From positions 186,001 to 250,000 of the forward strand of contig NZ_BBQM01000012.1 of the NCBI RefSeq assembly GCF_000876015.1: 64,000 bases of DNA, written 5' to 3'. This document shows positions 1-64,000 of this stretch, in pieces (position 1 is the first letter of the stretch; every line of letters begins with the position of its first letter). The notes beneath the pieces are model-generated. The model ran no database searches and was not told the DNA's origin. It saw only the letters and a program-made list of their open reading frames with translations. Made by a program: the position numbers and the translations under genes. This DNA comes from Cupriavidus basilensis (lineage in GTDB: Bacteria > Pseudomonadota > Gammaproteobacteria > Burkholderiales > Burkholderiaceae).

Positions 1-99
1 CATGACCGTTCTCCAGGCGGGCCGGATGCGCCGCGCATGCTAACGGAATAGCGCAAGGCCGGCCCGGCCGCAAGGCGTGCTTGCCCGGGCCGGCGGCAT

Positions 100-1341
100 T
101 CAGCGCGCGCCGCCCGCCTGCCGGCGGCGCAGCGCGAAGTCGGCCAGCAGCGCCAGCGCGAGCGCCACGCCGCCGCAGGCGAAGATGAGCGCGTAGTTGT
201 TGTGGGTGGCGCCGAACAGGTAGGAGTAGCCGTAGCCGCCGAGCGCCTGGAACAGCGCGAACGCGGTGGTCGCGCGGCTCCACGCCGCGCGCTGTTCCGC
301 GTGGTCGTGCGGCACCATCTCGTGGATGCGGCCGAGCACCAGCGGCACGATGCCCGGCGTGAAGACGCCGAGGATGACCGTGGCCACGCCGATCAGCACG
401 CCGTTGCCGGACAGCGCCAGCAGGCCCGCGGCCAGCGCCTGCAGCGCCAGCGCGATGCGGTAGGCCGCGCGGAAGCCGATGCGGTCCGCCACGTTGCCGC
501 ACAGCACCGGGCCGGCGATGGCCGCGACGCCGTACAGCACCCAGTAGCCGGAGCCGGCCGCCGCGCCGCGGCCCAGCCCGCGCGCCACGTAGTCGACCAG
601 CAGCACCATCGCCGGCACCAGCCCCAGCGCGTTGGCGGCATATTGGGCGTACAGCACCCGCATGGCCGGGCCTTCGCGGCGGGCCGGCGGCGCGGCGGGC
701 TGCCCCGGCGCGGCGGCCGGGGTTGCCGGCTGCGGCGCGTTGCCGGCGGGCCAGCCGAACCAGCTCACCGCGGTCAGCACCAGCGCGACCGTGCCGAGCC
801 CGATCCAGGTGTCCCGCAGGCCAAAGCGCAGCAACTGCGGAATCAGGGTGCCCGAGGCCGCGATGCCCAGCCCGAGCCCGAGGAAGATCATGCCGCCGGC
901 AAAACCGCGGCGCGCCGGCGGGATGTGCGGCAGGATGGTCGTCGCCACCAGCACCATGATGGCGCCGCCCGACAGGCCCGAGGCAAAGCGCCACACGAAG
1001 AACCAGCCCACCGACAGCGGGAACGCGCAGGCGAAGAACGCCAGCGCGGCGACCAGCATCAGCAGGCGCAGCGCGGTGCGGTTGGACAGCGCGGCCGCGA
1101 TGGGGCGGCCCAGCAGGGCGCCGGCGAGGTAGCCGGCGAAATTGGCCGCGCCGAGCGTGACCGCCTGCGACGACGTGAACCAGTGCGCCTGGATCAGCGG
1201 CGGGATCAGCGGCGTGTAGGCGAAGCGCGCCAGGCCGATGGCGACCAGGCTGGCGCAAAGGCCGGCCAGCATGGCGAACATGGCCTCGATGTCCAGCGGG
1301 GGCGCGCCGCGCACCGGGGCGGCGATGGTGTCTTGTGACAT
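100..1341 (-). CDS. YbfB/YjiJ-family MFS transporter
   Basis: Inner-membrane major facilitator protein of 413 aa with about 12 hydrophobic segments. The motif GLARFAYTPLIPPLI near residues 36-50 is typical of the YbfB/YjiJ branch, which is annotated as efflux or uptake carriers of unknown substrate. A low-complexity Pro/Ala linker near residue 205-220 separates the two six-helix halves, as usual. The start is supported by GGAGAAG a few bases upstream. The gene stands alone. Two 16-bp palindromes lie 63-110 bp upstream, so a repressor probably controls it, but no regulator gene is adjacent inside the window. Family is secure; substrate is not known. Confidence 0.9.
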   Translation of the reverse strand: MSQDTIAAPVRGAPPLDIEAMFAMLAGLCASLVAIGLARFAYTPLIPPLIQAHWFTSSQAVTLGAANFAGYLAGALLGRPIAAALSNRTALRLLMLVAALAFFACAFPLSVGWFFVWRFASGLSGGAIMVLVATTILPHIPPARRGFAGGMIFLGLGLGIAASGTLIPQLLRFGLRDTWIGLGTVALVLTAVSWFGWPAGNAPQPATPAAAPGQPAAPPARREGPAMRVLYAQYAANALGLVPAMVLLVDYVARGLGRGAAAGSGYWVLYGVAAIAGPVLCGNVADRIGFRAAYRIALALQALAAGLLALSGNGVLIGVATVILGVFTPGIVPLVLGRIHEMVPHDHAEQRAAWSRATTAFALFQALGGYGYSYLFGATHNNYALIFACGGVALALALLADFALRRRQAGGAR

Positions 1342-1660
1342 GAACTTCTCCGGCGACGGGCCTGGCCGCGCGGCGGCCGCGGTTCCCGAGGTGCGTCATG
1401 TTATATATCAACCGATATAGAACGAGATACTATATCAATCGATATAGAACGCAAGAGAATTCTTTGTGGCGAATGAGGTATTTGGCATGCCTCGATTTCC
1501 GCGCCCGCCCGCTGCCGTCGCGCGGGCGGACGCCGGCGCGGCGCCAGCCCGGCGCAAGGGTGGCGGGGCGAAGCCCGCGAAGGGATTCCGGCGGAACGAG
1601 GGCGGGACCGCCTTGGCGTTGCCCTGAACGCCGCCCTCAATGTCGTCCCTGATGCCGCCC
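1342..1660. other. Intergenic region with operator pair
   Basis: This gap holds the two palindromes at 1404-1451. The rest (about 1460-1660) is GC-rich sequence with no convincing gene. I looked here for a LuxR-type HTH domain continuing the receiver gene at 1661-2050 and found none in any frame. Confidence 0.5.
1404..1451. promoter_or_regulatory. Tandem palindromic operator
   Basis: Two 21-bp direct repeats start at 1404 and 1431, 27 bp apart. Each contains the palindrome TATATCAAYCGATATA (six-base arms, four-base centre; Y is C in the first and T in the second copy) followed by GAACG. They are AT-rich in an otherwise very GC-rich region and lie just upstream of the leftward MFS gene. On the minus strand each copy supplies TTGATA-like and TATA-like hexamers, so the sites overlap the likely promoter. 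The arrangement suits a dimeric MarR/TetR/PadR-like repressor; the protein is unknown. Confidence 0.75.
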
Positions 1661-2050
1661 TTACCGCCGCCCCGCGCGCAGGGCCTCGATGGCCGGCAGC
1701 AGCGCGCCGATATTGCCGTCCTTGAACAGGAAGCCGTCGGCCCCGGCCGCCAGCGCGGCGTCGGCGGTGCCGGGCGCGGTATTGCCGGTCAGCACGAGGA
1801 TGCGCAGCGCCGCATGGCGCCCGCGCAGCTCGCGCAGCGCGCGGAAGGCGTCGGGGCCGAGCAGGCCGAGGTCCACCACCAGCAGGTCGGCCGCCGCGCG
1901 CGCGAGCAGCGCCGTGAGTTCGCCGGCATGGGTGGCTTCTCCGACCACCGTGATGCCGTCCACGGTCGAGAACAGCATCTGCAGGCCGGCGAGGACCAGG
2001 GGGTGGTCGTCGGCCAGCACGGCGCGCAGCGGGGCGGGGAGGGCGTGCAT
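1661..2050 (-). CDS. Single-domain response regulator (receiver only)
   Basis: A 129-aa CheY-like receiver. Visible are the acidic pair in VLADDHP, the phospho-acceptor Asp in LLVVDLGLLG, the Thr in VLTGN and the Lys in FLFKDG, so the phosphorylation site is complete. It most resembles the receiver half of NarL/FixJ regulators, but the protein stops right after the last receiver helix and has no HTH output domain. I chose the ATG at 2050 because the first 39 codons of the longer frame look non-coding. It is divergent from the hybrid kinase at 2185, so it may be its phosphotransfer partner or competitor (inference). Confidence 0.8.
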   Translation of the reverse strand: MHALPAPLRAVLADDHPLVLAGLQMLFSTVDGITVVGEATHAGELTALLARAAADLLVVDLGLLGPDAFRALRELRGRHAALRILVLTGNTAPGTADAALAAGADGFLFKDGNIGALLPAIEALRAGRR

Positions 2051-2133
2051 CGTGGCGGTGGGCAGGGCCGGCGGCGAGGAAGTGTTGTTTGTCGGGCGCG
2101 GACGCGCGCGGACGAACGCGATATTATCAGGCT

Positions 2134-2152
2134 CCGGTTTCTGCAGAACCGG
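2134..2152. promoter_or_regulatory. Inverted repeat before hybrid kinase gene
   Basis: CCGGTT and AACCGG arms flank TCTGCAG between the divergent receiver and kinase genes. A TATTAT hexamer at 2122-2127 could be the -10 box of the rightward kinase gene, which would place the repeat at or just after the transcription start. It may be an operator or a leader hairpin. Confidence 0.4.
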
Positions 2153-2184
2153 CCAGCCCGCGCCCACCCATCACCGGATCGCCA

Positions 2185-4080
2185 ATGCCCGCCCCAGCAT
2201 CTTCCCCAGACCCGACGGCACGGACCGGCGGCCAGGCCGCCGCGCCGCGGCCCTGCGCGGAGGGACAGGTCGAGGCGGCGATGGTGGGGCTGCTCTACCG
2301 GCAGTCCAACGCGGTGATGTTCGCCAACTTCATCATTCCGCTGCCGGCGCTCTACGTGCTGCAGCGGGGCGCCCCGCTGACGCTGCTGCTGGGCTGGCTG
2401 GCCGTGGTCTACCTGCTCACCGCGGTGCGCATCTTCAACTCGGTGCAGTACTTCCGCCATGCGCGGGCCGAGGGCACGGCGCCGCTCACGCCGGCCTCGC
2501 TGGCCGCGCCGCGCAGCCTGTCGCCACGCGCGTGGGCGCAGCGCTTCACGGTCATGTCGTGGCTGTCCGGGCTGTTGTGGGGATGGCTCGGGTCGGCCGT
2601 CTTCCTGCCGCCCGACCCGACCCTGGTGGCGTTCTGCATCATCATCATCGCCGGCATGACCTGCGGCGCGATTCCCTCGCTGTCGGCGCGCCCGCTGACC
2701 TATGTCGGGACCATGACGGCGATGGTGCTGCCGTTCATGCTCAACTGCCTGTGGCAGGGCGGCCCGCTCTACAACGTGTTCTTCGCCTTCGCGCTGTGCC
2801 TGGCCTGCGTCAACCTCTACTACTGCCGCGTGACCTACCGCAGCGTGCTCGAGGGCGTGCGCCTGCGCTTCGAGAACGTGGCGCTGATCGGCCAGCTCGA
2901 GCGCGAGCGCGACCGGGCCACCGCCGCGGACAACGCCAAGACCCGTTTCCTGGCCGCCGCCAGCCACGACCTGCGCCAGCCGGTGCACGCGCTGGGCCTG
3001 TTCACCGCCACGCTGTCCAGCGTGGCGCGGCGCGGCGACGTGCCGGCGGCCCAGGCCATCCAGGTGGCGGCGCGCATCGACGGCACGCTGGCCCATATGG
3101 GCGACCTGCTCGACGGCCTGCTCAACGTGTCGCGGCTGGACGCCGGGCTGATGCCGGTGGCGCGGCGCCCGGTGGCGCTGGGCGCGTTGCTGCGCGAGCT
3201 GGGCGGCGAGTATGCAGGGCAGGCGCGCCAGCGCGGCGGCGAGCTGCGCGTGGTGGCCACCGAGGCATGGATCGACACCGACCCGGCGCTGCTGCGGCGC
3301 ATTCTCGACAACCTGCTGTCCAACGCGCTGCGCTACGCGCCCGGCGGCAAGATCCTGCTCGGCGCGCGGCGCCGGCCGCACGGCATGGAGATCCAGGTGG
3401 TCGACCAGGGGCCCGGCATCGCCTGCGCGCAGCAGGCCAGGGTGTTCGAGGAATTCGCGCAACTGCCCGAGACCCAGCGCCATCCCGAGGAAGGGCTGGG
3501 CCTGGGCCTGGCCATCGTGCGGCGGCTGGCCGCCCTGCTCGGCCACGAGATCGGCCTGCGCTCGGTGCCGGGGCGCGGCGCCCGCTTCTCGGTGCTGGTG
3601 GCGTATGCGGCCGCGCCGGCGGCGCCCGCTCCCGTGCCCGCGCCCGCCGGCGAGGACGGCGCGCCGTCCTCGCAGCACCGCCTCGGCATCATGCTGGTGG
3701 ACGACGACGCGCGCGTGCTGGCGGCGCTGAGCGAGCTGCTGGCGCTATGGGGCCACGCAGTTTATGCCGGCGCCACCGCGCCGCAGGCGTGCGCGGCCCA
3801 TGCCGCCGCCGCGGCGCAGGGGCCGGCGCCGGTGGATCTGCTGATCGTGGACTACCGCCTGGCGGGAGGCGTCACCGGCTTTGCCGCGATTGCCGCGCTG
3901 CGCGGCTGCCTGGGCGCCGAGGTGCCGGCGCTGGTGGTCACGGGCGACACCGCGCCCGACCGCCTGCGCGAACTGGATGCCAGCGGTTTCCGCATTCTGC
4001 ACAAGCCGCTCGCCGCGCACGCGCTGCGCGAGGCGATCCACGCGGCGGTGCTGCCCGAGCGCGGCCGGCAGGCGGCCTGA
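2185..4080 (+). CDS. Hybrid sensor histidine kinase/response regulator
   Basis: About 631 aa. The N-terminal third has several hydrophobic helices and no evident periplasmic sensor domain. It is followed by a HisKA phosphoacceptor helix (FLAAASHDLRQPVHALGLF, His in the SHDLRQP motif), a HATPase_c domain (N-box ILDNLLSNALRYAP, G-boxes DQGPGI and GLGLGLAIV), and a C-terminal receiver (VDDDA, phospho-Asp in LLIVDYRLA, Thr in VVTGDT, Lys in ILHKPL). I prefer ATG 2185; a TTG at 2089 would add 32 residues of low-quality sequence. It is divergent from a lone receiver protein, and the pair probably forms one signalling unit. The signal is unknown. Confidence 0.9.
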   Translation: MPAPASSPDPTARTGGQAAAPRPCAEGQVEAAMVGLLYRQSNAVMFANFIIPLPALYVLQRGAPLTLLLGWLAVVYLLTAVRIFNSVQYFRHARAEGTAPLTPASLAAPRSLSPRAWAQRFTVMSWLSGLLWGWLGSAVFLPPDPTLVAFCIIIIAGMTCGAIPSLSARPLTYVGTMTAMVLPFMLNCLWQGGPLYNVFFAFALCLACVNLYYCRVTYRSVLEGVRLRFENVALIGQLERERDRATAADNAKTRFLAAASHDLRQPVHALGLFTATLSSVARRGDVPAAQAIQVAARIDGTLAHMGDLLDGLLNVSRLDAGLMPVARRPVALGALLRELGGEYAGQARQRGGELRVVATEAWIDTDPALLRRILDNLLSNALRYAPGGKILLGARRRPHGMEIQVVDQGPGIACAQQARVFEEFAQLPETQRHPEEGLGLGLAIVRRLAALLGHEIGLRSVPGRGARFSVLVAYAAAPAAPAPVPAPAGEDGAPSSQHRLGIMLVDDDARVLAALSELLALWGHAVYAGATAPQACAAHAAAAAQGPAPVDLLIVDYRLAGGVTGFAAIAALRGCLGAEVPALVVTGDTAPDRLRELDASGFRILHKPLAAHALREAIHAAVLPERGRQAA

Positions 4081-4113
4081 GGCGCCGGCGCGCCGCGCCG
4101 CCGCGTCGGTGAC

Positions 4114-4140
4114 GGCGATGGCGGCGATGGCGGCGATGGC
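4114..4140. repeat. Three tandem copies of a 9-mer
   Basis: GGCGATGGC occurs three times head to tail between the convergent kinase and dehydrogenase genes. It is a short simple repeat with no evident hairpin or coding role. Confidence 0.7.
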
Positions 4141-4158
4141 GACGGCAGGCGTGGCGCT

Positions 4159-5031
4159 TCAGCGCCCGGCGCGGCGCGCCGCCACCTGGCCCAGCACGGC
4201 CAGGTCCATGCCGCCTTCGTTGTGGGCCACGGCGTCGAGCAGGCTGTCGCGCACCGCGCTGCCCACCGGCAGCGGCACCGCGACCGCGTCGGCCGCGGCC
4301 AGCGCCAGGCGCAGGTCCTTGAGGCCCAGCGCCGCCTTGAAGCCGGCCGGCGCGTAGCGCTGCTGCGCGATCAGCGTGCCGTAGCCCTGGTACACCGGGC
4401 CCGGGAAGATGCTGCCGGTGAGCAGGTCCAGCAACTGCTGCGGCGCGATGCCGTGGGCGCCGGCCAGCACCGTGGCCTCGCCCAGCGTTTCCACCGCGGC
4501 GGCCAGCATGAAGTTCACCGTCAGCTTCACCGCGTTGGCCTGCTGCGCCTGCGCGCCGAAGCGCCAGGTCTTCTGGCCGATCAGCGCGAACAGCGGCTGC
4601 ACGGCGTCGATGGCGGCGTCCGGGCCGGCGGCCAGGATATTGAGCTTGGCCGCCGCCGCCGCGTCCGGGCGGCCCAGCACGGGCGCGGCCACGTAGGCGA
4701 TGCCGCGTGCCTGCGCGCGCTGCGCCAGCTCCGCGGCGAACGCCACCGAGATGGTGGCCATGTTGACCAGGATCACCGTCGGCGGCAGGCGCGCGAGCAG
4801 GCCGCTGTCGAGCAGCACCTCGCGCAGCGCCTGGTCGTCGGCCAGCATGGCGAACACCACGTCCGCCTCGCAGGCCTCGGCCGGCGTGGCCGCTGCCTGC
4901 GCGCCCGCGCCGGCCAGCGCGGCGGCCGGGCCAGGCGAGCGGTTCCAGACCCGCAGCGGGTGGCCGCCCTTGAGCAGGTTGGCGGCGATGGCGCTGCCCA
5001 TGTTGCCGAGGCCGAGAAAACCGATATGCAT
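4159..5031 (-). CDS. NAD(P)-dependent 3-hydroxyisobutyrate dehydrogenase-family oxidoreductase
   Basis: A 290-aa beta-hydroxyacid dehydrogenase. The Rossmann dinucleotide motif GFLGLGNMGSAIAANLL starts at residue 4. The substrate-side glycine loop (AAPVLGRPDAA) and the catalytic-lysine helix (QQANAVKLTVNF, Lys near residue 170) follow, all in the order expected for HIBDH, tartronate semialdehyde reductase and glyoxylate reductase enzymes. The length is normal. It lies 129 bp downstream of a same-strand LysR gene that may control it. Which hydroxyacid it uses cannot be read from the sequence. Confidence 0.88.
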   Translation of the reverse strand: MHIGFLGLGNMGSAIAANLLKGGHPLRVWNRSPGPAAALAGAGAQAAATPAEACEADVVFAMLADDQALREVLLDSGLLARLPPTVILVNMATISVAFAAELAQRAQARGIAYVAAPVLGRPDAAAAAKLNILAAGPDAAIDAVQPLFALIGQKTWRFGAQAQQANAVKLTVNFMLAAAVETLGEATVLAGAHGIAPQQLLDLLTGSIFPGPVYQGYGTLIAQQRYAPAGFKAALGLKDLRLALAAADAVAVPLPVGSAVRDSLLDAVAHNEGGMDLAVLGQVAARRAGR

Positions 5032-5160
5032 TTGCCGACTCCTGAAATGGCGCCGGATCGCCCGCTGGCGGGGTTCGCGCCAGGCTCCGCGCGGCGCGCG
5101 GCGGCTTCCGGTGCGCGCATTATGCGTCCGCCGGCGCCGTGGCGCAGCGCGGCGCCATCG

Positions 5161-6066
5161 CTACGGCACCTGCCGCTCCAGCACGTCCCACAGTTCCAGC
5201 AGCGTGGGATTGCCGGCGTGCGCCGCGCGGTAGGCGCAGATGTCCAGCGCCGACTGCCAGGTAGCGTCGCCGGCCGGCACCAGCGTGCCGGCGGCCAGCG
5301 CGTCGGCCGCGGTGGTGCGCGGCAGCCAGGCCACGCCGTGCCCCTCGATGGCCATCTTCATCAGCAGGATCGCCATGTCGGCCTCGTAGCAGCGCTCCAG
5401 CGGGCGGCGCGGCGGCGCGGTTTCCAGGATCACGTCGACCACGCGGCCGAGCGTGGTGCCGGCGGTGTAGGCCAGGTAGGGGATCGGCTTGCTGCTGGCG
5501 CCGCCCAGCGAGAACAGCGGCCCGCCGCGCACGTTGGGCGCGCTCAGCGGCATCAGCAGGTCGTGGCCCACGGTCAGGCTGCGGAACTTGTCCGCGTCGA
5601 GCGAGACCGGCACGCGCGCATGGTTGTAGCCGAGCATCAGGTCGCAGTTGCCTTCCGACAGCGCCACCACGGCTTCGAGCACGTTGGCCGCCACCACGCG
5701 CGCGTTGAACTGGCCGTAGCGCGCCTGGCAGGCCTTGAGCCAGGCCGGCAGGAAGGTCAGCGACAAGGTATGCCCGGCGGCGATCTGGATGGCCTTGCCC
5801 GGCATGCGGCTTTCCTGGCGCAGGGTGGCGCGCGCGTCCATCAGCAGCGTCAGCGCCTCGCGGCCGCTGGCGCAGAAGGTCTTGCCGGCGGGGGTGAGGT
5901 CGAGCGGGAAGGTGTTGCGGTCGACCAGCACCGCGCCGGCCCAGTCCTCCAGCGAGCGGATGCGCCGCGAGAGGGCCGACTGGGTGATGTGCCGCAGCTC
6001 GGCGGCACGCGAGAAACTGCGGGTCTTTTCCAGCACCAGCAGGTCATCGATCCATTTCAGTTGCAT
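5161..6066 (-). CDS. LysR-family transcriptional regulator
   Basis: A 301-aa LysR protein. The winged-helix domain is at residues 1-60 (WIDDLLVLEKTRSFSRAAELRHITQSALSRRIRSLE in segments), followed by a periplasmic-binding-like effector domain. The start at 6066 places Met directly before the canonical LysR N-terminus; an upstream in-frame extension is Pro/Arg-rich and unlikely. The gene is divergent from a Bug-family receptor gene at 6352. The intergenic region contains CATAAGCCTATG at 6141-6152, a small dyad of LysR-box size. It probably regulates the receiver-side transport gene, the dehydrogenase downstream, or both (inference). Confidence 0.9.
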   Translation of the reverse strand: MQLKWIDDLLVLEKTRSFSRAAELRHITQSALSRRIRSLEDWAGAVLVDRNTFPLDLTPAGKTFCASGREALTLLMDARATLRQESRMPGKAIQIAAGHTLSLTFLPAWLKACQARYGQFNARVVAANVLEAVVALSEGNCDLMLGYNHARVPVSLDADKFRSLTVGHDLLMPLSAPNVRGGPLFSLGGASSKPIPYLAYTAGTTLGRVVDVILETAPPRRPLERCYEADMAILLMKMAIEGHGVAWLPRTTAADALAAGTLVPAGDATWQSALDICAYRAAHAGNPTLLELWDVLERQVP

Positions 6067-6140
6067 GGCTTGGCGCCTTGGCGGCGGGGCAGGGAAGCGG
6101 GACGGCGGGGCGGCGGGCTGCCGCGGGTATTCCATTTTCG

Positions 6141-6192
6141 CATAAGCCTATGGGCGATCCGCATCCCGGTGCCGGCGGGACCGGCCTAGAAT
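6141..6192 (+). promoter_or_regulatory. Putative LysR site and promoter for the Bug receptor
   Basis: The dyad CATA-AGCC-TATG (6141-6152) lies between divergent LysR and receptor genes. TAGAAT at 6187-6192 is a fair -10 hexamer for the rightward gene, but I see no good -35 hexamer, as is common for activator-dependent promoters. Confidence 0.35.
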
Positions 6193-6351
6193 CGTTGCTT
6201 CCCATCAGCCGACATATCGCCGCAGGCGAAGCAGATCCAGCATGACAGGGGCGCGCAGACAAGCCGGCTGGCAAAGCGGCCGCGCGCCGGAACGTTCCGA
6301 CCCCAACTCGGCCGTCAATGTGTTTCGACGCTTTCGGGAGTTACCCTGATC

Positions 6352-7347
6352 ATGTTCATGCAGTCGCTTTTCCGTCACCGCGCGCAGCAGGGCGCCCTGC
6401 TGCTGGCGCTGGCCCTTGGCGCGGCCGCCGCGCCGGCCGCCGCCGCGGACTATCCGGACCGCCCGGTGCAACTGGTGCTGTCCTTCCCGCCTTCGGGCGC
6501 CACCGACGTGCTGGCGCGCGCGGTGGGGCAACGCCTGTCCACCGTGCTCAAGCAGCCGGTGGTGGTGGACAACCGGCCCGGCGCGGGCGGTGCCATCGGC
6601 ATGAGCTATGCCGCCAAGGCCACGCCGGACGGCTACACGCTGTACCTGGCCGCCGTGAGCAACGCCGCCATCGCCGCGGCCACCTACAACAGCCAGCCGG
6701 CCAGCCTGAGCCGCGACTTCGTGCCGATCGCGGGCATCGGCACCGTGCCGCACATCCTGGTGGTGCCGGCCTCGCTGCCGGTGCACTCGGTGCCGGAACT
6801 GGTGAGCTACCTCAAGGCGGCGCCCGGCAAGTACAACTTCGCCTCGCAGGGCGCCGGCACGCTGTCGCACCTGGAGTCGGAACTGTTCAAGCTGCGCACC
6901 GGCGTGGACGTGGTGCACGTGCCGTACAAGGGCAGCTCGTTCGCGCTGCCGGACCTGATGGCCGGGCGCTCGAGCATGATGTTCGACAGCATCCCGGCGG
7001 CGCTGCCGCACGTGAAGTCGGGCAAGCTGCGGCTGCTGGCGGTGGCCTCCGAGCGCCGCGTGAGCTCGCTGCCGGACGCGCCCACCGTGGCCGAGTCGGG
7101 CATCCCCGATTTCCGCGCCGACAACCTGTTCGGCCTGGTGGCGCCCAAGGGTACGCCGCCGCAGGTGGTCAAGCAGCTCGCCGCCGCGATGAAGGACGTG
7201 CTGGCCTCGCCCGAACTGGGCGCGGCGATGGAAGCGCAGGGCGTGCAGATCAAGTACACCCCGCCCGAGCAGTTCGGCCGCATGATCGGCGACGAGATGC
7301 GCGCCTGGGAGAAGGTGGCGCGCGCCGCCAACGTGCGGATAGACTAG
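6352..7347 (+). CDS. Bug-family tripartite tricarboxylate transporter substrate-binding protein
   Basis: A 331-aa periplasmic binding protein. The signal peptide (basic start, hydrophobic run LLLALALGAAAAPAAAA) is followed by the hallmark YPDRPVQLVLSFPPSGATD. The Bug motifs for carboxylate binding (VVVDNRPGAGGAIG and TPDGYTL) are in place, and the ending YTPPEQFGRMIGDEMRAW is typical. Such proteins capture small organic acids for TctAB permeases or for signalling; no tctAB genes are nearby, which is common for the amplified Bug families of Burkholderiales. GGGAG lies upstream of the ATG. It is divergent from the LysR gene and followed by the GGT-like gene. Confidence 0.93.
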   Translation: MFMQSLFRHRAQQGALLLALALGAAAAPAAAADYPDRPVQLVLSFPPSGATDVLARAVGQRLSTVLKQPVVVDNRPGAGGAIGMSYAAKATPDGYTLYLAAVSNAAIAAATYNSQPASLSRDFVPIAGIGTVPHILVVPASLPVHSVPELVSYLKAAPGKYNFASQGAGTLSHLESELFKLRTGVDVVHVPYKGSSFALPDLMAGRSSMMFDSIPAALPHVKSGKLRLLAVASERRVSSLPDAPTVAESGIPDFRADNLFGLVAPKGTPPQVVKQLAAAMKDVLASPELGAAMEAQGVQIKYTPPEQFGRMIGDEMRAWEKVARAANVRID

Positions 7348-7426
7348 CGCGGCCATGCAGTGACGGGCTGGCGGGCTTGCCCGCGGGCCCGGGTTTGCCG
7401 GCAAGGCAGCTTGCCGCAGGTTGTTT

Positions 7427-7549
7427 CCCTCTTCCGCGCGCGGAAGAGGGGCAGGGGGAGCGGGCCGGCGCCGCCACGCAGCGGACGCCTTCGGCGTTCG
7501 CCGGCGCGGCGCCCGCTCCCGACCCTTCTCCCGCCGCATCGGGGAAGGG
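7427..7549. repeat. Structured intergenic element with nested palindromes
   Basis: Between the Bug receptor and GGT genes lies a perfect 24-bp palindrome at 7427-7450 (half-site CCCTCTTCCGCG). At 7523-7549 there is an imperfect hairpin of CCCTTCTCCC/GGGGAAGGG type. A further pair, GGAGCGGGC near 7457 and GCCCGCTCC near 7511, could close a long stem around the GC-rich centre. It looks like a REP-like mobile intergenic repeat rather than a simple terminator; only a genome-wide search can show copy number. Confidence 0.55.
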
Positions 7550-7648
7550 CGCAGGTCGCGGGCGGCGCGGGCCTTGCCGGTATGGGCCTGCCCGCCCGAT
7601 TTTCTCAATTCCCACGCGCCGCCCAGCGGACGCGAAGCATTCCTCGCC

Positions 7649-9241
7649 ATGAACAATTTCTGGAATTTCCCCTATCCTTCGCAGCGCGTGCCGGTCCTGG
7701 CCGACAACGTGGTGGCCACCTCGCAGCCGCTGGCGGCCGCGGCCGGCTTGCGCATGCTGGCGCGCGGCGGCAACGCCGTGGACGCGGCGCTGGCCACGGC
7801 CATCGCGCTGACCGTGGTCGAGCCGTGCATGAACGGGATCGGCGGCGATGCCTTCGCGCTGATCTGGGACGGCAAGGAACTGCACGGCCTGAACGCCAGC
7901 GGCCGCGCGCCCGCGGCGTGGACGCCGGAATATTTCTCGCGCTACGACAGCATGCCGCCCAACGGCTGGGACGCCGTGACCGTGCCGGGCGCCGTCTCGG
8001 GCTGGCGCGCCACCTGGGAAAAGTTCGGCAGCCTGCCGTTCGCCGACCTGTTCGAGCCGGCGCTGGAATACGCGCGCAACGGCTTCCTGGTGTCGCACAC
8101 GGTGCACCGCCAGTGGCAGGCGCAGGTGCCGGTGCTGATCGACAAGCCGGGCTTCGCCGAGGCCTTCGCCCCCAACGGCCGCGCGCCGCTGCCGGGCGAG
8201 CGCTTCATCTGCGAGGGCCAGGCGCGCACGCTGGCGCGCATCGCCGAGAGCAAGGGCGACGACTTCTATCACGGCGAGCTCGCGGCCAGCATCGCCGCGC
8301 ACGCGCGCGCCACCGGCGGGCTGATCACCGAGGCCGACCTGGCCGCGCACCGCGCCGACTGGGTGCAGCCGATCAGCACGGCCTACCGCGATCTGGAGCT
8401 GTTCGAGATCGGCCCGAACGGGCAGGGCATCGGCGCGCTGATGGCGCTGGGCATGCTGGAGCAGTTCGACGTGGCCGGCGCGGGCGTGGACTCGGCCGAG
8501 GCCATCCACCTGCAGGTCGAGGCCATGAAGCTGGCCTTCGCCGACCTGCACGCCTACGTGGGCGATCCCGCGGCGATGCACGAGGTGCAGGCCGCGCACC
8601 TGCTGGACCGCGGCTACCTGGCCAGCCGCGCCAAAGCCATCGACCCGGAGCGCGCCGGCAACCCCGGCCCGGGCAAGCCGCACAGCGGCGGCACGGTCTA
8701 CCTGACCGTGGCGGACCGCAACGGCATGATGGTTTCGTACATCCAGTCCAACTTCAAGGGCTTCGGCTCCGGCGTGGTGGTGCCCGGCACCGGCATCGCC
8801 CTGCACAACCGCGGCTGGGGCTTCAACCTCAAGCCGGGCCACCCCAACCAGGTCAGCCCGGGCAAGCGGCCGTTCCACACCATCATCCCCGGTTTCCTGA
8901 TGCGCCAGGGCAAGCCGCTGGCCGGCTTCGGCGTGATGGGCGGCTCCATGCAGGCCCAGGGCCACGTGCAGATGACCAGCCGGCTGGCCGACTTCGGCCA
9001 GAACCCGCAGGCCGCGTGCGACGGCCCGCGCTGGCGCGTGCTGGACGACAACAGCACCGTCGCGGTGGAATGGAACTGCCCGGAAGCCACCGTGGCCGGG
9101 CTGCGCGCGCGCGGCCACAAGGTGGAGGTGGCTCCGCGCGGCAACCTGGAGTTCGGCGGCGCGCAGATCGCCATGCGGCTCGACAGCGGCTACGCGGCCG
9201 CGTCGGATCACCGCAAGGACGGCTACCCGGTCGGTTTCTGA
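7649..9241 (+). CDS. Gamma-glutamyltransferase family protein (Ntn hydrolase)
   Basis: 530 aa from ATG 7649. The GGT-family opening (ATSQPLAAAAGLRMLARGGNA, split by position) and NGIGGDAF are clear. The autoprocessing/nucleophile region reads SGGTVYLTVADRNG, so Thr349 aligns with the catalytic Thr that is freed by self-cleavage. I see no obvious signal peptide; the enzyme may be cytoplasmic, as in the YwrD-like branch that acts on cephalosporin- or glutathione-like gamma-glutamyl or acyl amides. No good Shine-Dalgarno sequence precedes the start. The exact substrate is not predictable. It follows the Bug receptor on the same strand after the structured repeat, so co-transcription is doubtful. 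Confidence 0.88.
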   Translation: MNNFWNFPYPSQRVPVLADNVVATSQPLAAAAGLRMLARGGNAVDAALATAIALTVVEPCMNGIGGDAFALIWDGKELHGLNASGRAPAAWTPEYFSRYDSMPPNGWDAVTVPGAVSGWRATWEKFGSLPFADLFEPALEYARNGFLVSHTVHRQWQAQVPVLIDKPGFAEAFAPNGRAPLPGERFICEGQARTLARIAESKGDDFYHGELAASIAAHARATGGLITEADLAAHRADWVQPISTAYRDLELFEIGPNGQGIGALMALGMLEQFDVAGAGVDSAEAIHLQVEAMKLAFADLHAYVGDPAAMHEVQAAHLLDRGYLASRAKAIDPERAGNPGPGKPHSGGTVYLTVADRNGMMVSYIQSNFKGFGSGVVVPGTGIALHNRGWGFNLKPGHPNQVSPGKRPFHTIIPGFLMRQGKPLAGFGVMGGSMQAQGHVQMTSRLADFGQNPQAACDGPRWRVLDDNSTVAVEWNCPEATVAGLRARGHKVEVAPRGNLEFGGAQIAMRLDSGYAAASDHRKDGYPVGF

Positions 9242-9364
9242 TACCGGGCTGCCGTTTGCGCGGCGGCGGAAAAATAGTCGGGTGTGTGGGTTGGGACACA
9301 TCAAACAGCCGGAACCGGGGCATAGACTGAAGGCGTCCTTTTTGCCAGCCAAGGAGAGGTCGCC

Positions 9365-9586
9365 ATGGAAACGCTCCGGTCCCGCCGCCTGCTCGATCGT
9401 GTTTCGCCGGCCGTGCTGGCCGACCTGCGCCGGATGCAGGCGGCCACCGAATGGGCCCGGGCGCTGGCTGCCGCCGGCCGCGCGCCGGTGGACGCGGCGG
9501 GCGAGGGCTTCGAGTTCGCCCGCTACGATCCGGGATTGCGCGGCTTCGTACTGCTCAGGCTGCGCGGCGGGGTGCGCGACGCCTGA
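9365..9586 (+). CDS. Small hypothetical protein
   Basis: A 73-aa protein (starts METLRSRRLLDRVSP), helical and Arg/Ala-rich, with no signal peptide and no family that I recognise. A strong AAGGAGAG sits 7 bp before the ATG, which argues that it is translated. It stands between the GGT-like gene and the hopanoid promoter, on the same strand. Confidence 0.6.
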   Translation: METLRSRRLLDRVSPAVLADLRRMQAATEWARALAAAGRAPVDAAGEGFEFARYDPGLRGFVLLRLRGGVRDA

Positions 9587-9769
9587 CGCGGACAGGCATG
9601 GCGTCCCGCCCGCCGGCACGGCGGCGGGCGTCCCCGGGGTCTCTTCCTTCCTGTGCCTTCCCGGCCGCATTTCCGGCTCCGCCACGGCGAGCCGGCCTCC
9701 AGGCGCCAGGCGCCCGCGCCACCCCGGGTTCACCCGGCTGCGCCTCGCCCGGCCCTGTGCGGCGCGCCT

Positions 9770-9778
9770 TGCTATAAT
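9770..9778 (+). promoter_or_regulatory. Extended -10 promoter of hpnD
   Basis: TGC-TATAAT is a perfect -10 hexamer with a TGn extension; there is no recognisable -35 box at the expected spacing. Transcription would begin near 9785, giving a leader of about 85 nt before the GTG start at 9871. The shc gene has a very similar element (10803-10811). Confidence 0.6.
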
Positions 9779-9870
9779 CCCGAATTACCCAAAAATCATG
9801 CCGCCCCGGCCGCGCGCATGCCTTTGCCCGCGCTTTGCCGGCAACGGCGGCGGCGAGGGTGGTTCAATGC

Positions 9871-10737
9871 GTGACGGGGAGTTACGTGGCCGGAACCGAT
9901 ATCGCAGTGCAAGACGTCCCACCCAGCGCGGGCAATCCCGTTTCGACCGGCAGCTCGTTCCATGCCGCCATGAAGATCCTGCCTGCCGCGCAGCGGGAGG
10001 CGATGTTCGAGATCTACGCCTTCTGCCGGCAGGTGGACGATATTGCCGACGGCGACGGCCCGCGCCCGCAGCGCCTGGCCGGGCTGGACGCCTGGCGCGC
10101 CGACCTGGCCGCCTGCTATGCGGGCACGCCGCCGCCGGCGCTGCGCCGGCTGCACGCGCAGATCGTGCGCTACGGCCTGCTGCAGGAGGATTTCCTGGCG
10201 GTGGTCGACGGCATGGCGATGGACGTGCTGGCCGACATCCGCGCGCCGGACGCGGCCACGCTGGACCTGTACTGCGACCGCGTGGCGAGCGCCGTCGGGC
10301 GGCTTGCCGTGCGCGTGTTCGGCATGGAGCGCGAGGCCGGCGTGGCGCTGGCGCATCACCTGGGCCGCGCGCTGCAGCTGACCAACATCCTGCGCGACAT
10401 CGACGAGGATGCCGGGCTGGGCCGCGTCTACCTGCCGGCCGAGGCGCTGGCCGGGGCCGGCGTGCCGCCGGGCGCGCCCGAGGCCATCGTCGGCCATCCC
10501 GCGGTGGGCCGCGCCTGCCTGGAAGTGGCGGGGCAGGCCCAGGCGCACTATGACAAGGCGTTCGCCATCATGGCGGACGCCCCGCGCCGCGTGGTGCGCT
10601 CGCCGCGCATCATGGGCGAGGTCTACCACGTGGTGCTGCAGCGCCTGCTGGCGCGCGGCTGGGCCAACCCGCGCGAGCGGGTGCGGGTGCCGCGCGCGCG
10701 GGCGCTCTGGATCCTGTTGCGGCACGGCTTCGTCTGA
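9871..10737 (+). CDS. hpnD: Presqualene diphosphate synthase HpnD
   Basis: Joins two farnesyl diphosphates into presqualene diphosphate, the first committed step to squalene and hopanoids. The squalene/phytoene synthase signatures are present: the first Asp-rich motif in FCRQVDDIADG and the second in LTNILRDIDEDAGLGRVYLP. About 288 aa from the GTG at 9871. The start is uncertain: an ATG at 9835 would add 12 residues, and later GTG codons are possible. It heads the hopanoid locus. HpnC and HpnE, which normally complete squalene formation, are not adjacent or elsewhere in the window. Confidence 0.92.
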   Translation: MTGSYVAGTDIAVQDVPPSAGNPVSTGSSFHAAMKILPAAQREAMFEIYAFCRQVDDIADGDGPRPQRLAGLDAWRADLAACYAGTPPPALRRLHAQIVRYGLLQEDFLAVVDGMAMDVLADIRAPDAATLDLYCDRVASAVGRLAVRVFGMEREAGVALAHHLGRALQLTNILRDIDEDAGLGRVYLPAEALAGAGVPPGAPEAIVGHPAVGRACLEVAGQAQAHYDKAFAIMADAPRRVVRSPRIMGEVYHVVLQRLLARGWANPRERVRVPRARALWILLRHGFV

Positions 10738-10802
10738 AGCCATTTCGCTGATTTGCCGCTGCGCGCCGTCGCCACCCCGCGGGCCTGGCGAGCGCGCAGC
10801 AT

Positions 10803-10811
10803 TGCTGTAAT
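10803..10811 (+). promoter_or_regulatory. Putative extended -10 promoter of shc
   Basis: TGC-TGTAAT in the 104-bp gap between hpnD and shc. The surrounding TTGCTGTAATCGCG closely matches TTGCTATAATCCCG upstream of hpnD, suggesting that shc can be transcribed on its own as well as by read-through. Confidence 0.4.
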
Positions 10812-10841
10812 CGCGTTGTTGAAGAGAGGACATCGAGACCG

Positions 10842-12866
10842 ATGAGCCAAGTAGCAATATCTCCCGATCCGGCCGCTGCCGCGGCATCCGTGCAAGGCAT
10901 GGCGGAGACGGGCGCGCTGGAAGGCGCGATCGGCCGCGCGCAGGACGCGCTGCTGGCGGCCCAGCGGCCGGACGGCCACTGGGTGTTCGAGCTGGAAGCC
11001 GACGCCACCATCCCGGCCGAGTACGTCCTGCTGGTGCACTACCTCGGCGAGAGCGTCGACACCGTGCTGGAAGCCCGCATCGCGCGCTATCTGCGCCGCA
11101 TCCAGAATGCCGACGGCGGCTGGCCGCTGTTCCACCAGGGCGCCTCGGACATCAGCGCGAGCGTGAAGGCGTATTTCGCGCTGAAGATGATCGGCGACGA
11201 TCCCGAGTCCGAGCACATGCGGCGCGCGCGCGCGTCCATCCACGCGCAGGGCGGCGCCGAGGGCAGCAACGTCTTTACCCGCACGTTGCTGGCGCTGTAC
11301 GGCGTGATGCCGTGGCAGGCGGTGCCGATGATGCCCGTGGAGATCATGCTGCTGCCGCTGTGGTTCCCGTTCCACCTGTCCAAGGTGGCGTACTGGGCGC
11401 GCACGGTGGTGGTGCCGCTGCTGGTGCTCAACAGCCTGCGCCCGCAGGCGCGCAACCCGCGCGGCGTGGGCATCGACGAGCTGTTCGCGCGCCCGTGCCA
11501 GGCCGCGCGCCTGCCGCCCAAGGCGCCGCACCAGAGCCGCGCCTGGTTCAGCTTCTTCCGCGTGGTCGATGCCGGCCTGCGCGTGGCCGAGCCGCTGTTC
11601 CCGCGCGGCCTGCGCAAGCGCGCGATCGCCCGCGCCGAGCGCTTCGTGCGCGAGCGCCTGAACGGCGAGGACGGCCTGGGCGCCATCTTCCCGGCGATGG
11701 CCAATGCCGTGATGATGTTCGACGTGCTCGGCGTGCCGAAGACCGACCCGGACGTGGCGGTGGCGCGCGCCTCGGTCGAGAAGCTGCTGGTGGTGCATGG
11801 CGACGAAGCCTATTGCCAGCCGTGCCTGTCGCCGGTGTGGGACACCTCGCTGGCCAGCCACGCGCTGCTCGAGGCCGGCGGCGCGCGCGCCGAAGCGGCC
11901 GCCGAGCGCGGCCTGCAATGGCTGCTGCCGCTGCAGGTGCTGGACGTGCGCGGCGACTGGATCGTGCGGCGCCCGCAGGTGCGTCCCGGCGGCTGGGCCT
12001 TCCAGTACGCCAACCCGCATTACCCGGACGTGGACGACACCGCCGTGGTGGCGATGGCGATGGACCGCGCCGCGCGCGTGGGCGCCGGCGCGCCGGCCGT
12101 GACCGCGGCCAGCCATCGCGAGCGCTATGGCCAGGCCGTGGCGCGCGCGCGCGAGTGGGTCGAGGGCATGCAGAGCAGCAACGGCGGCTGGGGCGCCTTC
12201 GAGCCCGAGAACACGCACGAGTACCTCAACAACATCCCGTTCGCCGACCACGGCGCGCTGCTCGACCCGCCCACCGCCGACGTCTCGGCGCGCTGCCTGT
12301 CGATGCTGGCGCAGCTCGGCGAGTCCGCCTCCAGCAGCGACGCCTTCCGGCGCGCGCTGCGCTACCTGCTCGACGAGCAGATGCCGGACGGCAGCTGGTA
12401 CGGCCGCTGGGGCATGAACTACATCTACGGCACGTGGAGCGCGCTGTGCGCGCTGAACGCCGCCGGCATGGGCCCGGAAGCGCCGGAAATGCGCCGCGCC
12501 GCCGAATGGCTGGTCTCGATCCAGAACGCCGACGGCGGCTGGGGCGAGGACGGCAGCAGCTACCGCCTCGACTACCAGGGCTACGAGCCCGCGCCGAGCG
12601 TGGCCTCGCAGACCGCGTGGGCGGTGCTGGCGCTGATGGCGGCCGGCGCGGTCGAGCATCCGGCGGTGGCGCGCGGCATCGACTACCTGGTGAGCACGCA
12701 GCAGGCCGACGGCCTGTGGCATGAAGCGCGTTTCACCGCGGTGGGCTTCCCGCGCGTGTTCTACCTGCGCTACCACGGCTACGCGCGTTTCTTCCCGCTG
12801 TGGGCGCTGGCGCGTTTCCGCAATCTGCGCCGCGCCGGCACGCAGGCGGTGGCGTGGGGGATGTAG
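10842..12866 (+). CDS. shc: Squalene-hopene cyclase
   Basis: A 674-aa membrane-associated terpene cyclase that converts squalene to hopene/hopanol. The acid catalytic motif DVDDTA is at residues 396-401. Several QW repeats are visible (QRPDGHWVFELE near the N-terminus, QNADGGWPLF, QSSNGGWGAFE, QMPDGSWYGRWG, QNADGGWGEDG, QQADGLWHEA), giving the double alpha-barrel fold. The length is standard. It lies 104 bp after hpnD and its last 13 bases overlap the hpnG start, indicating coupled translation. Confidence 0.97.
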   Translation: MSQVAISPDPAAAAASVQGMAETGALEGAIGRAQDALLAAQRPDGHWVFELEADATIPAEYVLLVHYLGESVDTVLEARIARYLRRIQNADGGWPLFHQGASDISASVKAYFALKMIGDDPESEHMRRARASIHAQGGAEGSNVFTRTLLALYGVMPWQAVPMMPVEIMLLPLWFPFHLSKVAYWARTVVVPLLVLNSLRPQARNPRGVGIDELFARPCQAARLPPKAPHQSRAWFSFFRVVDAGLRVAEPLFPRGLRKRAIARAERFVRERLNGEDGLGAIFPAMANAVMMFDVLGVPKTDPDVAVARASVEKLLVVHGDEAYCQPCLSPVWDTSLASHALLEAGGARAEAAAERGLQWLLPLQVLDVRGDWIVRRPQVRPGGWAFQYANPHYPDVDDTAVVAMAMDRAARVGAGAPAVTAASHRERYGQAVARAREWVEGMQSSNGGWGAFEPENTHEYLNNIPFADHGALLDPPTADVSARCLSMLAQLGESASSSDAFRRALRYLLDEQMPDGSWYGRWGMNYIYGTWSALCALNAAGMGPEAPEMRRAAEWLVSIQNADGGWGEDGSSYRLDYQGYEPAPSVASQTAWAVLALMAAGAVEHPAVARGIDYLVSTQQADGLWHEARFTAVGFPRVFYLRYHGYARFFPLWALARFRNLRRAGTQAVAWGM

Positions 12867-13558
12867 GCAGGGCAGCGGCCGCGCCGGCGCCGCGCCGCGC
12901 CGGCCCCACGCTGGTGGTGGCCGGCATGCGCTTCGAGGCCCGCATCGCCGCGGGCCCCGGCATCGAGACCCTCTACGGCCTGCGCGCCGAAGCGCTCGCG
13001 CAGGCCCTGCGCGAGCGCCTGGCGCGGCCCTGCGCCGGCGTCATCAGCTTCGGCGTGGCGGGCGGGCTGGCGCCCGCGCTGCTGCCCGGCAAGGTGATCG
13101 TCGCCACCGGCATCCACGATGGCGCCAGCTTCTGGCCGGCCGATGCCGGCTGGCTGCGCGCGCTCTCCCGCGCGCTTCCCGACGCGGCCGCCGGCACGCT
13201 GGCCGGCGGCGACGACCCCGTCACCGCCGTGGCCGCCAAGGCCGCGCTGCACGCCGCCACCGGCGCGCTGGCGGCCGACATGGAATCCCACATCGCGGCA
13301 CGCATCGCGCACGCGCATGGCGTGCCTTTCGCCGCCTGCCGCGTGGTGGTGGACCCGGCCGCGCGCGAAGTCCCGCCCGCCGCCGTCGCCGGCATGGGCG
13401 CGGACGGCGGCACCGACATCGTTGCCGTGCTGAAGTCGCTGCTGGCCGCGCCCGGCCAGTTGCCGGACCTGCTCAGGCTGGCGCGCGACGCGAAACTGGC
13501 CCGGCTCGGGCTGGAGGCCGCGCGCCGCCGGGCGGGCGCGGGATTCGGGCTGATCTGA
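12854..13558 (+). CDS. hpnG: Hopanoid nucleosidase/phosphorylase HpnG
   Basis: A 234-aa member of the purine nucleoside phosphorylase/MTA nucleosidase fold. In known hopanoid pathways HpnG removes adenine from adenosylhopane made by HpnH, yielding ribosylhopane. The N-terminal VVAGMRFEARIA, the glycine-rich ISFGVAGGL and the substrate motif ADMESHIAARIA with its Met-Glu pair are visible. The GTG at 12854 is chosen: it lies inside the end of shc and gives the usual length. The overlap suggests translational coupling. Confidence 0.9.
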   Translation: MGDVGRAAAAPAPRRAGPTLVVAGMRFEARIAAGPGIETLYGLRAEALAQALRERLARPCAGVISFGVAGGLAPALLPGKVIVATGIHDGASFWPADAGWLRALSRALPDAAAGTLAGGDDPVTAVAAKAALHAATGALAADMESHIAARIAHAHGVPFAACRVVVDPAAREVPPAAVAGMGADGGTDIVAVLKSLLAAPGQLPDLLRLARDAKLARLGLEAARRRAGAGFGLI

Positions 13559-13589
13559 TTCGGGGCTGGCCTGGGCCTGCCTGGCGTTT

Positions 13590-13630
13590 CGCCGGGCCGC
13601 GCCCGGCGCCTGATCCGGACCCGAACGGGT
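13590..13630. terminator. Hairpin pair between convergent hpnG and mlaA
   Basis: CGCCGGGC-cgc-GCCCGGCG (13590-13608) is followed by ACCCG-aa-CGGGT (13619-13630). There is no U-tract, so it is only terminator-like, but it sits exactly between two converging genes. Confidence 0.4.
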
Positions 13631-13691
13631 GCCGGCACGCGCATGCCGCCTGCGGGGCGCTCGCGGCGCCCCGCCGGCGTCCTTCCTATTC

Positions 13692-14582
13692 CTATTCCTT
13701 CTTGCCGTCCCCTTCGGGGGCTTTCTCCGCGCCGCCGGCCGGCGGCGGCACCGGCTCGGCCGTGGCGTCGGCAGGCGCGGCGGATGTGGCGGATGTGGCG
13801 GGCGCGGTAGCCGGCGTGCCGGGCGCGGCCGGGGCGGCGTCCGCCGGCGCCTCGTCGTCGTCATACTGCGGCAGCTTGCCGCCACCGCCGTCGATCAGGT
13901 ACTGGCGCCGCTGCAGGTAGGCATCGCGCACGAAGCTGTAGCGGTCCAGCGCCGCCAGCGCCAGCAGGTCGGTCGCGCCCAGCGCGTTGGTGCGGGCATC
14001 GAGGAAGCCCAGGAAATACATGCCGTAGCGATAGTCCTGGTCGATCCAGGTGGTCGGCGAGATCTGGAGATTCACGTACAGGCCGACGCCGTCGCGGATC
14101 GAGCTCGGGCCGAACAGCGGCAGCACCAGGTAGGGGCCCGACGGGATGCCCCACACGCCCAGGGTCAGGCCGAAATCCTGCGAATGCTTGCCCAGGCCGG
14201 CCGGCGTGGCGATGTCGATCAGGCCGCCGATGCCCAGCGTCGAATTGATGGCGATGCGCATGAAGCTCTCGGCCGCGTCCACGCCCTTGCCCTGCAGCAG
14301 GTTGTTGACGAAATTGCCGACGTCGCCGATGTTCGAGTAGAAATTGGTCACCGCCGTGCGCACCGGCTGCGGCGTGACGGCGCGGTAGCCCTTGGCCAGC
14401 GGCGTCGCCACGTATTCGTCGAGCTTGTCGTTGACCGTGAACACGGCGCGGTTGAACGGCTCGATGGGGTCGGCCGGGCTGGCCTGCGGGCCGCTGGCGC
14501 AGGCCGTGGCCAGCAGCGCGAGGGACAGCGCGGACAGGAGCCGCGCCAGGCGGCTGGATCGGGAATCGGGGCGGTGGGTCAT
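13692..14582 (-). CDS. mlaA: MlaA/VacJ-family outer-membrane lipoprotein
   Basis: A 296-aa lipoprotein with a type II signal peptide and lipobox LLATAC (Cys near residue 28). The mature part has the MlaA core (DPIEPFNRAVFTVNDKLDEY, GPSSIRDGVG, RYSFVRDAYLQRRQ). The last 60 residues are an Ala/Pro/Asp-rich tail rarely seen in E. coli MlaA. MlaA forms an outer-membrane channel for lipid movement with the periplasmic carrier MlaC. Here it lies 13 bp downstream of hpnN and near hpnM (MlaC-like), so this set probably moves hopanoids or phospholipids between membranes. Confidence 0.93.
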   Translation of the reverse strand: MTHRPDSRSSRLARLLSALSLALLATACASGPQASPADPIEPFNRAVFTVNDKLDEYVATPLAKGYRAVTPQPVRTAVTNFYSNIGDVGNFVNNLLQGKGVDAAESFMRIAINSTLGIGGLIDIATPAGLGKHSQDFGLTLGVWGIPSGPYLVLPLFGPSSIRDGVGLYVNLQISPTTWIDQDYRYGMYFLGFLDARTNALGATDLLALAALDRYSFVRDAYLQRRQYLIDGGGGKLPQYDDDEAPADAAPAAPGTPATAPATSATSAAPADATAEPVPPPAGGAEKAPEGDGKKE

Positions 14583-14595
14583 GGTTGGCGGAGGT

Positions 14596-17268
14596 TCATT
14601 GGGCCAGTTTCTTGGCTGACTTGGCGCGTTCGCGCGGCTTGCCCATCAGGATCGGCTGGAAGAAGACGGCGCCGGCCAGCGTGCACACCAGCGCCAGCGC
14701 CAGCAGCTTGCCCATGCTGGCGGTGCCGGGATGCTGGGACAGCCACAGGCTGCCGAAGGCGGTGGCGGTGGTGGCCGCGCTGAACAGCACGGCGTGGGTC
14801 AGCGGCGACTGCAGCAGGTGCGTCTTGCCCTGGCGCCACGCCAGCACGTAGTAGATCTTGAACGCCACGCCGATGCCGAACAGCAGCGGCAGGGCGATCA
14901 CGTTGGCGAAGTTGAGCGGGATGCCGAACACCGCGCACAGCTCCAGCGTCAGCAGCGCCGACACCAGCAGCGGCACCAGCGTGCGCAGCACGTCGCCCAC
15001 GCGGCGCAGCGTGATCCACAGCAGCAGCGTGATCGACAGCACGGCCCACACGCCGGCGTGGGCGAAGGCGGTCATGATGGTGTCGGCCGAGCCGCGGATC
15101 GAGATCGGGCCGCCCACGGCGCCCGGCGCGACGCGCTGCACGGCGTCGATGAAGCGCTTGAGCGCGGCGTCGCGCAGCTCGCTGTCGCGGCTGGAGGCGT
15201 CGGCGTCGCCGGGCTTGGCCGCGGCGGGCAGTTTGGGGCTGACGCTGATCAGCGCCTGGCCGTCCGGAGCCACCCAGTCGCGCGCCAGCGCGGGCGGCAG
15301 CGCGGCCTGCGTGATCGGCTGCGGCGACAGCATGCGCTGCAGGCGCGCCAGCGCCAGGCGCAGCGGCAGCGCGATGGCCTGCTCGGCGCGGTCGCGCGTG
15401 GCGGCATCGGCGGCGGCGAGCTTGCGCAGCGAGGCGGCCAGGTGCGCCGCTTCCGCCGCGCCCGGGCCGGGATGGTCCTCGGCGGCCAGCGCGAGCTGGC
15501 GCGCGGCGTTCTTGAGCGAGTTGACGCGGCGCTCGTCGTTGGCCGGCGTGGCCACGGCCTGCGTCAGCACCGGCAGCAGGCTGGTGGCGGCGTCGGCGAT
15601 CAGTTCGAGCCTGGCCGGCTGGTCGTCGGGGATGAAGGTCTGCAGCGTGACCACGCGCGCCACTTCCGGCAGCGCGGCGAGGCGGTCGGCGGTGGCCCGC
15701 GCGGCGTCCAGCGACGGCGCCAGCACGTTGACGTTGTCGGTGCCGGCCTGGGGCGCGTCCTTGAGCGAGAGCAGCGTGGCCATCGATTCGGAATGCGGGT
15801 CCTTCAGGTGCAGCGGATCGAAGTCGAAGCGCAGGTGCAGCAGCAGCGGCAGGCCGGCGAGGATCACGCCGAGCGTGGCGATCAGCACCTGGGTGCGGTA
15901 GCGCTCGAAGAAGGCATCGGCCGGCGCCAGCCACTTGAAGCCCGGCACGTCGACGCGGCCGGTCTCGTCCTTCGGGCGCATCACGGTGATCAGCGCCGGC
16001 AGCAGCGTGATGGTGGTGCTGAATGCCACCAGCATGCCCACGCCGGCGATCTTGCCCAGCTCCGCCACGCCGCGGTAGTCGGTCGGCAGGAAGCAGAAGA
16101 AGGCGGCCGCGGTGGCCGTGGAGGCCAGCGCGAGCGGCACGCCGACCGCCTTGGCGGTGCTGGCGAGCGCGTCGGGAATGTGCGGGTACGTGTGGCGCTC
16201 GGCACGGTAGCGCACGCCGAACTGGATGCCGAAGTCCACCCCCAGGCCGACGAACAGCACGGCGAAGGCGACCGAGATCATGTTGAGCGCGCCCACCATC
16301 GCCAGGCCCAGCGCGGCGGTGATGGCCAGGCCCGCCAGCAGGCTGGCCAGCACGGCCAGGATCAGCCGCTTGGAGCGCAGCGCCAGCCACAGGATCAGGA
16401 TCACGACCACCAGCGTGAGCATGCCGTTTACTGCCGCGCCTTGCTTGACCGAGGCGAACTCGTCGTCGGCCAGGGCCTGCGAGCCGGTCAGGTGCACGCT
16501 GGCGCCGTAGCGCTCGTCGAGGCCGAGCTTGAGCGCGGCGGTGCGGATGGCCTCGGCGGCACCGGCGCCGGCCTGGAGGTCGGCGTAGTCCAGCACCGGG
16601 CTGAGGGCGACGAAGGACATCGCCTCCGCGCCGGGCGCCGGCTGCTGGCTGGCGTCCACCAGCCCGGTCCAGGACAGCGCGCCCGGCTTGCCGGCCAGCG
16701 CCTGGTCGACGGCGGCCGCGCTGCTGCCGAGCAGCCTGGTCATGTCGGCGAGCTTGACCTGGCCCAGTTGCAGCGGCAGCGACAGCGTGGTGGTGAGGGT
16801 GTCGGACAGGCCGCGCAGGGTCGGGTCGTGCGCCAGCGCGTTGAGCAGCGGGCGCGCCTGCTTGAGCTGCGAGGTCACGTCGCGCAGCTTGGCGGTGTCG
16901 ACGAAGAGCAGGCCGTTGCGTTCGAAGAAATCGCCGCCGCCGGGCTGGCTGACGGCGCGAAAGCGCGCGGTGTCCTGCGCCAGCGCGCCGGCCAGCTCGT
17001 CGGCGGCGGCATCGGCCAGCTCGGGCGCCGGCGCGCGCACCACCGCCAGGATCATCTGGTCGCGCTGCGGGAAGGCGGCGCTGACCGCGGCATCGCGCTT
17101 GGCCCACGGCTGGTCCGACTCCAGCAGGCGGCTGATGTCGGTGTTGATGGCGAAATGCAGGGCGACATAGATGCCGCTGGCGATGGTCAGCAACAGCGCA
17201 AGCGCGATCACGGGCCACGCGCGGCGGGTGGAGAACTTGACGATGCGAATGACCGACGACGTCATCAT
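14596..17268 (-). CDS. hpnN: Hopanoid RND-type transporter HpnN
   Basis: About 890 aa, MMPL/RND fold: a transmembrane helix at residues 14-35, a large periplasmic domain, a block of five or six helices (about 260-450), a second periplasmic domain and a second helix block near the C-terminus. HpnN is known in Rhodopseudomonas and Burkholderia to carry hopanoids to the outer membrane. The start is set at 17268, where [18 protein letters not shown] matches the family N-terminus; the open frame further upstream is Arg/Pro-rich non-coding sequence. mlaA follows 13 bp later in one operon. It is divergent from hpnM. Confidence 0.94.
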
Positions 17269-17723
17269 GGGCGTTTTGGGGGCCTGTGTGGGGGCCTGAG
17301 TGATGCGCCGGGGAGGGCGCGGTAAAAAAAGGTGCGGCCGCTGGCATGACCGCGGCCGCGGCCGGCGCGGCTCGCGCTGCGGCGCGCGGCGCCGGGCAGC
17401 GCGCAAGGTAGCGCGCAAAGCAGCGCCGCGGCACAAAGCGGCAGCCGCGAGTATAACGGGCTGGCGCGGCAAGGCGCTCCGGCGGCGGGCCGCGCGGCGA
17501 CACGATGGCGGCCGCGGCGGGGCGCGGCACGCCTGCGCATGGGTACGCTATACTGCCCCGTCACGCGCGCGCCGGCGGGCGGCGGCCGGAAACAGGCTGC
17601 CGCCGGGTGCGCCGCGGCGCGCTTTTCATCCTGCTTTCCATCCGGCTTTCCCGGCGGCTCCGCCGGCGAGTGCCGGCAGCGGCCCGGCAGCGGCCCGGCT
17701 GGCTTTTTCAGGTCTAAATTCGC
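17269..17723. other. Intergenic region between divergent hpnN and hpnM
   Basis: About 455 bp without a gene. TATACT at 17549-17554 is a plausible -10 hexamer for hpnM, although the matching -35 is poor. The rest is extremely GC-rich, with short GCGGC runs and an A-run (TAAAAAAAGG) just upstream of hpnN on the plus strand. Confidence 0.4.
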
Positions 17724-18362
17724 ATGAAGACACACGGTATTGCTTTCCAGGTCCTGGTCCCGCTCGCGGCGGTGGCGATGGTGTCCGCCGCGCAGGCGCA
17801 GTCGGTGGACCGGTCCTCGCCGGACCGCCTGGTGCGCGCGGCGGTCGAGGGCGTGATCGGCACGATCCAGTCCACCCCCGACACGCGCAACGGCGACCTG
17901 GCCAAGATCACGGCCGTGGTCGAGCGCCAGTTCCTGCCCTATGCCGATTTCGAGCGCACCACCCGGCTGGCGGTGGGCAGCGCCTGGCGCAATGCCTCGC
18001 CCGAGCAGCAGAAGCAGCTCTACGAACAGTTCCAGACCCTGCTGGTGCGCAGCTACGCGGTGTCGCTGTCGCAATTGCGCGAGCAGAAGGTGAAGTTCAC
18101 CTACAAGCCGGTTCTCGCGGCGGCCGGGGCCAACGACGTGGTGGTGGAGACGCGCGTGCTGAACAACGGCGACGAGATGCAGATCGACTACCGCCTGCAG
18201 CGCAGCGGCAATGGCTGGAAGATCTATGACATCAACATGATGGGGGCGTGGCTGATCGAGGTGTACCGCCGCCAGTTCGCCGACATCGTCGCGCGCAACG
18301 GCATCGACGGCCTGCTCAAGTACCTGGCCAGCCACAACGCGCGCCAGACCGCGGACGCCTGA
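17724..18362 (+). CDS. hpnM: MlaC-family periplasmic lipid carrier (HpnM)
   Basis: A 212-aa exported protein. The signal peptide ends near AAQAQS (residue 26). The body follows the MlaC/Ttg2D pattern: an N-terminal helix with PDRLVRAAVEGVIGTI, the central FLPYADFERTTRLAVGSAWR, then QKQLYEQFQTLLVRSYA and the C-terminal YDINMMGAWLIEVYRRQFADI. MlaC proteins carry a lipid through the periplasm. Its place opposite hpnN and mlaA indicates the hopanoid-associated paralogue. Confidence 0.92.
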   Translation: MKTHGIAFQVLVPLAAVAMVSAAQAQSVDRSSPDRLVRAAVEGVIGTIQSTPDTRNGDLAKITAVVERQFLPYADFERTTRLAVGSAWRNASPEQQKQLYEQFQTLLVRSYAVSLSQLREQKVKFTYKPVLAAAGANDVVVETRVLNNGDEMQIDYRLQRSGNGWKIYDINMMGAWLIEVYRRQFADIVARNGIDGLLKYLASHNARQTADA

Positions 18363-18381
18363 GCGCCGCGCGGCAGGCGCA

Positions 18382-18432
18382 CGGAGGTACGCAAGGTACC
18401 TCCGGCATGGCGCCCCCATCGGCAGGGGCGCC
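18382..18432. terminator. Double hairpin between convergent hpnM and hpnH
   Basis: CGGAGGTAC-gcaag-GTACCTCCG (18382-18404) and GGCGCCCC-catcggca-GGGGCGCC (18409-18432) are two perfect stems in the 76-bp gap between converging genes. Neither has a U-tract; they probably act as a bidirectional terminator or transcript-end stabiliser. Confidence 0.55.
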
Positions 18433-18438
18433 CGTCGC

Positions 18439-19608
18439 TCAGTGTCCCGCCGCCGCGGCCTTGCGGGCGGCAGCGTCGTTGGCGGCCTTGGCCTTGGAAC
18501 GGCCGATTTCCTCGAGCTTGATCTCGACGTGCTTCGAGAACACGTAGTCGGCCGGGCGCTGCTTGTCCAGCGGGATGTCCGGCGCCATCGGGCCCGAGGT
18601 GCGCACGCCGCGCAGGGACACGCCCAGCGCCTTGAGCGGATGGGCGATGGTATCGGCCACGGCGGTGGCTTCGAAGCCGCTGTGCACCATGCAGTCGGCG
18701 CACTTTTCGTAGTTGCCGGTGCCGTAGGCGTCCCAGTCGGTGGTGTCCATCAGTTCCTTGAAGGTCTTCACGTAGCCTTCGCCGACCAGGTAGCACGGAC
18801 GCTGCCAGCCGAACACCGTGCGCGCCGGGTTGCCCCAAGGCGTGCAGTGGTAGGTCTGGTTGCCGGCCAGGAAGTCCAGGAACAGCGTGGACTGGCTGAA
18901 GGCCCAGTTCTTGCCGTTGCGGCCGCGCTGCAGGATGTCGCGGAACAGTTGCTTGGTCTTGTTGCGGTTCAGGAAGTGCTGCTGATCCGGCGCGCGCTCG
19001 TAGGCATAGCCCGGCGACACGGTGATGCCGTCCACGCCGATGTCCTTGACCGAGTCGAAGAACTTCGCGACCTTTTCCGGCTCGGCGTTGTTGAACAGCG
19101 TGCAGTTGATGTTGACGCGGAAGCCGCGCGCCTTGGCCGCGCGGATGGCCGCCACGGCGCGGTCGTAGACGCCTTCCTGGCTGACCGCGTGGTCGTGCAT
19201 CTCCTGATCGCCGTCGAGGTGGACCGACCACACGAAGTACGGGTTGGGCTCGTACTGGTCCAGCTTCTTTTCCATCAGCAGCGCGTTGGTGCACAGGTAG
19301 ACGAAGCGCTTGCGGGCGATGATGCCCTTGACGATCTCCGGCATGTCCCTGTGCAGCAGCGGCTCGCCACCGGCGATGGACACCACCGGCGCGCCGCATT
19401 CGTCGACGGCGCCCAGGCATTCCGCCACGGACAGGCGCTGGTTCAGGATCTCGTCCGGATAGTCGATCTTGCCGCAGCCGTTGCAGGCCAGGTTGCAGCG
19501 GAACAGCGGTTCGAGCATCAGCGCCAGGGGGTAGCGCTTGTTGCCGGAGAGATGTTGCTTGACGACGTAGGCGCCCACGCGGGCGACCTGCAGAAAGGGA
19601 ATAGCCAT
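18439..19608 (-). CDS. hpnH: Adenosyl-hopene transferase HpnH (radical SAM)
   Basis: A 389-aa radical SAM enzyme that adds the 5'-deoxyadenosyl group to diploptene, the first step of extended (C35) hopanoids. The cluster motif is CNLACNGCG with Cys38, Cys42 and Cys45. The SAM glycine motif SIAGGEPLLH follows at about residue 75, and a DUF3463-type C-terminal half contains further Cys residues (KCADCMVH). AGAAGGAAG precedes the ATG. It is downstream of ispH on the same strand with a 34-bp gap. Confidence 0.96.
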   Translation of the reverse strand: MAIPFLQVARVGAYVVKQHLSGNKRYPLALMLEPLFRCNLACNGCGKIDYPDEILNQRLSVAECLGAVDECGAPVVSIAGGEPLLHRDMPEIVKGIIARKRFVYLCTNALLMEKKLDQYEPNPYFVWSVHLDGDQEMHDHAVSQEGVYDRAVAAIRAAKARGFRVNINCTLFNNAEPEKVAKFFDSVKDIGVDGITVSPGYAYERAPDQQHFLNRNKTKQLFRDILQRGRNGKNWAFSQSTLFLDFLAGNQTYHCTPWGNPARTVFGWQRPCYLVGEGYVKTFKELMDTTDWDAYGTGNYEKCADCMVHSGFEATAVADTIAHPLKALGVSLRGVRTSGPMAPDIPLDKQRPADYVFSKHVEIKLEEIGRSKAKAANDAAARKAAAAGH

Positions 19609-19642
19609 TGACTTCCTTCTTGTATTGGGGGCGGCCGGATGA

Positions 19643-20647
19643 TTATCCGGCGGCGGTTTGCGGGTCCGGCTGCGGCACGGCCTCGGGAGTGGCCTTGCCG
19701 GCGGCGGTGCGCGGGCGCGCGGGCGGGTCGGCCAGCTCGGCCGGCAGCCGGAATTCGGCGTGCTCCTCGCGGCCGTCCATGGTGGAGACTTCCACCGGAC
19801 CCAGGCGGCGCAGCGTGGCGATCACGTCCATGACCATCTCCTCGGGGGCGGAGGCGCCGGCGGTGATGCCGACCACTTCGACGCCGCGCACCCACTCCGG
19901 GTCCAGCTCGCTGCCGTCGGCGATCAGGTAGCTGGGCACGCCGCTCTCGGTGCCGATCTCGCGCAGCCGGTTGGAGTTGGAGCTGTTGGTGGCGCCGATC
20001 ACGAGGATCAGCTCCACCTGTTTCGAAAGCTCGCGCACCGCGCTCTGGCGGTTTTGCGTGGCATAGCAGATGTCGCGCGTGTCCGGTCCCACCAGGTTGG
20101 GGAAGCGACGGGTCAGCGCGGCAATGATGTTGCGCGTGTCGTCCACGCTCAGCGTGGTCTGCGTCACGTAGGCGACCGGGGTGTCGTCCGGCAGGTCCAG
20201 CTTGGCCACCTCGGCCTCGCTCTGCACCAGGATCACCTTGCCGGGGATCTGGCCCATCGTGCCTTCGACTTCCGGATGGCCGGCATGGCCGATCAGGATC
20301 ACGGTGCGGCCGCTGGCCGCGTACTGGCGACCCTGGGTATGGACCTTGATGACCAGCGGGCAGGTGGCATCGATCGAGTGCAGCTCGCGTGTGCGGGCAT
20401 CGGCCTCGACGTCCTTGGACACGCCGTGCGCGCTGAAAATGGTGACGGCGCCGCTCGGCACTTCGTCCAGTTCTTCGACGAAGCGCGCGCCCTTGCGCCT
20501 CAGTCCTTCCACGACGTGCTTGTTGTGCACGATCTCATGTCGCACGAACACCGGGGCTCCGTGCTTGAGCAGGGCGCGGTCTACAATCTCGATCGCGCGC
20601 ACTACGCCGGCACAGAAGCCACGGGGTTGAGCAAGAATCACCTGCAT
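19643..20647 (-). CDS. ispH: 4-hydroxy-3-methylbut-2-enyl diphosphate reductase IspH
   Basis: A 334-aa iron-sulfur enzyme, the last step of the MEP pathway, making IPP and DMAPP. The three cluster cysteines are visible: Cys12 in PRGFCAGV, one in DATCPLV and one in ICYATQNRQ. The family signature [10 protein letters not shown] is intact. The C-terminus has an extra 20-residue Pro/Ala tail. It sits upstream of hpnH, linking isoprenoid precursor supply to hopanoid synthesis; many Burkholderiales carry this copy beside hpnH plus another ispH elsewhere. Confidence 0.96.
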
Positions 20648-20795
20648 AAAAATAGGCCCCCCGACCCAGTCAACGGGTTCAGCATTGGTTGATATTCCGG
20701 AATCACTTTCCCGTCATACGGTGGTTACTATATACCCGTGCCGCAACCTTTGCCTGGCACCTGGCATTAGCCAGTAACAATTTGAGGTTTTTTCC

Positions 20796-21806
20796 GTGAG
20801 TAATATGACGTCAGGAGACTATGTCCTGGTAACCGGCGCTTCCGGCTTTCTCGGCTCGGCCGTGGCACGGCAGGCCCTGGCACGGGGTTTCCGGGTGCGC
20901 GCGATGGTACGCGCCCAAAGCCCGCGACGCAACCTGGACGGGTTGCCCGTGGAGATCGTGGAAGGCGACATGCGCGACGCGCGCGCGATGGAAGCGGCGC
21001 TGCAAGGCGTGCGCTACCTGTTCCACGTGGCGGCCGACTACCGCCTGTGGGCGCCCGATCCCGAGGAAATCGTGCGTACCAACGTGGCCGGCACCGAGGC
21101 CGTGATGGGCGCCGCGCAGGCCTGTCGCGTGGAGCGCATCGTCTACACCAGCAGCGTGGCGACCCTGCGTGTCGCCGGCGCAACGGCGCCGGTCAACGAA
21201 GACGCGCCGATGAGCGGCCACGAGGCGATCGGCGCCTACAAGCGCAGCAAGGTGCTGGCCGAGCGCGTGGTGGAGGGCATGGTGGCGCGCGACGGGCTGC
21301 CGGCGGTGATCGTCAACCCCTCCACGCCGATCGGCCCGCGCGACGTGCGCCCCACGCCGACCGGCCGCATCATCGTCGAGGCGGCCAGCGGCAAGATCCC
21401 CGCCTTCGTCGATACCGGCCTCAACCTGGTGCACGTGGACGACGTGGCCGAGGGCCACATGCTGGCGCTCGAGCGCGGCGCGACCGGCGAGCGCTACATC
21501 CTGGGCGGCCAGGACGTCACGCTGCAGCAGATGCTGGCCGATCTGGCCGCCATGATCGGGCGCCGCCCGCCCACCATCAAGCTGCCGCGCTGGCCGCTCT
21601 ATCCGCTGGCCTACGCGGCCGAGGCGGTGGCCCGCGTGACCGGCAAGGAGCCGTTCCTGACCGCCGACGGCCTGTCCATGTCGAAATACCAGATGTTCTT
21701 CAGCTCGGACAAGGCGCGGCGCGTGCTCGGCTACCAGTCGCGGCCCTACCAGGAGGCGCTGCGCGAGGCGCTGGAGTGGTTCCGCGCCGCGGGCTACCTG
21801 CGTTGA
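20796..21806 (+). CDS. hpnA: Hopanoid-associated sugar epimerase HpnA
   Basis: A 336-aa extended SDR of the NAD-dependent epimerase class. The Rossmann motif VTGASGFLGSAVARQ starts at residue 12. The catalytic Ser-Tyr-Lys set appears as YTSSVAT and GAYKRSK, although the Tyr motif is AYKRSKVLAE rather than the textbook YxxxK spacing with Ser. The start is GTG 20796 with TTGAGG upstream; an internal ATG three codons later is equally possible. The exact reaction in hopanoid head-group assembly is not established. It is divergent from ispH. Confidence 0.9.
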   Translation: MSNMTSGDYVLVTGASGFLGSAVARQALARGFRVRAMVRAQSPRRNLDGLPVEIVEGDMRDARAMEAALQGVRYLFHVAADYRLWAPDPEEIVRTNVAGTEAVMGAAQACRVERIVYTSSVATLRVAGATAPVNEDAPMSGHEAIGAYKRSKVLAERVVEGMVARDGLPAVIVNPSTPIGPRDVRPTPTGRIIVEAASGKIPAFVDTGLNLVHVDDVAEGHMLALERGATGERYILGGQDVTLQQMLADLAAMIGRRPPTIKLPRWPLYPLAYAAEAVARVTGKEPFLTADGLSMSKYQMFFSSDKARRVLGYQSRPYQEALREALEWFRAAGYLR

Positions 21807-21809
21807 GCC

Positions 21810-21831
21810 GCGCCGGGGCACGGCCCGGCGC
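21810..21831. terminator. Hairpin between convergent hpnA and hpnB
   Basis: GCGCCGGG-gcacgg-CCCGGCGC in the 49-bp gap between converging genes. There is no U-tract; likely shared terminator. Confidence 0.45.
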
Positions 21832-21855
21832 TCGCTCAACCGTGCTTGGCTGCCC

Positions 21856-22995
21856 TCAGCCGCGCTGGGGCGCCTGCGAGCGGCCCTTCCACTGGCCGCC
21901 CTTGCGCAGCCAGTAGCGGCGCGCCGAATCGACCGTGGCGCCCAGGTAGAACAGCGCCGTCAGCGGCAGCAGCGGCGCCAGCCACAGCGGCTGGCGGTAC
22001 TCGCGCAGCATCGGCGCGTAGGCCACCGACATGGCCGCCCACGCCGCCCAGGCCGGCCACAGGCGCAGCCCGCCGGCCAGCGCCAGCAGCGGCGGCGCGA
22101 GGTAGGTCAGCACCATGCCGGCCACCGCGCCGGCCAGCAGCAGCGGCGAATAGTGCAGTTGCGTGTAGGCGCTGCGCGCGATCATGTCCCACAGGCTGCG
22201 CCAGTCGTCGTAGGGGCGCACCGAGATGCTGTCGTCGGCCAGGTCCAGGCGGATCGAGCCGCCTTGCTTGATGCACGCGGCCAGGCTGCAGTCGTCGATC
22301 AGCTCGCTGCGGATCGCGTGGAAGCCGCCGATGCGCGCCAGCGCCGCGCGCCGCGCCAGCATGCAGCCGCCGGCCGCGGCCGCCACCCGGCTGCGCGGGT
22401 CGTTGACGCGCGAGAAGGGATACAGCTTGGCGAAATAGAACACGAAGGCCGGGACGATCATGCGCTCCCACCACGAGGCGCAGCGCAGCCGCACCATCAG
22501 CGAGACCAGGTCGCGCTGCTCGTGCTCGGCGCGCGCCACCAGTTGCTTCAGCACGCCGGCGCCGTGATGGATGTCGGCATCGGTCAGCCACACCCAGGCC
22601 GCGCCGGGCACCTGCGCGTTGGCCGCTTCCAGGCCCTGCGACTGCGCCCAGACCTTGCCGCTCCAGCCCGCCGGCAGCTCGCGCGCGGTGATCACGGTCA
22701 GCGCGTCCGCCTTGCCCAGCGCGGCGGCCGCGGCGCGCGCGTGCTCGGCGGTGCCGTCGGTGCTGTGGTCGTCCACCACCACCAGGTGCAGCCGCGCGGG
22801 GTAGTTCTGGCCCAGCGCGCTGGCCACGGCGCCGCCGATCACCGCCGCCTCGTTGCGGGCGGGAATGATGGCGACGACTTCCGGCCAGCGCGCCGGCGCG
22901 GGCGACGGCGCGGGCTTGCGCACGCGCCAGAAGCCGCCGCGCGCAGCCAGCAGGACACACCAGATGGCGAGCGGGATCAGGGACAGCAGGAACAT
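21856..22995 (-). CDS. hpnB: Hopene-associated glycosyltransferase HpnB
   Basis: A 379-aa family 2 glycosyltransferase. An N-terminal membrane helix (residues 1-18) is followed by the GT-A nucleotide-binding core (VVAIIPARNEAAVIG, VVVDDHSTDGT), the metal-binding DxD (WLTDADIHHG) and the acceptor motif IDDCSLAACIKQGG. Two or three C-terminal membrane helices follow. Likely adds a sugar to a hopanoid head group at the inner membrane. Downstream of the ferritin-like gene on the same strand (38-bp gap), so probably one operon. Confidence 0.92.
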   Translation of the reverse strand: MFLLSLIPLAIWCVLLAARGGFWRVRKPAPSPAPARWPEVVAIIPARNEAAVIGGAVASALGQNYPARLHLVVVDDHSTDGTAEHARAAAAALGKADALTVITARELPAGWSGKVWAQSQGLEAANAQVPGAAWVWLTDADIHHGAGVLKQLVARAEHEQRDLVSLMVRLRCASWWERMIVPAFVFYFAKLYPFSRVNDPRSRVAAAAGGCMLARRAALARIGGFHAIRSELIDDCSLAACIKQGGSIRLDLADDSISVRPYDDWRSLWDMIARSAYTQLHYSPLLLAGAVAGMVLTYLAPPLLALAGGLRLWPAWAAWAAMSVAYAPMLREYRQPLWLAPLLPLTALFYLGATVDSARRYWLRKGGQWKGRSQAPQRG

Positions 22996-23033
22996 CTCAG
23001 GAGACTCCGGGGGACAGACAAGGTTGGGTGCGC

Positions 23034-24017
23034 TCAGCGCAACAGGCGCCGGGCGAGCCGGGCCAGCCTGGGCACGGTCTCGGGGCGCGCGAGGCGGGGA
23101 TCATATCCCGCCATGCGCCTTTCGTTCTCGCTCAGGCACAGATCGATCATCTCGCGCGCGGTCAGGGTGGTGCCCAGGCCGGCCGAGTTGTTCATGTTCA
23201 TCGGGAAATTGGCGTCCTTGGCCGAGCCGTCCGCCTCGATGCCGCGCGCGATGCCGATGCGCTCCCGGATCAGGAACAGCCACACGCGCGCCACCTTGAG
23301 CAGGTACAGCGGGCGCCGCCACCACGGCAGGCTGCGGCGGTACCAGGCGGCCCAGTTGACGAAGAACAGGATATGCCGGCCTTCCTCCTGGATGACCGGC
23401 TCGAAGGTTTCCACCAGTTCGGCGGGGAAATAGCCCGACTTCCTGGCCGCGGCGAACAGGCCGAAGGCGAAGAAGCTGTCGATGCACTCGCTGTAGCCGG
23501 TGGCCAGCCAGCCCCATTCCGGGTCGGTCGGCGGCAGGTACTCGGGCTCGGGCGCCAGCGCGATGCCGTAAGCCTCCACCAGCTTCGAGAGCACCACCTT
23601 GTGGCGCGCTTCCTCGGCGCCGTCCATCTCCAGCGCGCTGCGCAGCAGCGGGTCGGCCACGGTATCGGCGAACGCCTGCACGCGCACCGACGCGCGGCCT
23701 TCGGTCTGCACGGCGATGTCCCAGATCGGCAGCGAGGTCACGCGGCGCAGGGCGTCCGGGTCGAGCCGGGGCCAGTCGATCACGGCGGGTTTGTAGGGGT
23801 TGTGCGTCTGCAGCAGCATGTCGCAGAACAGGCGCAGGTGCCGGGCCGAGCCCAGGCGGACCGGCCCGGGCTCGGGGTCGGTCCAGTTGCGCATGGCGTA
23901 GTCCGCCTGCTCCACGGCGGTCTTCGCCATGATGGCCGCGGCGGCGGTTGCCCGGGCCTCGGCGCCGGATTCTTCGGTTTTCTCGGTTCTGCTGGGTGCG
24001 GCAAGCGCGTCTGACAT
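23034..24017 (-). CDS. Ferritin-like di-iron protein of the hopanoid locus
   Basis: 327 aa, largely helical, no signal peptide. Two E-x-x-R-H motifs (Glu136-His139 in AEEARHK and Glu212-His215 in QEEGRHI) are each preceded by a carboxylate about 29-35 residues earlier (Glu107; Glu177/Asp180), the four-helix di-iron layout of ferritin-like oxygenases. The start at 24017 is chosen for its GGGGAG ribosome-binding site. It is transcribed directly ahead of hpnB. I do not know a named function; an O2-dependent modification of hopanoids or their carriers is a reasonable guess from context only. Confidence 0.75.
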   Translation of the reverse strand: MSDALAAPSRTEKTEESGAEARATAAAAIMAKTAVEQADYAMRNWTDPEPGPVRLGSARHLRLFCDMLLQTHNPYKPAVIDWPRLDPDALRRVTSLPIWDIAVQTEGRASVRVQAFADTVADPLLRSALEMDGAEEARHKVVLSKLVEAYGIALAPEPEYLPPTDPEWGWLATGYSECIDSFFAFGLFAAARKSGYFPAELVETFEPVIQEEGRHILFFVNWAAWYRRSLPWWRRPLYLLKVARVWLFLIRERIGIARGIEADGSAKDANFPMNMNNSAGLGTTLTAREMIDLCLSENERRMAGYDPRLARPETVPRLARLARRLLR

Positions 24018-24400
24018 CCCGGCTCCCCCTGGCAATTGACGATCCGGAGCCATTCTAGCGTGGCCCGGCGGGCTGCGTGTGCGCGGCAGGTATCAGAAGC
24101 CCCGGCGCGCCAGCGCCCGCGCGGGCTGCCGGCACGCCGGACCGGGCCGCGCGTCATCCCGTTTCATCCCGCGCGATGCGGGCGAGGTGCCGCCGCGCGG
24201 TAATCGCGGTAATCGCGCGGCGGCAATTACGGTAATCGAAACCGGTGTTTGGGATATTTCTCAAGCTGTTTTGCGAAATGGCCTAGTAACCAGCCGCCGC
24301 GACTGGTCTCAAATTGCCTTGGGTTTTAGCGGCGCCTTGAACAAAAGCCCAGTTGCGGCGTCGATTTTGATAATCGAAGGACAACGAGGTTGGAGGCAAT
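24018..24400. other. Intergenic region rich in repeats and AT stretches
   Basis: About 380 bp between divergent genes. It contains three copies of CGGTAATCG (24198, 24207, 24230) and, nearer the rightward orphan gene, TTTTGATAATCGAAGG. The stretch 24235-24390 is clearly less GC-rich than its surroundings and probably holds the orphan's promoter. Confidence 0.45.
24198..24238. repeat. Three CGGTAATCG repeats
   Basis: The 9-mer CGGTAATCG occurs at 24198-24206, 24207-24215 and 24230-24238, the first two head to tail. A related GATAATCGA lies at about 24370. They look like iterated binding sites upstream of the 95-aa gene. Confidence 0.55.
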
Positions 24401-24688
24401 ATGAATCGACTGGACACGGAGGAAACGGGCCGGATCACCATCACGGACCTTGGCCGGCTCACCCAGGTGCTCAAATGCGAGTACGACGCGGTCGTCACCA
24501 GCCAGGGCGACGGCTTCTGGCGCGTGCAGTTCCTGCTGGCGGGACACACCTACATGCTCGGGACCGTGCGCGGCAGCATCCGGCGCTGGCGCCAGCTCGA
24601 CGCCGTGATCGCCTTCCTGCAATCCAACTGCCCCGATAGCAGCCAGGTCCGCCTGCAGATCGGGCCGTGGATGTTCTGCCGGAACTAG
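24401..24688 (+). CDS. Orphan 95-aa protein of unknown function
   Basis: Starts MNRLDTEETGRITITDLGRL; a compact alpha/beta protein with an acidic start, a basic centre (GSIRRWRQLD) and ends GPWMFCRN. GTTGGAGGCAAT supplies a good ribosome-binding site. I do not recognise the family with confidence; small partition-associated proteins can have this size, but I cannot confirm a match. It has no same-strand partner: a ferritin-like gene diverges to the left and an AraC gene converges from the right. The repeated 9-mers upstream suggest specific regulation. Confidence 0.7.
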   Translation: MNRLDTEETGRITITDLGRLTQVLKCEYDAVVTSQGDGFWRVQFLLAGHTYMLGTVRGSIRRWRQLDAVIAFLQSNCPDSSQVRLQIGPWMFCRN

Positions 24689-24844
24689 CCCGCCGGACGT
24701 ACCCGGCGGCGGGCGCGTTCCGGTCCGCGCGCGCCCGCCGCCGACAAGAAACACCCCTGCGATTTCTCCGCGGGGCGTGGCCGGATGCCTATGCGAATCT
24801 CCCCCACAGCGATCAAGCAGCACTTGTTGCGCGCGAACGGCGCG

Positions 24845-25636
24845 CTATGCGCGTGCGCCGGCATTGCGCCACGCGCCCGGCGGCATGCCGAAACGCTGCG
24901 CGAAGCGGCGCGTGAAGGTGGTCTGGTCGGGAAAGCCGAGCATCAGCGAGATGTCCGCCAGCGCGTGGCCGCGGTCGGCCAGCAGGCGCGTGGCCTGGTC
25001 CAGGCGCAGGCGCGTCTGGTAGCGGTGCGGGGTGTCGCCGAACGCTTCCTGGAACAAGGTGTGGAAGCGCCGCACGCTCCAGCCGAAGCGGCCGGCCAGG
25101 TCGTCGGCGCGCAGCGGCGCGTCCAGGTGCTGGCGCAGGTAGGCATCGATCTGCGCCACGGGAAACGGCGCGAGCCGGTCGCGCTCCGGCACGTCCAGGC
25201 CCAGCGCGAGGTCGCCCGCCAGCGCCGCGGCCAGCCGCCAGTGGTGCTGGCGCGAGCCGCCGCGCCCCGGCTCCGGCGGCATCGCGGCAATGCGGCGCAC
25301 GCGCTCGGCCCAGCCCGCAGTGACGGCGAAGGCGCGGGGGCGCCCGGTCAGCGCCGCCGGCACGGCGAGCGAGCCGGGCGGCACGTCCAGCACCAGTTGC
25401 CGGTTGTCCGCGAGGCCGAGAAAGTCATGGCGCTCGCCGGCGGGCACGATCAGCCCGCTGCCGGGATCGAGCCGGTGCAGGTGGCCGCCGATCTCCAGCT
25501 CGCTGGCGCCGTCCAGGCCGAACAGGACCTGGGTGTAGCCGTGCCGGTGCCAGTCCGGCTCCGGCCGGTAGACGCGGGTCTCCACCAGCGGCGCCGGCGG
25601 GCCCGCGCGCGCGGCGGGATCATCGCGCGGCGGCAT
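24845..25636 (-). CDS. AraC-family transcriptional regulator
   Basis: 263 aa. An N-terminal cupin-like sensor (residues 20-90, WHRHGYTQVLFGLDG and VPAGERHDFLG) and a C-terminal double HTH (DDLAGRFGWSVRRFHTLFQEAFGDTPHRYQ in segments, then LADISLMLGFPDQTTFTRRFAQRFG). The start at 25636 overlaps the end of the upstream EamA transporter by 17 bp, so both are one transcript, and the regulator probably senses a ligand linked to that transporter. Confidence 0.9.
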   Translation of the reverse strand: MPPRDDPAARAGPPAPLVETRVYRPEPDWHRHGYTQVLFGLDGASELEIGGHLHRLDPGSGLIVPAGERHDFLGLADNRQLVLDVPPGSLAVPAALTGRPRAFAVTAGWAERVRRIAAMPPEPGRGGSRQHHWRLAAALAGDLALGLDVPERDRLAPFPVAQIDAYLRQHLDAPLRADDLAGRFGWSVRRFHTLFQEAFGDTPHRYQTRLRLDQATRLLADRGHALADISLMLGFPDQTTFTRRFAQRFGMPPGAWRNAGARA

Positions 25637-26546
25637 GGCCGGTACGTTGCGGCGGCCGGGCGGGCTGCCCGGTCTGGCAAAGCCACACGCCAAGCCCAGC
25701 CACGGCCAGGCCGAGCAGTTGCAGCAGCCCCAGCTTGTCGCCGAACAGCAGCCACGCCTGCAGCGCGGCCAGCGGCGGCGCCAGGAACATCAGGGAGGCG
25801 GCGGTGGCGGCCTGCCCGCGCCGGACGATGCGCAGCAGCAGGTAGGTGCCCGCGCCAGACAGCACCAGCGCCGCCCACGCCAGCGCCGACCACAAGGCCA
25901 GCCCCGGCTGCCAGTGCGTCTCGCCCAGCAGCCACGCCAGCGCGCCGGCCACCAGCGCGCCGCCGGTGTTCTGCCAGGCGGAACTGGCGCGCAGGTCGGC
26001 GGCGGCGATCGAGGTTTTCTGCAGGATGGTGCCCACGGTGATGGAAAGGATGGAAAGCAGGGCCACCAGCAGCACCCACGGCGAAACCGGGTGGGATACG
26101 CTGGCCAGCATGGCCGGAGCCACTACCAATATTACGCCCAGCGAGCCCAGCGCGAGGCCGCCCCAGCCCCGCCGCGACGGGAATTCGCCCAGCAGCGGGA
26201 TGGCCAGCAGCGCCGTCAGCACGGGCTGCAGCGCGCCCAGCAAGGCCATCGCCGCGGGCGGCAGCCCGTGCGCCACGGCCCAGTAGCCGCCGCACAGGTA
26301 GCTGCCGTGCAGCAGCGCGCCCGCCAGCAGGTGCTTCGGCACCTCGCGCAGCGCCGGCCAGCGCGCGCCGCCGGCCACCGCCACCAGCGCGAACAGCAGC
26401 GCCGCCAGCGCGAAGCGGGCGAGCAGGAACAGGCTCGGCTGCGCCACCGGCACGATGGCGCGGCCGACGATGAAGCCGGTCGACCAGATCAGCACGAAGG
26501 CCAGGCTGGGCAGCCCGGCGCGCAGGGAAAGGCGGGAAGAAGGCAT
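25620..26546 (-). CDS. EamA/DMT-family transporter
   Basis: 308 aa with ten predicted membrane helices in two EamA repeats (first half FVLIWSTGFIVGRAIVPVAQPS; second half WVLLVALLSILSITVGTI). The family exports amino acids, nucleosides or other metabolites. The start is set at 26546 (MPSSRLSLRAG); an upstream ATG at 26594 is less likely. It is the first gene of a two-gene operon with the AraC regulator and is divergent from surE. Confidence 0.88.
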   Translation of the reverse strand: MPSSRLSLRAGLPSLAFVLIWSTGFIVGRAIVPVAQPSLFLLARFALAALLFALVAVAGGARWPALREVPKHLLAGALLHGSYLCGGYWAVAHGLPPAAMALLGALQPVLTALLAIPLLGEFPSRRGWGGLALGSLGVILVVAPAMLASVSHPVSPWVLLVALLSILSITVGTILQKTSIAAADLRASSAWQNTGGALVAGALAWLLGETHWQPGLALWSALAWAALVLSGAGTYLLLRIVRRGQAATAASLMFLAPPLAALQAWLLFGDKLGLLQLLGLAVAGLGVWLCQTGQPARPPQRTGHAAAR

Positions 26547-26700
26547 GGCATCGGCGCGGCGGGGCGCGGCAAGGACGACGATGCGCGGCAGCATAGTGCG
26601 GCGCCGGCCGGCCGTCTTGGCAAATCCGGCAATGCCCGCCGGCTGCGCCGCCGCCGCGCGCGGTTTATAGTTGCCGCTGGATTTCCGCCGGCCATCCGCC

Positions 26701-26740
26701 TTGCCGTTCTTTTGCGTCCTTTTTCGTCCTTTCCCGTCCT
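26701..26740. repeat. Four tandem pyrimidine-rich decamers before surE
   Basis: Four head-to-tail 10-bp units of the form TTTBCGTCCT (ttgccgttct, tttgcgtcct, ttttcgtcct, ttcccgtcct). They run into the start region of surE, where no Shine-Dalgarno sequence is visible. Confidence 0.65.
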
Positions 26741-26759
26741 CTCCTACCTTTTCCCGCCC

Positions 26760-27533
26760 ATGTCCCATCCCCTGCTGGAACGCGTTCTCCTGACCAATGA
26801 CGACGGCATCGACGCCCCCGGGCTGGCCGTGCTCGAAGCCGTGGCCGCCACGCTGGCGCGCGAAGTCTGGGTCGTCGCGCCCGAGCACGACCAGAGCGGC
26901 ACCTCCCACTCGATCAGCCTGCACGCGCCGCTGCGCTTCAGCCGGCAGGGCGAGCGCCGCTTCGGCGTCGCCGGCACGCCGGGCGACTGCGTCGTCATGG
27001 CCGCCCGCCACCTGATGGCCGACGCGCCGCCCACGCTGGTCCTCTCGGGCATCAACCGCGGCGGCAACCTCGGCCTCGAAACCGTGTTCTCCGGCACCGT
27101 GGGCGCGGCCATGACCGGCATGCTGCTGGGCATCCCCTCCATCGCGCTGAGCCAGGTCTTCTCCGACCGCGACAACGTGCGCTGGGAAACCGCGCGCGCG
27201 CTGGCTCCGGACGTCATCCTCCGCCTGCTCGCCGCCGGCTGGAGCGAGCAGGCCTGCCTCAACGTCAACTTCCCCGACGTCGCGCCCGCGGCCGCCGGCC
27301 CGCTCACCGTCACGCGCCAGGGCGCCGGCCTCGTCAAGGACATCGCCGTGCGCGCCCATGTCGACCCGCGCGGCATTCCCTACCACTGGCTGCAGTTCTC
27401 GCGCGGCCCGCGGCCCGACGCGCCGGACAGCGAGGCGATGGTGATCGGCCGGGGCGGGGTCTCGGTCACGCCGCTGCGCTTCGAGAGAACGAACGAGGAA
27501 GCGGCGCTGGGGCTGGCGGAGCGGCTGGAATAG
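26760..27533 (+). CDS. surE: 5'/3'-nucleotidase SurE
   Basis: 257-aa metal-dependent survival protein that dephosphorylates nucleoside monophosphates. The SurE metal site (LLTNDDGIDAPG, Asp-Asp), the phosphate loop Asn/Ser region (PEHDQSGTSHSISL) and SGINRGGNLG are intact. TATAGT at 26666-26671 may be its -10 box. The ATG at 26760 follows a pyrimidine tract rather than an SD sequence. Many proteobacteria have surE next to pcm and rpoS; here it is isolated, so this may be a second copy. Confidence 0.93.
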   Translation: MSHPLLERVLLTNDDGIDAPGLAVLEAVAATLAREVWVVAPEHDQSGTSHSISLHAPLRFSRQGERRFGVAGTPGDCVVMAARHLMADAPPTLVLSGINRGGNLGLETVFSGTVGAAMTGMLLGIPSIALSQVFSDRDNVRWETARALAPDVILRLLAAGWSEQACLNVNFPDVAPAAAGPLTVTRQGAGLVKDIAVRAHVDPRGIPYHWLQFSRGPRPDAPDSEAMVIGRGGVSVTPLRFERTNEEAALGLAERLE

Positions 27534-27932
27534 CCACCGGAGCGGGGGGAGGGGTGACGGTTCCGCGTTGCGCGGGGTCCGGCGCCGTTTGATGATGCGC
27601 GGCATCCGTGCCACATCATCAATCTGGCTTTGAATGTACTCCCGCGACGACCTCAAGCTCTTCGTCCGCACCGCCGAGCTTGAAAACCTCTCCGCCGCGG
27701 CGCGCGAGCTGGGCCGCACGGCGGCCACCGTGCGCGGGGCGCCATCGTGCTGTTGGGAGCACATTGCGCCCTGCGCACGGGGACGGGCGGTCACGCGGGG
27801 CCGCAATATGACCGAATTATTGCGTTGTACGGACATAAAGCTTTCACGAAAGGTGGAGAGAATGCGTCAGCCGCAACAGCTTCAGGCTCGTGGCAGATCG
27901 CCTCATCCATCCATAAGACTGAGAACAACCCA
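27534..27932. other. Intergenic region with LysR remnant and porin leader
   Basis: Contains the truncated LysR start (27634-27735) and then about 200 bp of lower-GC leader for the porin, including CATAAAGCTTTC near 27835. No complete gene. Porin promoter hexamers could not be fixed with confidence. Confidence 0.45.
27634..27735 (+). pseudogene. LysR-family regulator remnant (N-terminus only)
   Basis: The first 33-34 codons read as a typical LysR HTH N-terminus: MYSRDDLKLFVRTAELENLS followed by AAARELGRTAATV. Right where the recognition helix should continue (normally SxRIxxLE) the frame turns into unrelated Cys/Arg-rich sequence and reaches the porin leader. It is therefore a decayed or deleted LysR gene whose body has been lost. 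Confidence 0.7.
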
Positions 27933-29012
27933 GTGAAGAAAGCTCTCCTCGTAATGACCGCCGCGGCCGCAGCCGCAGCGTCGGGCGCCACGTTCGCCCA
28001 GACCACCTCGGGCGTGACGCTCTACGGCATCGTCGACGCCGGCGTCGAAGTCATCAACCATACGCCGGCCACCGGCTCGGCCGGCGGCACCGTGACCCGC
28101 CTGAATTCCGGCAACCTGTCCGGCTCGCGCTGGGGCGTGCGCGGCGTCGAAGACCTCGGCGGCGGCCTGAAGGGCATCTTCGTGCTGGAAAGCGGCTTCG
28201 ACATCGACACCGGCCTGTCCGGCCAGGGCAACCGCCTGTTCGGCCGCCAGTCGTATGTCGGCCTGCAGGGCGACTTTGGCGCCGTGACCTTCGGCCGCCA
28301 GCAGAACGCGCTGTACGACCTGTTCGGCGCCTATGACCCGATGGGCGTGGGCCCGCGCTACTCGCTCAACAACGTCGACGCGCAGTTCAACGGCCGCGCC
28401 GACAACGCCATCAAGTACACCGGCAAGTTCGGCGGCCTGACCGCCACCGGCTTCTACAGCTTCGGCCGCGACGCCACCGTGTCCAACGGCAGCGAAGTGC
28501 CGGGCGAGAACAAGGTCGGCCGCAACTATGGCGCGGGCCTGTCGTATGCCGTGGGCGGCCTGTCGATCGGCGGCGCCTACGACCAGTACCAGGGCGCATC
28601 GGTCGCGCTGCAGGACCGCAGCGCCAAGCGCGCGGCCCTCGGCGCCGCGTTCGCCTTCGGCGACGCCAAGGTGTTCGCCGGCTACCGCTGGCTGCGTGAC
28701 GACGGCACCGCCAGCACCACCGCCGCGGTTCAGCGCAGCAACGTGTACTGGACCGGCGCGAGCTACAAGTTCACGCCTGCCTTCCAGCTGACCGGCGCGG
28801 CCTACTACACCGACACCAAGAACAGCGGCGGGGATCCGTGGATGTTCGTGCTGTCGGGCGACTACTCGCTGTCCAAGCGCACCGATGCCTACCTGAACAT
28901 CGGCTACGTGAAGAACAAGGACGGCTCGTCGCTGGGCCTGAACGGCGCCGGCACGGCCCTGGTGGGCGCGAACCAGACCGGCGCCACCATCGGCGTGCGC
29001 CACCGCTTCTGA
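27933..29012 (+). CDS. Gram-negative porin (Omp32/OmpC-like)
   Basis: 359-aa outer-membrane trimeric porin of the betaproteobacterial type. The signal peptide (KKALLVMTAAAAAAASGATFA) is followed by QTTSGVTLYGIVDAGVEV, the standard first strand. The constriction-loop region SLNNVDAQFNGRADNAIKY and the C-terminal GVRHRF with terminal Phe, needed for BAM assembly, are present. The GTG at 27933 gives the best signal peptide; ATG 27954 would truncate it. A strong terminator follows. Confidence 0.94.
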   Translation: MKKALLVMTAAAAAAASGATFAQTTSGVTLYGIVDAGVEVINHTPATGSAGGTVTRLNSGNLSGSRWGVRGVEDLGGGLKGIFVLESGFDIDTGLSGQGNRLFGRQSYVGLQGDFGAVTFGRQQNALYDLFGAYDPMGVGPRYSLNNVDAQFNGRADNAIKYTGKFGGLTATGFYSFGRDATVSNGSEVPGENKVGRNYGAGLSYAVGGLSIGGAYDQYQGASVALQDRSAKRAALGAAFAFGDAKVFAGYRWLRDDGTASTTAAVQRSNVYWTGASYKFTPAFQLTGAAYYTDTKNSGGDPWMFVLSGDYSLSKRTDAYLNIGYVKNKDGSSLGLNGAGTALVGANQTGATIGVRHRF

Positions 29013-29133
29013 CCTGATGCCTGACACCTGACGCGGGGCGGATTCGTCCGCGCCGCGCAGTGACAGCGGGCGTGCCGGGGACGACCCGGCACGCCAAGTC
29101 TCATATCGACCTTGCCTGGCGCAGGGATCGTTG

Positions 29134-29159
29134 GGCCGGTCGGACGACCGGCCTTTTTT
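29134..29159 (+). terminator. Intrinsic terminator of the porin gene
   Basis: Perfect 8-bp stem GGCCGGTC-ggac-GACCGGCC followed by TTTTTT, about 120 bp after the porin stop codon. This is the clearest Rho-independent terminator in the window. Confidence 0.9.
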
Positions 29160-29202
29160 CCGTCCGTCATTCCCGTTCCTGCCTGCCCCGTGCCTGCCGC
29201 GG

Positions 29203-29373
29203 TCATTGCTGCCGCGCGGCATCCATCGGCTCGTCCACGAGGCAGCGGGCGAGGGCCGTGCCGCTGCCGTATTCGGTGTCGTGCAGCGTGAGCGCCCCGG
29301 ACAGGCAGATGAACACGGTCATGCCGGCCAGGGCGGCGAGCAGGCAGAGCGTGAGAAGCGGCAGTCTTCGCAT
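29203..29373 (-). CDS. Small single-span membrane protein
   Basis: 56 aa. It starts MRRLPLLTLCLLAALAGMTV, a basic N-terminus plus a hydrophobic segment to about residue 28, then a short polar tail (LHDTEYGSGTALARCL). GGAGGATT lies at ideal spacing upstream of the ATG, so translation is likely. It could be a membrane anchor or an exported small protein. No family recognised. It points leftward towards the porin terminator. Confidence 0.6.
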   Translation of the reverse strand: MRRLPLLTLCLLAALAGMTVFICLSGALTLHDTEYGSGTALARCLVDEPMDAARQQ

Positions 29374-29705
29374 GGCCAATCCTCCGGACGGTTGCGGCAT
29401 CGGCGCCGGCGTTTCCCGGATGCATCGCATTTCCCGTGCCGGCCGCGCGCGGGGCACAAAGCCGCCTTTGCCGTGCCTCAGGGAGCGCCTGGCGCGGCCG
29501 CGCTGTTGGGCGGCGCCAGACAGCCGCGTGCGCCGTGTGCGCGCGCCGCAGACAGGGGCGTGCCGGCCGGCGCGGCTGGCCTCGACGCATGCGGCGGCGC
29601 CGGCCGGGTAGTTGCGCCGATTGTCCGAGCCGCGGCTTTCCATTAGGCTGGCCCACTGCTTTCCGATCCCGCCGGCGCCGCAGCGCCGGTCACTGGAGAT
29701 GCCCG
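29374..29705. other. Intergenic region between small membrane protein and AraC gene
   Basis: About 330 bp. The only signal is a possible rightward promoter, TTGTCC (29621-29626), 17-bp spacer, TAGGCT (29644-29649), giving a leader of about 50 nt to the AraC start. Nothing else recognised. Confidence 0.35.
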
Positions 29706-30731
29706 ATGCCCGCCGTGCCAAGCCCGCCGCAGACCGCGTCCCGCCGCAATGGCCTGACCTTCGAGCAATGGCGCGAGGCGATCGACACCAGCTTCCTGCC
29801 GCTCGCGTATTCGCGCCAGGCCAGCGGCCGCTTTCATTGCAGCTTCAGCTATGCGCGCTTCGGCGCGTGCGCGGTGGCGGACCTGGAGGTCGACGCGCAC
29901 CGCGTGGCGCGCGAGCCGCGCCACGCGGCGGCGTCGGACGCGGGCTTCTTCAAGATCTTCTGGCAACTGAGCGGGCACAGCCGCGTGGCGCAGCGCAACA
30001 ACGCGGCCGAGCTGGCCGCGGGCATGTGGTCCATCTACGATACCGCGCAGCCCTACAGCATCGACATGGGCGAGCGCAGCCGCGTGCTGGTGCTGCTGGT
30101 GCCGCAGGCGCACGCGTTCGGCTGGCGCCAGGCGGCGGCGAACCTGGGCGGGCAGGCGCTGCCGGGCGAGGGCGCGGCGCGCATCGCGGTGTCGGCGCTG
30201 GGCGCGCTGCTGCACGACACCTGCGCGGGCCACCTGCTGGACCATCACGGGCAGGCCGTGCTGCAGGACTCGGTGGTGTCGCTGATGGAGACCGCGCTGC
30301 AGGGCGCGCGCGCGGCGCAGCCGGCGGCCGGCGACATGGACGGCGTGGCCGGCGTGGCGGGCGCCGCGGTGGCGCGCCGCCTGGGCGAGGCGCGCATGCG
30401 CCGGCTGGCCGAGTTCGTCGATGCCCAGCTGCATGACCCGGAGCTGTGCGCGCAGCGGCTGGCCACCGTGCTCAACGTGTCCCGCCGCACGCTGTACAAC
30501 CTGTTCCGCGAGGCCGGCCTCACGCCCCACGCCTACATCCTGTCGCGGCGGCTGCGCCAGGCCGCGCGGCGTCTGTCGGGCGAGCCCGGGCGCACCATCA
30601 CCGAGATCGCCTTCGCGCTCGGCTTTGCCGATGCCGCGCATTTCAGCCGCGTGTTCCACGAGCGTTTCGGCATGAGCCCGTCGCAATGGCGGCAGCGGCA
30701 TGCGGGCGCGCATATTGCGCTGCCGCACTGA
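29706..30731 (+). CDS. AraC-family regulator (FeaR-like architecture)
   Basis: 341 aa. The N-terminal AraC_binding_2-type domain (LTFEQWREAIDTSFLPL; FFKIFWQLSGHSRVAQ; WSIYDTAQPYSIDMGERSR) is the type seen in FeaR and NphR. The C-terminal HTH has CAQRLATVLNVSRRTLYNLF and TITEIAFALGFADAAHFSRV. A start at 29706 gives a normal length; GGAGATG precedes it. It lies 145 bp upstream of, and in the same direction as, an aldehyde dehydrogenase, matching the FeaR-FeaB relationship, so it probably activates the alcohol/aldehyde oxidation genes that follow. Confidence 0.88.
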   Translation: MPAVPSPPQTASRRNGLTFEQWREAIDTSFLPLAYSRQASGRFHCSFSYARFGACAVADLEVDAHRVAREPRHAAASDAGFFKIFWQLSGHSRVAQRNNAAELAAGMWSIYDTAQPYSIDMGERSRVLVLLVPQAHAFGWRQAAANLGGQALPGEGAARIAVSALGALLHDTCAGHLLDHHGQAVLQDSVVSLMETALQGARAAQPAAGDMDGVAGVAGAAVARRLGEARMRRLAEFVDAQLHDPELCAQRLATVLNVSRRTLYNLFREAGLTPHAYILSRRLRQAARRLSGEPGRTITEIAFALGFADAAHFSRVFHERFGMSPSQWRQRHAGAHIALPH

Positions 30732-30876
30732 TCCGTCTCTCCGGCCGCGGTCCGCTTTCGCCGCGCTTGCACGCATCGGCAAGCTTTGTGCACGGCCAGA
30801 CAAGCCATGCGCGCGGGGCCGATGCTAACTTCGTTCTCCATGACAAGGCGCAAGCCGACAATGACCGGAGACGAAG

Positions 30877-32367
30877 ATGAATGCACCCAAGGAAGCCCGC
30901 GGCGGCCTGGACCAGGCCATCCGCAATGCCATGCTGGTCGACGGCGAGTGGCGCCAGGCCGCGTCCGGCGAGACCTTCGCCGTGTTCGATCCGGCCACCG
31001 GCGAGGCCATCGCGCGCGTGCCCTCGGGCGGCGCGGCCGACGTCGATGCGGCCGTGGCCGCCGCCGGGCGCGCGTTTGCCGGCGGCGCCTGGCCCGCCAT
31101 GACGCCGGCCCAGCGTGAGCGTTTGCTGCTCAGGCTGGCCGACCTCGTGGAGCAGCACGCCGACGAGCTGGCCCGGCTGGAGACGCTCAACAACGGCAAG
31201 CTGCTGGCCTTCGCGCAGGGGCTGGAGGTGGCCGGCAGCGTGCAGTGGCTGCGCTACATGGCCGGCTGGGCCACCAAGATCGAAGGCAGCACGTTCGACA
31301 TCTCGGTGCCGTTCCCGCCGGGCACGCGCTACCGCGCGTCCACGCGGCGCACGCCGGTGGGCGTGGTGGGCGCCATCGTGCCGTGGAATTTCCCGCTGCT
31401 GATGGCGGTGTGGAAGATCGCGCCGGCGCTGGCCTGCGGCTGCACGGTGGTGCTCAAGCCGGCCGAGGAAACGCCGCTGACCGCGCTGCGGCTGGCCGAG
31501 CTGGCGCTGGAGGCCGGCTTTCCGGCGGGCGTGTTCAACGTGGTGACGGGCGACGGCACGACCGGCGCGGCGCTGGTGGCGCACCCCGGCGTGAACAAGA
31601 TCACCTTCACCGGCTCCACCGAAGTGGGCCGGCTGATCGGCGCGCGCTGCGGGCAGGACATCCGCCGCGTGTCGCTGGAGCTGGGCGGCAAGAGCCCGGT
31701 CATCGTGCTGGAGGACTGCGACCCGGCGCGCGCCATCGAGGGCGCGGCTGGCGCCATCTTCCTCAACCAGGGCCAGGTGTGCACGGCCGGCTCGCGCCTG
31801 TACGTGGCGCGCCGCCACTACGAGCAGGTGGTCGAGGGGCTGGGCAAGGTGGCCGATGCCACGGTGCTCGGCGCCGGGCTCGACCCGGCCAGCCAGATGG
31901 GTCCGCTGGTGTCGGCGCGCCAGCGCGACAAGGTGATGGGCCTGATCGGCACCGGCCGCAGCGAAGGCGCGCAGATCGTCGCGGGCGGCACCGCGCCCGA
32001 GCGTCCCGGTTATTTCGTGCGGCCCACGGTGGTGGCCAACGCGGCGTGCAAGGACCTCACGCTGGTGCGCGAGGAAGTGTTCGGGCCGGTGGTGGTGGCC
32101 ATGCCGTTCGACGACCCGCAGGCCGTGCTGGCCGAAGCCAACCGCTCGGAATACGGCCTCGGCGCCAGCATCTGGAGCAACGACCTGCGCGCGGTGCAGC
32201 GGCTGGTGGACGGGCTCGATGCCGGCACGGTCTGGGTCAACACGCACAACATCGTCGACCCCAACATGCCGTTCGGCGGCTACAAGGCGTCCGGCGTGGG
32301 GCGCGAGCACGGCTATTCGGCCATCGAGTCGTACACCGAAATCAAGTCGGTCTGCATGGCCTACTGA
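30877..32367 (+). CDS. NAD-dependent aldehyde dehydrogenase (phenylacetaldehyde-type)
   Basis: 496-aa ALDH superfamily enzyme that oxidises an aldehyde to the acid. The cofactor motif VPWNFPLLMAVWKIAPAL, FTGSTEVG, the general-base Glu in LELGGKSP and the nucleophile Cys in NQGQVCTAGSR are all present. The closest types are phenylacetaldehyde (FeaB) and betaine-aldehyde dehydrogenases. GGAG precedes the ATG. Gene order AraC, ALDH, PQQ alcohol dehydrogenase, TonB receptor suggests two successive oxidations, alcohol to aldehyde in the periplasm and aldehyde to acid in the cytoplasm. Confidence 0.93.
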   Translation: MNAPKEARGGLDQAIRNAMLVDGEWRQAASGETFAVFDPATGEAIARVPSGGAADVDAAVAAAGRAFAGGAWPAMTPAQRERLLLRLADLVEQHADELARLETLNNGKLLAFAQGLEVAGSVQWLRYMAGWATKIEGSTFDISVPFPPGTRYRASTRRTPVGVVGAIVPWNFPLLMAVWKIAPALACGCTVVLKPAEETPLTALRLAELALEAGFPAGVFNVVTGDGTTGAALVAHPGVNKITFTGSTEVGRLIGARCGQDIRRVSLELGGKSPVIVLEDCDPARAIEGAAGAIFLNQGQVCTAGSRLYVARRHYEQVVEGLGKVADATVLGAGLDPASQMGPLVSARQRDKVMGLIGTGRSEGAQIVAGGTAPERPGYFVRPTVVANAACKDLTLVREEVFGPVVVAMPFDDPQAVLAEANRSEYGLGASIWSNDLRAVQRLVDGLDAGTVWVNTHNIVDPNMPFGGYKASGVGREHGYSAIESYTEIKSVCMAY

Positions 32368-32554
32368 GCCGCGCCGGACCCCTCGGGGTAATTCCGGGTA
32401 TTTAAAAGGTCCGCGTTGCACACATGCTTGGGCCTGCCGCATGCGCCGGCGTGGTGGAGGAGGTCCGCCACGCCGGCCCCGCAGGCGCGGCACCCTCTTG
32501 CACCCCCCCGCAGCCCCGCAGAAGAAGCAAAAAACAAAAGAGAGAGGAGACACG

Positions 32555-34717
32555 ATGCGCCACGAATCCACGCGGGTTCCGTCCCGTGCTTTGCCGCGCC
32601 GGTTGCGCGCCGCCGCCGCGCTGCTGGCAGCCGCGGCCATGACGGCATCCCTGCCGGCCGCCGCGCAGGGCCGGCCCGCCCCGCGCGCGGCCACGCCCGA
32701 CCACATCCGCGCCGTCACGCGCAGCGTCGACGGCGCCTTCATCGAGGCCAACGCGGCCAGGACGCCGGACTGGCCCAGCTACGGGCTGGACTATGCCGAG
32801 ACCCGCTTCAGCCGGCTCGCGCAGATCAACGCCGACAACGTCAAGGACCTCGGGCTGGTCTGGTCCTACAACCTCGAGTCCACGCGCGGGGTCGAGTCCA
32901 CGCCGCTGGTGGTGGACGGCATCATGTACGTCACCGCCTCGTGGAGCGTGGTGCATGCGGTGGACACGCGCACCGGCAAGCGCCTGTGGACCTTCGACCC
33001 CAAGGTCGACCGCGCGCTCGGCTACCGCGGCTGCTGCGACGTGGTCAACCGCGGCGTGGCGCTGTACCAGGGCAAGGTGTTCGTGGCCGCCTACGACGGC
33101 CGGCTGATCGCGCTGGACGCCGCCAGCGGCCGCAAGCTGTGGGAGAAGGACACCATCATCGACCGCAAGCATTCGTACACCATCACCGGCGCGCCGCGCG
33201 TGTTCAAGGGCAAGGTCATCATCGGCAACGGCGGCGCGGAGTTCGGCGTGCGCGGCTACATCACCGCCTACGACGCCGGCACCGGCGAGCAGAAATGGCG
33301 CTGGTTCACCGTGCCCGGCGACCCCGCCAAGCCGTTCGAGGACGAGTCGATGGCCGCGGCGGCCAGGACCTGGGACCCGGCCGGCAAGTGGTGGGAGGCG
33401 GGCGGCGGCGGCACCGCGTGGGACACGCTGGCGTTCGACCCCGAGCTCAACCTCATGTACGTGGGCACCGGCAACGGCTCGCCGTGGGCGCGCAGCAAGC
33501 GCAGCCCGGCCGGCGGCGACAATCTCTACCTGGCCTCCATCGTCGCGCTCGACCCCGACACCGGCAGATACGTCTGGCACTACCAGGAAACGCCGGGCGA
33601 CAACTGGGACTACACCTCCACCCAGCAGATGATCCTGGCCGACCTGAACATCGGCGGACAGGCGCGCAAGGTCATCCTGCACGCGCCCAAGAACGGCTTC
33701 TTCTTCGTGATCGACCGCACCAACGGCAAGTTCATCTCGGCGCAGAACTTCGTCGACGTGAACTGGGCCAGCGGCTACGACCAGAACGGCAGGCCGGTGG
33801 AGATCCCGGCGGCGCGCGAGGGCGACAAGCCCTACGACGCCATCCCCGGCCCCTACGGCGCGCACAACTGGCACCCGATGTCGTTCAACCCGCAGACCGG
33901 CCTGGTCTACCTGCCGGCCCAGCACGTGCCGCTGAACCTGATGGACGACAAGAACTGGACCTTCAACGGCGGCCAGCCGGGCCAGCCGCACGGCAACGTG
34001 GGCTGGAACACCGCCAAGTTCCTCAACGCCGAGCCGCCCGCGAGCAAGCCCTTCGGCCGCCTGATCGCGTGGGACCCGGTGCAGCAGAAGGCGGTGTGGA
34101 CCCAGGAACAGGTTTCGCCGTGGAACGGCGGCACGCTGACCACGGCCGGCAACCTGGTGTTCCAGGGCACCGCGGACGGGCGCTTCATCGCCTACCACGC
34201 GGCCAGCGGCGCCAAGCTGTGGGAGTCGCCCACCGGCACCGGCGTGATCGCCGCGCCGGTCAGCTACATGGTGGACGGCAGGCAGTACGTGTCCGTCGCG
34301 GTGGGCTGGGGCGGCGTGTACGGCCAGGCCCAGCGCGCCACCGACCGGCAGGGGCCGGGCACGGTCTACACCTTCGCGGTGGGCGGCAAGGCGCCGCTGC
34401 CGGCGTTCGCGCAGTACCGCGCCGGCCGGCTGCTGTCGGGCGTGAAGTACGACCCGGCCAACGTCGCCGCCGGCACCGCGCTCTATGTCAGCAACTGCGT
34501 GCTGTGCCACGGCGTGCCGGGCGTGGACCGCGGCGGCAACATTCCCAACCTGGGCTACCTGGACACCACCTACATCGAGCATCTCGACAAGATCGTCTTC
34601 AAGGGGCCGGCGATGGCGCGCGGCATGCCGGACTTCACCGGCAAGCTGAGCAGGGAGGACGTGGAGAAGATCAAGGCGTTCATCCAGGGCACCGCCGACG
34701 CGATCCGGCCCAAGTGA
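32555..34717 (+). CDS. PQQ-dependent quinohaemoprotein alcohol dehydrogenase (type II)
   Basis: 720 aa, exported (signal peptide ending near PAAAQG). An eight-bladed PQQ propeller with W-motifs (GKRLWTFDPK, GRKLWEKD, GEQKWRWF) and the vicinal disulfide pair Cys160-Cys161 (GYRGCCDVV), then a C-terminal cytochrome c domain with CVLCH at residues 648-652. The catalytic Asp is in DNWDYTS; the residue two positions on is Thr, not the extra Asp of lanthanide enzymes, so a calcium enzyme is inferred. GAGAGGAGA precedes the ATG. Electrons would pass through the haem to the respiratory chain. Confidence 0.95.
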   Translation: MRHESTRVPSRALPRRLRAAAALLAAAAMTASLPAAAQGRPAPRAATPDHIRAVTRSVDGAFIEANAARTPDWPSYGLDYAETRFSRLAQINADNVKDLGLVWSYNLESTRGVESTPLVVDGIMYVTASWSVVHAVDTRTGKRLWTFDPKVDRALGYRGCCDVVNRGVALYQGKVFVAAYDGRLIALDAASGRKLWEKDTIIDRKHSYTITGAPRVFKGKVIIGNGGAEFGVRGYITAYDAGTGEQKWRWFTVPGDPAKPFEDESMAAAARTWDPAGKWWEAGGGGTAWDTLAFDPELNLMYVGTGNGSPWARSKRSPAGGDNLYLASIVALDPDTGRYVWHYQETPGDNWDYTSTQQMILADLNIGGQARKVILHAPKNGFFFVIDRTNGKFISAQNFVDVNWASGYDQNGRPVEIPAAREGDKPYDAIPGPYGAHNWHPMSFNPQTGLVYLPAQHVPLNLMDDKNWTFNGGQPGQPHGNVGWNTAKFLNAEPPASKPFGRLIAWDPVQQKAVWTQEQVSPWNGGTLTTAGNLVFQGTADGRFIAYHAASGAKLWESPTGTGVIAAPVSYMVDGRQYVSVAVGWGGVYGQAQRATDRQGPGTVYTFAVGGKAPLPAFAQYRAGRLLSGVKYDPANVAAGTALYVSNCVLCHGVPGVDRGGNIPNLGYLDTTYIEHLDKIVFKGPAMARGMPDFTGKLSREDVEKIKAFIQGTADAIRPK

Positions 34718-34806
34718 GCGCCGGGCGGCCCTGGCAAACCGCGCGTGATCGGGCACAATCGGGCGGCGGTGGCGCAGGATCCGATCAACGAACCCGGGAC
34801 AGGCAC

Positions 34807-36969
34807 ATGGCGGGCAACAGGGCGCGCGCGCGGGGTGGCAGGCCGGCTGGCGCGCAGGTCGGCGGACCGGCTGGCCGGCATGCGCCGCCGCGTCCCGCGC
34901 GGCGCCTGTGCTGCCTGGCCGCTGCCAGGCTTGTGGCCTTGCTCGCGGCGGGCGCCGGCGGCGCCTTTGCCGACGACACGCTGCCCGACGTGGTGGTCGG
35001 CGCCAGCCGCGCCGAACAGAAGCGCTTCGACGCGCCCGCCGCCATCGACAGCGTGCCGGTCGACCCGATGGCCGCGCCCAGCGCGCTGGTCAACCTTTCC
35101 GAACTGCTGGCCGGCGTGCCGGGCGTGACCGCGCGCGAGCGCCAGAACTATTCGCAGGACCTGCAGCTGGCCGTGCGCGGCTTCGGCAGCCGCTCCACCT
35201 TCGGCGTGCGCGGCGTGCGGCTGTTCGTCGACGGTATTCCCGCCACCATGCCGGACGGCCAGGGGCAGGCCTCGACCTTCGACCTCAACAACGCCAGCCG
35301 CATCGAGGTGCTGCGCGGCCCCTTCGCGCAGATGTACGGCAATGCGTCGGGCGGCGTGGTGCAGGTCTTCACGCCGGACCCGCCCAGGGCGCCGATGGCG
35401 CGCGCGTCCACCGGCTTCGGCTCGGACGGGCAGCGGACCGCCGGCGTCACGCTGGGCGGCGGCAACGACAAGATCGGCGCCACGCTCGACGCCTGGTCCT
35501 TCGAGACCGACGGCTACCGCGACCACGGCGCGGCGCGGCGGCGCCAGCTCAACGCCAAGGTGGTGGCCGAGCCGGCGGCGGGCACCCGCCTCACCGCGCT
35601 GCTCAACATCTTCGACCAGCCGCTGGCGCAGGACCCGCTCGGCCTCACGCGCGCGCAGGCCGAGGCCCGCCCGCGCCAGTCGGTGCCGCTGTCGGCGCAG
35701 TTCGACACCGGCAAGACCGTCAGGCAGACCCAGGGCGGGCTGGCGTGGGAGCAGCGCCTGGGCGAGCGCGACCGCATCGAGGCCCGCGCCTACGGCGGCA
35801 CGCGCGCATTGACCCAGTACCTGGGCTTCAGCGGCGCCGCGCCGAATTCCGCCGGCGGCATCGTCGACATCGACCGCAGCTATGGCGGCGCGGCGCTGTC
35901 GTGGCACCACGACACGCGCTTCGCCGGCCTGCCGCTGCTGTGGAGCGCCGGCATCGAGGCCGACGGCATGCGCGACGCGCGCACCGGCTACGTCAACCAG
36001 AACGGCACGCAGGGCGCGCCGCGCCGCGACGAGACCGACACCGCCAGCAGCTACGGCGCCTACGCCCAGTTCGACTGGACCTGGCACCCGGCGTGGCGGC
36101 TGGTGGGCGGCGTGCGCGCGAGCCGGGTCCGGCTCGGCATCGCCGACCATTTCGTCACCGCCGCCAGCCCCGACGACAGCGGCAACAACACCTTCGGCAA
36201 CGTCAGCCCGGTGCTCGGCGTGGTGTGGCAGGCGTTCGAGTCCGTCAACGTCTACGCCAACCTCGGGCGCGGCTTCGAGACCCCGACGCTGACCGAGGTG
36301 GCCTACGGCCCTGCCGGCACCGGCACCAACCTCGGGCTGAGTCCGTCCACCAGCCGCCAGGGCGAACTGGGCGTCAAGTGGCAGGGCGCCAGCCAGCGCG
36401 TCGAGGCGGCCCTGTTCGACGCCGACAGCCGCAACGAGATCGTGCCGCTGTCCAACGACAACGGCCGCAGCGTCTACCAGAACGTCGACGGCGTGCGCCG
36501 GCGCGGCTTCGAGCTGGCCTGGCACGGCGCCTTCGGCGCGGGGCAGCGCTACGGCGCCGGGCTGGCCTACACCTGGCTGGACGCCCATTTCGGCGAAGCC
36601 TTCGTCAACGCCCAGGGCCAGACCGTGGCCGCCGGCGCCCGCGTGCCCGGCACCGCGCGCCACAGCCTGAGCTTCGAGGCCACCTACCGCCCCGTGGCCG
36701 GCCTCGTGCTGGGCGCGGAAATGCGCGTGGAAGGGCGCGTCTTCGCCGACGACCTCAACACCCAGGCCGCGCCCGGCTACGCCAGCTTCAACCTGCGCGC
36801 CGGCTATGCCTTCCGCGTGGGGCGCACGCGCTGGTATGCGTTCGGGCGCATCGACAACCTCGCCGACCGGCGCTACATCGGCTCGGTGATCGTCAACGAA
36901 AGCAACGGCCGCTACTTCGAGCCGGCGCCCGGGCGGCGCTTTTTCCTGGGGCTGCGCGCGCAGATCTGA
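34807..36969 (+). CDS. TonB-dependent receptor, YncD/PqqU-like
   Basis: 720-aa outer-membrane receptor. Plug domain at about 60-190: LSELLAGVPGVTARERQNYS, then QDLQLAVRGFGSRSTFGVRG and VDGIPATMPDGQGQ, a block that strongly recalls E. coli YncD, now known as the PQQ importer PqqU. The remainder is a 22-strand barrel ending LGLRAQI. The signal region is Arg-rich, so the start at 34807 is somewhat uncertain. It lies 89 bp after a PQQ-dependent dehydrogenase, which makes PQQ the likely ligand. There are no pqq biosynthesis genes in the window. Confidence 0.9.
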   Translation: MAGNRARARGGRPAGAQVGGPAGRHAPPRPARRLCCLAAARLVALLAAGAGGAFADDTLPDVVVGASRAEQKRFDAPAAIDSVPVDPMAAPSALVNLSELLAGVPGVTARERQNYSQDLQLAVRGFGSRSTFGVRGVRLFVDGIPATMPDGQGQASTFDLNNASRIEVLRGPFAQMYGNASGGVVQVFTPDPPRAPMARASTGFGSDGQRTAGVTLGGGNDKIGATLDAWSFETDGYRDHGAARRRQLNAKVVAEPAAGTRLTALLNIFDQPLAQDPLGLTRAQAEARPRQSVPLSAQFDTGKTVRQTQGGLAWEQRLGERDRIEARAYGGTRALTQYLGFSGAAPNSAGGIVDIDRSYGGAALSWHHDTRFAGLPLLWSAGIEADGMRDARTGYVNQNGTQGAPRRDETDTASSYGAYAQFDWTWHPAWRLVGGVRASRVRLGIADHFVTAASPDDSGNNTFGNVSPVLGVVWQAFESVNVYANLGRGFETPTLTEVAYGPAGTGTNLGLSPSTSRQGELGVKWQGASQRVEAALFDADSRNEIVPLSNDNGRSVYQNVDGVRRRGFELAWHGAFGAGQRYGAGLAYTWLDAHFGEAFVNAQGQTVAAGARVPGTARHSLSFEATYRPVAGLVLGAEMRVEGRVFADDLNTQAAPGYASFNLRAGYAFRVGRTRWYAFGRIDNLADRRYIGSVIVNESNGRYFEPAPGRRFFLGLRAQI

Positions 36970-37072
36970 CGGCGCCGGGGCGGCCTGCGCGGCGCAATGC
37001 CGCCGCAATGCCGCCGGCCTGCACTAAACTGTCGCATGGCCACGGCCGCGTGGCGCCGCTCCGCACGTCCAC

Positions 37073-38596
37073 ATGCAAGACCACATGCAAGACGATACCC
37101 AGCCCTCGACATCCGCCACGCCCCCGGCCCCGGCCGCGTCTTCCGCACCTTCCGCGCCTTCCGGTCCTTCCGCGCCTTCCGCCGTCGACGACCACACCCG
37201 CAGGATCATGCTGTGGGTCGTGGCCGTCGGCTTCTTCATGCAGACGCTGGACTCCACCATCGTCAACACCGCCTTGCCCTCGATGGCCAGGAGCCTCGGT
37301 GAAAGCCCGCTGCGCATGCAGTCGGTGATCATCGCCTATTCGCTGACAATGGCGGTCATCATCCCGGCCTCGGGCTGGCTGGCCGACCGCTTCGGCACCC
37401 GCACCATCTTCCAGACCGCCATCGGCCTGTTCGTGGCCGGCTCGCTGGCGTGCGCGTACTCCAACACGCTGACCATGCTGGTGGTCTCGCGCGTGCTGCA
37501 GGGCGTGGGCGGCGCGATGCTGCTGCCGGTGGGGCGGCTGGCCGTGCTGCGCACCTTCCCGCGCGACCAGTACCTGCAGGCGCTGAGCTTCGTCGCCATC
37601 CCGGGCATGGTCGGGCCGCTGATCGGGCCGACGCTGGGCGGCTGGCTTACCGAGGCGTTCTCCTGGCACTGGATCTTCCTCATCAACGTGCCGGTGGGCC
37701 TGCTGGGCGGGCTGGCCACGCTGCGCTACATGCCCAACAGCCGCCTGCACGGCGTGGCGCGCTTCGACACCAGCGGCTACGTGCTGCTGGCCATCGCCAT
37801 GCTGACGCTGTCGTTCTCGCTCGACGGCCTGGCCGAGCTCGGCTTCGAGCACGCCGTGGTGCTGATGCTGCTGATCGCCAGCATGGCCTCGCTCACCGCC
37901 TACGTGCTGCACGCCACGCGGCACCGCCGCCCGCTGTTCGCGCTGCGGCTGTTCCGCATCCACACCTTCAGCGTGGGGCTGCTGGGCAACCTGTTCGCGC
38001 GCATCGGCAACGGCGCCATGCCGTTCCTGGTGCCGCTGACCCTGCAGATCAGCCTCGGCTACTCGCCGCTGCAGGCCGGCATGATGATCCTGCCCGTCAC
38101 CGCCGCGGGCATGGCCTCCAAGCGCCTGGCCACGAAGCTGATCGAACGCTACGGCTACCGCAGGGTGCTCGTCACCAACACCTTCGTGGTGGGGCTGACG
38201 ATGGCGTCGTTCGCGGTGATCTCGCCGCGCGAGCCGTTCGCGCTGATCCTGCTGCAACTGGCGGTGTTCGGCGCGGTCAACTCGATCCAGTTCACCGCCA
38301 TGAACACCGTCACGCTCAAGGACCTCGGCACCGCCGGGGCCAGCGGCGGCAACAGCCTGCTGTCGATGGTGCAGATGCTGTCGATGAGCCTGGCGGTGAC
38401 GTCGGCCGGCGCCTTGCTGGCGACGTTCCAGGGCGTCTTCGCCCGCCACGGCACGACCTCGGCGCTGCCGGCGTTCCATGCCACCTTCATCTGCGTGGGG
38501 CTGATCACCTCGGCCTCGGCGTGGATCTTCCTGCAGTTGTCGCCGGACGTGGCGCGGCCGGCGGGCAAGAAGATGGCGGACGCGGGCGAGATGTGA
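37073..38596 (+). CDS. DHA2-family MFS transporter (EmrB/MdtD-like)
   Basis: 507-aa drug:H+ antiporter family protein. After a 40-residue Ser/Ala/Pro-rich tail comes the DHA2 signature FFMQTLDSTIVNTALPSMA, motif A (GWLADRFGTRTIFQ) and motif C-like GPLIGPTLGGWL. The closest named relative by eye is MdtD. It appears to have 14 helices. No adjacent membrane-fusion gene (emrA) exists, so it probably works alone. It is followed by a PcaD-like hydrolase 54 bp downstream on the same strand. Confidence 0.9.
   Translation: MQDHMQDDTQPSTSATPPAPAASSAPSAPSGPSAPSAVDDHTRRIMLWVVAVGFFMQTLDSTIVNTALPSMARSLGESPLRMQSVIIAYSLTMAVIIPASGWLADRFGTRTIFQTAIGLFVAGSLACAYSNTLTMLVVSRVLQGVGGAMLLPVGRLAVLRTFPRDQYLQALSFVAIPGMVGPLIGPTLGGWLTEAFSWHWIFLINVPVGLLGGLATLRYMPNSRLHGVARFDTSGYVLLAIAMLTLSFSLDGLAELGFEHAVVLMLLIASMASLTAYVLHATRHRRPLFALRLFRIHTFSVGLLGNLFARIGNGAMPFLVPLTLQISLGYSPLQAGMMILPVTAAGMASKRLATKLIERYGYRRVLVTNTFVVGLTMASFAVISPREPFALILLQLAVFGAVNSIQFTAMNTVTLKDLGTAGASGGNSLLSMVQMLSMSLAVTSAGALLATFQGVFARHGTTSALPAFHATFICVGLITSASAWIFLQLSPDVARPAGKKMADAGEM
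37141..37185. repeat. Five tandem 9-bp units inside the MFS gene
   Basis: TTCCGCRCC-type units in direct tandem encode the SAP/SGP repeats of the N-terminal tail. Because 9 bp keeps the frame, copy-number change would only alter tail length. Confidence 0.7.
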
Positions 38597-38650
38597 GGGG
38601 GCGCGCCACCCAGCCCCAAGCCGAGACCGATTCCCGCCCCCGGAGACCCG

Positions 38651-39481
38651 ATGCCCCATCTCGACCACGCCGGCGCTTCGCTGTTCTACACCCTGGACGG
38701 CCCCGATTCCGCGCCGGTCCTGATCTTCTCCAACGCGCTCGGCACCGACCACACCATGTGGGCGCCGCAGGCCGAAGCGCTGCGCGGGCAGTTCCGCATC
38801 CTGCGCTACGACACGCGCGGCCACGGCCGCTCGACCCTGCCGCCGGGACCGTTCACGGTGGCCGGGCTGGGCGGCGACGTGCTGGCGCTGATGGACGCGC
38901 TCGGCATCCGCGAGGCCGCGTTCTGCGGCCTGTCGATGGGCGGGCTGACCGGCATGTGGCTCGGCGTCAATGCGCCGCGGCGCTTCACCCGCCTGGTGCT
39001 GGCCAACACCGCGGCCAGGATCAGCACGGCCGCGTCCTGGAACACCCGCATCGACGGCGCGCTGCGCGGCGGCATGGCGCCGCTGGTGGCGGCCTCGGTG
39101 CAGCGCTGGTTCACGCCGGCGTTCGCGTCGGCGGCGGGCGCCGGGCTCGACGGCCTGCGCGCCGTGCTGGCGGGGCTCGATGCGCGCGGTTATGCCGCGA
39201 ACTGCGCCGCCCTGCGCGATGCCGACCTGCGCGAGGCGGTCGGGGCCATTCCCGTTCCCGTGCTGGTGATCGCGGGCAGCGCCGACCTGTCGACCCCGCC
39301 CGCGGCGGGCCGCGCGCTGGCGGACGCCATTCCCGGCGCGCGATACGTGGAGCTGGAAGCCGCGCACCTGTCCAGCTTCGAGCAGCCCGCGCGCTTCACC
39401 GATGCGCTGCGCGATTTCCTCGGCGCCGAGGCGAGGCCGCGCGGCGATGCCGGGCGCCATCAGGAATCTGTTTCAGGATGA
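38651..39481 (+). CDS. pcaD: Alpha/beta hydrolase, 3-oxoadipate enol-lactonase (PcaD) type
   Basis: 276 aa. Hydrolase fold with oxyanion region LIFSNALGTDHTMW, the GRS-type turn YDTRGHGRST, nucleophile elbow GLSMGG (Ser near residue 97), acid Asp in VIAGSADLSTPP and His in EAAHLSSFEQP. These match PcaD, which hydrolyses 3-oxoadipate enol-lactone in the beta-ketoadipate pathway. No other pca genes are here, so it may be a stand-alone paralogue with another ester or lactone substrate. CGGAGACCC precedes the ATG. Confidence 0.82.
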   Translation: MPHLDHAGASLFYTLDGPDSAPVLIFSNALGTDHTMWAPQAEALRGQFRILRYDTRGHGRSTLPPGPFTVAGLGGDVLALMDALGIREAAFCGLSMGGLTGMWLGVNAPRRFTRLVLANTAARISTAASWNTRIDGALRGGMAPLVAASVQRWFTPAFASAAGAGLDGLRAVLAGLDARGYAANCAALRDADLREAVGAIPVPVLVIAGSADLSTPPAAGRALADAIPGARYVELEAAHLSSFEQPARFTDALRDFLGAEARPRGDAGRHQESVSG

Positions 39482-39602
39482 AGCGCGGCGGTCCTGGCCC
39501 GGGCGGAGCAGGGCATTCGGATCGCGCGGCGGCCCGCCTGCGCAACGACGCCGGGATCTTCCCGAGACCCCTTCCGGGCCAACCTCGCCGCCGCGCGCGC
39601 GT

Positions 39603-42557
39603 TCAGGCCAGGCAGGCTTCCAGGTCGAATTCGTCGATCTGCTCCGGCCGCATGTAGCGCCGGGCGTAGGCGAGATAGACGCCGGAGCGCAGGAACAGGT
39701 CGAACAGGTCCGGGTCGATATGGTGGTTGTTCTTCATGGCCACCATGATCTCCATCGCCTCCGAGAGCATCTTGCCTTTCTTGTAGGGCCGGTCGTCGGC
39801 GGTCAGCGCCTCGAACACGTCGGCGATGGCCATCATGCGCGCGGCCGGGCTCATCTGCTCGCGCGTCAGTCCCTTCGGGTAGCCGGTGCCGTCCATCTTC
39901 TCGTGATGGCCGCCGGCGATCTCCGGCACGTTGCGCAGGTGGCGCGGGAAGGGCAGCGCGCTGAGCATCTTGATGGTCTGCACGATGTGCTCGTTGATCT
40001 TGTAGCGCTCTTCCTCGGTCAGCGTGCCGCGGCCGATCGACAGGTTGTGGAGCTCGCCGCGGTCGTACAGGTGCTCGGGCGGCTTGACCGTGAACCCCCA
40101 CGGATTGCCGGCCGGCAGGCGCTCGCGCTCGGGGCGCGCGAACAGGTGCTCGGGCTTGTCGGCCAGCAGCGGCTCCGCCGCCGGCAGCGGCGGGGCGGGC
40201 TGCGCCTCCTTGCGCCGGCGCTCGTCGCGGGAGATGCCGAGCCGGTCGTCCAGCGTGCGCAGCCACGTGCGCGAGCCGATCGCGCGCAGCCGCTCGATCT
40301 TCTCCTGCGCCATGAATTCGCCGCCGTGGTTGCAGGCCGCCACGAAGGCGAATTCCTCGTCCAGCACCGCCTGCGCCGGCGCCGCCGCCGCGCGCACGGC
40401 GGCGAGATCGGCGCCGCCTGCGCGCAGCGCCTGCTCGCATTGTTCGACGTAGGCGTCGCGCTTGAGCAGCTCGAAGCGCATGCGGATCTCGTGGATGCGG
40501 TCGTAGAGCGTCTCCAGCTTGGTCGCCTTGTCGACCACGAACTCCGGCGTCGTCACCTTGCCGCAGTCGTGCAGCCACGCGGCGATATGCAGTTCCTCCC
40601 ACTGCGCCTCGCTGAGCTGGTAGCTGGCGTAGGGGCCGCGGTCGGCGTCGCAGGCGGCGCGCGCCAGCATCTTGGTCAGTTCCGGCACGCGCTGGCAGTG
40701 GCCGCCGGTGTAGGCGCTCTTGGCGTCGATGGCGCCCGCCAGCATCTGGATGAAGCTCTCCATCAGCTCCTTGCGCCCGCGCGACAGCAGCTGGTTGTCG
40801 ATGGCCACCGCCGCCGTGCCCGACAGCGCCTCGACGAAGGCCGCGCGCGACGACGGCAGATTGTCTTCCATGCCGGTCTCCGGCAGGAACACCAGCGACA
40901 GCGTGCCCACCACTTCGTCCTGCCGGTTCTTCAGGGGCAGCGCGAGCACGCGGAAGTGCGGCGACCGCAGGCGCGCGAACAGGTGGCCGTAGGTGGTGGC
41001 CAGGGCCGGATCGTCCTGGCTGGCTTCGATGCTGACGGTGCGGCCGTCGCGCGCCGCCTGCATGGCGGCCGAGGGGTTGGTGGGGTCGTTCAGCGACCAC
41101 CCCTTCACGCCGGAGAGATCGCCGCGCGTGCCGCCCACGCGGATGGCCGCCGGCTCGAGCGTCTGGCCGTCGGTGGCCAGCAGGTGGATGGCGCCCTCGC
41201 TGGCGCCGCTGACGGAGATCGTCTCGGTCAGGATGCGGTCCAGCAGCGTCTCGAAATGATGCTCGCTGGACAAGGCGTCGGAGATTTCCAGGAAGCGCCG
41301 CAGCGTCTCCTTCATGCCGAGCATCGCGGTGGCGAGGCGGTCGATCTCGCGGATGTGGCTGCGCGGCTGCCCGGTGAAGCTGAAGTCGAAGCGCCGGATC
41401 GCGGCCGCCTGCCGCCCCAGTTCCTCCAGCGGCCGGGCGATCAGGCTGGCCGCCCAGTGCAGCAGCGGCAGCATCAGCAGCACGATGCCGCCGGTGATCA
41501 GCAGCGACAGCCTGCGGCTGCGGATCGCGTTGGCCTGGAGTTCGTCGCGCGGCGCGGCGATGGCCAGCATCAGCGGCGCGCCGGCGGGATTGGGCAGCGG
41601 CTCCAGGCGCGTCACCCACTCGCGCTCGTCCACCGACAGCATGGCGACGCCGGGCTGCGGGCCGCGCCCATGCTGCTGCCACAGCGCGCTCAGGACCGGC
41701 ACGCCGAGCGCCGCCACGCCGGGCGCCTGCCCGGACGCGCCGCCCGGCTGCCCGGCGCGCGAGTAGGCCAGCACCGTGCCCTGCGCATTCACGATCATCA
41801 GTTCCGCCGACGGTGTGATGTGCTGCCGCGCCAGCATTTCCGACAGGTCCCGCAGGCTGACGTCGACGCCCGCCACCGCGCGCTCCTGCGCGCTGGCCAG
41901 CGTGAGGCCCAGCTCCTGCGTGGTGGCGAAGCGGTAGGGGCCGGTCTGCACCACGGCGCCGGCGGCGGCCGTGGCGGCGGTGAACCAGGGCCGCGCGCGC
42001 GGATCGTAGCGGTAGTCCGGCTCGTCGCGCTCGGCCAGCAGCCGCAGCCCGGCGTCGTAGAAGGCGAAGCGGCCGCGCGTCGCGCCGCCGGAGCGGTCCA
42101 CCGACTGCAGCAGGAAGGCGGCGCCGGCCGGCGTGTCGGGCACGGCCTGCGGACCGGCCGCGCGCAGGTTGCGCAGCAGCACGAAAGACCCGTCGCCGGT
42201 GCCGCCGTAGACCGCCGACAGCGACGGGTTGTGCCGCAGCGCGGTCGCCAGCACCGGCAGTTGCGCCAGCCGCGTGGCCTGGTCCGGCGCGCTCAGCAGC
42301 GGCGTCTGCGCCAGCAGCACGGCGGTCAGCCGCGCGGGCCGCAGCTCGGCCTCGGCGGAGGCGACCGCCTCCCGGCCGACCCGCTCGAAGGTGGTCCGCG
42401 CCTGCACCAGCATGAGCTGCCTGCTCGCATGCCGCTCGTACAGCGTGAGCGCGCCGTAGAGCAGCAGCACCATGCCGGCCATGAGGACCAGCAGCGTGAT
42501 GTAGATCGAATACGGCGACAAGATTCCGGACTGGCGCTCTGGAGTGGCGGCATGCAT
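39603..42557 (-). CDS. Membrane HD-GYP phosphodiesterase with dCache and GAF domains
   Basis: About 984 aa from ATG 42557 (ATG 42608 is an alternative; no good SD for either). Order: transmembrane helix (about 18-40), periplasmic dCache-type sensor (to about 320, YDPRARPWFTAA), second helix plus HAMP, GAF domain (about 420-560), then HD-GYP. The HD part is HIAAWLHDCGKVTTPEFVVDKATKLE in segments; the GYP part is HHEKMDGTGYPKGL. Both metal motifs are canonical, so c-di-GMP hydrolysis is likely. About 190 residues separate them, far more than usual. It senses an extracellular ligand. Confidence 0.9.
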   Translation of the reverse strand: MHAATPERQSGILSPYSIYITLLVLMAGMVLLLYGALTLYERHASRQLMLVQARTTFERVGREAVASAEAELRPARLTAVLLAQTPLLSAPDQATRLAQLPVLATALRHNPSLSAVYGGTGDGSFVLLRNLRAAGPQAVPDTPAGAAFLLQSVDRSGGATRGRFAFYDAGLRLLAERDEPDYRYDPRARPWFTAATAAAGAVVQTGPYRFATTQELGLTLASAQERAVAGVDVSLRDLSEMLARQHITPSAELMIVNAQGTVLAYSRAGQPGGASGQAPGVAALGVPVLSALWQQHGRGPQPGVAMLSVDEREWVTRLEPLPNPAGAPLMLAIAAPRDELQANAIRSRRLSLLITGGIVLLMLPLLHWAASLIARPLEELGRQAAAIRRFDFSFTGQPRSHIREIDRLATAMLGMKETLRRFLEISDALSSEHHFETLLDRILTETISVSGASEGAIHLLATDGQTLEPAAIRVGGTRGDLSGVKGWSLNDPTNPSAAMQAARDGRTVSIEASQDDPALATTYGHLFARLRSPHFRVLALPLKNRQDEVVGTLSLVFLPETGMEDNLPSSRAAFVEALSGTAAVAIDNQLLSRGRKELMESFIQMLAGAIDAKSAYTGGHCQRVPELTKMLARAACDADRGPYASYQLSEAQWEELHIAAWLHDCGKVTTPEFVVDKATKLETLYDRIHEIRMRFELLKRDAYVEQCEQALRAGGADLAAVRAAAAPAQAVLDEEFAFVAACNHGGEFMAQEKIERLRAIGSRTWLRTLDDRLGISRDERRRKEAQPAPPLPAAEPLLADKPEHLFARPERERLPAGNPWGFTVKPPEHLYDRGELHNLSIGRGTLTEEERYKINEHIVQTIKMLSALPFPRHLRNVPEIAGGHHEKMDGTGYPKGLTREQMSPAARMMAIADVFEALTADDRPYKKGKMLSEAMEIMVAMKNNHHIDPDLFDLFLRSGVYLAYARRYMRPEQIDEFDLEACLA

Positions 42558-43252
42558 GGTAGTGGTCCGAGGAGGTACGGTCGACCTGGTCCGTACCGCA
42601 AACAGCATCACGGCGCGGGCGCGCTGGCGCGCGATCGTGACGGTGATATGAAGCGGCGGATGCGTCGTCCCCTTGCCGCTTGCCCATGCACAAAGGCCGG
42701 AAAAATGCCGCCGGCCGGTGTGTCGGGCTGATTCTGTCATAAGCGTTTTTCAAATGATATGGCGTGCCGCGCATTCGCTGCTTCGCCACATGCGGCGCGC
42801 GATATTCGTGCACGGCAGGAAATGGCGCAATTCAATCCGATTGCGAAAATTCCGCGGCGTTTCCTTATGCCAATGCGGATGTCGATGGCGCGCAGCGGCC
42901 GTGGCAGCCACGCCGGACGCCAATTCGCGGGCAGCGGGTTTCGCCATGATTTGTCGCGGCCGCGCCTGGCCGGCCATGACCCGCGCATGGCCGGTGGCGG
43001 GGCGCGAGCGAGTCCGCGCCAGGCGGCGAACATGGCGCGGCGGCCGAATGCCGCGGGTAAATCTGGAAATGCCTGGAGGCGTTTCGGGCCGGTATTGTTT
43101 TTTTCGTGCCGCTCGCGATAGCCTGCGGATTTTCCGTGCGGCGCATTCCCGCGCGCATCAGCCGAATATCGCGGCACGGGCGGGGCTGGCGTTCTGCGCC
43201 GCCGTCCCCGCCCTCATGCCCTGAGCCGCCCGCATGGCGGCTTTCCCTGGCT
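42558..43252. other. Unassigned 0.7-kb intergenic region
   Basis: No convincing gene on either strand. The first 200-300 bp (about 42720-42880) are less GC-rich than the surroundings and could hold the promoter of the leftward HD-GYP gene. Short open frames here are Arg/Ala/Cys-rich and lack ribosome-binding sites. A small RNA cannot be excluded. Confidence 0.4.
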
Positions 43253-44518
43253 TCAGCAGTTGCAGTCCGGCGCGGGCGCGATCACGACCGCGGCCGCCGG
43301 GGCCGCGGCGTGGTCCTTGCCGATGGCGCGGAAGCTGCCGAGCAGTGCCAGGCCGATCACCGCCAGGGCCGCGCCCAGGCCGAAGTCGGTCGGGATGCCG
43401 GCGTGGTCCACGATGCCGCCGCCAACCGAGGAGCCCACCGCGATGGCCACCTGGATGATGCCGACGAACAGCGCCGAGCCGGCCTCGGGCAGGTCGGCGG
43501 TGGAGCGCTGGATCCATACGCTGAGGCACAGCGGGATCGCGCCGAAGGCGATGCCCCACGCCAGCACGGTCGCCACCACCGCCGGCGCCGCATGCCGCAG
43601 CGCGGGCATCGCCAGCAGCGAGACCATCAGTATCACGATCATCGCCGCGAGCGACGCGCTGAGGTTGCGCCCCACCGTGGCCGAGACCGCGAAGTTGGAG
43701 ATGAAGCCGATGATGCCGAAGCCGAGCAGCACCAGGGTGATGCTCTGCGCGCTGAAGTCGGCGTATTGCTGGAGGAACGGCGCGATGAAGGTGTAGGACG
43801 AGAAGTGGGCGCCGAACACGAAGGCGACCATGATCAGGCTGCGGCGCGAATGCGTGCGGCGCAGCAGCGCGAGCAGGTCGGCCATGCGCAGCGCGGCTTT
43901 CGACGGCAGCGCCGGCACCAGCATGGCCTGGGCCACCAGCGCGACCGCCACCAGCACGCCGGTGGCCATGAACGAGGCGCGCCACGAGGCGAGACCGGCG
44001 ATGAAGGTGCCCAGCGGCACGCCGATCACGGTGGCGCACGTCACGCCCGCGAGGATCATCGCGGTGGCCTTCGGCGCTTCATGGGGGTGCACCAGCCGGC
44101 CCGCCGCGGCCAGCGCGAGCGTCCAGAAGCCACCCAGGCTCGCGCCCAGCAGGGCGCGGCCGACCAGCATGACCGTGAAGCTCGGCGCGAATGCCGAGAT
44201 CAGGTTCGACGCCAGCAGCAGCACCGACAGGACCAGCAGGATCAGGCGCCGGTCGATGCGTCCGGCGCCCAGCATCATGCCCGGCGCGGAGATGGCGGCC
44301 AGGATGCCGGGCGTCGTCACCATGAGTCCCGCGGTGCCCGGCGTCACGCCGAATTCCGCGGCGACCTGCGGCAGCAGTCCGACCGGCAGGAATTCCGTGG
44401 TCACGAACGCGAACGCGCCCACCGTTACCGATCCGACCGCCAGCCACGCCCGCAGGGGCGAATCGGCGTGGGGATTGTTCGTTGCGTCACCCGCGGGGTG
44501 ACTGCCTTCCATCATCAT
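43253..44518 (-). CDS. MFS transporter, AraJ/NepI-like (DHA1 family)
   Basis: 421 aa, 12 membrane helices. TTEFLPVGLLPQVAAEFGV in helix 1 and ITFS-like loops identify the DHA1 group with NepI (purine nucleoside efflux), AraJ and SotB. Motif A is replaced by GAGRIDRRLILL, which is common in this group. Three consecutive ATG codons (44518, 44515, 44512) make the exact start ambiguous. Downstream of the nitrate operon on the same strand, but the 218-bp gap argues for its own promoter. Confidence 0.88.
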   Translation of the reverse strand: MMMEGSHPAGDATNNPHADSPLRAWLAVGSVTVGAFAFVTTEFLPVGLLPQVAAEFGVTPGTAGLMVTTPGILAAISAPGMMLGAGRIDRRLILLVLSVLLLASNLISAFAPSFTVMLVGRALLGASLGGFWTLALAAAGRLVHPHEAPKATAMILAGVTCATVIGVPLGTFIAGLASWRASFMATGVLVAVALVAQAMLVPALPSKAALRMADLLALLRRTHSRRSLIMVAFVFGAHFSSYTFIAPFLQQYADFSAQSITLVLLGFGIIGFISNFAVSATVGRNLSASLAAMIVILMVSLLAMPALRHAAPAVVATVLAWGIAFGAIPLCLSVWIQRSTADLPEAGSALFVGIIQVAIAVGSSVGGGIVDHAGIPTDFGLGAALAVIGLALLGSFRAIGKDHAAAPAAAVVIAPAPDCNC

Positions 44519-44736
44519 GAGTCTGCTCGTTTGCTTGTCTGTTGCGGATCTGCGGGGCGCGACCCGGAAAGACGGGCAACATACCACCGCCGCGCGCTTT
44601 GCGCTGGCGGCCCGCAAATACCGCGCTAATCCCCGGTCCGCGGCAGGGTCTTCATCGTACTTACACATGGCGGGCGGCGCCGCCGCCGGCGCGCGGGCCG
44701 GCATTTTCTGCCGCGAAGCGAGGTTTCGCGCCGGGC

Positions 44737-47496
44737 TCAAGCCGTTTCCGCCACCCTGATCTCCGTCAGCAGCTTCTTCAGTTCCGGCACGCAGGAGCCG
44801 CAGTTGCCGCCGGCCTTGACGCAGGCCGTGATCTCGGCGGGCGTGGCGAGGTTGTGCTTGCGCACCGCGTCGCAGATCGTATTGCGGCCCACGCCGAAGC
44901 ACGAGCACACCGTGGGGCCGGCATCCACGCCTTTTTCCAGCGGCTGGCCGAGCAGCAGGCCGATGCGGTCGGCATCTTCCAGGCGCTCCCTGGCGAACAG
45001 CGTGGACAGCCACGCGCGCGAGGGCAGCTCGGGCCGGGTGGCGACGTAGATGCAGCTTTGCAGGCGGTCGTCGACCACGTGGCCGGCGTGGTAGATGCCG
45101 GCGCTGCGGTCTTCGTATTCGATCCAGTCGGCGTCGGGGTCGGTGATGCCGAGCAGGGCGCGCGCCCACGCGGCGCGGTCGTCGACGTTCTCGCGGCCGG
45201 CGAATTCGTAGCGCTGGAACTGGCGGCCCTGCACGCGCGTCCAGTAGGTCAGGGCGTTGCCGGACAGCTCGCCGCGGCTGAGCGCGAAGCCGTGCCACGA
45301 GACCGGGAACGCCTCCACGCGCGCCGGCGTGTGCTTGAACTCGGGCTCGCCGGAGAGCGGGTCCACCACCGGGTTGACCAGGGCGCCGACGCGCGCGTCG
45401 GAGCTGAACTGGTCGTTCCAGTGGATCGGCACGAACACGCTGCCGCGCGCGATGCCGCCGCTGTGCTGCACGCGCGCCACCAGCGCGCCCCAGCGGGTGC
45501 TCACGCGCGCCAGCTTGCCTTCGCCCACGCCGCACAGCAGCGCGTCCTGCGGGTGCATGTCGACGAACGGCTCGGCGATATGGTCGGCCAGCCTGGGCGA
45601 TTTGCCGGTGCGGGTCATGGTGTGCCACTGGTCGCGCACGCGGCCGGTGTTGAGCACGAGCGGGTATGCGTCGTCGGTGGCGTTGGCCGGCGCGCGCGGC
45701 GCGGTGGCGACGAAGCGGGCGCGGCCGTCCGCGTGGGCGAAGCGGCCGTCGGCGAACAGGCGCTCGGTGCCGCGGCTGCCGCGCAGCGCCGGCGCGCTGG
45801 CCGCCACCGGCCATTGCACCGGCGGCAGCGCGTCGAACTGCGCGCGGCTCATGCCGGCCAGCCCGGCGATGTTGAAGACGCGCGGCGCGTGCGTGGCGTC
45901 CGCGCCGCCGTTGCGGTAGGCGCTCAGCCGCGCGTGCTCGTCGAAGATCTCGTGCACGCCGCCGTAGGCGAAGCCGTCGAAGCCCATGCGCGTGGCCACC
46001 TCGCACAGGATGCGCCAGTCCGCGCGCGCTTCGCCGGGCGCGGGCAGGAACGCGCGCTGGCGCGAGATGCGGCGCTCGGAGCTGGTCACGGTGCCGTCCT
46101 TCTCGCCCCAGCCGAGCGCGGGCAGCAGCACGTGCGCGGCGTCGTTGGTGTCGGTGCGCAGCATGATGTCGGAGCTGACCACCAGTTCGCAGCGGGCCAG
46201 CGCGCGGCGGGCCTGGTCGGCGTCGGGCAGGCTCACCACCGGGTTGGTGGCGATCACCCATACCGCCTTGACGCGGCCCTGCTCGATGGCTTCGAACAGT
46301 TCCACCGCCTTGAGGCCGGGCTTGTCCGCGATGGCGGGCGAGCCCCAGAACGACTGCACGATCTCGCGGTGCAGCGGCTCGGCCAGCTCCATGTGGGCGG
46401 CCAGCATGTTGGCCAGGCCGCCGACTTCGCGCCCGCCCATCGCGTTGGGCTGGCCGGTCAGCGAGAACGGCCCCGCGCCGGGCTGGCCGATGCGGCCGGT
46501 GGCGAGGTGGCAGTTGATGATGCTGTTGACCTTGTCGGTGCCGGCCGAGGACTGGTTGACGCCCTGCGAGAACGCCGTGACCACCCTGGGCGTGGCGGCG
46601 AACAGCGCGTAGAACGCGCGCAGGTCGGCCACGTCGAGCTTGCAGGCGCGGGCCACCGTGTCGAGGTCGGCGCAGTCCGGGCCGGCGGCGGCCAGCGCGT
46701 CATCGAGGCCGCTGGTGTGGGCGGCGATGAAATCCGCGTCGGCGGCGCCGTGCCGCGCGAGATAGTGCAGCAGGCCGTTGAACAGCCACACGTCGGTGCC
46801 GGGCTTGACCGGCAGGTGCAGGTCGGCCAGCTCGCAGGTGGCGGTGCGGCGCGGGTCGATCACCACCAGCTTCATGCCGGGGCGCGCTTCCCTCGCCCGC
46901 GACAGGCGCTGGAACAGGATCGGATGGCACCACGCGGTGTTGGAGCCGACCAGCACGACGAGGTCGGCCAGCTCCAGGTCCTCGTAGTTGCCCGGCACCA
47001 GGTCCTCGCCGAAGGCGCGCTTGTGCCCGGCCACCGCCGACGACATGCACAGGCGCGAGTTGGTGTCGATGTTGGCGCTGCCGATGAAGCCCTTCATCAG
47101 CTTGTTGGCGATGTAGTAGTCCTCGGTCAGCAGCTGGCCGGAGACGTACAGCGCCACGGCGTCGGGGCCGTGCTCGGCGATGATGTCCCGGAAGCCCCGC
47201 GCCACGCGGTCGAGCGCGTGGTCCCACGAGACCTGCGTGAGCGCGCCGCCGGCGCCGCGCACCTGCGGATGCAGCAGGCGGCCTTCCAGCCCGGTGGTCT
47301 CGGCCAGCGCCGAGCCCTTGACGCACAGGCGGCCCTGGTTGGAGCCGTGGCTGGCGTCGCCGGCCACCTCGACGCTGCCGTCGGCATGGCGCGTGGCGCG
47401 CACGCCGCAGCCCACGCCGCAGTAGGGGCAGGTGGTGTCGGTGACGGTGGCCGCGGTGCCGGTGGCGGCGATGACGGGAATATCGGACAGGTTCAC
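44737..47496 (-). CDS. nasA: Assimilatory nitrate reductase catalytic subunit
   Basis: 919-aa cytoplasmic molybdenum enzyme reducing nitrate to nitrite. [4Fe-4S] motif CPYCGVGCGV near residue 26, Mo-bis-MGD ligand Cys in NSRLCMSSAV, and the molybdopterin-binding regions through WHTMTRTGKS. The C-terminal 70 residues add a BFD-like [2Fe-2S] domain (VCSCFGVG ... GNCGSCVPEL), as in NasA/NarB-type reductases of proteobacteria. The GTG at 47496 is the only start giving normal length. Last gene of a leftward operon behind the FAD protein (44-bp gap). Confidence 0.95.
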   Translation of the reverse strand: MNLSDIPVIAATGTAATVTDTTCPYCGVGCGVRATRHADGSVEVAGDASHGSNQGRLCVKGSALAETTGLEGRLLHPQVRGAGGALTQVSWDHALDRVARGFRDIIAEHGPDAVALYVSGQLLTEDYYIANKLMKGFIGSANIDTNSRLCMSSAVAGHKRAFGEDLVPGNYEDLELADLVVLVGSNTAWCHPILFQRLSRAREARPGMKLVVIDPRRTATCELADLHLPVKPGTDVWLFNGLLHYLARHGAADADFIAAHTSGLDDALAAAGPDCADLDTVARACKLDVADLRAFYALFAATPRVVTAFSQGVNQSSAGTDKVNSIINCHLATGRIGQPGAGPFSLTGQPNAMGGREVGGLANMLAAHMELAEPLHREIVQSFWGSPAIADKPGLKAVELFEAIEQGRVKAVWVIATNPVVSLPDADQARRALARCELVVSSDIMLRTDTNDAAHVLLPALGWGEKDGTVTSSERRISRQRAFLPAPGEARADWRILCEVATRMGFDGFAYGGVHEIFDEHARLSAYRNGGADATHAPRVFNIAGLAGMSRAQFDALPPVQWPVAASAPALRGSRGTERLFADGRFAHADGRARFVATAPRAPANATDDAYPLVLNTGRVRDQWHTMTRTGKSPRLADHIAEPFVDMHPQDALLCGVGEGKLARVSTRWGALVARVQHSGGIARGSVFVPIHWNDQFSSDARVGALVNPVVDPLSGEPEFKHTPARVEAFPVSWHGFALSRGELSGNALTYWTRVQGRQFQRYEFAGRENVDDRAAWARALLGITDPDADWIEYEDRSAGIYHAGHVVDDRLQSCIYVATRPELPSRAWLSTLFARERLEDADRIGLLLGQPLEKGVDAGPTVCSCFGVGRNTICDAVRKHNLATPAEITACVKAGGNCGSCVPELKKLLTEIRVAETA

Positions 47497-47540
47497 GGTG
47501 GCGCTCGTTGCTGACGGTTCTATCGAAGGCGGCGCGGCAT

Positions 47541-48785
47541 TCAGGCCGCCAGCGCCTCGCACTGCGCGCGGCCGAACAGCAGGCGCTGGCGCATCGCGCC
47601 GACCGGCGCGCCGCGCTGGATCAGGTCGAAGTACCAGGGGCCGTCCTGCACGTCGCCGTACAGCACCGCGCCGACCAGGCGGCCGTCCTGCAATACCAGC
47701 CGCTTGTAGACGCCGCGGCGCGCGTCGCGCATGACCAGGTCCTCGCTGCCCGCGCCGCCGATGAAGTCGCCGGCGGAGTACAGGTCCACGCCCGTCACCT
47801 TGAGCTTGGTGGCGGTGGCCTGCTGCACGTAGCGGCGGTGCCCGGCGCCGGCCAGGTGGGCGGCGGCCACGCGGGCCTGGTCCCAGATCGGCGCCACCAG
47901 GCCGAAGGTGGCCTGGCGGTGCTGCACGCATTCGCCCACGGCGTACACGCGCGGATCGTAGGTCTGCAGCGTGTCGTCCACCACGATGGCGCGCTCGCAG
48001 TGCAGGCCGGCCTGCCGCGCCAGCTCGATGTTGGGCCGCACGCCCGCGGTCATCACCACCAGGTCGGCGGGGACGCTGGTGCCGTCCTTGAAGCGCACGC
48101 CGGTCACGCGCGTCTCGCCGAGGATGGCGCTGGTATGCGCGTTGAGCAGGAAGCGCAGGCCCTTGCGCTCCAGCGCCTGCTTGAGCAGGGCCGAGGCGGG
48201 CGCGTCGAGCTGGCGGTCCATCAGGCTGCCGGTGACGTGCACCACGCTGACTTCCATGCCCTGGCGCATCAGGCCGTTGGCGGCCTCCAGGCCCAGCAGG
48301 CCGCCGCCGATCACCACCGCGTGGCGGTGGTCGCGCGCCGCGGCCAGCATGGTTTCCACGTCCTGGATGTCGCGAAAGGCGATCACGCCGTCGAGCTGGT
48401 GGCCCGGCACCGGGATGATGAAGGGCTTGGAGCCGGTGGCCAGCAGCAGGCGGTCGTAGCGCACCTCGCGGCCCGACTGCGAGCGCACCATGCGGCGCGC
48501 GCGGTCGATGGCCACCACCGGGTCGCCGGCCAGCAGCTCGATGCCGTTCTGCGCATACCACTCGCGCGTGTTGAGCATGATGTCGGCGATGGTCTTCTCG
48601 CCGGCCAGCACCGGCGAGAGCAGGATGCGGTTGTAGTTGCCGTGCGGCTCGGCGCCGAACACGGTGATGTCGTAGAGGTCGGGCGCCAGCTTGAGCAGTT
48701 CCTCGACCGTGCGCATGCCGGCCATGCCGTTGCCGACCACCACCAGGCGGGGCTTGGGGCTTGCGCTCATGGGGCTGGCGCTCAT
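47541..48785 (-). CDS. FAD/NAD-dependent reductase of nitrate assimilation
   Basis: 414 aa, similar to the N-terminal half of NirB and to NasB-type electron-transfer subunits. FAD motif VVGNGMAGMRTVEELL at the start, NAD motif VVIGGGLLGLEAANGL, and the second FAD motif VYAVGECVQHR. Likely passes NADH electrons to the nitrate reductase encoded next. The ATG at 48785 overlaps the nirD stop as ATGA, so translation is coupled; a second ATG at 48770 follows a small repeat (MSASP twice) and is an alternative start. Confidence 0.9.
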   Translation of the reverse strand: MSASPMSASPKPRLVVVGNGMAGMRTVEELLKLAPDLYDITVFGAEPHGNYNRILLSPVLAGEKTIADIMLNTREWYAQNGIELLAGDPVVAIDRARRMVRSQSGREVRYDRLLLATGSKPFIIPVPGHQLDGVIAFRDIQDVETMLAAARDHRHAVVIGGGLLGLEAANGLMRQGMEVSVVHVTGSLMDRQLDAPASALLKQALERKGLRFLLNAHTSAILGETRVTGVRFKDGTSVPADLVVMTAGVRPNIELARQAGLHCERAIVVDDTLQTYDPRVYAVGECVQHRQATFGLVAPIWDQARVAAAHLAGAGHRRYVQQATATKLKVTGVDLYSAGDFIGGAGSEDLVMRDARRGVYKRLVLQDGRLVGAVLYGDVQDGPWYFDLIQRGAPVGAMRQRLLFGRAQCEALAA

Positions 48786-49132
48786 GCGGCCACCCACACC
48801 TTGCCGTCGTAGACGCGCGCCGGGTAGGCCGCCACGGAATGCTCGGGCGCCTCCAGGCATTCGCCGGTGCGCAGGTCGAAGTGCTGCTTGTAGATCGGCG
48901 AGGCCACCACCACGCGCTCGCCCAGGCTGCCGACCAGCCCGCGCGACAGCACCGCGGCGTGGGAGTTGGGGTCGTAGTTGGCGATGGCGAAGACCTGCTC
49001 GGCCTCGCCCGCGCCGACGCGGAACACGGCGATCTGCGCCTGGTCCACCAGCGCGCACACGCCGGTATTGGGCACGATGTCGCGCAGGGCGCAGACGGCG
49101 GTCCAGGTCTCGGGCTGGCGGGCTTGGCTCAT
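48782..49132 (-). CDS. nirD: Nitrite reductase small subunit NirD
   Basis: 116-aa Rieske-fold protein lacking the Rieske Cys/His ligands, as normal for NirD. Contains WTAVCALRDIVPNTGVCALV and FDLRTGECLEAPEHSV. Partner of NirB in NADH nitrite reductase. AAGGAGAACAAGC gives a strong start. Its stop overlaps the next gene by 4 bp. Confidence 0.95.
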   Translation of the reverse strand: MSQARQPETWTAVCALRDIVPNTGVCALVDQAQIAVFRVGAGEAEQVFAIANYDPNSHAAVLSRGLVGSLGERVVVASPIYKQHFDLRTGECLEAPEHSVAAYPARVYDGKVWVAA

Positions 49133-49185
49133 GCTTGTTCTCCTTGGGTCTGGCGCGGTGGGGCGGGTGGCTCGGGCGGGGCGGC

Positions 49186-51738
49186 TCAGGCGGCCTTGAC
49201 GACGGTCACGGGGATCTGTTCGATCCGGGAGCGATGCAAGATCCGTTCCTCGGGCGTGGCCGGGCGGACCTGGCCGCGCTCCTCCATGAACACCAGGTTG
49301 TCGTCGCGCAGGTCGCTGTTGACGAAGTGGCGGAAGCGCTTGCGCGTCTCCGGGTTGGTCACGGCCAGCTTCCATTCGTCCTCGTAGGTGTCCACCACGT
49401 GCTGCATCTGCGCTTCCAGTTCGGCGCCGATGCCCAGGCTGTCCTCCAGCACCACCGCCTTGAGGTAGTCCAGGCCGCCTTCGAGGTTGTCGCGCCAGGT
49501 GCTGGTGCGCTGCAGGCGGTCGGCGGTGCGCACGTAGAACATCAGGAAGCGGTCCACGTAGCGCAGCAGCGCGGCGCGGTCCAGGTCGCTGGCCAGCAGC
49601 TCGGCGTGGCGCGGCTTCATGCCGCCGTTGCCGCACACGTACAGGTTCCAGCCGCGCTCGGTGGCGATGATGCCCACGTCCTTGCCCTGCGCCTCGGCGC
49701 ATTCGCGCGTGCAGCCGGACACGCCGAACTTGATCTTGTGCGGCGCGCGCAGGCCCTTGTAGCGGTTCTCGATCTCGATGGCCAGGCCGACCGAGTCGTC
49801 CACGCCGTAGCGGCACCACGTCGAGCCCACGCACGACTTCACCGTGCGCAGCGACTTGCCGTAGGCGTGGCCCGACTCGAAGCCGGCCGCGATCAGTTCT
49901 TCCCAGATCATCGGCAGCTCTTCCAGGCGCGCGCCGAACATGTCGACGCGCGCGCCGCCGGTGATCTTGGTGTAGAGGCCGTATTTCTTGGCCACCTGGC
50001 CCACCGCGATCAGGCCGTCGGGCGTGACTTCGCCGCCCGGCATGCGCGGCACCACCGAGTAGGTGCCGTCCTTCTGGATGTTGCCGAGGAAGTAGTCGTT
50101 CGAGTCCTGCAGGCTGGCGTGCTCTTCCTTGAGCACGAACTCGTTCCAGCACGAGGCCAGGATGTTCGCCACGGTGGGCTTGCAGATGTCGCAGCCCAGG
50201 CCCTTGCCGTGCGCGGCCAGCAGCTCGCCGAAGCTCCTGAAGCCGCCCACGCGCACCAGGTGGTAGAGCTCCTGGCGCGAATAGGCGAAGTGCTCGCACA
50301 GGTGGTTGTTGACCGCCAGGCCCTGCTTCTTCATCTCGGCCTTCATCACCTGCGTGACCAGCGGCACGCAGCCGCCGCAGGTGCTGCCGGCCTTGGTGCA
50401 GCTCTTGAGCGCGCCGATGGTGGCGGCGCCGTCGCGCACGGCGGCGCAGATGTCGCCCTTGGAGACGTTGTTGCACGAGCAGATCTGCGCGGCGTCGGGC
50501 AGCGCGTCGGCGCCCAGCGCCGGCCTGGCCTGGCCGTCGGAGGACGGCAGGATCAGGAATTCGGGCGATTCGGGCAGCTCGATCTTGTTGAGCATCATCT
50601 GTAGCAGCGTGCCGTATTCCTCGGCGTCGCCGACCAGCACGCCGCCGAGCAGGTACTTGCCGCAGTCGGACACCACCAGCTTCTTGTAGACCTGCTTGCG
50701 CTCGTCGGTGAACTGGTAGGCGCGCGCGCCGGGCGCGCTGCCGTGCGGGTCGCCCAGGCTGGCCACGTCCACGCCCATCAGCTTGAGCTTGGTGCTCATG
50801 TCGGCGCCGGCGAACTCGGCCTGGTGGCCCAGCAGGTGCTTCGCCGCCACGCGCGCCATCTCGTAGCCGGGCGCGACCAGCCCGTAGATCTTGCCTTGCC
50901 ACAGCGCGCATTCGCCGATGGCGTAGACGTCCGGGTCGGAGGTCAGGCACTGGTTGTCCACGGCGACGCCGCCGCGCTCGCCCACCGCCAGGCCGGCCGC
51001 GCGCGCCAGTTCGTCGCGCGGGCGGATGCCGGCGGAGAACACGATCATGTCGGTCTCCAGGTGGCTGCCGTCGGCGAAGTTCATGCGGTGCGTGCCGGCC
51101 TCGCCGTCGACGATCTCCACGGTGTTCTTGCGCGTGTGCGCGGTCACTCCGAGGTCTTCGATCTTCCGGCGCAGCATCTCGCCGCCGCCGTCGTCCACCT
51201 GCACCGCCATCAGGCGCGGGGCGAACTCCACCACGTGGGTCTGCAGGCCCATGTCGCGCAGCGCCTTGGCGCATTCCAGCCCGAGCAGGCCGCCGCCGAT
51301 GACCACGCCGGTCCGCGCGCGCGCGCCGCATTCCTGCATGGCTTCGAGGTCTTCGATGGTGCGGTAGACGAAGCAGTCCTTGCGGTCCTTGCCCGGCAGC
51401 GGCGGCACGAACGGATAGGAGCCGGTGGCGATGACGAGCTTGTCGTAGGGCAGCGTCTCGCCGGTGGAAATGCTGACCGTCCTGGCCGCGCGGTCGATGC
51501 CGGTGGCGCGCGCGTTCAGGCGCAGCAGCATGTTGCTGCGCTCGAAGAAACCGGCCTCCACCAGCGACAGGTCCTCGGCGGACTTGCCGGCGAAGAATTC
51601 CGACAGGTGCACGCGGTCGTAGGCCGGGCGCGGCTCCTCGCACAGCACCGTGACCTCGATGTCCTGCGAGCCGGCCTCGGCCAGGCTTTCCAGGAATTTG
51701 TGGCCGACCATGCCGTGGCCGATGACGATCAGTTTCAT
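49186..51738 (-). CDS. nirB: NADH-dependent nitrite reductase large subunit NirB
   Basis: 850 aa, reduces nitrite to ammonium in the cytoplasm. Domain order: FAD/NAD reductase (VIGHGMVGHKFLESL; VVIGGGLLGLECAKAL), BFD-like [2Fe-2S] domain (ICSCNNVSKGDICAAV; TCGGCVPLV), then the sirohaem/[4Fe-4S] core with CVGSTWCRYG and SGCTRECAEAQG. All ligands are intact and the length is standard. AAGGAAACCATC precedes the ATG. Follows the nitrate transporter and precedes nirD (53-bp gap). Confidence 0.97.
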   Translation of the reverse strand: MKLIVIGHGMVGHKFLESLAEAGSQDIEVTVLCEEPRPAYDRVHLSEFFAGKSAEDLSLVEAGFFERSNMLLRLNARATGIDRAARTVSISTGETLPYDKLVIATGSYPFVPPLPGKDRKDCFVYRTIEDLEAMQECGARARTGVVIGGGLLGLECAKALRDMGLQTHVVEFAPRLMAVQVDDGGGEMLRRKIEDLGVTAHTRKNTVEIVDGEAGTHRMNFADGSHLETDMIVFSAGIRPRDELARAAGLAVGERGGVAVDNQCLTSDPDVYAIGECALWQGKIYGLVAPGYEMARVAAKHLLGHQAEFAGADMSTKLKLMGVDVASLGDPHGSAPGARAYQFTDERKQVYKKLVVSDCGKYLLGGVLVGDAEEYGTLLQMMLNKIELPESPEFLILPSSDGQARPALGADALPDAAQICSCNNVSKGDICAAVRDGAATIGALKSCTKAGSTCGGCVPLVTQVMKAEMKKQGLAVNNHLCEHFAYSRQELYHLVRVGGFRSFGELLAAHGKGLGCDICKPTVANILASCWNEFVLKEEHASLQDSNDYFLGNIQKDGTYSVVPRMPGGEVTPDGLIAVGQVAKKYGLYTKITGGARVDMFGARLEELPMIWEELIAAGFESGHAYGKSLRTVKSCVGSTWCRYGVDDSVGLAIEIENRYKGLRAPHKIKFGVSGCTRECAEAQGKDVGIIATERGWNLYVCGNGGMKPRHAELLASDLDRAALLRYVDRFLMFYVRTADRLQRTSTWRDNLEGGLDYLKAVVLEDSLGIGAELEAQMQHVVDTYEDEWKLAVTNPETRKRFRHFVNSDLRDDNLVFMEERGQVRPATPEERILHRSRIEQIPVTVVKAA

Positions 51739-51798
51739 GATGGTTTCCTTGTTCTGTGGGGCCGGGGCCTTGTTGTGCTTCTTGTCGTTCCGCGCGGC

Positions 51799-53118
51799 TC
51801 AGGAGCCGGCCAGCGCGTTGTCGAACAGGGCCTGCTCGCTGGCCTTGTGCTCGGCGGAGAAGCGCACGGCGATGGCGCACAGGGCCGAGGCCAGCGCGGC
51901 CGCGCCGAGCACCGTCAGGGTCTGCTGCAGGTTGCCGCCCAGGCCCTTCATCAGGAAGCCGGCCGCGACCGCGCCCACGTTGCCGCCGGCGCCGATGATG
52001 CCGGCCACGCCGCCGAGCGCCTTGCGGTCGATGAACGGCACCAGCGCGTAGGTGGCGCCGCACGCCATGTGGGTGAACAGGCCGAAGGCCAGCATGGCTA
52101 CCACCGCCGCCACCACGCTGTGCGCCTGGGCGAACCACAGCAGGCCCAGGCCTTCGCCGAGGATCAGCACGAACAGCAGCATCGAGCGCGCGTCGAGGCC
52201 GCGGCGCAGCGCCGCCTTGTCCGACAGCCAGCCGCCCAGCGCGCGCGCGAACAGCGCCAGCAGGCCGAAGCTGGCGGCGGCCAGGCCGGCGCTGCCCAGC
52301 GACAGGCCGAAGTGGTCCACGTAGTAGGTGGCGGCCACGTTGTGGATGAAGATCTCCACGCCGAAGCAGGCGCCGTAGGTGATGAACAGCATCCACACGC
52401 GGTAGTTGGTGCTGGCCGCGGCGAAGCTGGCCCAGCCGCCTTTCTTGCCGCTGTCCACGGCGATGCCTTGCTTGCGCAGCGCGATGAAGTCGCCCTGCGG
52501 GCAGTCCTGGGTGAACTTCCAGTACAGCACGGCCACCACCAGCATCAGCACGCCCGGCACCAGCAGCGCGAGGCGCCAGCCCAGCGCGTGGTTCACGCCC
52601 AGCATCAGGATCGCGCCCAGCAGCAGCGGCATGGTCGCCTGCGCGGCGCCGCCGCCGGCGTTGCCCCAGCCCGCGGCCGCGGCGTTGGCGGTGCCGACCA
52701 CGTTGGGCGCGAACATCACCGAGGTGTGGTACTGCGTGATGACGAAGCTCGCGCCGACCGCGCCGATCAGCAGGCGGAAGAACAGGAAGGCTTCGTAGCT
52801 CTGCGCCATCGCCACGCCCAGCACCGGGATCGCGCCGAGCGCCAGCAGGCCGGTATAGGTGCGGCGCGGGCCGAAGCGGTCGCACAGCGGGCCCACCACC
52901 AGCCGCACCAGGATGGTCACCGCCACCGCGGCGATGTTGATGTTGGCGATCTGGTCGGGCGTCAGGCCGAACTCGCCCTTGAGCACCGGCATCAGCGGCG
53001 CGCAGGCGAACCACGCGAAAAAGCACACGAAGAATGCCATCCACGTCAGGTGGAAGGCGCGCATCTGCGGCGTGCGCAGGCTCAGCAGTTCGATGCGGGT
53101 GGCTTTGCCGGTCATCAT
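51799..53118 (-). CDS. Nitrate/nitrite transporter, NarK/NasA (NNP) family
   Basis: 439 aa, 12 helices. The NNP signatures AAAAGWGNAGGGAAQATMP (first half) and IIGAGGNVGAVAAGFL (second half) are present, as are the substrate-binding Arg residues in LVVGPLCDRFGPRRTY. First gene of the operon, so it brings nitrate in for nasA. GGAG lies twice upstream; the double ATG makes MMTGK the start. The leader contains an attenuator-like hairpin. Confidence 0.95.
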   Translation of the reverse strand: MMTGKATRIELLSLRTPQMRAFHLTWMAFFVCFFAWFACAPLMPVLKGEFGLTPDQIANINIAAVAVTILVRLVVGPLCDRFGPRRTYTGLLALGAIPVLGVAMAQSYEAFLFFRLLIGAVGASFVITQYHTSVMFAPNVVGTANAAAAGWGNAGGGAAQATMPLLLGAILMLGVNHALGWRLALLVPGVLMLVVAVLYWKFTQDCPQGDFIALRKQGIAVDSGKKGGWASFAAASTNYRVWMLFITYGACFGVEIFIHNVAATYYVDHFGLSLGSAGLAAASFGLLALFARALGGWLSDKAALRRGLDARSMLLFVLILGEGLGLLWFAQAHSVVAAVVAMLAFGLFTHMACGATYALVPFIDRKALGGVAGIIGAGGNVGAVAAGFLMKGLGGNLQQTLTVLGAAALASALCAIAVRFSAEHKASEQALFDNALAGS

Positions 53119-53433
53119 GGCTCCAGACTCCAGAAAAACAAATGGCGTCCCGCGAGCCGGTCATGAAGACAGGATCAGGGGACGCCGTTGTCCTGGCGGC
53201 ATCGGTAAAGACCGCTGTCGCCGTGTGTGGGGGGAGCGGGCCGCCGTTGGTCCGCTCGCATTCTGTTGAGCAAGCGGCGTGCCAGCGGCGGATGTGATGG
53301 CGAGCGGGGCTTCTGGCGGGAAAGGGCGCTTCGGCGGCGGCGGCCGTGCGCCGCCTTGGGGCAGCCGCGGCGGCGCGGCACGGTCATGGTGCAGTGCAGT
53401 GAACGAGGGCGGTGCGCGGCGCCGCCGCGCGGC
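53119..53433. other. Leader and promoter region of the nitrate operon
   Basis: About 315 bp between hxlR and the transporter gene, both leftward. It holds the terminator-like hairpin at 53131-53186 and, further upstream on the minus strand, possible smaller stems (CGGC...GCCG around CGGT-cttt-ACCG near 53194-53224; GAGCGG...CCGCTC near 53234-53257). No gene recognised. Confidence 0.45.
53131..53186 (-). promoter_or_regulatory. Putative transcription attenuator in the nitrate operon leader
   Basis: On the minus strand GGCGTCCC (53186-53179) can pair perfectly with GGGACGCC (53151-53144), with a 27-nt loop, directly followed by ATTTGTTTTTC, all upstream of the transporter start. That is a terminator inside a 5' leader. 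In nitrate operons such terminators are relieved by ANTAR proteins (NasR, NasT) that bind leader hairpins; the assignment here is inferred. Confidence 0.5.
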
Positions 53434-53943
53434 TCAGGCGCCGGCCGCGGCGGGGCGCCCGTCGGCGGCGGCGGCGGGAGGGGCCTCGCGCGGTACCCGG
53501 CTGAGCTCGATGTCGTTGGGCCGCACCAGCGCGTCCATGTCGTCGACCAGCGCGGCGCGCACGTGGCGGCCCTGGGGCGTGAGCAATGCCACCGGGCCTT
53601 GCCCGTGAGGCGCCAGGTGGCGGTCGCCCCATTGCAGCAGGCCCACGAGCACCGGCAGCAGCTCGACGGCGGCGCGCGTGGGGCGGTACTCGAAGCGCTC
53701 GCGCTCGCCGGGCTCCTTGTAGCCGACCTTGCGCAGGATGCCGGCCTCGGTCAGCGTCCGGAGGCGCGCGGACAGCACGGCGGGCGAGCATTGCAGCCGC
53801 GCGAGAAAGTCGTCGAAGCGCCGGATGCCGTGGAACACGTCGCGCAGGATCAAGATCGTCCACTTCTCGCCGATCAGGTTGAGCGTGGCGGCAATCGAGC
53901 AGTGCTGGAGGTCTTCGGCGGTGGGTTGCATGCGAACCAGCAT
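53434..53943 (-). CDS. HxlR-family winged-helix regulator
   Basis: 169 aa. HxlR core: conserved Cys15 in LQHCSIAATLNLIGEKW, recognition region RRFDDFLARLQCSPAVLSARL, and wing KEPGERERFEYRPT. Many HxlR proteins sense aldehydes or oxidants through such a Cys. The start is 53943 or the ATG four codons later. The C-terminal 25 residues are Ala/Pro-rich. Divergent from a GNAT gene over two matched operators, so it very likely represses both itself and the acetyltransferase. Confidence 0.92.
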   Translation of the reverse strand: MLVRMQPTAEDLQHCSIAATLNLIGEKWTILILRDVFHGIRRFDDFLARLQCSPAVLSARLRTLTEAGILRKVGYKEPGERERFEYRPTRAAVELLPVLVGLLQWGDRHLAPHGQGPVALLTPQGRHVRAALVDDMDALVRPNDIELSRVPREAPPAAAADGRPAAAGA

Positions 53944-53948
53944 AGCAC

Positions 53949-53973
53949 CCTGACTTCATTTGCAAAAGTCAGG
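53949..53973. promoter_or_regulatory. HxlR operator 1
   Basis: CCTGACTT, 9-bp spacer, AAGTCAGG: a perfect 8-bp inverted repeat, 5 bp upstream of the hxlR start codon. It overlaps the -35 hexamer of the rightward promoter. Confidence 0.75.
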
Positions 53974-53987
53974 GTATAGCCTATACT
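53959..53987 (+). promoter_or_regulatory. Promoter of the GNAT gene
   Basis: TTTGCA (53959-53964), exactly 17 bp, TATACT (53982-53987). The small dyad GTATAG-C-CTATAC (53974-53986) covers the -10 region and supplies TATACC for a leftward promoter as well, so two back-to-back promoters share one core between the two operators. Confidence 0.65.
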
Positions 53988-54012
53988 CCTGACTATTAAA
54001 AATGTAGTCAGG
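53988..54012. promoter_or_regulatory. HxlR operator 2
   Basis: CCTGACTA, 9-bp spacer, TAGTCAGG: same architecture as operator 1, 39 bp away. Its right arm contains part of the AGGAG ribosome-binding site of the GNAT gene, so bound repressor would cover the transcription start. Confidence 0.75.
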
Positions 54013-54020
54013 AGTCGCCG

Positions 54021-54614
54021 ATGCTCTCGTCGCAACCACCCGCCGCCGCGGCCGGATGCCCGCAATGCGCCCAGGGCTGGCAGCTTGCCGGCGGCGAGCG
54101 GGTGGTGGTGCGCGCGGTGCGCGCGGCCGACGCGGCGAGCGAGCACGCCTTCGTCCAGGCGCTGTCGCGCGAGAGCCGCTATTACCGCTTCCTCACCGGC
54201 GGGCGGGTGTCCGACGAGGTGATCAGCCGGTTCATCCATGACGAGGACGGCCTCGCGCTGGTGGTCACGGCGGAGGTGGCGGGCGAGCCGGTCATCGTCG
54301 CCAACGGCAACTATGTCGTCACCGCCGCCGGCGTGGCGGAGTTCGCGGTGGCGGTGGCCGACGACTGGCAGGGCAAGGGCCTGGGCCGCCGGCTGATCGC
54401 GCGCCTGCGCGACGCCGCGGCCGGCGCGGGCCTGCGCCTGCTGCGCGGCGACGTGCTCAGCGAGAACCGCCGCATGCTGGCGCTGATGCGGGAGTTCGGC
54501 TTCTCCAGCCGGCGCAACCCGGAAGACGTCATGCTGCACGAGGTCACGCTGGTGTTGCGCGGCGGCGCCGGCCAGGACGCGGCGGCCGGCGCCGCCCGCG
54601 CGGCGGCGGGCTGA
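54021..54614 (+). CDS. GNAT-family N-acetyltransferase
   Basis: 197 aa. After a 30-residue leader containing CPQC comes the GNAT fold; motif A with the acetyl-CoA pyrophosphate loop is visible as VADDWQGKGLGRRLIARL (Q/R-x-x-G-x-G). The family transfers acetyl to small molecules or protein amines; the substrate is unknown. AGGAG is at ideal spacing to ATG 54021. Controlled by the divergent HxlR protein (inference from the operators). Confidence 0.88.
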   Translation: MLSSQPPAAAAGCPQCAQGWQLAGGERVVVRAVRAADAASEHAFVQALSRESRYYRFLTGGRVSDEVISRFIHDEDGLALVVTAEVAGEPVIVANGNYVVTAAGVAEFAVAVADDWQGKGLGRRLIARLRDAAAGAGLRLLRGDVLSENRRMLALMREFGFSSRRNPEDVMLHEVTLVLRGGAGQDAAAGAARAAAG

Positions 54615-54632
54615 GCGGCAACGCAGACTGGC

Positions 54633-55583
54633 TTACGCCGGCGCCGTGTCGCGGCGGCGCGTGCCGGCCGTGACCGTGCAGCCGACCGAAGCGATGATGA
54701 TGCTGGCGATGGCCAGCCACTGCTGCGCGCTCAGCGTCTCGTGCAGGAACACCAGCCCGGCCAGCGCGCCCATCGCCGGCTCCATGCTCAGCAGGATGCC
54801 GAAGGTCCGGCGCGGCAGGCGCTTGAGCGCCACCATCTCCAGCGAATAGGGAATCGCGCTCGACAGCAGGCCCACCGCCAGCCCCGCCAGCAGCAGCGCC
54901 GGGCTGAACATGGCCGTGCCGGTGTGCGCGAGGCCGAACGGCAGCACCACCAGCGCCGCCACGGTCAGGCCCAGCGAGGTGGCCTGCCCGCCATGCGCGT
55001 TGCCGGCCATCTGGCCGAAGATGATGTACAGCGCCCAGCCCACCCCCGCCGCCAGCGCGTAGCCGATGCCCACCGGATCGAGCGTGCCCACGTTCTGCCC
55101 GAGCGGCAGCAGCAGCAACAGGCCCGCCACGGCAAACGCGATCCACAGGAAGTCGATGGCCCTGCGCGACGACGACACCGCCACCGCCAGCGGCCCGGTG
55201 AACTCGATGGCGATGGCCAGCCCGAGCGGCACCGTGCGCAGCGCCATGTAGAACAGCAGGTTGGTGGCGCCCAGCGCCGCGCCGTACAGCGCGATCGCGC
55301 GCGCGTTGGCCCGGCTCAGCGGCAGCCGCCACGGCCGCCACACGCACAGCAGGATCAGCGCGGAAAAGCCCACGCGCAGCGCGGTGGTGCCCTGGGCGCC
55401 GGCTGTGGCGAACAGGGTCTTGGCGAACGAGGTGCCGATGCACAGCGAGGCCATCGACCCGACCAGCGCCAGCACGGCAACGAGGGTTGTGCTTTGTTTC
55501 AGTCGGTTCAGCGGCAATTGCGAGTCTCGGGAAGGGGGTGTCCGGGCAGCCGGCGGGCCGGCGGGCGGCGGCGAGGCCTGCAT
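54633..55583 (-). CDS. EamA-family exporter, RhtA-like
   Basis: 316 aa with ten membrane helices in two EamA units. SFAKTLFATAGAQGTTALRVGFSALIL, in segments, and LGLAIAIEFTGPLAVA match the RhtA threonine/homoserine exporter group. A 30-residue polar N-terminal tail precedes helix 1. Convergent with the GNAT gene (18-bp gap). Confidence 0.87.
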   Translation of the reverse strand: MQASPPPAGPPAARTPPSRDSQLPLNRLKQSTTLVAVLALVGSMASLCIGTSFAKTLFATAGAQGTTALRVGFSALILLCVWRPWRLPLSRANARAIALYGAALGATNLLFYMALRTVPLGLAIAIEFTGPLAVAVSSSRRAIDFLWIAFAVAGLLLLLPLGQNVGTLDPVGIGYALAAGVGWALYIIFGQMAGNAHGGQATSLGLTVAALVVLPFGLAHTGTAMFSPALLLAGLAVGLLSSAIPYSLEMVALKRLPRRTFGILLSMEPAMGALAGLVFLHETLSAQQWLAIASIIIASVGCTVTAGTRRRDTAPA

Positions 55584-55780
55584 CTTGAACGATCTTGCCG
55601 GCGCTGGCTAGGACATGTGCAGCATGGCGGACCCGGCCCGCCCGCGCCGCGCACCGGGTGGTCCACGCCGCCGGTGCGTGCCGCGGCGCCGCATGGTGCT
55701 GGCGGCCGAGGAGGGCGATGTCTATGTTGAAGGAGAACGCCGGCATGGCCGGCCCCGCCACCGCCTTCAGGAGAACTCCG

Positions 55781-56497
55781 ATGGCATCCTCCGCCTCTCC
55801 CCGCCGCGTCGCGATCACCGGCGCGGCCGGCGCGCTCGGCCGCGCCGTCGCCGGGGCCTTTGCCGACGAAGGCGACCGCCTGGCCCTGATCGACCTCGAC
55901 GCCGAAGCGCTGCGCGCGCACGCGCCGGTGGCGCAGGCCGCCGGCTGGCACCTGCCGCTCGGCGCCGACGTGACCTCGCCGGACAGCATGGCGCAGGCCG
56001 CGCGCGCCATCCTCGACGCCTTCGGCGGCCTCGACGTGCTGGTGCACGTGGCCGGCGGCTTCGAGATGGGCGAGCCCGCGCACGCGCTGAGCCGCGAGTC
56101 GTGGCTGCGCATGATGGACCTCAATGCGTGGTCGCTGGTGGCCGTGACCCGGCACTTCATTCCCGCCATGCTGGCGCAGCACGCCGGCAAGGTGGTCGCC
56201 GTGTCCGCGCGCGGCGCGGCCAGCGGCGCCGCCGCGATGGGCGCCTATTGCGCCTCCAAGAGCGCGCTGCAGCGCCTGGTGGAAAGCCTGTCGCACGAAG
56301 TCCGGCAGGCCGGCATCAACGTCAACAGCATCGCGCCCGGCATTCTCGACACGCCCGCCAACCGGCGCGCCATGCCCCATGCGGACACGGCCGCCTGGGT
56401 GTCGACGGCCGCGGCCGCGCGCGCGGTGCTGTTCCTGGCGTCGGACGGCGCGCAGGCCATCCACGGGCAGCATCTGGTGCTGGACGGGTTGAGCTAG
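55781..56497 (+). CDS. Short-chain dehydrogenase/reductase
   Basis: 238 aa classical SDR. Cofactor motif TGAAGALGRAVA, Asp at the end of beta-2 (LIDLDAEA, favouring NAD), NAG-like motif HVAGGFEMG, catalytic Tyr-Lys in AYCASKSA with Ser in VSARGAASG. The start at 55781 is chosen for AGGAGAACTCCG; an in-frame ATG-rich extension upstream is not conserved-looking. Substrate unknown. Convergent with hipA over a GCCGGCGCCGGC palindrome. Confidence 0.88.
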   Translation: MASSASPRRVAITGAAGALGRAVAGAFADEGDRLALIDLDAEALRAHAPVAQAAGWHLPLGADVTSPDSMAQAARAILDAFGGLDVLVHVAGGFEMGEPAHALSRESWLRMMDLNAWSLVAVTRHFIPAMLAQHAGKVVAVSARGAASGAAAMGAYCASKSALQRLVESLSHEVRQAGINVNSIAPGILDTPANRRAMPHADTAAWVSTAAAARAVLFLASDGAQAIHGQHLVLDGLS

Positions 56498-56519
56498 GCC
56501 GGCGCCGGCGCCGCGTTCC

Positions 56520-57827
56520 TCACGCCGGTCCGGGCCGCGCCAGCGGCAGGGTCGCCAGCCGTTCCAGCACCACGGCGCGCATGCCCGCCGGCGCCGGCAA
56601 CTGTTCCAGCAGCGCGGGCCAGCGCTCGTGCGCCATCGCCACCGCGTCTTTCGCGGCGGCGGTGGCGATGCGCTCGGCAACCCTGGCCGCGCGCGCGAAC
56701 TCGCGGTAGGTCTGCAGGGTCTGCGCGCGCTGCTGGCGGTCGATGGCGACGTTCTGGCCGAAGCCGGCAAAGCCCGGCAGGGCGGCCACGCTGACGATGT
56801 CGTAGGCCGGCGACAGCTCGGCGGCGATGCCGTTGCGGTACAGGAACGAGAAGTTCCTGAGATGGGCGTCGCTGTTGCCCAGCAGCGTGTTGACGGCCTG
56901 GCGGATGAAGAACTGGCGCACGTCCTCGATGCCGCGCACGCTCAGGCGCTCCAGCAGTTGCACCAGCGCGGCGTAGGCCTCGGGGCCGGCGTACTTGCGG
57001 CTGGGCATGCGCGTGAGCACCTGGCAGCCGTCCTCGGCATGCACGCGGCCGCCCGGCTCGCGGTCGAAGCGGTCCACGGCGAGGAAATGCAGGCCGGCGC
57101 CGAGCGCCTCGGGCAGGCCTTCCACCTCGATGGCGGCCAGCGGCACCGGCCGGCACGGCGCCACCGCCACGCCGGCGGCCTGCGCCAGCTGCATGGCGGC
57201 GTACTCGTTGAAGACCTGGCTGTCGTCGTTGCGCGCGGGCAGCTTGGCGATCAGGTCGGAGAGGCGCCCGTGCGTGGGCAGCGTGTAGCGCCTGCCGGCC
57301 TGCGCGGTGGACAGCGCGAGCTTGTTCTGCACGCCCGAGACCGAGGCCGCGCCTTCGGTGGCGCCTTCGATCACGGCGATCTCGAGGTTGTCGGCGCCGC
57401 CGGTCACGCCCACGGTGCGCACGTGCCCGGGCAGCGTGTCGAGCGGGGCCGGGCGTATCACCACGGCGCCGGGCAGGTCGTCGCCGGCGGCGGCCAGGAT
57501 GCCGAAGTCGTCGCGGTCCCCGGCGTGCTGGCGGGTGGCTTCCAGGCGCCTGCGCAGCTCGCTCTCGGGCAGCAGCCCGGCGAAGTAGGGCGGCAAGGCG
57601 CCGTTGGTGTTGTAGAGCGCCGGATGGAACGGGTTGGAGAGCACGGTGGCGGTCAGCGCCTCGTTGCCGGGGAAGGTCAGCGACAGGCTCAGCGTGGGCC
57701 GCAGCGGATCGCCGCGGAACGCTTCGGCCGGCACGAAGCGGCAGGTGCGCTCGACCTCGCACAGATGCCCGCACAGCACGCCGTGCAGATGGACTTCGAG
57801 GTAGCGGGGCCGCAGGCCGGGGCTCAC
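56520..57827 (-). CDS. hipA: HipA-family toxin kinase
   Basis: 435-aa Ser/Thr kinase toxin that in E. coli phosphorylates GltX and induces persistence. The autophosphorylation loop SVSGVQNKLAL carries Ser164, matching E. coli Ser150 in SIAGAQEKTA. Catalytic and metal motifs NSDAHLRNFS (Asp320, Asn325) and AYDIVS (Asp343) are intact, so the kinase should be active. The GTG start at 57827 overlaps the antitoxin stop as GTGA, so it is translationally coupled to HipB. Confidence 0.92.
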   Translation of the reverse strand: MSPGLRPRYLEVHLHGVLCGHLCEVERTCRFVPAEAFRGDPLRPTLSLSLTFPGNEALTATVLSNPFHPALYNTNGALPPYFAGLLPESELRRRLEATRQHAGDRDDFGILAAAGDDLPGAVVIRPAPLDTLPGHVRTVGVTGGADNLEIAVIEGATEGAASVSGVQNKLALSTAQAGRRYTLPTHGRLSDLIAKLPARNDDSQVFNEYAAMQLAQAAGVAVAPCRPVPLAAIEVEGLPEALGAGLHFLAVDRFDREPGGRVHAEDGCQVLTRMPSRKYAGPEAYAALVQLLERLSVRGIEDVRQFFIRQAVNTLLGNSDAHLRNFSFLYRNGIAAELSPAYDIVSVAALPGFAGFGQNVAIDRQQRAQTLQTYREFARAARVAERIATAAAKDAVAMAHERWPALLEQLPAPAGMRAVVLERLATLPLARPGPA

Positions 57828-58117
57828 GGCTGCGGCTCCAGGAACATTTCCACCGAGGTGCGGGCGTCGCGGTCGGGCCCGCTGTCCTTGCCTTCGAGCA
57901 GGCGCCGCACCGCCAGCAGGTGCTCGCGCGGCACCAGCACCCATTCCGCGTCGAGCGCGGCGCCGATGGCCTCCAGCGTGGAGGCGCGCACGTCGCTCCT
58001 GCCGCTCAGCGCGGTGGTCAGGTTCGATGGCGCCATGCCGATCAGGCGTGCCACCTCGGCCAGGGAAGCCTTGCGCGCGGCGCGGCGCGCCTGCAACTGT
58101 GCTTGGAATGATGCCAT
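57824..58117 (-). CDS. hipB: HipB-like antitoxin (XRE-type HTH)
   Basis: 97-aa DNA-binding antitoxin. The HTH is at residues 18-60 (SLAEVARLIGMAPSNLTTALSGRSD in segments), with a C-terminal tail ending EMFLEPQP that may reach into HipA. First gene of the leftward hipBA operon. No clear Shine-Dalgarno sequence precedes the ATG, while the promoter region upstream is AT-rich and full of CATAG repeats, the expected self-regulating operator. Confidence 0.88.
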   Translation of the reverse strand: MASFQAQLQARRAARKASLAEVARLIGMAPSNLTTALSGRSDVRASTLEAIGAALDAEWVLVPREHLLAVRRLLEGKDSGPDRDARTSVEMFLEPQP

Positions 58118-58415
58118 GACATAGTTTTAGCTGAATATATATGTCATAGCATAGCAGATGGCCGGACGGATTTATGCTATTCCATAGTTTTGTTATTGAA
58201 ACTATGCCATAACATAATGCGCCGGGATGTGATGCCGCGGACGCGGGCAGGCCGGTCCTTGGCGGCGCTCGCCGCCGGCGCGGCGGCGGGCTCGCGCGCC
58301 GTGGCGATGGCGGGCGGGGAAAGCCCTGGGTTCCGGCCGCCGGTGCCGCGCGCCGCCCACGCCGGCGGCCGGCAGCGGCGCCGCCCGGTGGCAGGGAACC
58401 GGCGGCGCCGGGGCG
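58118..58415. other. hipBA control region and intergenic sequence
   Basis: The first 100 bp are the AT-rich operator (58120-58206). The remainder to 58415 returns to GC-rich sequence with no gene seen. Confidence 0.5.
58120..58206. promoter_or_regulatory. hipBA operator with repeated CATAG motifs
   Basis: CATAGTTTT occurs at 58120-58128 and 58183-58191. CATAG repeats twice head to tail at 58145-58154. A perfect inverted repeat CATAGTTT/AAACTATG with 8-bp spacer lies at 58183-58206. The region is strikingly AT-rich and begins just upstream of hipB, fitting cooperative binding by HipB dimers. Confidence 0.65.
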
Positions 58416-60035
58416 CTACGCCGCGCGGCCGTGCACGGCCGGCTGGCCCGGCGCCCGGCGGAAGACCCCGAGCTCGTCCGGCGCGCACTGCGCGATCAGC
58501 CCGGTTTCCCACGCCAGATAGGCGCGCGCCGCCTCGTGGTTGCCCTCGTGGCGGTCGTGCACGAAGAACAGGAAGTCGATGCGCGCCGCCGCCGGCAGCG
58601 GTGCCGGCCGCACCGCCTGGGGCAGGCCCGCGGCCAGCCAGGTGTCGTAGCCCTGCGCCAGCCGGTACACATGGGTGTAGCCCTCGGCGAGCAGGTCGTT
58701 GCCGGCCAGGCTGGCAACGCGCGGGTCGGCGGCGATCAGGATGACCGGCCGGCCCGGCTCGGCGCCGAGCTCGCCGAGCGTGCGCGGCAGGCGCGGGCGG
58801 ATCGACCAGACCGCGCCGTCGGCGTGGCCGCGCCCGTAGGCGGCGCTGTCGCGCAGGTCGATCGCGATGGCGTCGGGCGCCTCGGCATGCAGCGCGCGCA
58901 GCAGGCTGGCGTCGAGCACCGGCAGCTTGCGGGCGGACAGGGGCCGCGGCGGCGCGCTCACCTTGAGCGCCGCGTCGACGCCGTCGGCCAGCACCGCGCT
59001 TTCGTAGCCCAGCTGGTACAGCCAGCTTGCCACCACCGGCGCGCGCACGCCGTCGTCGTCGAACACGATCACGCGCGCGCCGCGCACGCCGACGTACTGG
59101 TCGGTGGCCTGGATCAACTGGCCGCCGGGCGCATGCGTGGCGCCGTCGATGGTGCCCGCGGCGAATTCCTCGGCGGTGCGGATGTCGAGCAGGAAGGTGG
59201 TGCGCCCAGCATCGTCGAGCCATTGCTGGGCCTGCGTGGCCGACAGCGCGGGCAGGCCGAAGCGCAGCAGCAGCCGCGCCGAGCGCGCGCGCGCCGCGGC
59301 CAGCGCGGCGGCATCCGGCGCCGGCGGATAGCGGCGCTGGCTGCCGTGCTCCAGCGCGTGGCCCGCGAGATACCAGCCCTGGGTGCCGTTCTCCAGCGCC
59401 AGCACCGGGTTCGGCAGGCCGAGGTTGCGCAGGGTCTGGGCGCCGATGATGCTGCGCGTGCGGCCCGCGCAGTGCACCACCACGGTGGTCCGCGCGTCGG
59501 GCACCAGCGCGTCCAGGCGCAGCGCCAGCTCGCCGTTGGGCAGGCTGCTGGCGCCGGGGATCGTCATCTTCTGGTGCTCTTCGAAGGTGCGGCCGTCCAC
59601 CAGCACCAGCCTCTCGCCGGCCGCGCGCCGCGCCACCAGTTGGTCCGCGCTCAGGCGCGGCGTGTGGTGCCAGTGCTCGACCAGTTCGCCGAAGGTCTTG
59701 GAGGGCACGTTGACGCCCTTGAACAGCGTATAGCCGGCCGTGGCCCAGGCCGGCGCGCCGCCCGCGAGCAGGGTCACGTCGCCGTAACCGAGCTGCGCCA
59801 GCCGCTGCGCGGCGCGCGTGGCCACGCCGTCGCCGTCGTCGAGCAGCACGATGCGCTCGGTCAGGCGCGGCGCCAGGCGCCCGACGTCCAGCTCCAGCCG
59901 GCTATAGGGCAGCGGCACGGCGAAGAACGGATGGCCTTCGCCATACTGGCCGTGCTCGCGCACGTCGAACAGCGCCAGGGGCTGGCCGTCGTTGAGCCAG
60001 CCGCGCAGCGTGGCGGCATCGATGGATCGGGTCAT
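58416..60035 (-). CDS. Four-domain rhodanese-like protein (paralogue A)
   Basis: 539 aa with four consecutive rhodanese domains (about 5-105, 125-235, 255-365, 385-495) and no signal peptide. Only domain 2 has a catalytic Cys, C189, in the loop CAGRTR; the corresponding loops of domains 1, 3 and 4 carry Asp or Ala instead (LLDDGDG, VFDDDGV, IAADPRV). Rhodaneses move sulfane sulfur between thiols and acceptors. The C-terminal tail (AARAYLAWETGL) is shared with paralogue B. AGGAG precedes the ATG. Transcribed after the cupin dioxygenase gene (33-bp gap). Confidence 0.92.
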   Translation of the reverse strand: MTRSIDAATLRGWLNDGQPLALFDVREHGQYGEGHPFFAVPLPYSRLELDVGRLAPRLTERIVLLDDGDGVATRAAQRLAQLGYGDVTLLAGGAPAWATAGYTLFKGVNVPSKTFGELVEHWHHTPRLSADQLVARRAAGERLVLVDGRTFEEHQKMTIPGASSLPNGELALRLDALVPDARTTVVVHCAGRTRSIIGAQTLRNLGLPNPVLALENGTQGWYLAGHALEHGSQRRYPPAPDAAALAAARARSARLLLRFGLPALSATQAQQWLDDAGRTTFLLDIRTAEEFAAGTIDGATHAPGGQLIQATDQYVGVRGARVIVFDDDGVRAPVVASWLYQLGYESAVLADGVDAALKVSAPPRPLSARKLPVLDASLLRALHAEAPDAIAIDLRDSAAYGRGHADGAVWSIRPRLPRTLGELGAEPGRPVILIAADPRVASLAGNDLLAEGYTHVYRLAQGYDTWLAAGLPQAVRPAPLPAAARIDFLFFVHDRHEGNHEAARAYLAWETGLIAQCAPDELGVFRRAPGQPAVHGRAA

Positions 60036-60068
60036 GGCGGGCTCCTGGGGGCTGGGATGGACGGCGCT

Positions 60069-60683
60069 TCAGGCCGCGGCCTGGGCCGGGACCTGTTCGC
60101 TGCGGTTCATCTGGGTGGTGTTGTAGTTGACGATGCGGCCGGTCTCTGGCTCGATGCCGATGCGCCCGGTCAGCGCTTCCAGCGGGCGGCCGTAGAGGTG
60201 GAAATGCAGCGTGGGTGCGTCGCCCACCACGTGGATGCTGTGGATGTCCTGCGGCAGGAAGGCGATCGGCGCGCCGGGACGCACCACCTGCTCGCGCTCC
60301 AGCGCCAGCGCGGCGCGGGCGGGATCGCTGCCGTCGTCGGTGCGGCGGTAGACGCGGTTCAGCTCGTCGCCCTGCACGGCCACGATCACCGCCCAGGTGT
60401 CGTGGTTGTGCGGGATGGTCTTCTTGCCGGGAACGATGGAGTTCAGGTACAGCGCCGGCAACTGGCCTTCCTCGCTCAGGCGGTAGCGCGTGGAGGTGGC
60501 GGTGCCGTCGGCGGGCGGCGGGAAATCGGCGAAGCCGAACAACGCCTTCTTGTCGGCCAGCGCCTGCAGGGCGTGGGTCACGCGCTCGAGCGTGGCGCGG
60601 TCCACGTCGCGCTGGCTGGTGAGGGCGCGGACTTCGGCAAGGGTGGTGGCGACGGCGGCGCTGCGCTGGCTCTGGATGGTCAT
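60069..60683 (-). CDS. Cysteine dioxygenase-family cupin (thiol dioxygenase)
   Basis: 204 aa. Metal-binding cupin with His92 and His94 in PHNHDTWAVI and a third ligand in QDIHSIH (His148 or His151), the three-His iron site of thiol dioxygenases such as cysteine dioxygenase and 3-mercaptopropionate dioxygenase. The start at 60683 follows GAGGA at a slightly long spacing. Divergent from the aminotransferase and followed by rhodanese paralogue A. It probably oxidises a thiol to a sulfinate; the thiol is not determined. Confidence 0.87.
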   Translation of the reverse strand: MTIQSQRSAAVATTLAEVRALTSQRDVDRATLERVTHALQALADKKALFGFADFPPPADGTATSTRYRLSEEGQLPALYLNSIVPGKKTIPHNHDTWAVIVAVQGDELNRVYRRTDDGSDPARAALALEREQVVRPGAPIAFLPQDIHSIHVVGDAPTLHFHLYGRPLEALTGRIGIEPETGRIVNYNTTQMNRSEQVPAQAAA

Positions 60684-60941
60684 CTGGGGGAATCCTCGTT
60701 CTGATCGGCAGGCCTCCACTCTACGGAGTGCGCGGCGGCGGCTGAAAGAACAATATCGCCGATGCATATGCGGTTTTGCCGCCAGGCCCCAGTCGGGCGG
60801 GTGCCGCGCTTCGCATTTCCAATGGCGGAAAGATTCGTTGCCGCGGCGCCTGCCCGGCTCTTAGAGTTGGGCGCAAGCCGGTCCGGGCAAGCCCCGGGGG
60901 CCAGCCATTGCCGGGCCCCGTTCCCGGAACGGAGACCGCAC
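60684..60941. other. Divergent promoter region of the thiol cluster
   Basis: 258 bp between the leftward cupin operon and the rightward aminotransferase operon. The part 60740-60775 (AAGAACAATATCGCCGATGCATATGC) is the least GC-rich and probably carries both promoters; no exact hexamers can be fixed. Confidence 0.35.
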
Positions 60942-62162
60942 ATGAGCCAGACCCTGCACGAACGCCTGCAACCCTATCCCACGGAGAAACTGGCGGCGCT
61001 GGCGGCACAGACGCCGCTGCGCACCAGCCTGCCGCCGATCAGCTTCAGCTGGGGCGAGCCGCGCCATGCCACGCCGCGCTTCATCGAGGAAGCGCTGGCG
61101 CGGCACGCCGGCGAGATCGGCCGCTATCCCAAGGTGCCCGGCAGCGACGCGCTGCGCGAGGCCATCGCCGCCTGGATCGCGCGCCGCCACGGCGTGGGCG
61201 ACCTGGACCCGGCGCGCGAGATCGTGCCGGTCAACGGCGCCAAGGACGGGCTGTTCAGCCTGGCGCAGGCCGTGCTGGGCGCCAGCCGCCCGCGCGAGGG
61301 CGCGCCGGTGGTGCTGGTCAGCAATCCCGGCTACCAGGTGTACGAGGGCGCGGCGCTGCTGGCCGGCGCCGAGCCTTATTACATCGACACCGCGCGCGGG
61401 CTGGTGGCCGCGCTGGACGCGGTGCCCGCCGAGGTCTGGCCGCGCGTGCGGCTGTGCTACCTGTGCTCGCCGGACAATCCGTCCGGGCGCGTCTATCCGC
61501 TGGAAGACTGGGCCCACGTGCTGGCGCTGTCCGAGCGCCACGGCTTCCACGTGGTCTCCGATGAGTGCTACTCCGAACTGTATTTCGACGAGGCCGCGCC
61601 GCCGCTCGGCGCGCTGGCCGCCGCGCAGGCGCTGGGCCGGGACCGCCGCCGCCTGCTGGCGGTGGCCAGCCTGTCCAAGCGCTCCAACGCGCCCGGCCTG
61701 CGCTCCGGTTTCGTCGCCGGCGACGCCGACGTGCTGGCGCGGCTGCGCCAGTACCGCAGCTATTCCGGCGGCGTGCTGAACCCGGCCGTGCAGGGCGCCA
61801 GCCTCGCCGCGTGGCGCGACGAGGCGCACGTGGTGGAGAACCGCCGCCTGTACCGCGAGAAGTTCGATTTCGCCGTGCCGCGCCTGCGTCAGGTGGCGCG
61901 GCTGGAAGCGCCGCAGGCGGGCTTCTTCGCGTGGCTCGACATCCGCGCCAGCGGGCTGGACGACGTGGCTTTCACGCGCCTGCTGCTGGCCGAGCAGAAC
62001 CTCGCCGTGGTGCCCGGCACCTTCCTCGCGCGCACGGTCGACGGCCACAACCCCGGCGTGGGCCATGTCCGCATCGCGCTGGTCGCCAGCCCCGAGGAAT
62101 GCGCGCAGGGCGTGGAACGCCTCGTGAGCCTGCTGCGCGGGTTGCAGCCGGCCGCTGCCTGA
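60942..62162 (+). CDS. DapC-like PLP-dependent aminotransferase
   Basis: 406-aa fold-type I aminotransferase. Substrate loop SFSWGEPRHATPRFI, NGAKDGLF, cofactor residues in CSPDNPSGRVY and SDECYSELY, and the PLP-lysine motif SLSKRSNAPGLRSGF, which is typical of succinyldiaminopimelate aminotransferase DapC. However, dapC normally lies with dapD/dapE; here its neighbours are thiol enzymes, so a sulfur amino acid substrate is possible (inference). ACGGAGACC precedes the ATG. Confidence 0.85.
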   Translation: MSQTLHERLQPYPTEKLAALAAQTPLRTSLPPISFSWGEPRHATPRFIEEALARHAGEIGRYPKVPGSDALREAIAAWIARRHGVGDLDPAREIVPVNGAKDGLFSLAQAVLGASRPREGAPVVLVSNPGYQVYEGAALLAGAEPYYIDTARGLVAALDAVPAEVWPRVRLCYLCSPDNPSGRVYPLEDWAHVLALSERHGFHVVSDECYSELYFDEAAPPLGALAAAQALGRDRRRLLAVASLSKRSNAPGLRSGFVAGDADVLARLRQYRSYSGGVLNPAVQGASLAAWRDEAHVVENRRLYREKFDFAVPRLRQVARLEAPQAGFFAWLDIRASGLDDVAFTRLLLAEQNLAVVPGTFLARTVDGHNPGVGHVRIALVASPEECAQGVERLVSLLRGLQPAAA

Positions 62163-62220
62163 GCGCGCGCGGCTCGTTGCCGCCTTGCCGTATCCGACGA
62201 TCTCCTTTTTCTTCCCCGCC

Positions 62221-63903
62221 ATGACCATCACCGACCTGACCCAGACCTTTGCCGACGACCCCGCCGCCGCGCGCGCGGACCATCCGCGGGTAAGCCCGGC
62301 CGCGCTCAAGGACGCCATCGCCGGCGGCGGCGAGCTGGCCGTGCTGGACGCGCGCGAGGAGGGCGCCTTCTCACGCGCGCACCTGCTGTTCGCCGTGCCC
62401 GCGCCGCTGGGCCGGCTCGAAACCGTGATCGACCGCCTGGTGCCGCGCCGGAACACGCCCATCGTGGTGACGGACCTGGCCGAGGACCTCGCCCACGCCG
62501 CCGCCGGCAAGCTGCTGCGCTTCGGCTACACCGACGTCTCGGTGCTGGCCGGCGGCACGCGCGCGTGGCAGGCCGCCGGGTACGAAGTGTTCAGCGGCAC
62601 CAACGTGCCCAGCAAGGCCTTCGGCGAAGTCATCGAGCACGAGCTGCACACGCCGTGGATCACCGCCGAGGCGCTGCGCCTGCACCAGCAGCGCGGCGAC
62701 AACGTGGTGGTGGTGGACAGCCGCCCGTTCAGCGAATTCCAGAACATGAGCATTCCCGGCGCGGTGGACTGCCCCGGCGCCGAGCTGGTCTACCGCATCG
62801 GCGAGATCGCGCCCGACCCGGACACGCTGGTGGTGGTCAACTGCGCGGGCCGCACGCGCAGCATCGTCGGCGCGCAGACGCTGATCAACGCCGGCATTCC
62901 CAACCGCGTGGTGTCGCTCAAGGACGGCACGATGGCATGGCTGCTGGCCGGCTACGCGCTCGACCACGGCCAGACCCGCTTCGCCCCGCAGCCCGGCGAC
63001 GCCGCGCAGGCCACGGCGCGCGAGCGCGCCGCCCGCGTGGCCGGACGCGCCGGCGTGCGGCACATCGACGCCGCGCAACTGGCCGCGTTCGAGCAGCAGG
63101 CGCACGAGCGCACGCTGTACCGCTTCGACGTGCGCTCGCCCGAGGAATACGCCGCCGGCCACCTGCCGGGCTGGCGCAGCGCGCCCGGCGGGCAGCTGGT
63201 GCAGGCCACCGACGCCTATGCCGGCACCCGCCGCGCCCGCATCGTGCTGGCCGACTGGGACGGCGTGCGCGCGCAGACCACGGCGGCATGGCTGGCCCAG
63301 TTCAGCGGGCACGAAGTGTTCCTGTTCCGCGCCGATCCGCTCGCCGCGCGCGAGGCCGGGCCCGAGCCTGTGCGCGTGCTGCGCACCTCGGCCGCCGAGG
63401 CGCCGTGGATCGAGGCGGCTTCGCTGTCCGCGCTGCAGGCGCGCGGCGGCGTGACGGTGGCCGACGTCGACAGCAGCCTGGCCTTCCGCCGCGGCCACAT
63501 TCCCGGCGCCTGGTTCGCCACGCCGGAAAAGGCGGCGCTGGTGCTGGACCACGCCGGCCCGGCCGACGTGATCGTCGTCACCTCCGCCGACGGCGTGCTG
63601 GCGCAGGTGGTGGCCGCGGCGCTGCGCCACGCCAGCGCGCGCGACGTGCGCGCGCTGCTCGGCGGCAACGCGCGCTGGCAGGCGCTGGGGCTGCCGGCCG
63701 AAGCCGCGCCGGCCGGCTCCGCCGCCGCCGCGCGCGTGCTGACCGGCGACGAGGATGCCTGGTACAGCGCCTACGCCTACGAAGACGAAGGCCGGCGCAA
63801 GGCCGAGATGCATGCCTACCTGAACTGGGAAATCGGGCTGGTGGACCAGCTCGGGCGCGATGGCGATCTGGCGGTGAAGCTGGTGGACTATCGCAAGGCC
63901 TGA
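62221..63903 (+). CDS. Four-domain rhodanese-like protein (paralogue B)
   Basis: 560 aa, same four-domain plan as paralogue A with several conserved blocks, e.g. NVPSKxFGE and CAGRTRSI(I/V)GAQTL. Again only domain 2 has the active Cys (C208); other loops carry Asp, Trp or Ser (VVTDLAED, LADWDGVR, VVTSADGV). The C-terminus has an extra conserved tail, MHAYLNWEIGLVDQ. No SD sequence: the leader is pyrimidine-rich (TCCTTTTTCTTCC), like that of surE. 58 bp after the aminotransferase, so one operon. Confidence 0.92.
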   Translation: MTITDLTQTFADDPAAARADHPRVSPAALKDAIAGGGELAVLDAREEGAFSRAHLLFAVPAPLGRLETVIDRLVPRRNTPIVVTDLAEDLAHAAAGKLLRFGYTDVSVLAGGTRAWQAAGYEVFSGTNVPSKAFGEVIEHELHTPWITAEALRLHQQRGDNVVVVDSRPFSEFQNMSIPGAVDCPGAELVYRIGEIAPDPDTLVVVNCAGRTRSIVGAQTLINAGIPNRVVSLKDGTMAWLLAGYALDHGQTRFAPQPGDAAQATARERAARVAGRAGVRHIDAAQLAAFEQQAHERTLYRFDVRSPEEYAAGHLPGWRSAPGGQLVQATDAYAGTRRARIVLADWDGVRAQTTAAWLAQFSGHEVFLFRADPLAAREAGPEPVRVLRTSAAEAPWIEAASLSALQARGGVTVADVDSSLAFRRGHIPGAWFATPEKAALVLDHAGPADVIVVTSADGVLAQVVAAALRHASARDVRALLGGNARWQALGLPAEAAPAGSAAAARVLTGDEDAWYSAYAYEDEGRRKAEMHAYLNWEIGLVDQLGRDGDLAVKLVDYRKA

Positions 63904-63912
63904 AAGGTACAA

Positions 63913-63927
63913 AAGCCCTGCGGGTTT
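63913..63927. terminator. Weak hairpin after rhodanese paralogue B
   Basis: AAGCCC-tgc-GGGTTT, a six-pair stem with one G-T pair, between converging genes. T-rich on the right side; possible bidirectional terminator. Confidence 0.3.
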
Positions 63928-63934
63928 GTTTCCC

Positions 63935-64000
63935 TCACCGCAACGAAATCCCCGAAGCCGCGATCACCGCCGCATAGCGCGGCATGTCCTTCGACAGCGT
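63935..64000 (-). CDS. C-terminus of a probable Bug-family receptor (partial)
   Basis: The last 21 codons of a leftward gene that continues beyond the window: TLSKDMPRYAAVIAASGISL plus Arg and a TGA stop. The helix followed by GI(S/K) ending is the usual tail of Bug/TctC periplasmic receptors (compare the one at 6352-7347). The call rests on this short stretch only. Confidence 0.5.
   Translation of the reverse strand, partial: TLSKDMPRYAAVIAASGISLR

What the first reader, a model, noticed from the sequence alone, without database searches (positions are those of the whole stretch)
58416..63903. Twin four-domain rhodaneses around a thiol dioxygenase and an aminotransferase: candidate sulfur pathway
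Two divergent operons (cupin dioxygenase + rhodanese A; DapC-like aminotransferase + rhodanese B) form a near-symmetric cluster. Both rhodaneses have four domains but only one catalytic Cys each (C189, C208, in an identical CAGRTRSI loop) and share an unusual C-terminal tail (AYLxWExGL). The enzymes can be arranged as a thiol pathway: an aminotransferase making a mercapto-keto acid, a dioxygenase making a sulfinate, and rhodaneses handling the released sulfane sulfur. The three inactive domains may be scaffolds or sensors.
Basis: partly seen in the sequence, partly recalled or inferred. Interest (0 to 1): 0.7.

Follow-up and report, generated by a model that had tools for sequence, protein, structure and literature searches.

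The report
Thiol dioxygenase–rhodanese sulfur gene cluster
A bacterium carries a known kind of gene cluster for breaking down sulfur-containing organic acids, in an unusual version with two large rhodaneses and a repurposed aminotransferase; fused versions in relatives suggest that the dioxygenase and the rhodanese work as one unit.

Summary
The four genes are as described. The dioxygenase–rhodanese link is real and partly in print: mercaptosuccinate and 3-mercaptopropionate dioxygenase genes sit beside rhodaneses. New here is how tight it is. In 120 sampled genomes of the family, 64 of 95 thiol dioxygenase genes have a four-domain rhodanese within 3 kb. Partner distances co-vary (Mantel r 0.90, 25 pairs). 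Fused dioxygenase–rhodanese proteins occur in three records of two types. The cluster runs past the window end into an amino-acid ABC importer and a cystathionine beta-lyase, also present in 12 of 14 loci with this cupin type. The 'twins' are not local duplicates: they lie on different main branches, and rhodanese B groups with two of the fusions. The aminotransferase is a DapC paralogue, not the main DapC: another copy beside a DapD-like gene keeps every conserved residue, this one changed 12 of 121. No DapC-type aminotransferase was found in the 14 loci, but three of them and one fusion locus carry a different aminotransferase among the importer genes, so an aminotransferase step recurs. Best reading: a sulfur amino acid is imported and cleaved, the thiol is oxidised to sulfinate, and rhodanese handles sulfite or sulfane sulfur. 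Substrate unknown; every activity is inferred.

The parts
58416..60035 (-). Rhodanese A: four rhodanese domains, loop Cys C189 in domain 2 only, Asp at the matching place in domains 1 and 3, tail AYLAWETGL
   Evidence: (1yt8, E 1.3e-116)
60069..60683 (-). Cupin thiol dioxygenase (ORF open from 60767): PHNHDTW and DIHSIH iron-ligand motifs, HFHLY, Arg where 3MDO has Gln63
   Evidence: (8vni mercaptosuccinate dioxygenase, E 4.9e-41); no Pfam or NCBIfam family at 0.001
60684..60941 (.). Shared upstream region of the two divergent operons
   Evidence: sequence; promoters not tested
60942..62162 (+). DapC-derived PLP aminotransferase paralogue, diverged at 12 of 121 conserved DapC columns, PLP-lysine motif SLSKRSN kept
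62221..63903 (+). Rhodanese B: four rhodanese domains, loop Cys C208 from this ATG, tail AYLNWEIGL; groups with two cupin-rhodanese fusions
63935..64000 (-). End of a TctC/Bug-type receptor gene (L009 5936-6943), cut by the window end. Beyond it (L009): SBP 7056-8054, permease about 8090-8791, permease 8787-9593, ATPase 9580-10437, cystathionine beta-lyase to 11671

Best explanation
A catabolic or sulfur-acquisition cluster for an imported sulfur amino acid or thioether. Steps: (1) an amino-acid ABC importer, just past the window end, brings in the substrate (inferred from family). (2) A cystathionine beta-lyase-like PLP enzyme, with the DapC-derived aminotransferase acting at an alpha carbon of the substrate or of a product, yields a small carboxylated thiol (inferred). 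(3) The cupin dioxygenase oxidises the thiol with O2 to a sulfinate (inferred from 8vni homology and iron ligands). (4) The sulfinate gives sulfite, as in mercaptosuccinate breakdown (published for relatives). (5) A rhodanese persulfide in domain 2 takes up the sulfite as thiosulfate or passes sulfane sulfur on (inferred). What is shown by computation: the cupin and the four-domain rhodanese are often neighbours, co-diverge and are sometimes fused; the importer and lyase belong to the cluster; an aminotransferase recurs in some clusters but from different branches; rhodanese B and this DapC-derived aminotransferase are lineage-specific additions.
For: Adjacency: 25 of 28 window/Msdo-type cupins and 39 of 67 3MDO-like cupins have a four-domain rhodanese within 3 kb; 65 of 98 rhodaneses have such a cupin (coordinates). 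Fusions: G107 745 aa and Cupriavidus necator C39 740 aa, cupin plus B-type rhodanese; G016 772-aa frame, cupin 62.8% identical to 4qma plus rhodanese 68% identical to 1yt8. Partner distances: Mantel r 0.899, 0 of 20000 permutations reach it, 25 pairs. Importer and lyase in 12 of 14 other loci of this cupin type; own lyase over the TIGR01324 cut-off, 398.6 vs 365.9. Aminotransferase: 12 of 121 conserved columns changed, against at most 4 in any of 110 relatives and 0 in the own DapC; aminotransferases of another branch sit just before the first permease in L211, L227, L232 and L233, the last three 65-73% identical to the L211 one. Published relatives: Msdo clustered with lyase and rhodanese, in Advenella also with PAAT importer and LysR (PMC5373536).
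Against: Seven of the 14 other loci show no A-type rhodanese in the stretch read (one is cut by a contig end), and 33 of 98 rhodaneses have no listed thiol dioxygenase within 3 kb, so neither strictly needs the other. The P. protegens tst deletion had no significant effect on 3-MPA (PMC12947264). No DapC-type aminotransferase in the other loci. The Mantel test is not corrected for species descent, and the nearest-partner agreement is only 11 of 25. The cupin tree does not resolve the window-type cupins as one clade. No LysR hit in window 40000-64000 or L009, unlike the Advenella Msdo cluster. Substrate not identified.
Confidence: 0.6

Rival explanations
1. A plain mercaptosuccinate (or other thiol-acid) dissimilation cluster: the cupin is in effect a second mercaptosuccinate dioxygenase, the rhodanese only removes toxic sulfite, and rhodanese B and the aminotransferase are unrelated neighbours that happened to land here.
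For: 8vni is the only PDB hit at 0.001; Arg in place of Gln63 is shared with MSDO; the same cluster parts are in the published Msdo clusters; no DapC-type aminotransferase in the 14 other loci.
Against: The genome has another module (C51:645447) whose cupin is in one group with 8vni (100/100) and lies next to a LysR-like gene; the window cupin is outside that group and 42% identical to it. Aminotransferases recur among the importer genes in four other loci. A B-type rhodanese also lies near the A-type one in G108 (L208).
Confidence: 0.2
2. One reading: an aminotransferase makes a mercapto-keto acid, then the cupin and the rhodaneses process it.
For: The aminotransferase is a diverged DapC paralogue not needed as DapC. 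Aspartate-transaminase-like enzymes sit among the importer genes in L211, L227, L232 and L233, and C. necator C39 has Ldh_2 and FAD-oxidase genes there, so chemistry at an alpha carbon recurs.
Against: No DapC-type gene in the other loci; a beta-lyase is a more direct source of a thiol; most loci of this cupin type (11 of 14) show no aminotransferase in the stretch read.
Confidence: 0.15
3. The four-domain rhodanese is a persulfide carrier or an assembly or repair factor for the dioxygenase (for example donating sulfane sulfur to a thiol to make a persulfide substrate) rather than a sulfite scavenger.
For: Fusion and co-divergence fit any direct partnership. Domain 3 keeps an invariant Asp and Arg in its loop, which suggests a kept binding role.
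Against: Many cupins have no rhodanese nearby (28 of 67 3MDO-like), so it does not look required for dioxygenase function.
Confidence: 0.12

Closest known systems
Mercaptosuccinate dioxygenase (Msdo) cluster of Advenella mimigardefordensis and Variovorax paradoxus B4 (PMC5373536)
   Same: Cupin thiol dioxygenase, rhodanese-related sulfurtransferase and cystathionine beta-lyase together in both; PAAT amino-acid ABC importer and LysR in Advenella
   Different: Window cupin is outside the 8vni group; no LysR found beside it; an extra rhodanese from another branch, and a DapC-derived aminotransferase
3-mercaptopropionate dioxygenase + thiosulfate sulfurtransferase pair of pseudomonads (PA2602/PA2603; P. 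protegens c14110/c14100, PMC12947264)
   Same: Thiol dioxygenase followed by a sulfurtransferase gene as a probable transcription unit; four-domain, one-loop-Cys architecture as in 1yt8 (that 1yt8 is PA2603 is recalled)
   Different: Window cupin has Arg, not Gln, at the Gln63 place; rhodaneses are on other branches; larger cluster
Persulfide dioxygenase-rhodanese fusions (Paraburkholderia phytofirmans PpPDO, S. aureus type III PDO; PMC6060420, passages)
   Same: Iron dioxygenase fused to a rhodanese, as in the cupin-rhodanese fusions found here
   Different: There the dioxygenase is a metallo-beta-lactamase fold with a rhodanese domain; here it is a cupin with four rhodanese domains, and unfused in the window
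DapC, N-succinyl-diaminopimelate aminotransferase (TIGR03538; 3jtx)
   Same: Whole-length homologue, just over the NCBIfam cut-off (483.8 vs 474.6)
   Different: 12 of 121 conserved columns changed; not beside a DapD-like gene; the likely true DapC is elsewhere

Membership tests
Cupin thiol dioxygenase (CDO/3MDO/MSDO) | Three-His iron site and the His-x-Tyr motif in a cupin fold | tested here: met
   PHNHDTW, DIHSIH and HFHLY align with MSDO and 3MDO; 8vni E 4.9e-41. Sequence only; no Pfam/NCBIfam hit at 0.001
Cupin thiol dioxygenase (CDO/3MDO/MSDO) | O2-dependent thiol oxidation to sulfinate | not testable with these tools
   needs enzyme assay
Mercaptosuccinate dioxygenase | Groups with 8vni in a tree | tested here: not met
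   Own-genome Cup10 is in one group with 8vni (100/100); the window cupin is outside it, in an unresolved fork
Mercaptosuccinate dioxygenase cluster | Adjacent LysR regulator, lyase, rhodanese, PAAT importer | tested here: inconclusive
   Lyase, importer and rhodanese present; no LysR hit by tblastn in window 40000-64000 or L009
Four-domain thiosulfate sulfurtransferase (1yt8 type) | Four rhodanese domains with the loop Cys in domain 2, YLxWE tail | tested here: met
Four-domain thiosulfate sulfurtransferase (1yt8 type) | Sulfurtransferase activity | not testable with these tools
   assay needed; no activity data for these proteins seen
DapC | Conserved DapC residues and linkage to a DapD gene | tested here: not met
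   12 of 121 conserved columns changed; the C47 copy has 0 changes and is followed by a THDPS_N_2/hexapeptide (DapD-like) gene
Persulfide dioxygenase-rhodanese fusion | Metallo-beta-lactamase-fold dioxygenase fused to rhodanese | tested here: not met
   cupin homologue, separate genes in the window

The most novel reading that the evidence does not exclude
Cupin thiol dioxygenases and four-domain rhodaneses form one enzymatic unit (separate in most genomes, one polypeptide in some) that passes the sulfur of a thiol, through sulfinate or sulfite, to the rhodanese persulfide, as a counterpart of persulfide dioxygenase-rhodanese with an unrelated dioxygenase fold. Different dioxygenase types keep their own rhodanese type, and the Asp-bearing third domain is a second, non-sulfur-transfer site. 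In the window the unit has been combined with a repurposed DapC for a new sulfur amino acid, where relatives use an unrelated aminotransferase.
Probability: 0.3. Interest if true: 0.65.

Novelty: new variant of a known kind. Interest (0 to 1): 0.45.

Why it matters
What the rhodanese does beside thiol dioxygenase genes has been left open: in V. paradoxus it was tied only loosely to sulfite or cofactor handling (PMC5373536), and the P. protegens tst mutant was not pursued (PMC12947264). Fusions of two types and matched divergence of the partners make a direct coupling testable with one purified protein (the 740-745 aa fusion). The invariant Cys-less loop of the third domain and the diverged DapC paralogue give two further concrete targets.

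Tried and rejected
Considered and rejected: local duplication of the rhodaneses (A is 58% identical to the rhodanese of the C51:645447 module and 39% to B); aminotransferase as the essential DapC. The order survey with it (399 genomes, E <= 1e-135) found only the two copies of this genome, but that cut-off is too strict to exclude more distant paralogues. The family survey (120 genomes, E <= 1e-90) found a second copy only in G000 and G078. Plasmid hits of the aminotransferase (22 records, 12 shown) were mainly Pantoea dapC; not followed. Structure prediction was not run: 1yt8, 8vni and 3jtx already cover the proteins.

Counting limits: the gene caller is a GC3 heuristic. It also missed metC in L230 (annotation; 59% identity), the first permease in L009, and the cupin in L193 and L236, which are therefore not among the 25 Mantel pairs. 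Labels such as A-type or B-type are best blastp hits to window-genome proteins unless the tree is named. 'Window-type cupin' means best hit to the window cupin at 56-65% identity; the tree leaves them unresolved, and L206/L207/L209/L210 lean to the Msdo side (95/89). Of seven A-type rhodaneses, five group with rhodanese A (88/93); L204_4 and L210_9 do not. The Mantel pair 3uss/1yt8 rests on recall that 1yt8 is PA2603. Of five plasmid hits at 58% or more, four were fetched (H1, H2, H3, H5; not H4). Family and order surveys are even draws from larger groups.

Literature: passages and section 25 of PMC5373536; passages and section 17 of PMC12947264; passages of PMC6060420 and PMC8050391; PMC9765439 held no match in its main text. 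The rest were seen as listings only. In ten searches no listed title or abstract start, and no passage I read, describes a cupin thiol dioxygenase-rhodanese fusion; the listed papers were mostly not opened, subscription papers are mostly absent, and I recall that domain databases may list such architectures, so the fusion may already be known.
Full report
OBSERVATION. Pfam finds four Rhodanese stretches in each large protein, Aminotran_1_2 in the aminotransferase and nothing at 0.001 in the cupin. The cupin's only PDB hit at 0.001 is 8vni, mercaptosuccinate dioxygenase (E 4.9e-41). Both rhodaneses hit 1yt8, a thiosulfate sulfurtransferase, along nearly its whole length (E 1.3e-116; E 4.1e-125). 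The aminotransferase scores 483.8 against a cut-off of 474.6 for TIGR03538 DapC, and its best PDB hit is 3jtx.

THE CLUSTER IS LARGER THAN THE WINDOW. The window ends 97 bases after rhodanese B. The genome continues (L009) with a TctC/Bug-type receptor on the other strand, then an amino-acid ABC importer (binding protein with SBP_bac_3; two permeases, the first found by tblastn at 65% identity; an ATPase) and a cystathionine beta-lyase over its NCBIfam cut-off (398.6 vs 365.9). The ATPase's best NCBIfam model is the cystine importer TcyN, below its cut-off (285.4 vs 406). A tblastn with two LysR proteins of this genome finds none in window 40000-64000 or in L009.

OTHER MODULES IN THE SAME GENOME. 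The genome has two more modules of a related cupin and a four-domain rhodanese (C51:645447 and C38:62172), and a 3MDO-like cupin with no four-domain rhodanese match on its contig (C35:98365). The C51:645447 cupin is in one group with 8vni (100/100); the window cupin lies outside it in an unresolved fork. At the column of Gln63 of A. vinelandii 3MDO, 26 of 36 aligned cupins have Arg (window cupin and 8vni among them), 8 have Gln (the 3MDO-like ones) and the two fused cupins have Val. PMC8050391 names Gln63 as the distinguishing residue of Gln-type enzymes (passages). Substrates therefore probably differ; this is inference.

CONSERVATION OF THE PAIR. In 120 genomes drawn from the family, cupins of the window/Msdo type occur in 23 (28 places), 3MDO-like cupins in 62 (67 places), and four-domain rhodaneses in 65 (98 places). 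A rhodanese lies within 3 kb of 25 of 28 and 39 of 67 of these cupins; 65 of 98 rhodaneses are near such a cupin and 33 are not. For 25 adjacent or fused pairs, protein distances of cupin and rhodanese correlate with r 0.899, reached by 0 of 20000 permutations; the same nearest locus is found for only 11 of 25. This is not corrected for species descent. In favour of more than descent: paralogous pairs inside one genome separate on both trees (window genome: window pair against C51:645447 pair; G107: its Msdo-type pair against its fusion). The third own module (Cup11) is a long, unresolved branch.

FUSIONS. G107, of the window's genus, encodes one 745-aa protein with an N-terminal cupin and a B-type four-domain rhodanese (L211 8172-10409). 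C. necator C39 plasmid p1 has a 740-aa equivalent (L227). G016 has a 772-aa frame (about 726 aa from an inner Met) joining a cupin 62.8% identical to 4qma to a rhodanese 68% identical to 1yt8 (L243). The first two are one lineage (100/100). The third is of the other cupin and rhodanese type; that it arose separately is inferred, since G016 was not placed in the trees.

RHODANESES. In 40 aligned proteins the domain-2 loop CAGRTRSI is nearly invariant (Cys 40 of 40). Domain 3 has Asp in 40 of 40 at the matching place with Arg 40 of 40; domain 1 has Asp in 35 of 40; domain 4 is loose, with 10 of 40 having Cys at one column. Columns conserved at 95% or more: domain 2 core 24%, domain 3 21%, domain 1 17%, domain 4 4%, tail 15%. 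So domains 1 and 3 are Cys-less at the loop but not decayed. Rhodanese A groups with five partners of window-type cupins (88/93, below the strict mark); B groups with the two fusions and five others (100/99), one of which (L208) lies in a window-type cupin locus.

AMINOTRANSFERASE. The genome's better DapC (601 bits, C47:419443) is followed by a DapD-like gene and departs from none of the columns conserved in 110 DapC relatives. The window copy departs at 12 of 121, while the most among the relatives (left out one at a time) is 4 and the median 0. Changes include F14T, R101K, E102D, F130G and Y329F; the lysine motif SLSKRSN is kept. It is thus a diverged, probably active paralogue. In the 14 other loci of this cupin type a tblastn at 1e-8 finds no DapC-type gene, but hits at 27-32% in L227, L232 and L233, as in the fusion locus L211. 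These three are 65-73% identical to the L211 one and lie just before the first permease; the L211 one is aspartate-transaminase-like, below its cut-off (528 vs 617). So an aminotransferase recurs in the cluster, from another branch. C. necator C39 also has Ldh_2 and FAD-oxidase genes there.

NEIGHBOURHOOD COUNT. In 14 loci of window-type cupins (seven from the family survey, three from the order survey, four of five plasmid records), importer plus lyase are found in 12 (not L204, L234), an A-type rhodanese by best hit in seven, two separate four-domain rhodaneses in three (L204, L208, L230), a B-type by tree in two (L208; L227 as a fusion), and an aminotransferase in three. L232 is cut by a contig end right after the lyase. 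Elsewhere B-type rhodaneses lie beside luciferase-like monooxygenase or NMT1-type binding-protein genes (L205, L212, L213).

LITERATURE. PMC5373536 reports Msdo genes clustered with cystathionine beta-lyase and rhodanese, in Advenella also with a PAAT importer and a LysR regulator, and sulfinosuccinate decaying to succinate and sulfite. PMC12947264 reports 3mdo followed by tst in P. protegens, with no significant effect of the tst deletion on 3-MPA. Fusions of rhodanese with metallo-beta-lactamase-fold persulfide dioxygenase are known (PMC6060420 passages).

CONCLUSION. The finding is a real gene unit of a known kind in an unusual make-up. The coupling of thiol dioxygenase and four-domain rhodanese is well supported by genomics; its chemistry, the substrate, and the part of the aminotransferase and rhodanese B are not settled.

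Noticed in passing
L211 8172-10409(-); L227 about 14142-16364(-); L243 4620-6938(+): Natural fusions of a cupin thiol dioxygenase with a four-domain rhodanese, of two cupin/rhodanese types.
   Followed up: yes
L211 1837-3072(+); L227 5341-6555(+); L232 5639-6850(+); L233 12710-13927(-): An aspartate-transaminase-like aminotransferase just before the first importer permease, 65-73% identical to the L211 one; a different branch from the window's aminotransferase.
   Followed up: partly
G000:C51:645447-647792 (L010) and G000:C38:62172-65157 (L011): Two further cupin plus four-domain rhodanese modules in the same genome; the first has a LysR-like gene beside it and is the likely Msdo module.
   Followed up: partly
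L230 9031-14832 (Caballeronia sp. NK8 pNK83): Cupin, metC, two four-domain rhodaneses and a TauE/SafE-family gene (PF01925) next to each other, which hints at sulfite or a sulfonate as a product.
   Followed up: partly
L227 2718-5338: Ldh_2 and glycolate-oxidase-type FAD genes near the importer genes, suggesting 2-hydroxyacid chemistry in related clusters.
   Followed up: no
L205, L212, L213: B-type rhodaneses without a listed thiol dioxygenase within 3 kb, beside luciferase-like monooxygenase or NMT1-type binding-protein genes.
   Followed up: partly
L191 8389-9582 (G078): Another second DapC-like gene, beside a gene with Orn/DAP/Arg decarboxylase domains.
   Followed up: no
window 56520-57944(-): HipA-type protein (HipA_C and Couple_hipA) next to the cluster.
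   Followed up: no
Pantoea plasmids, hits H49-H56 and H58: Plasmid-borne dapC-annotated genes, several in onion isolates; a function outside lysine synthesis is possible.
   Followed up: no
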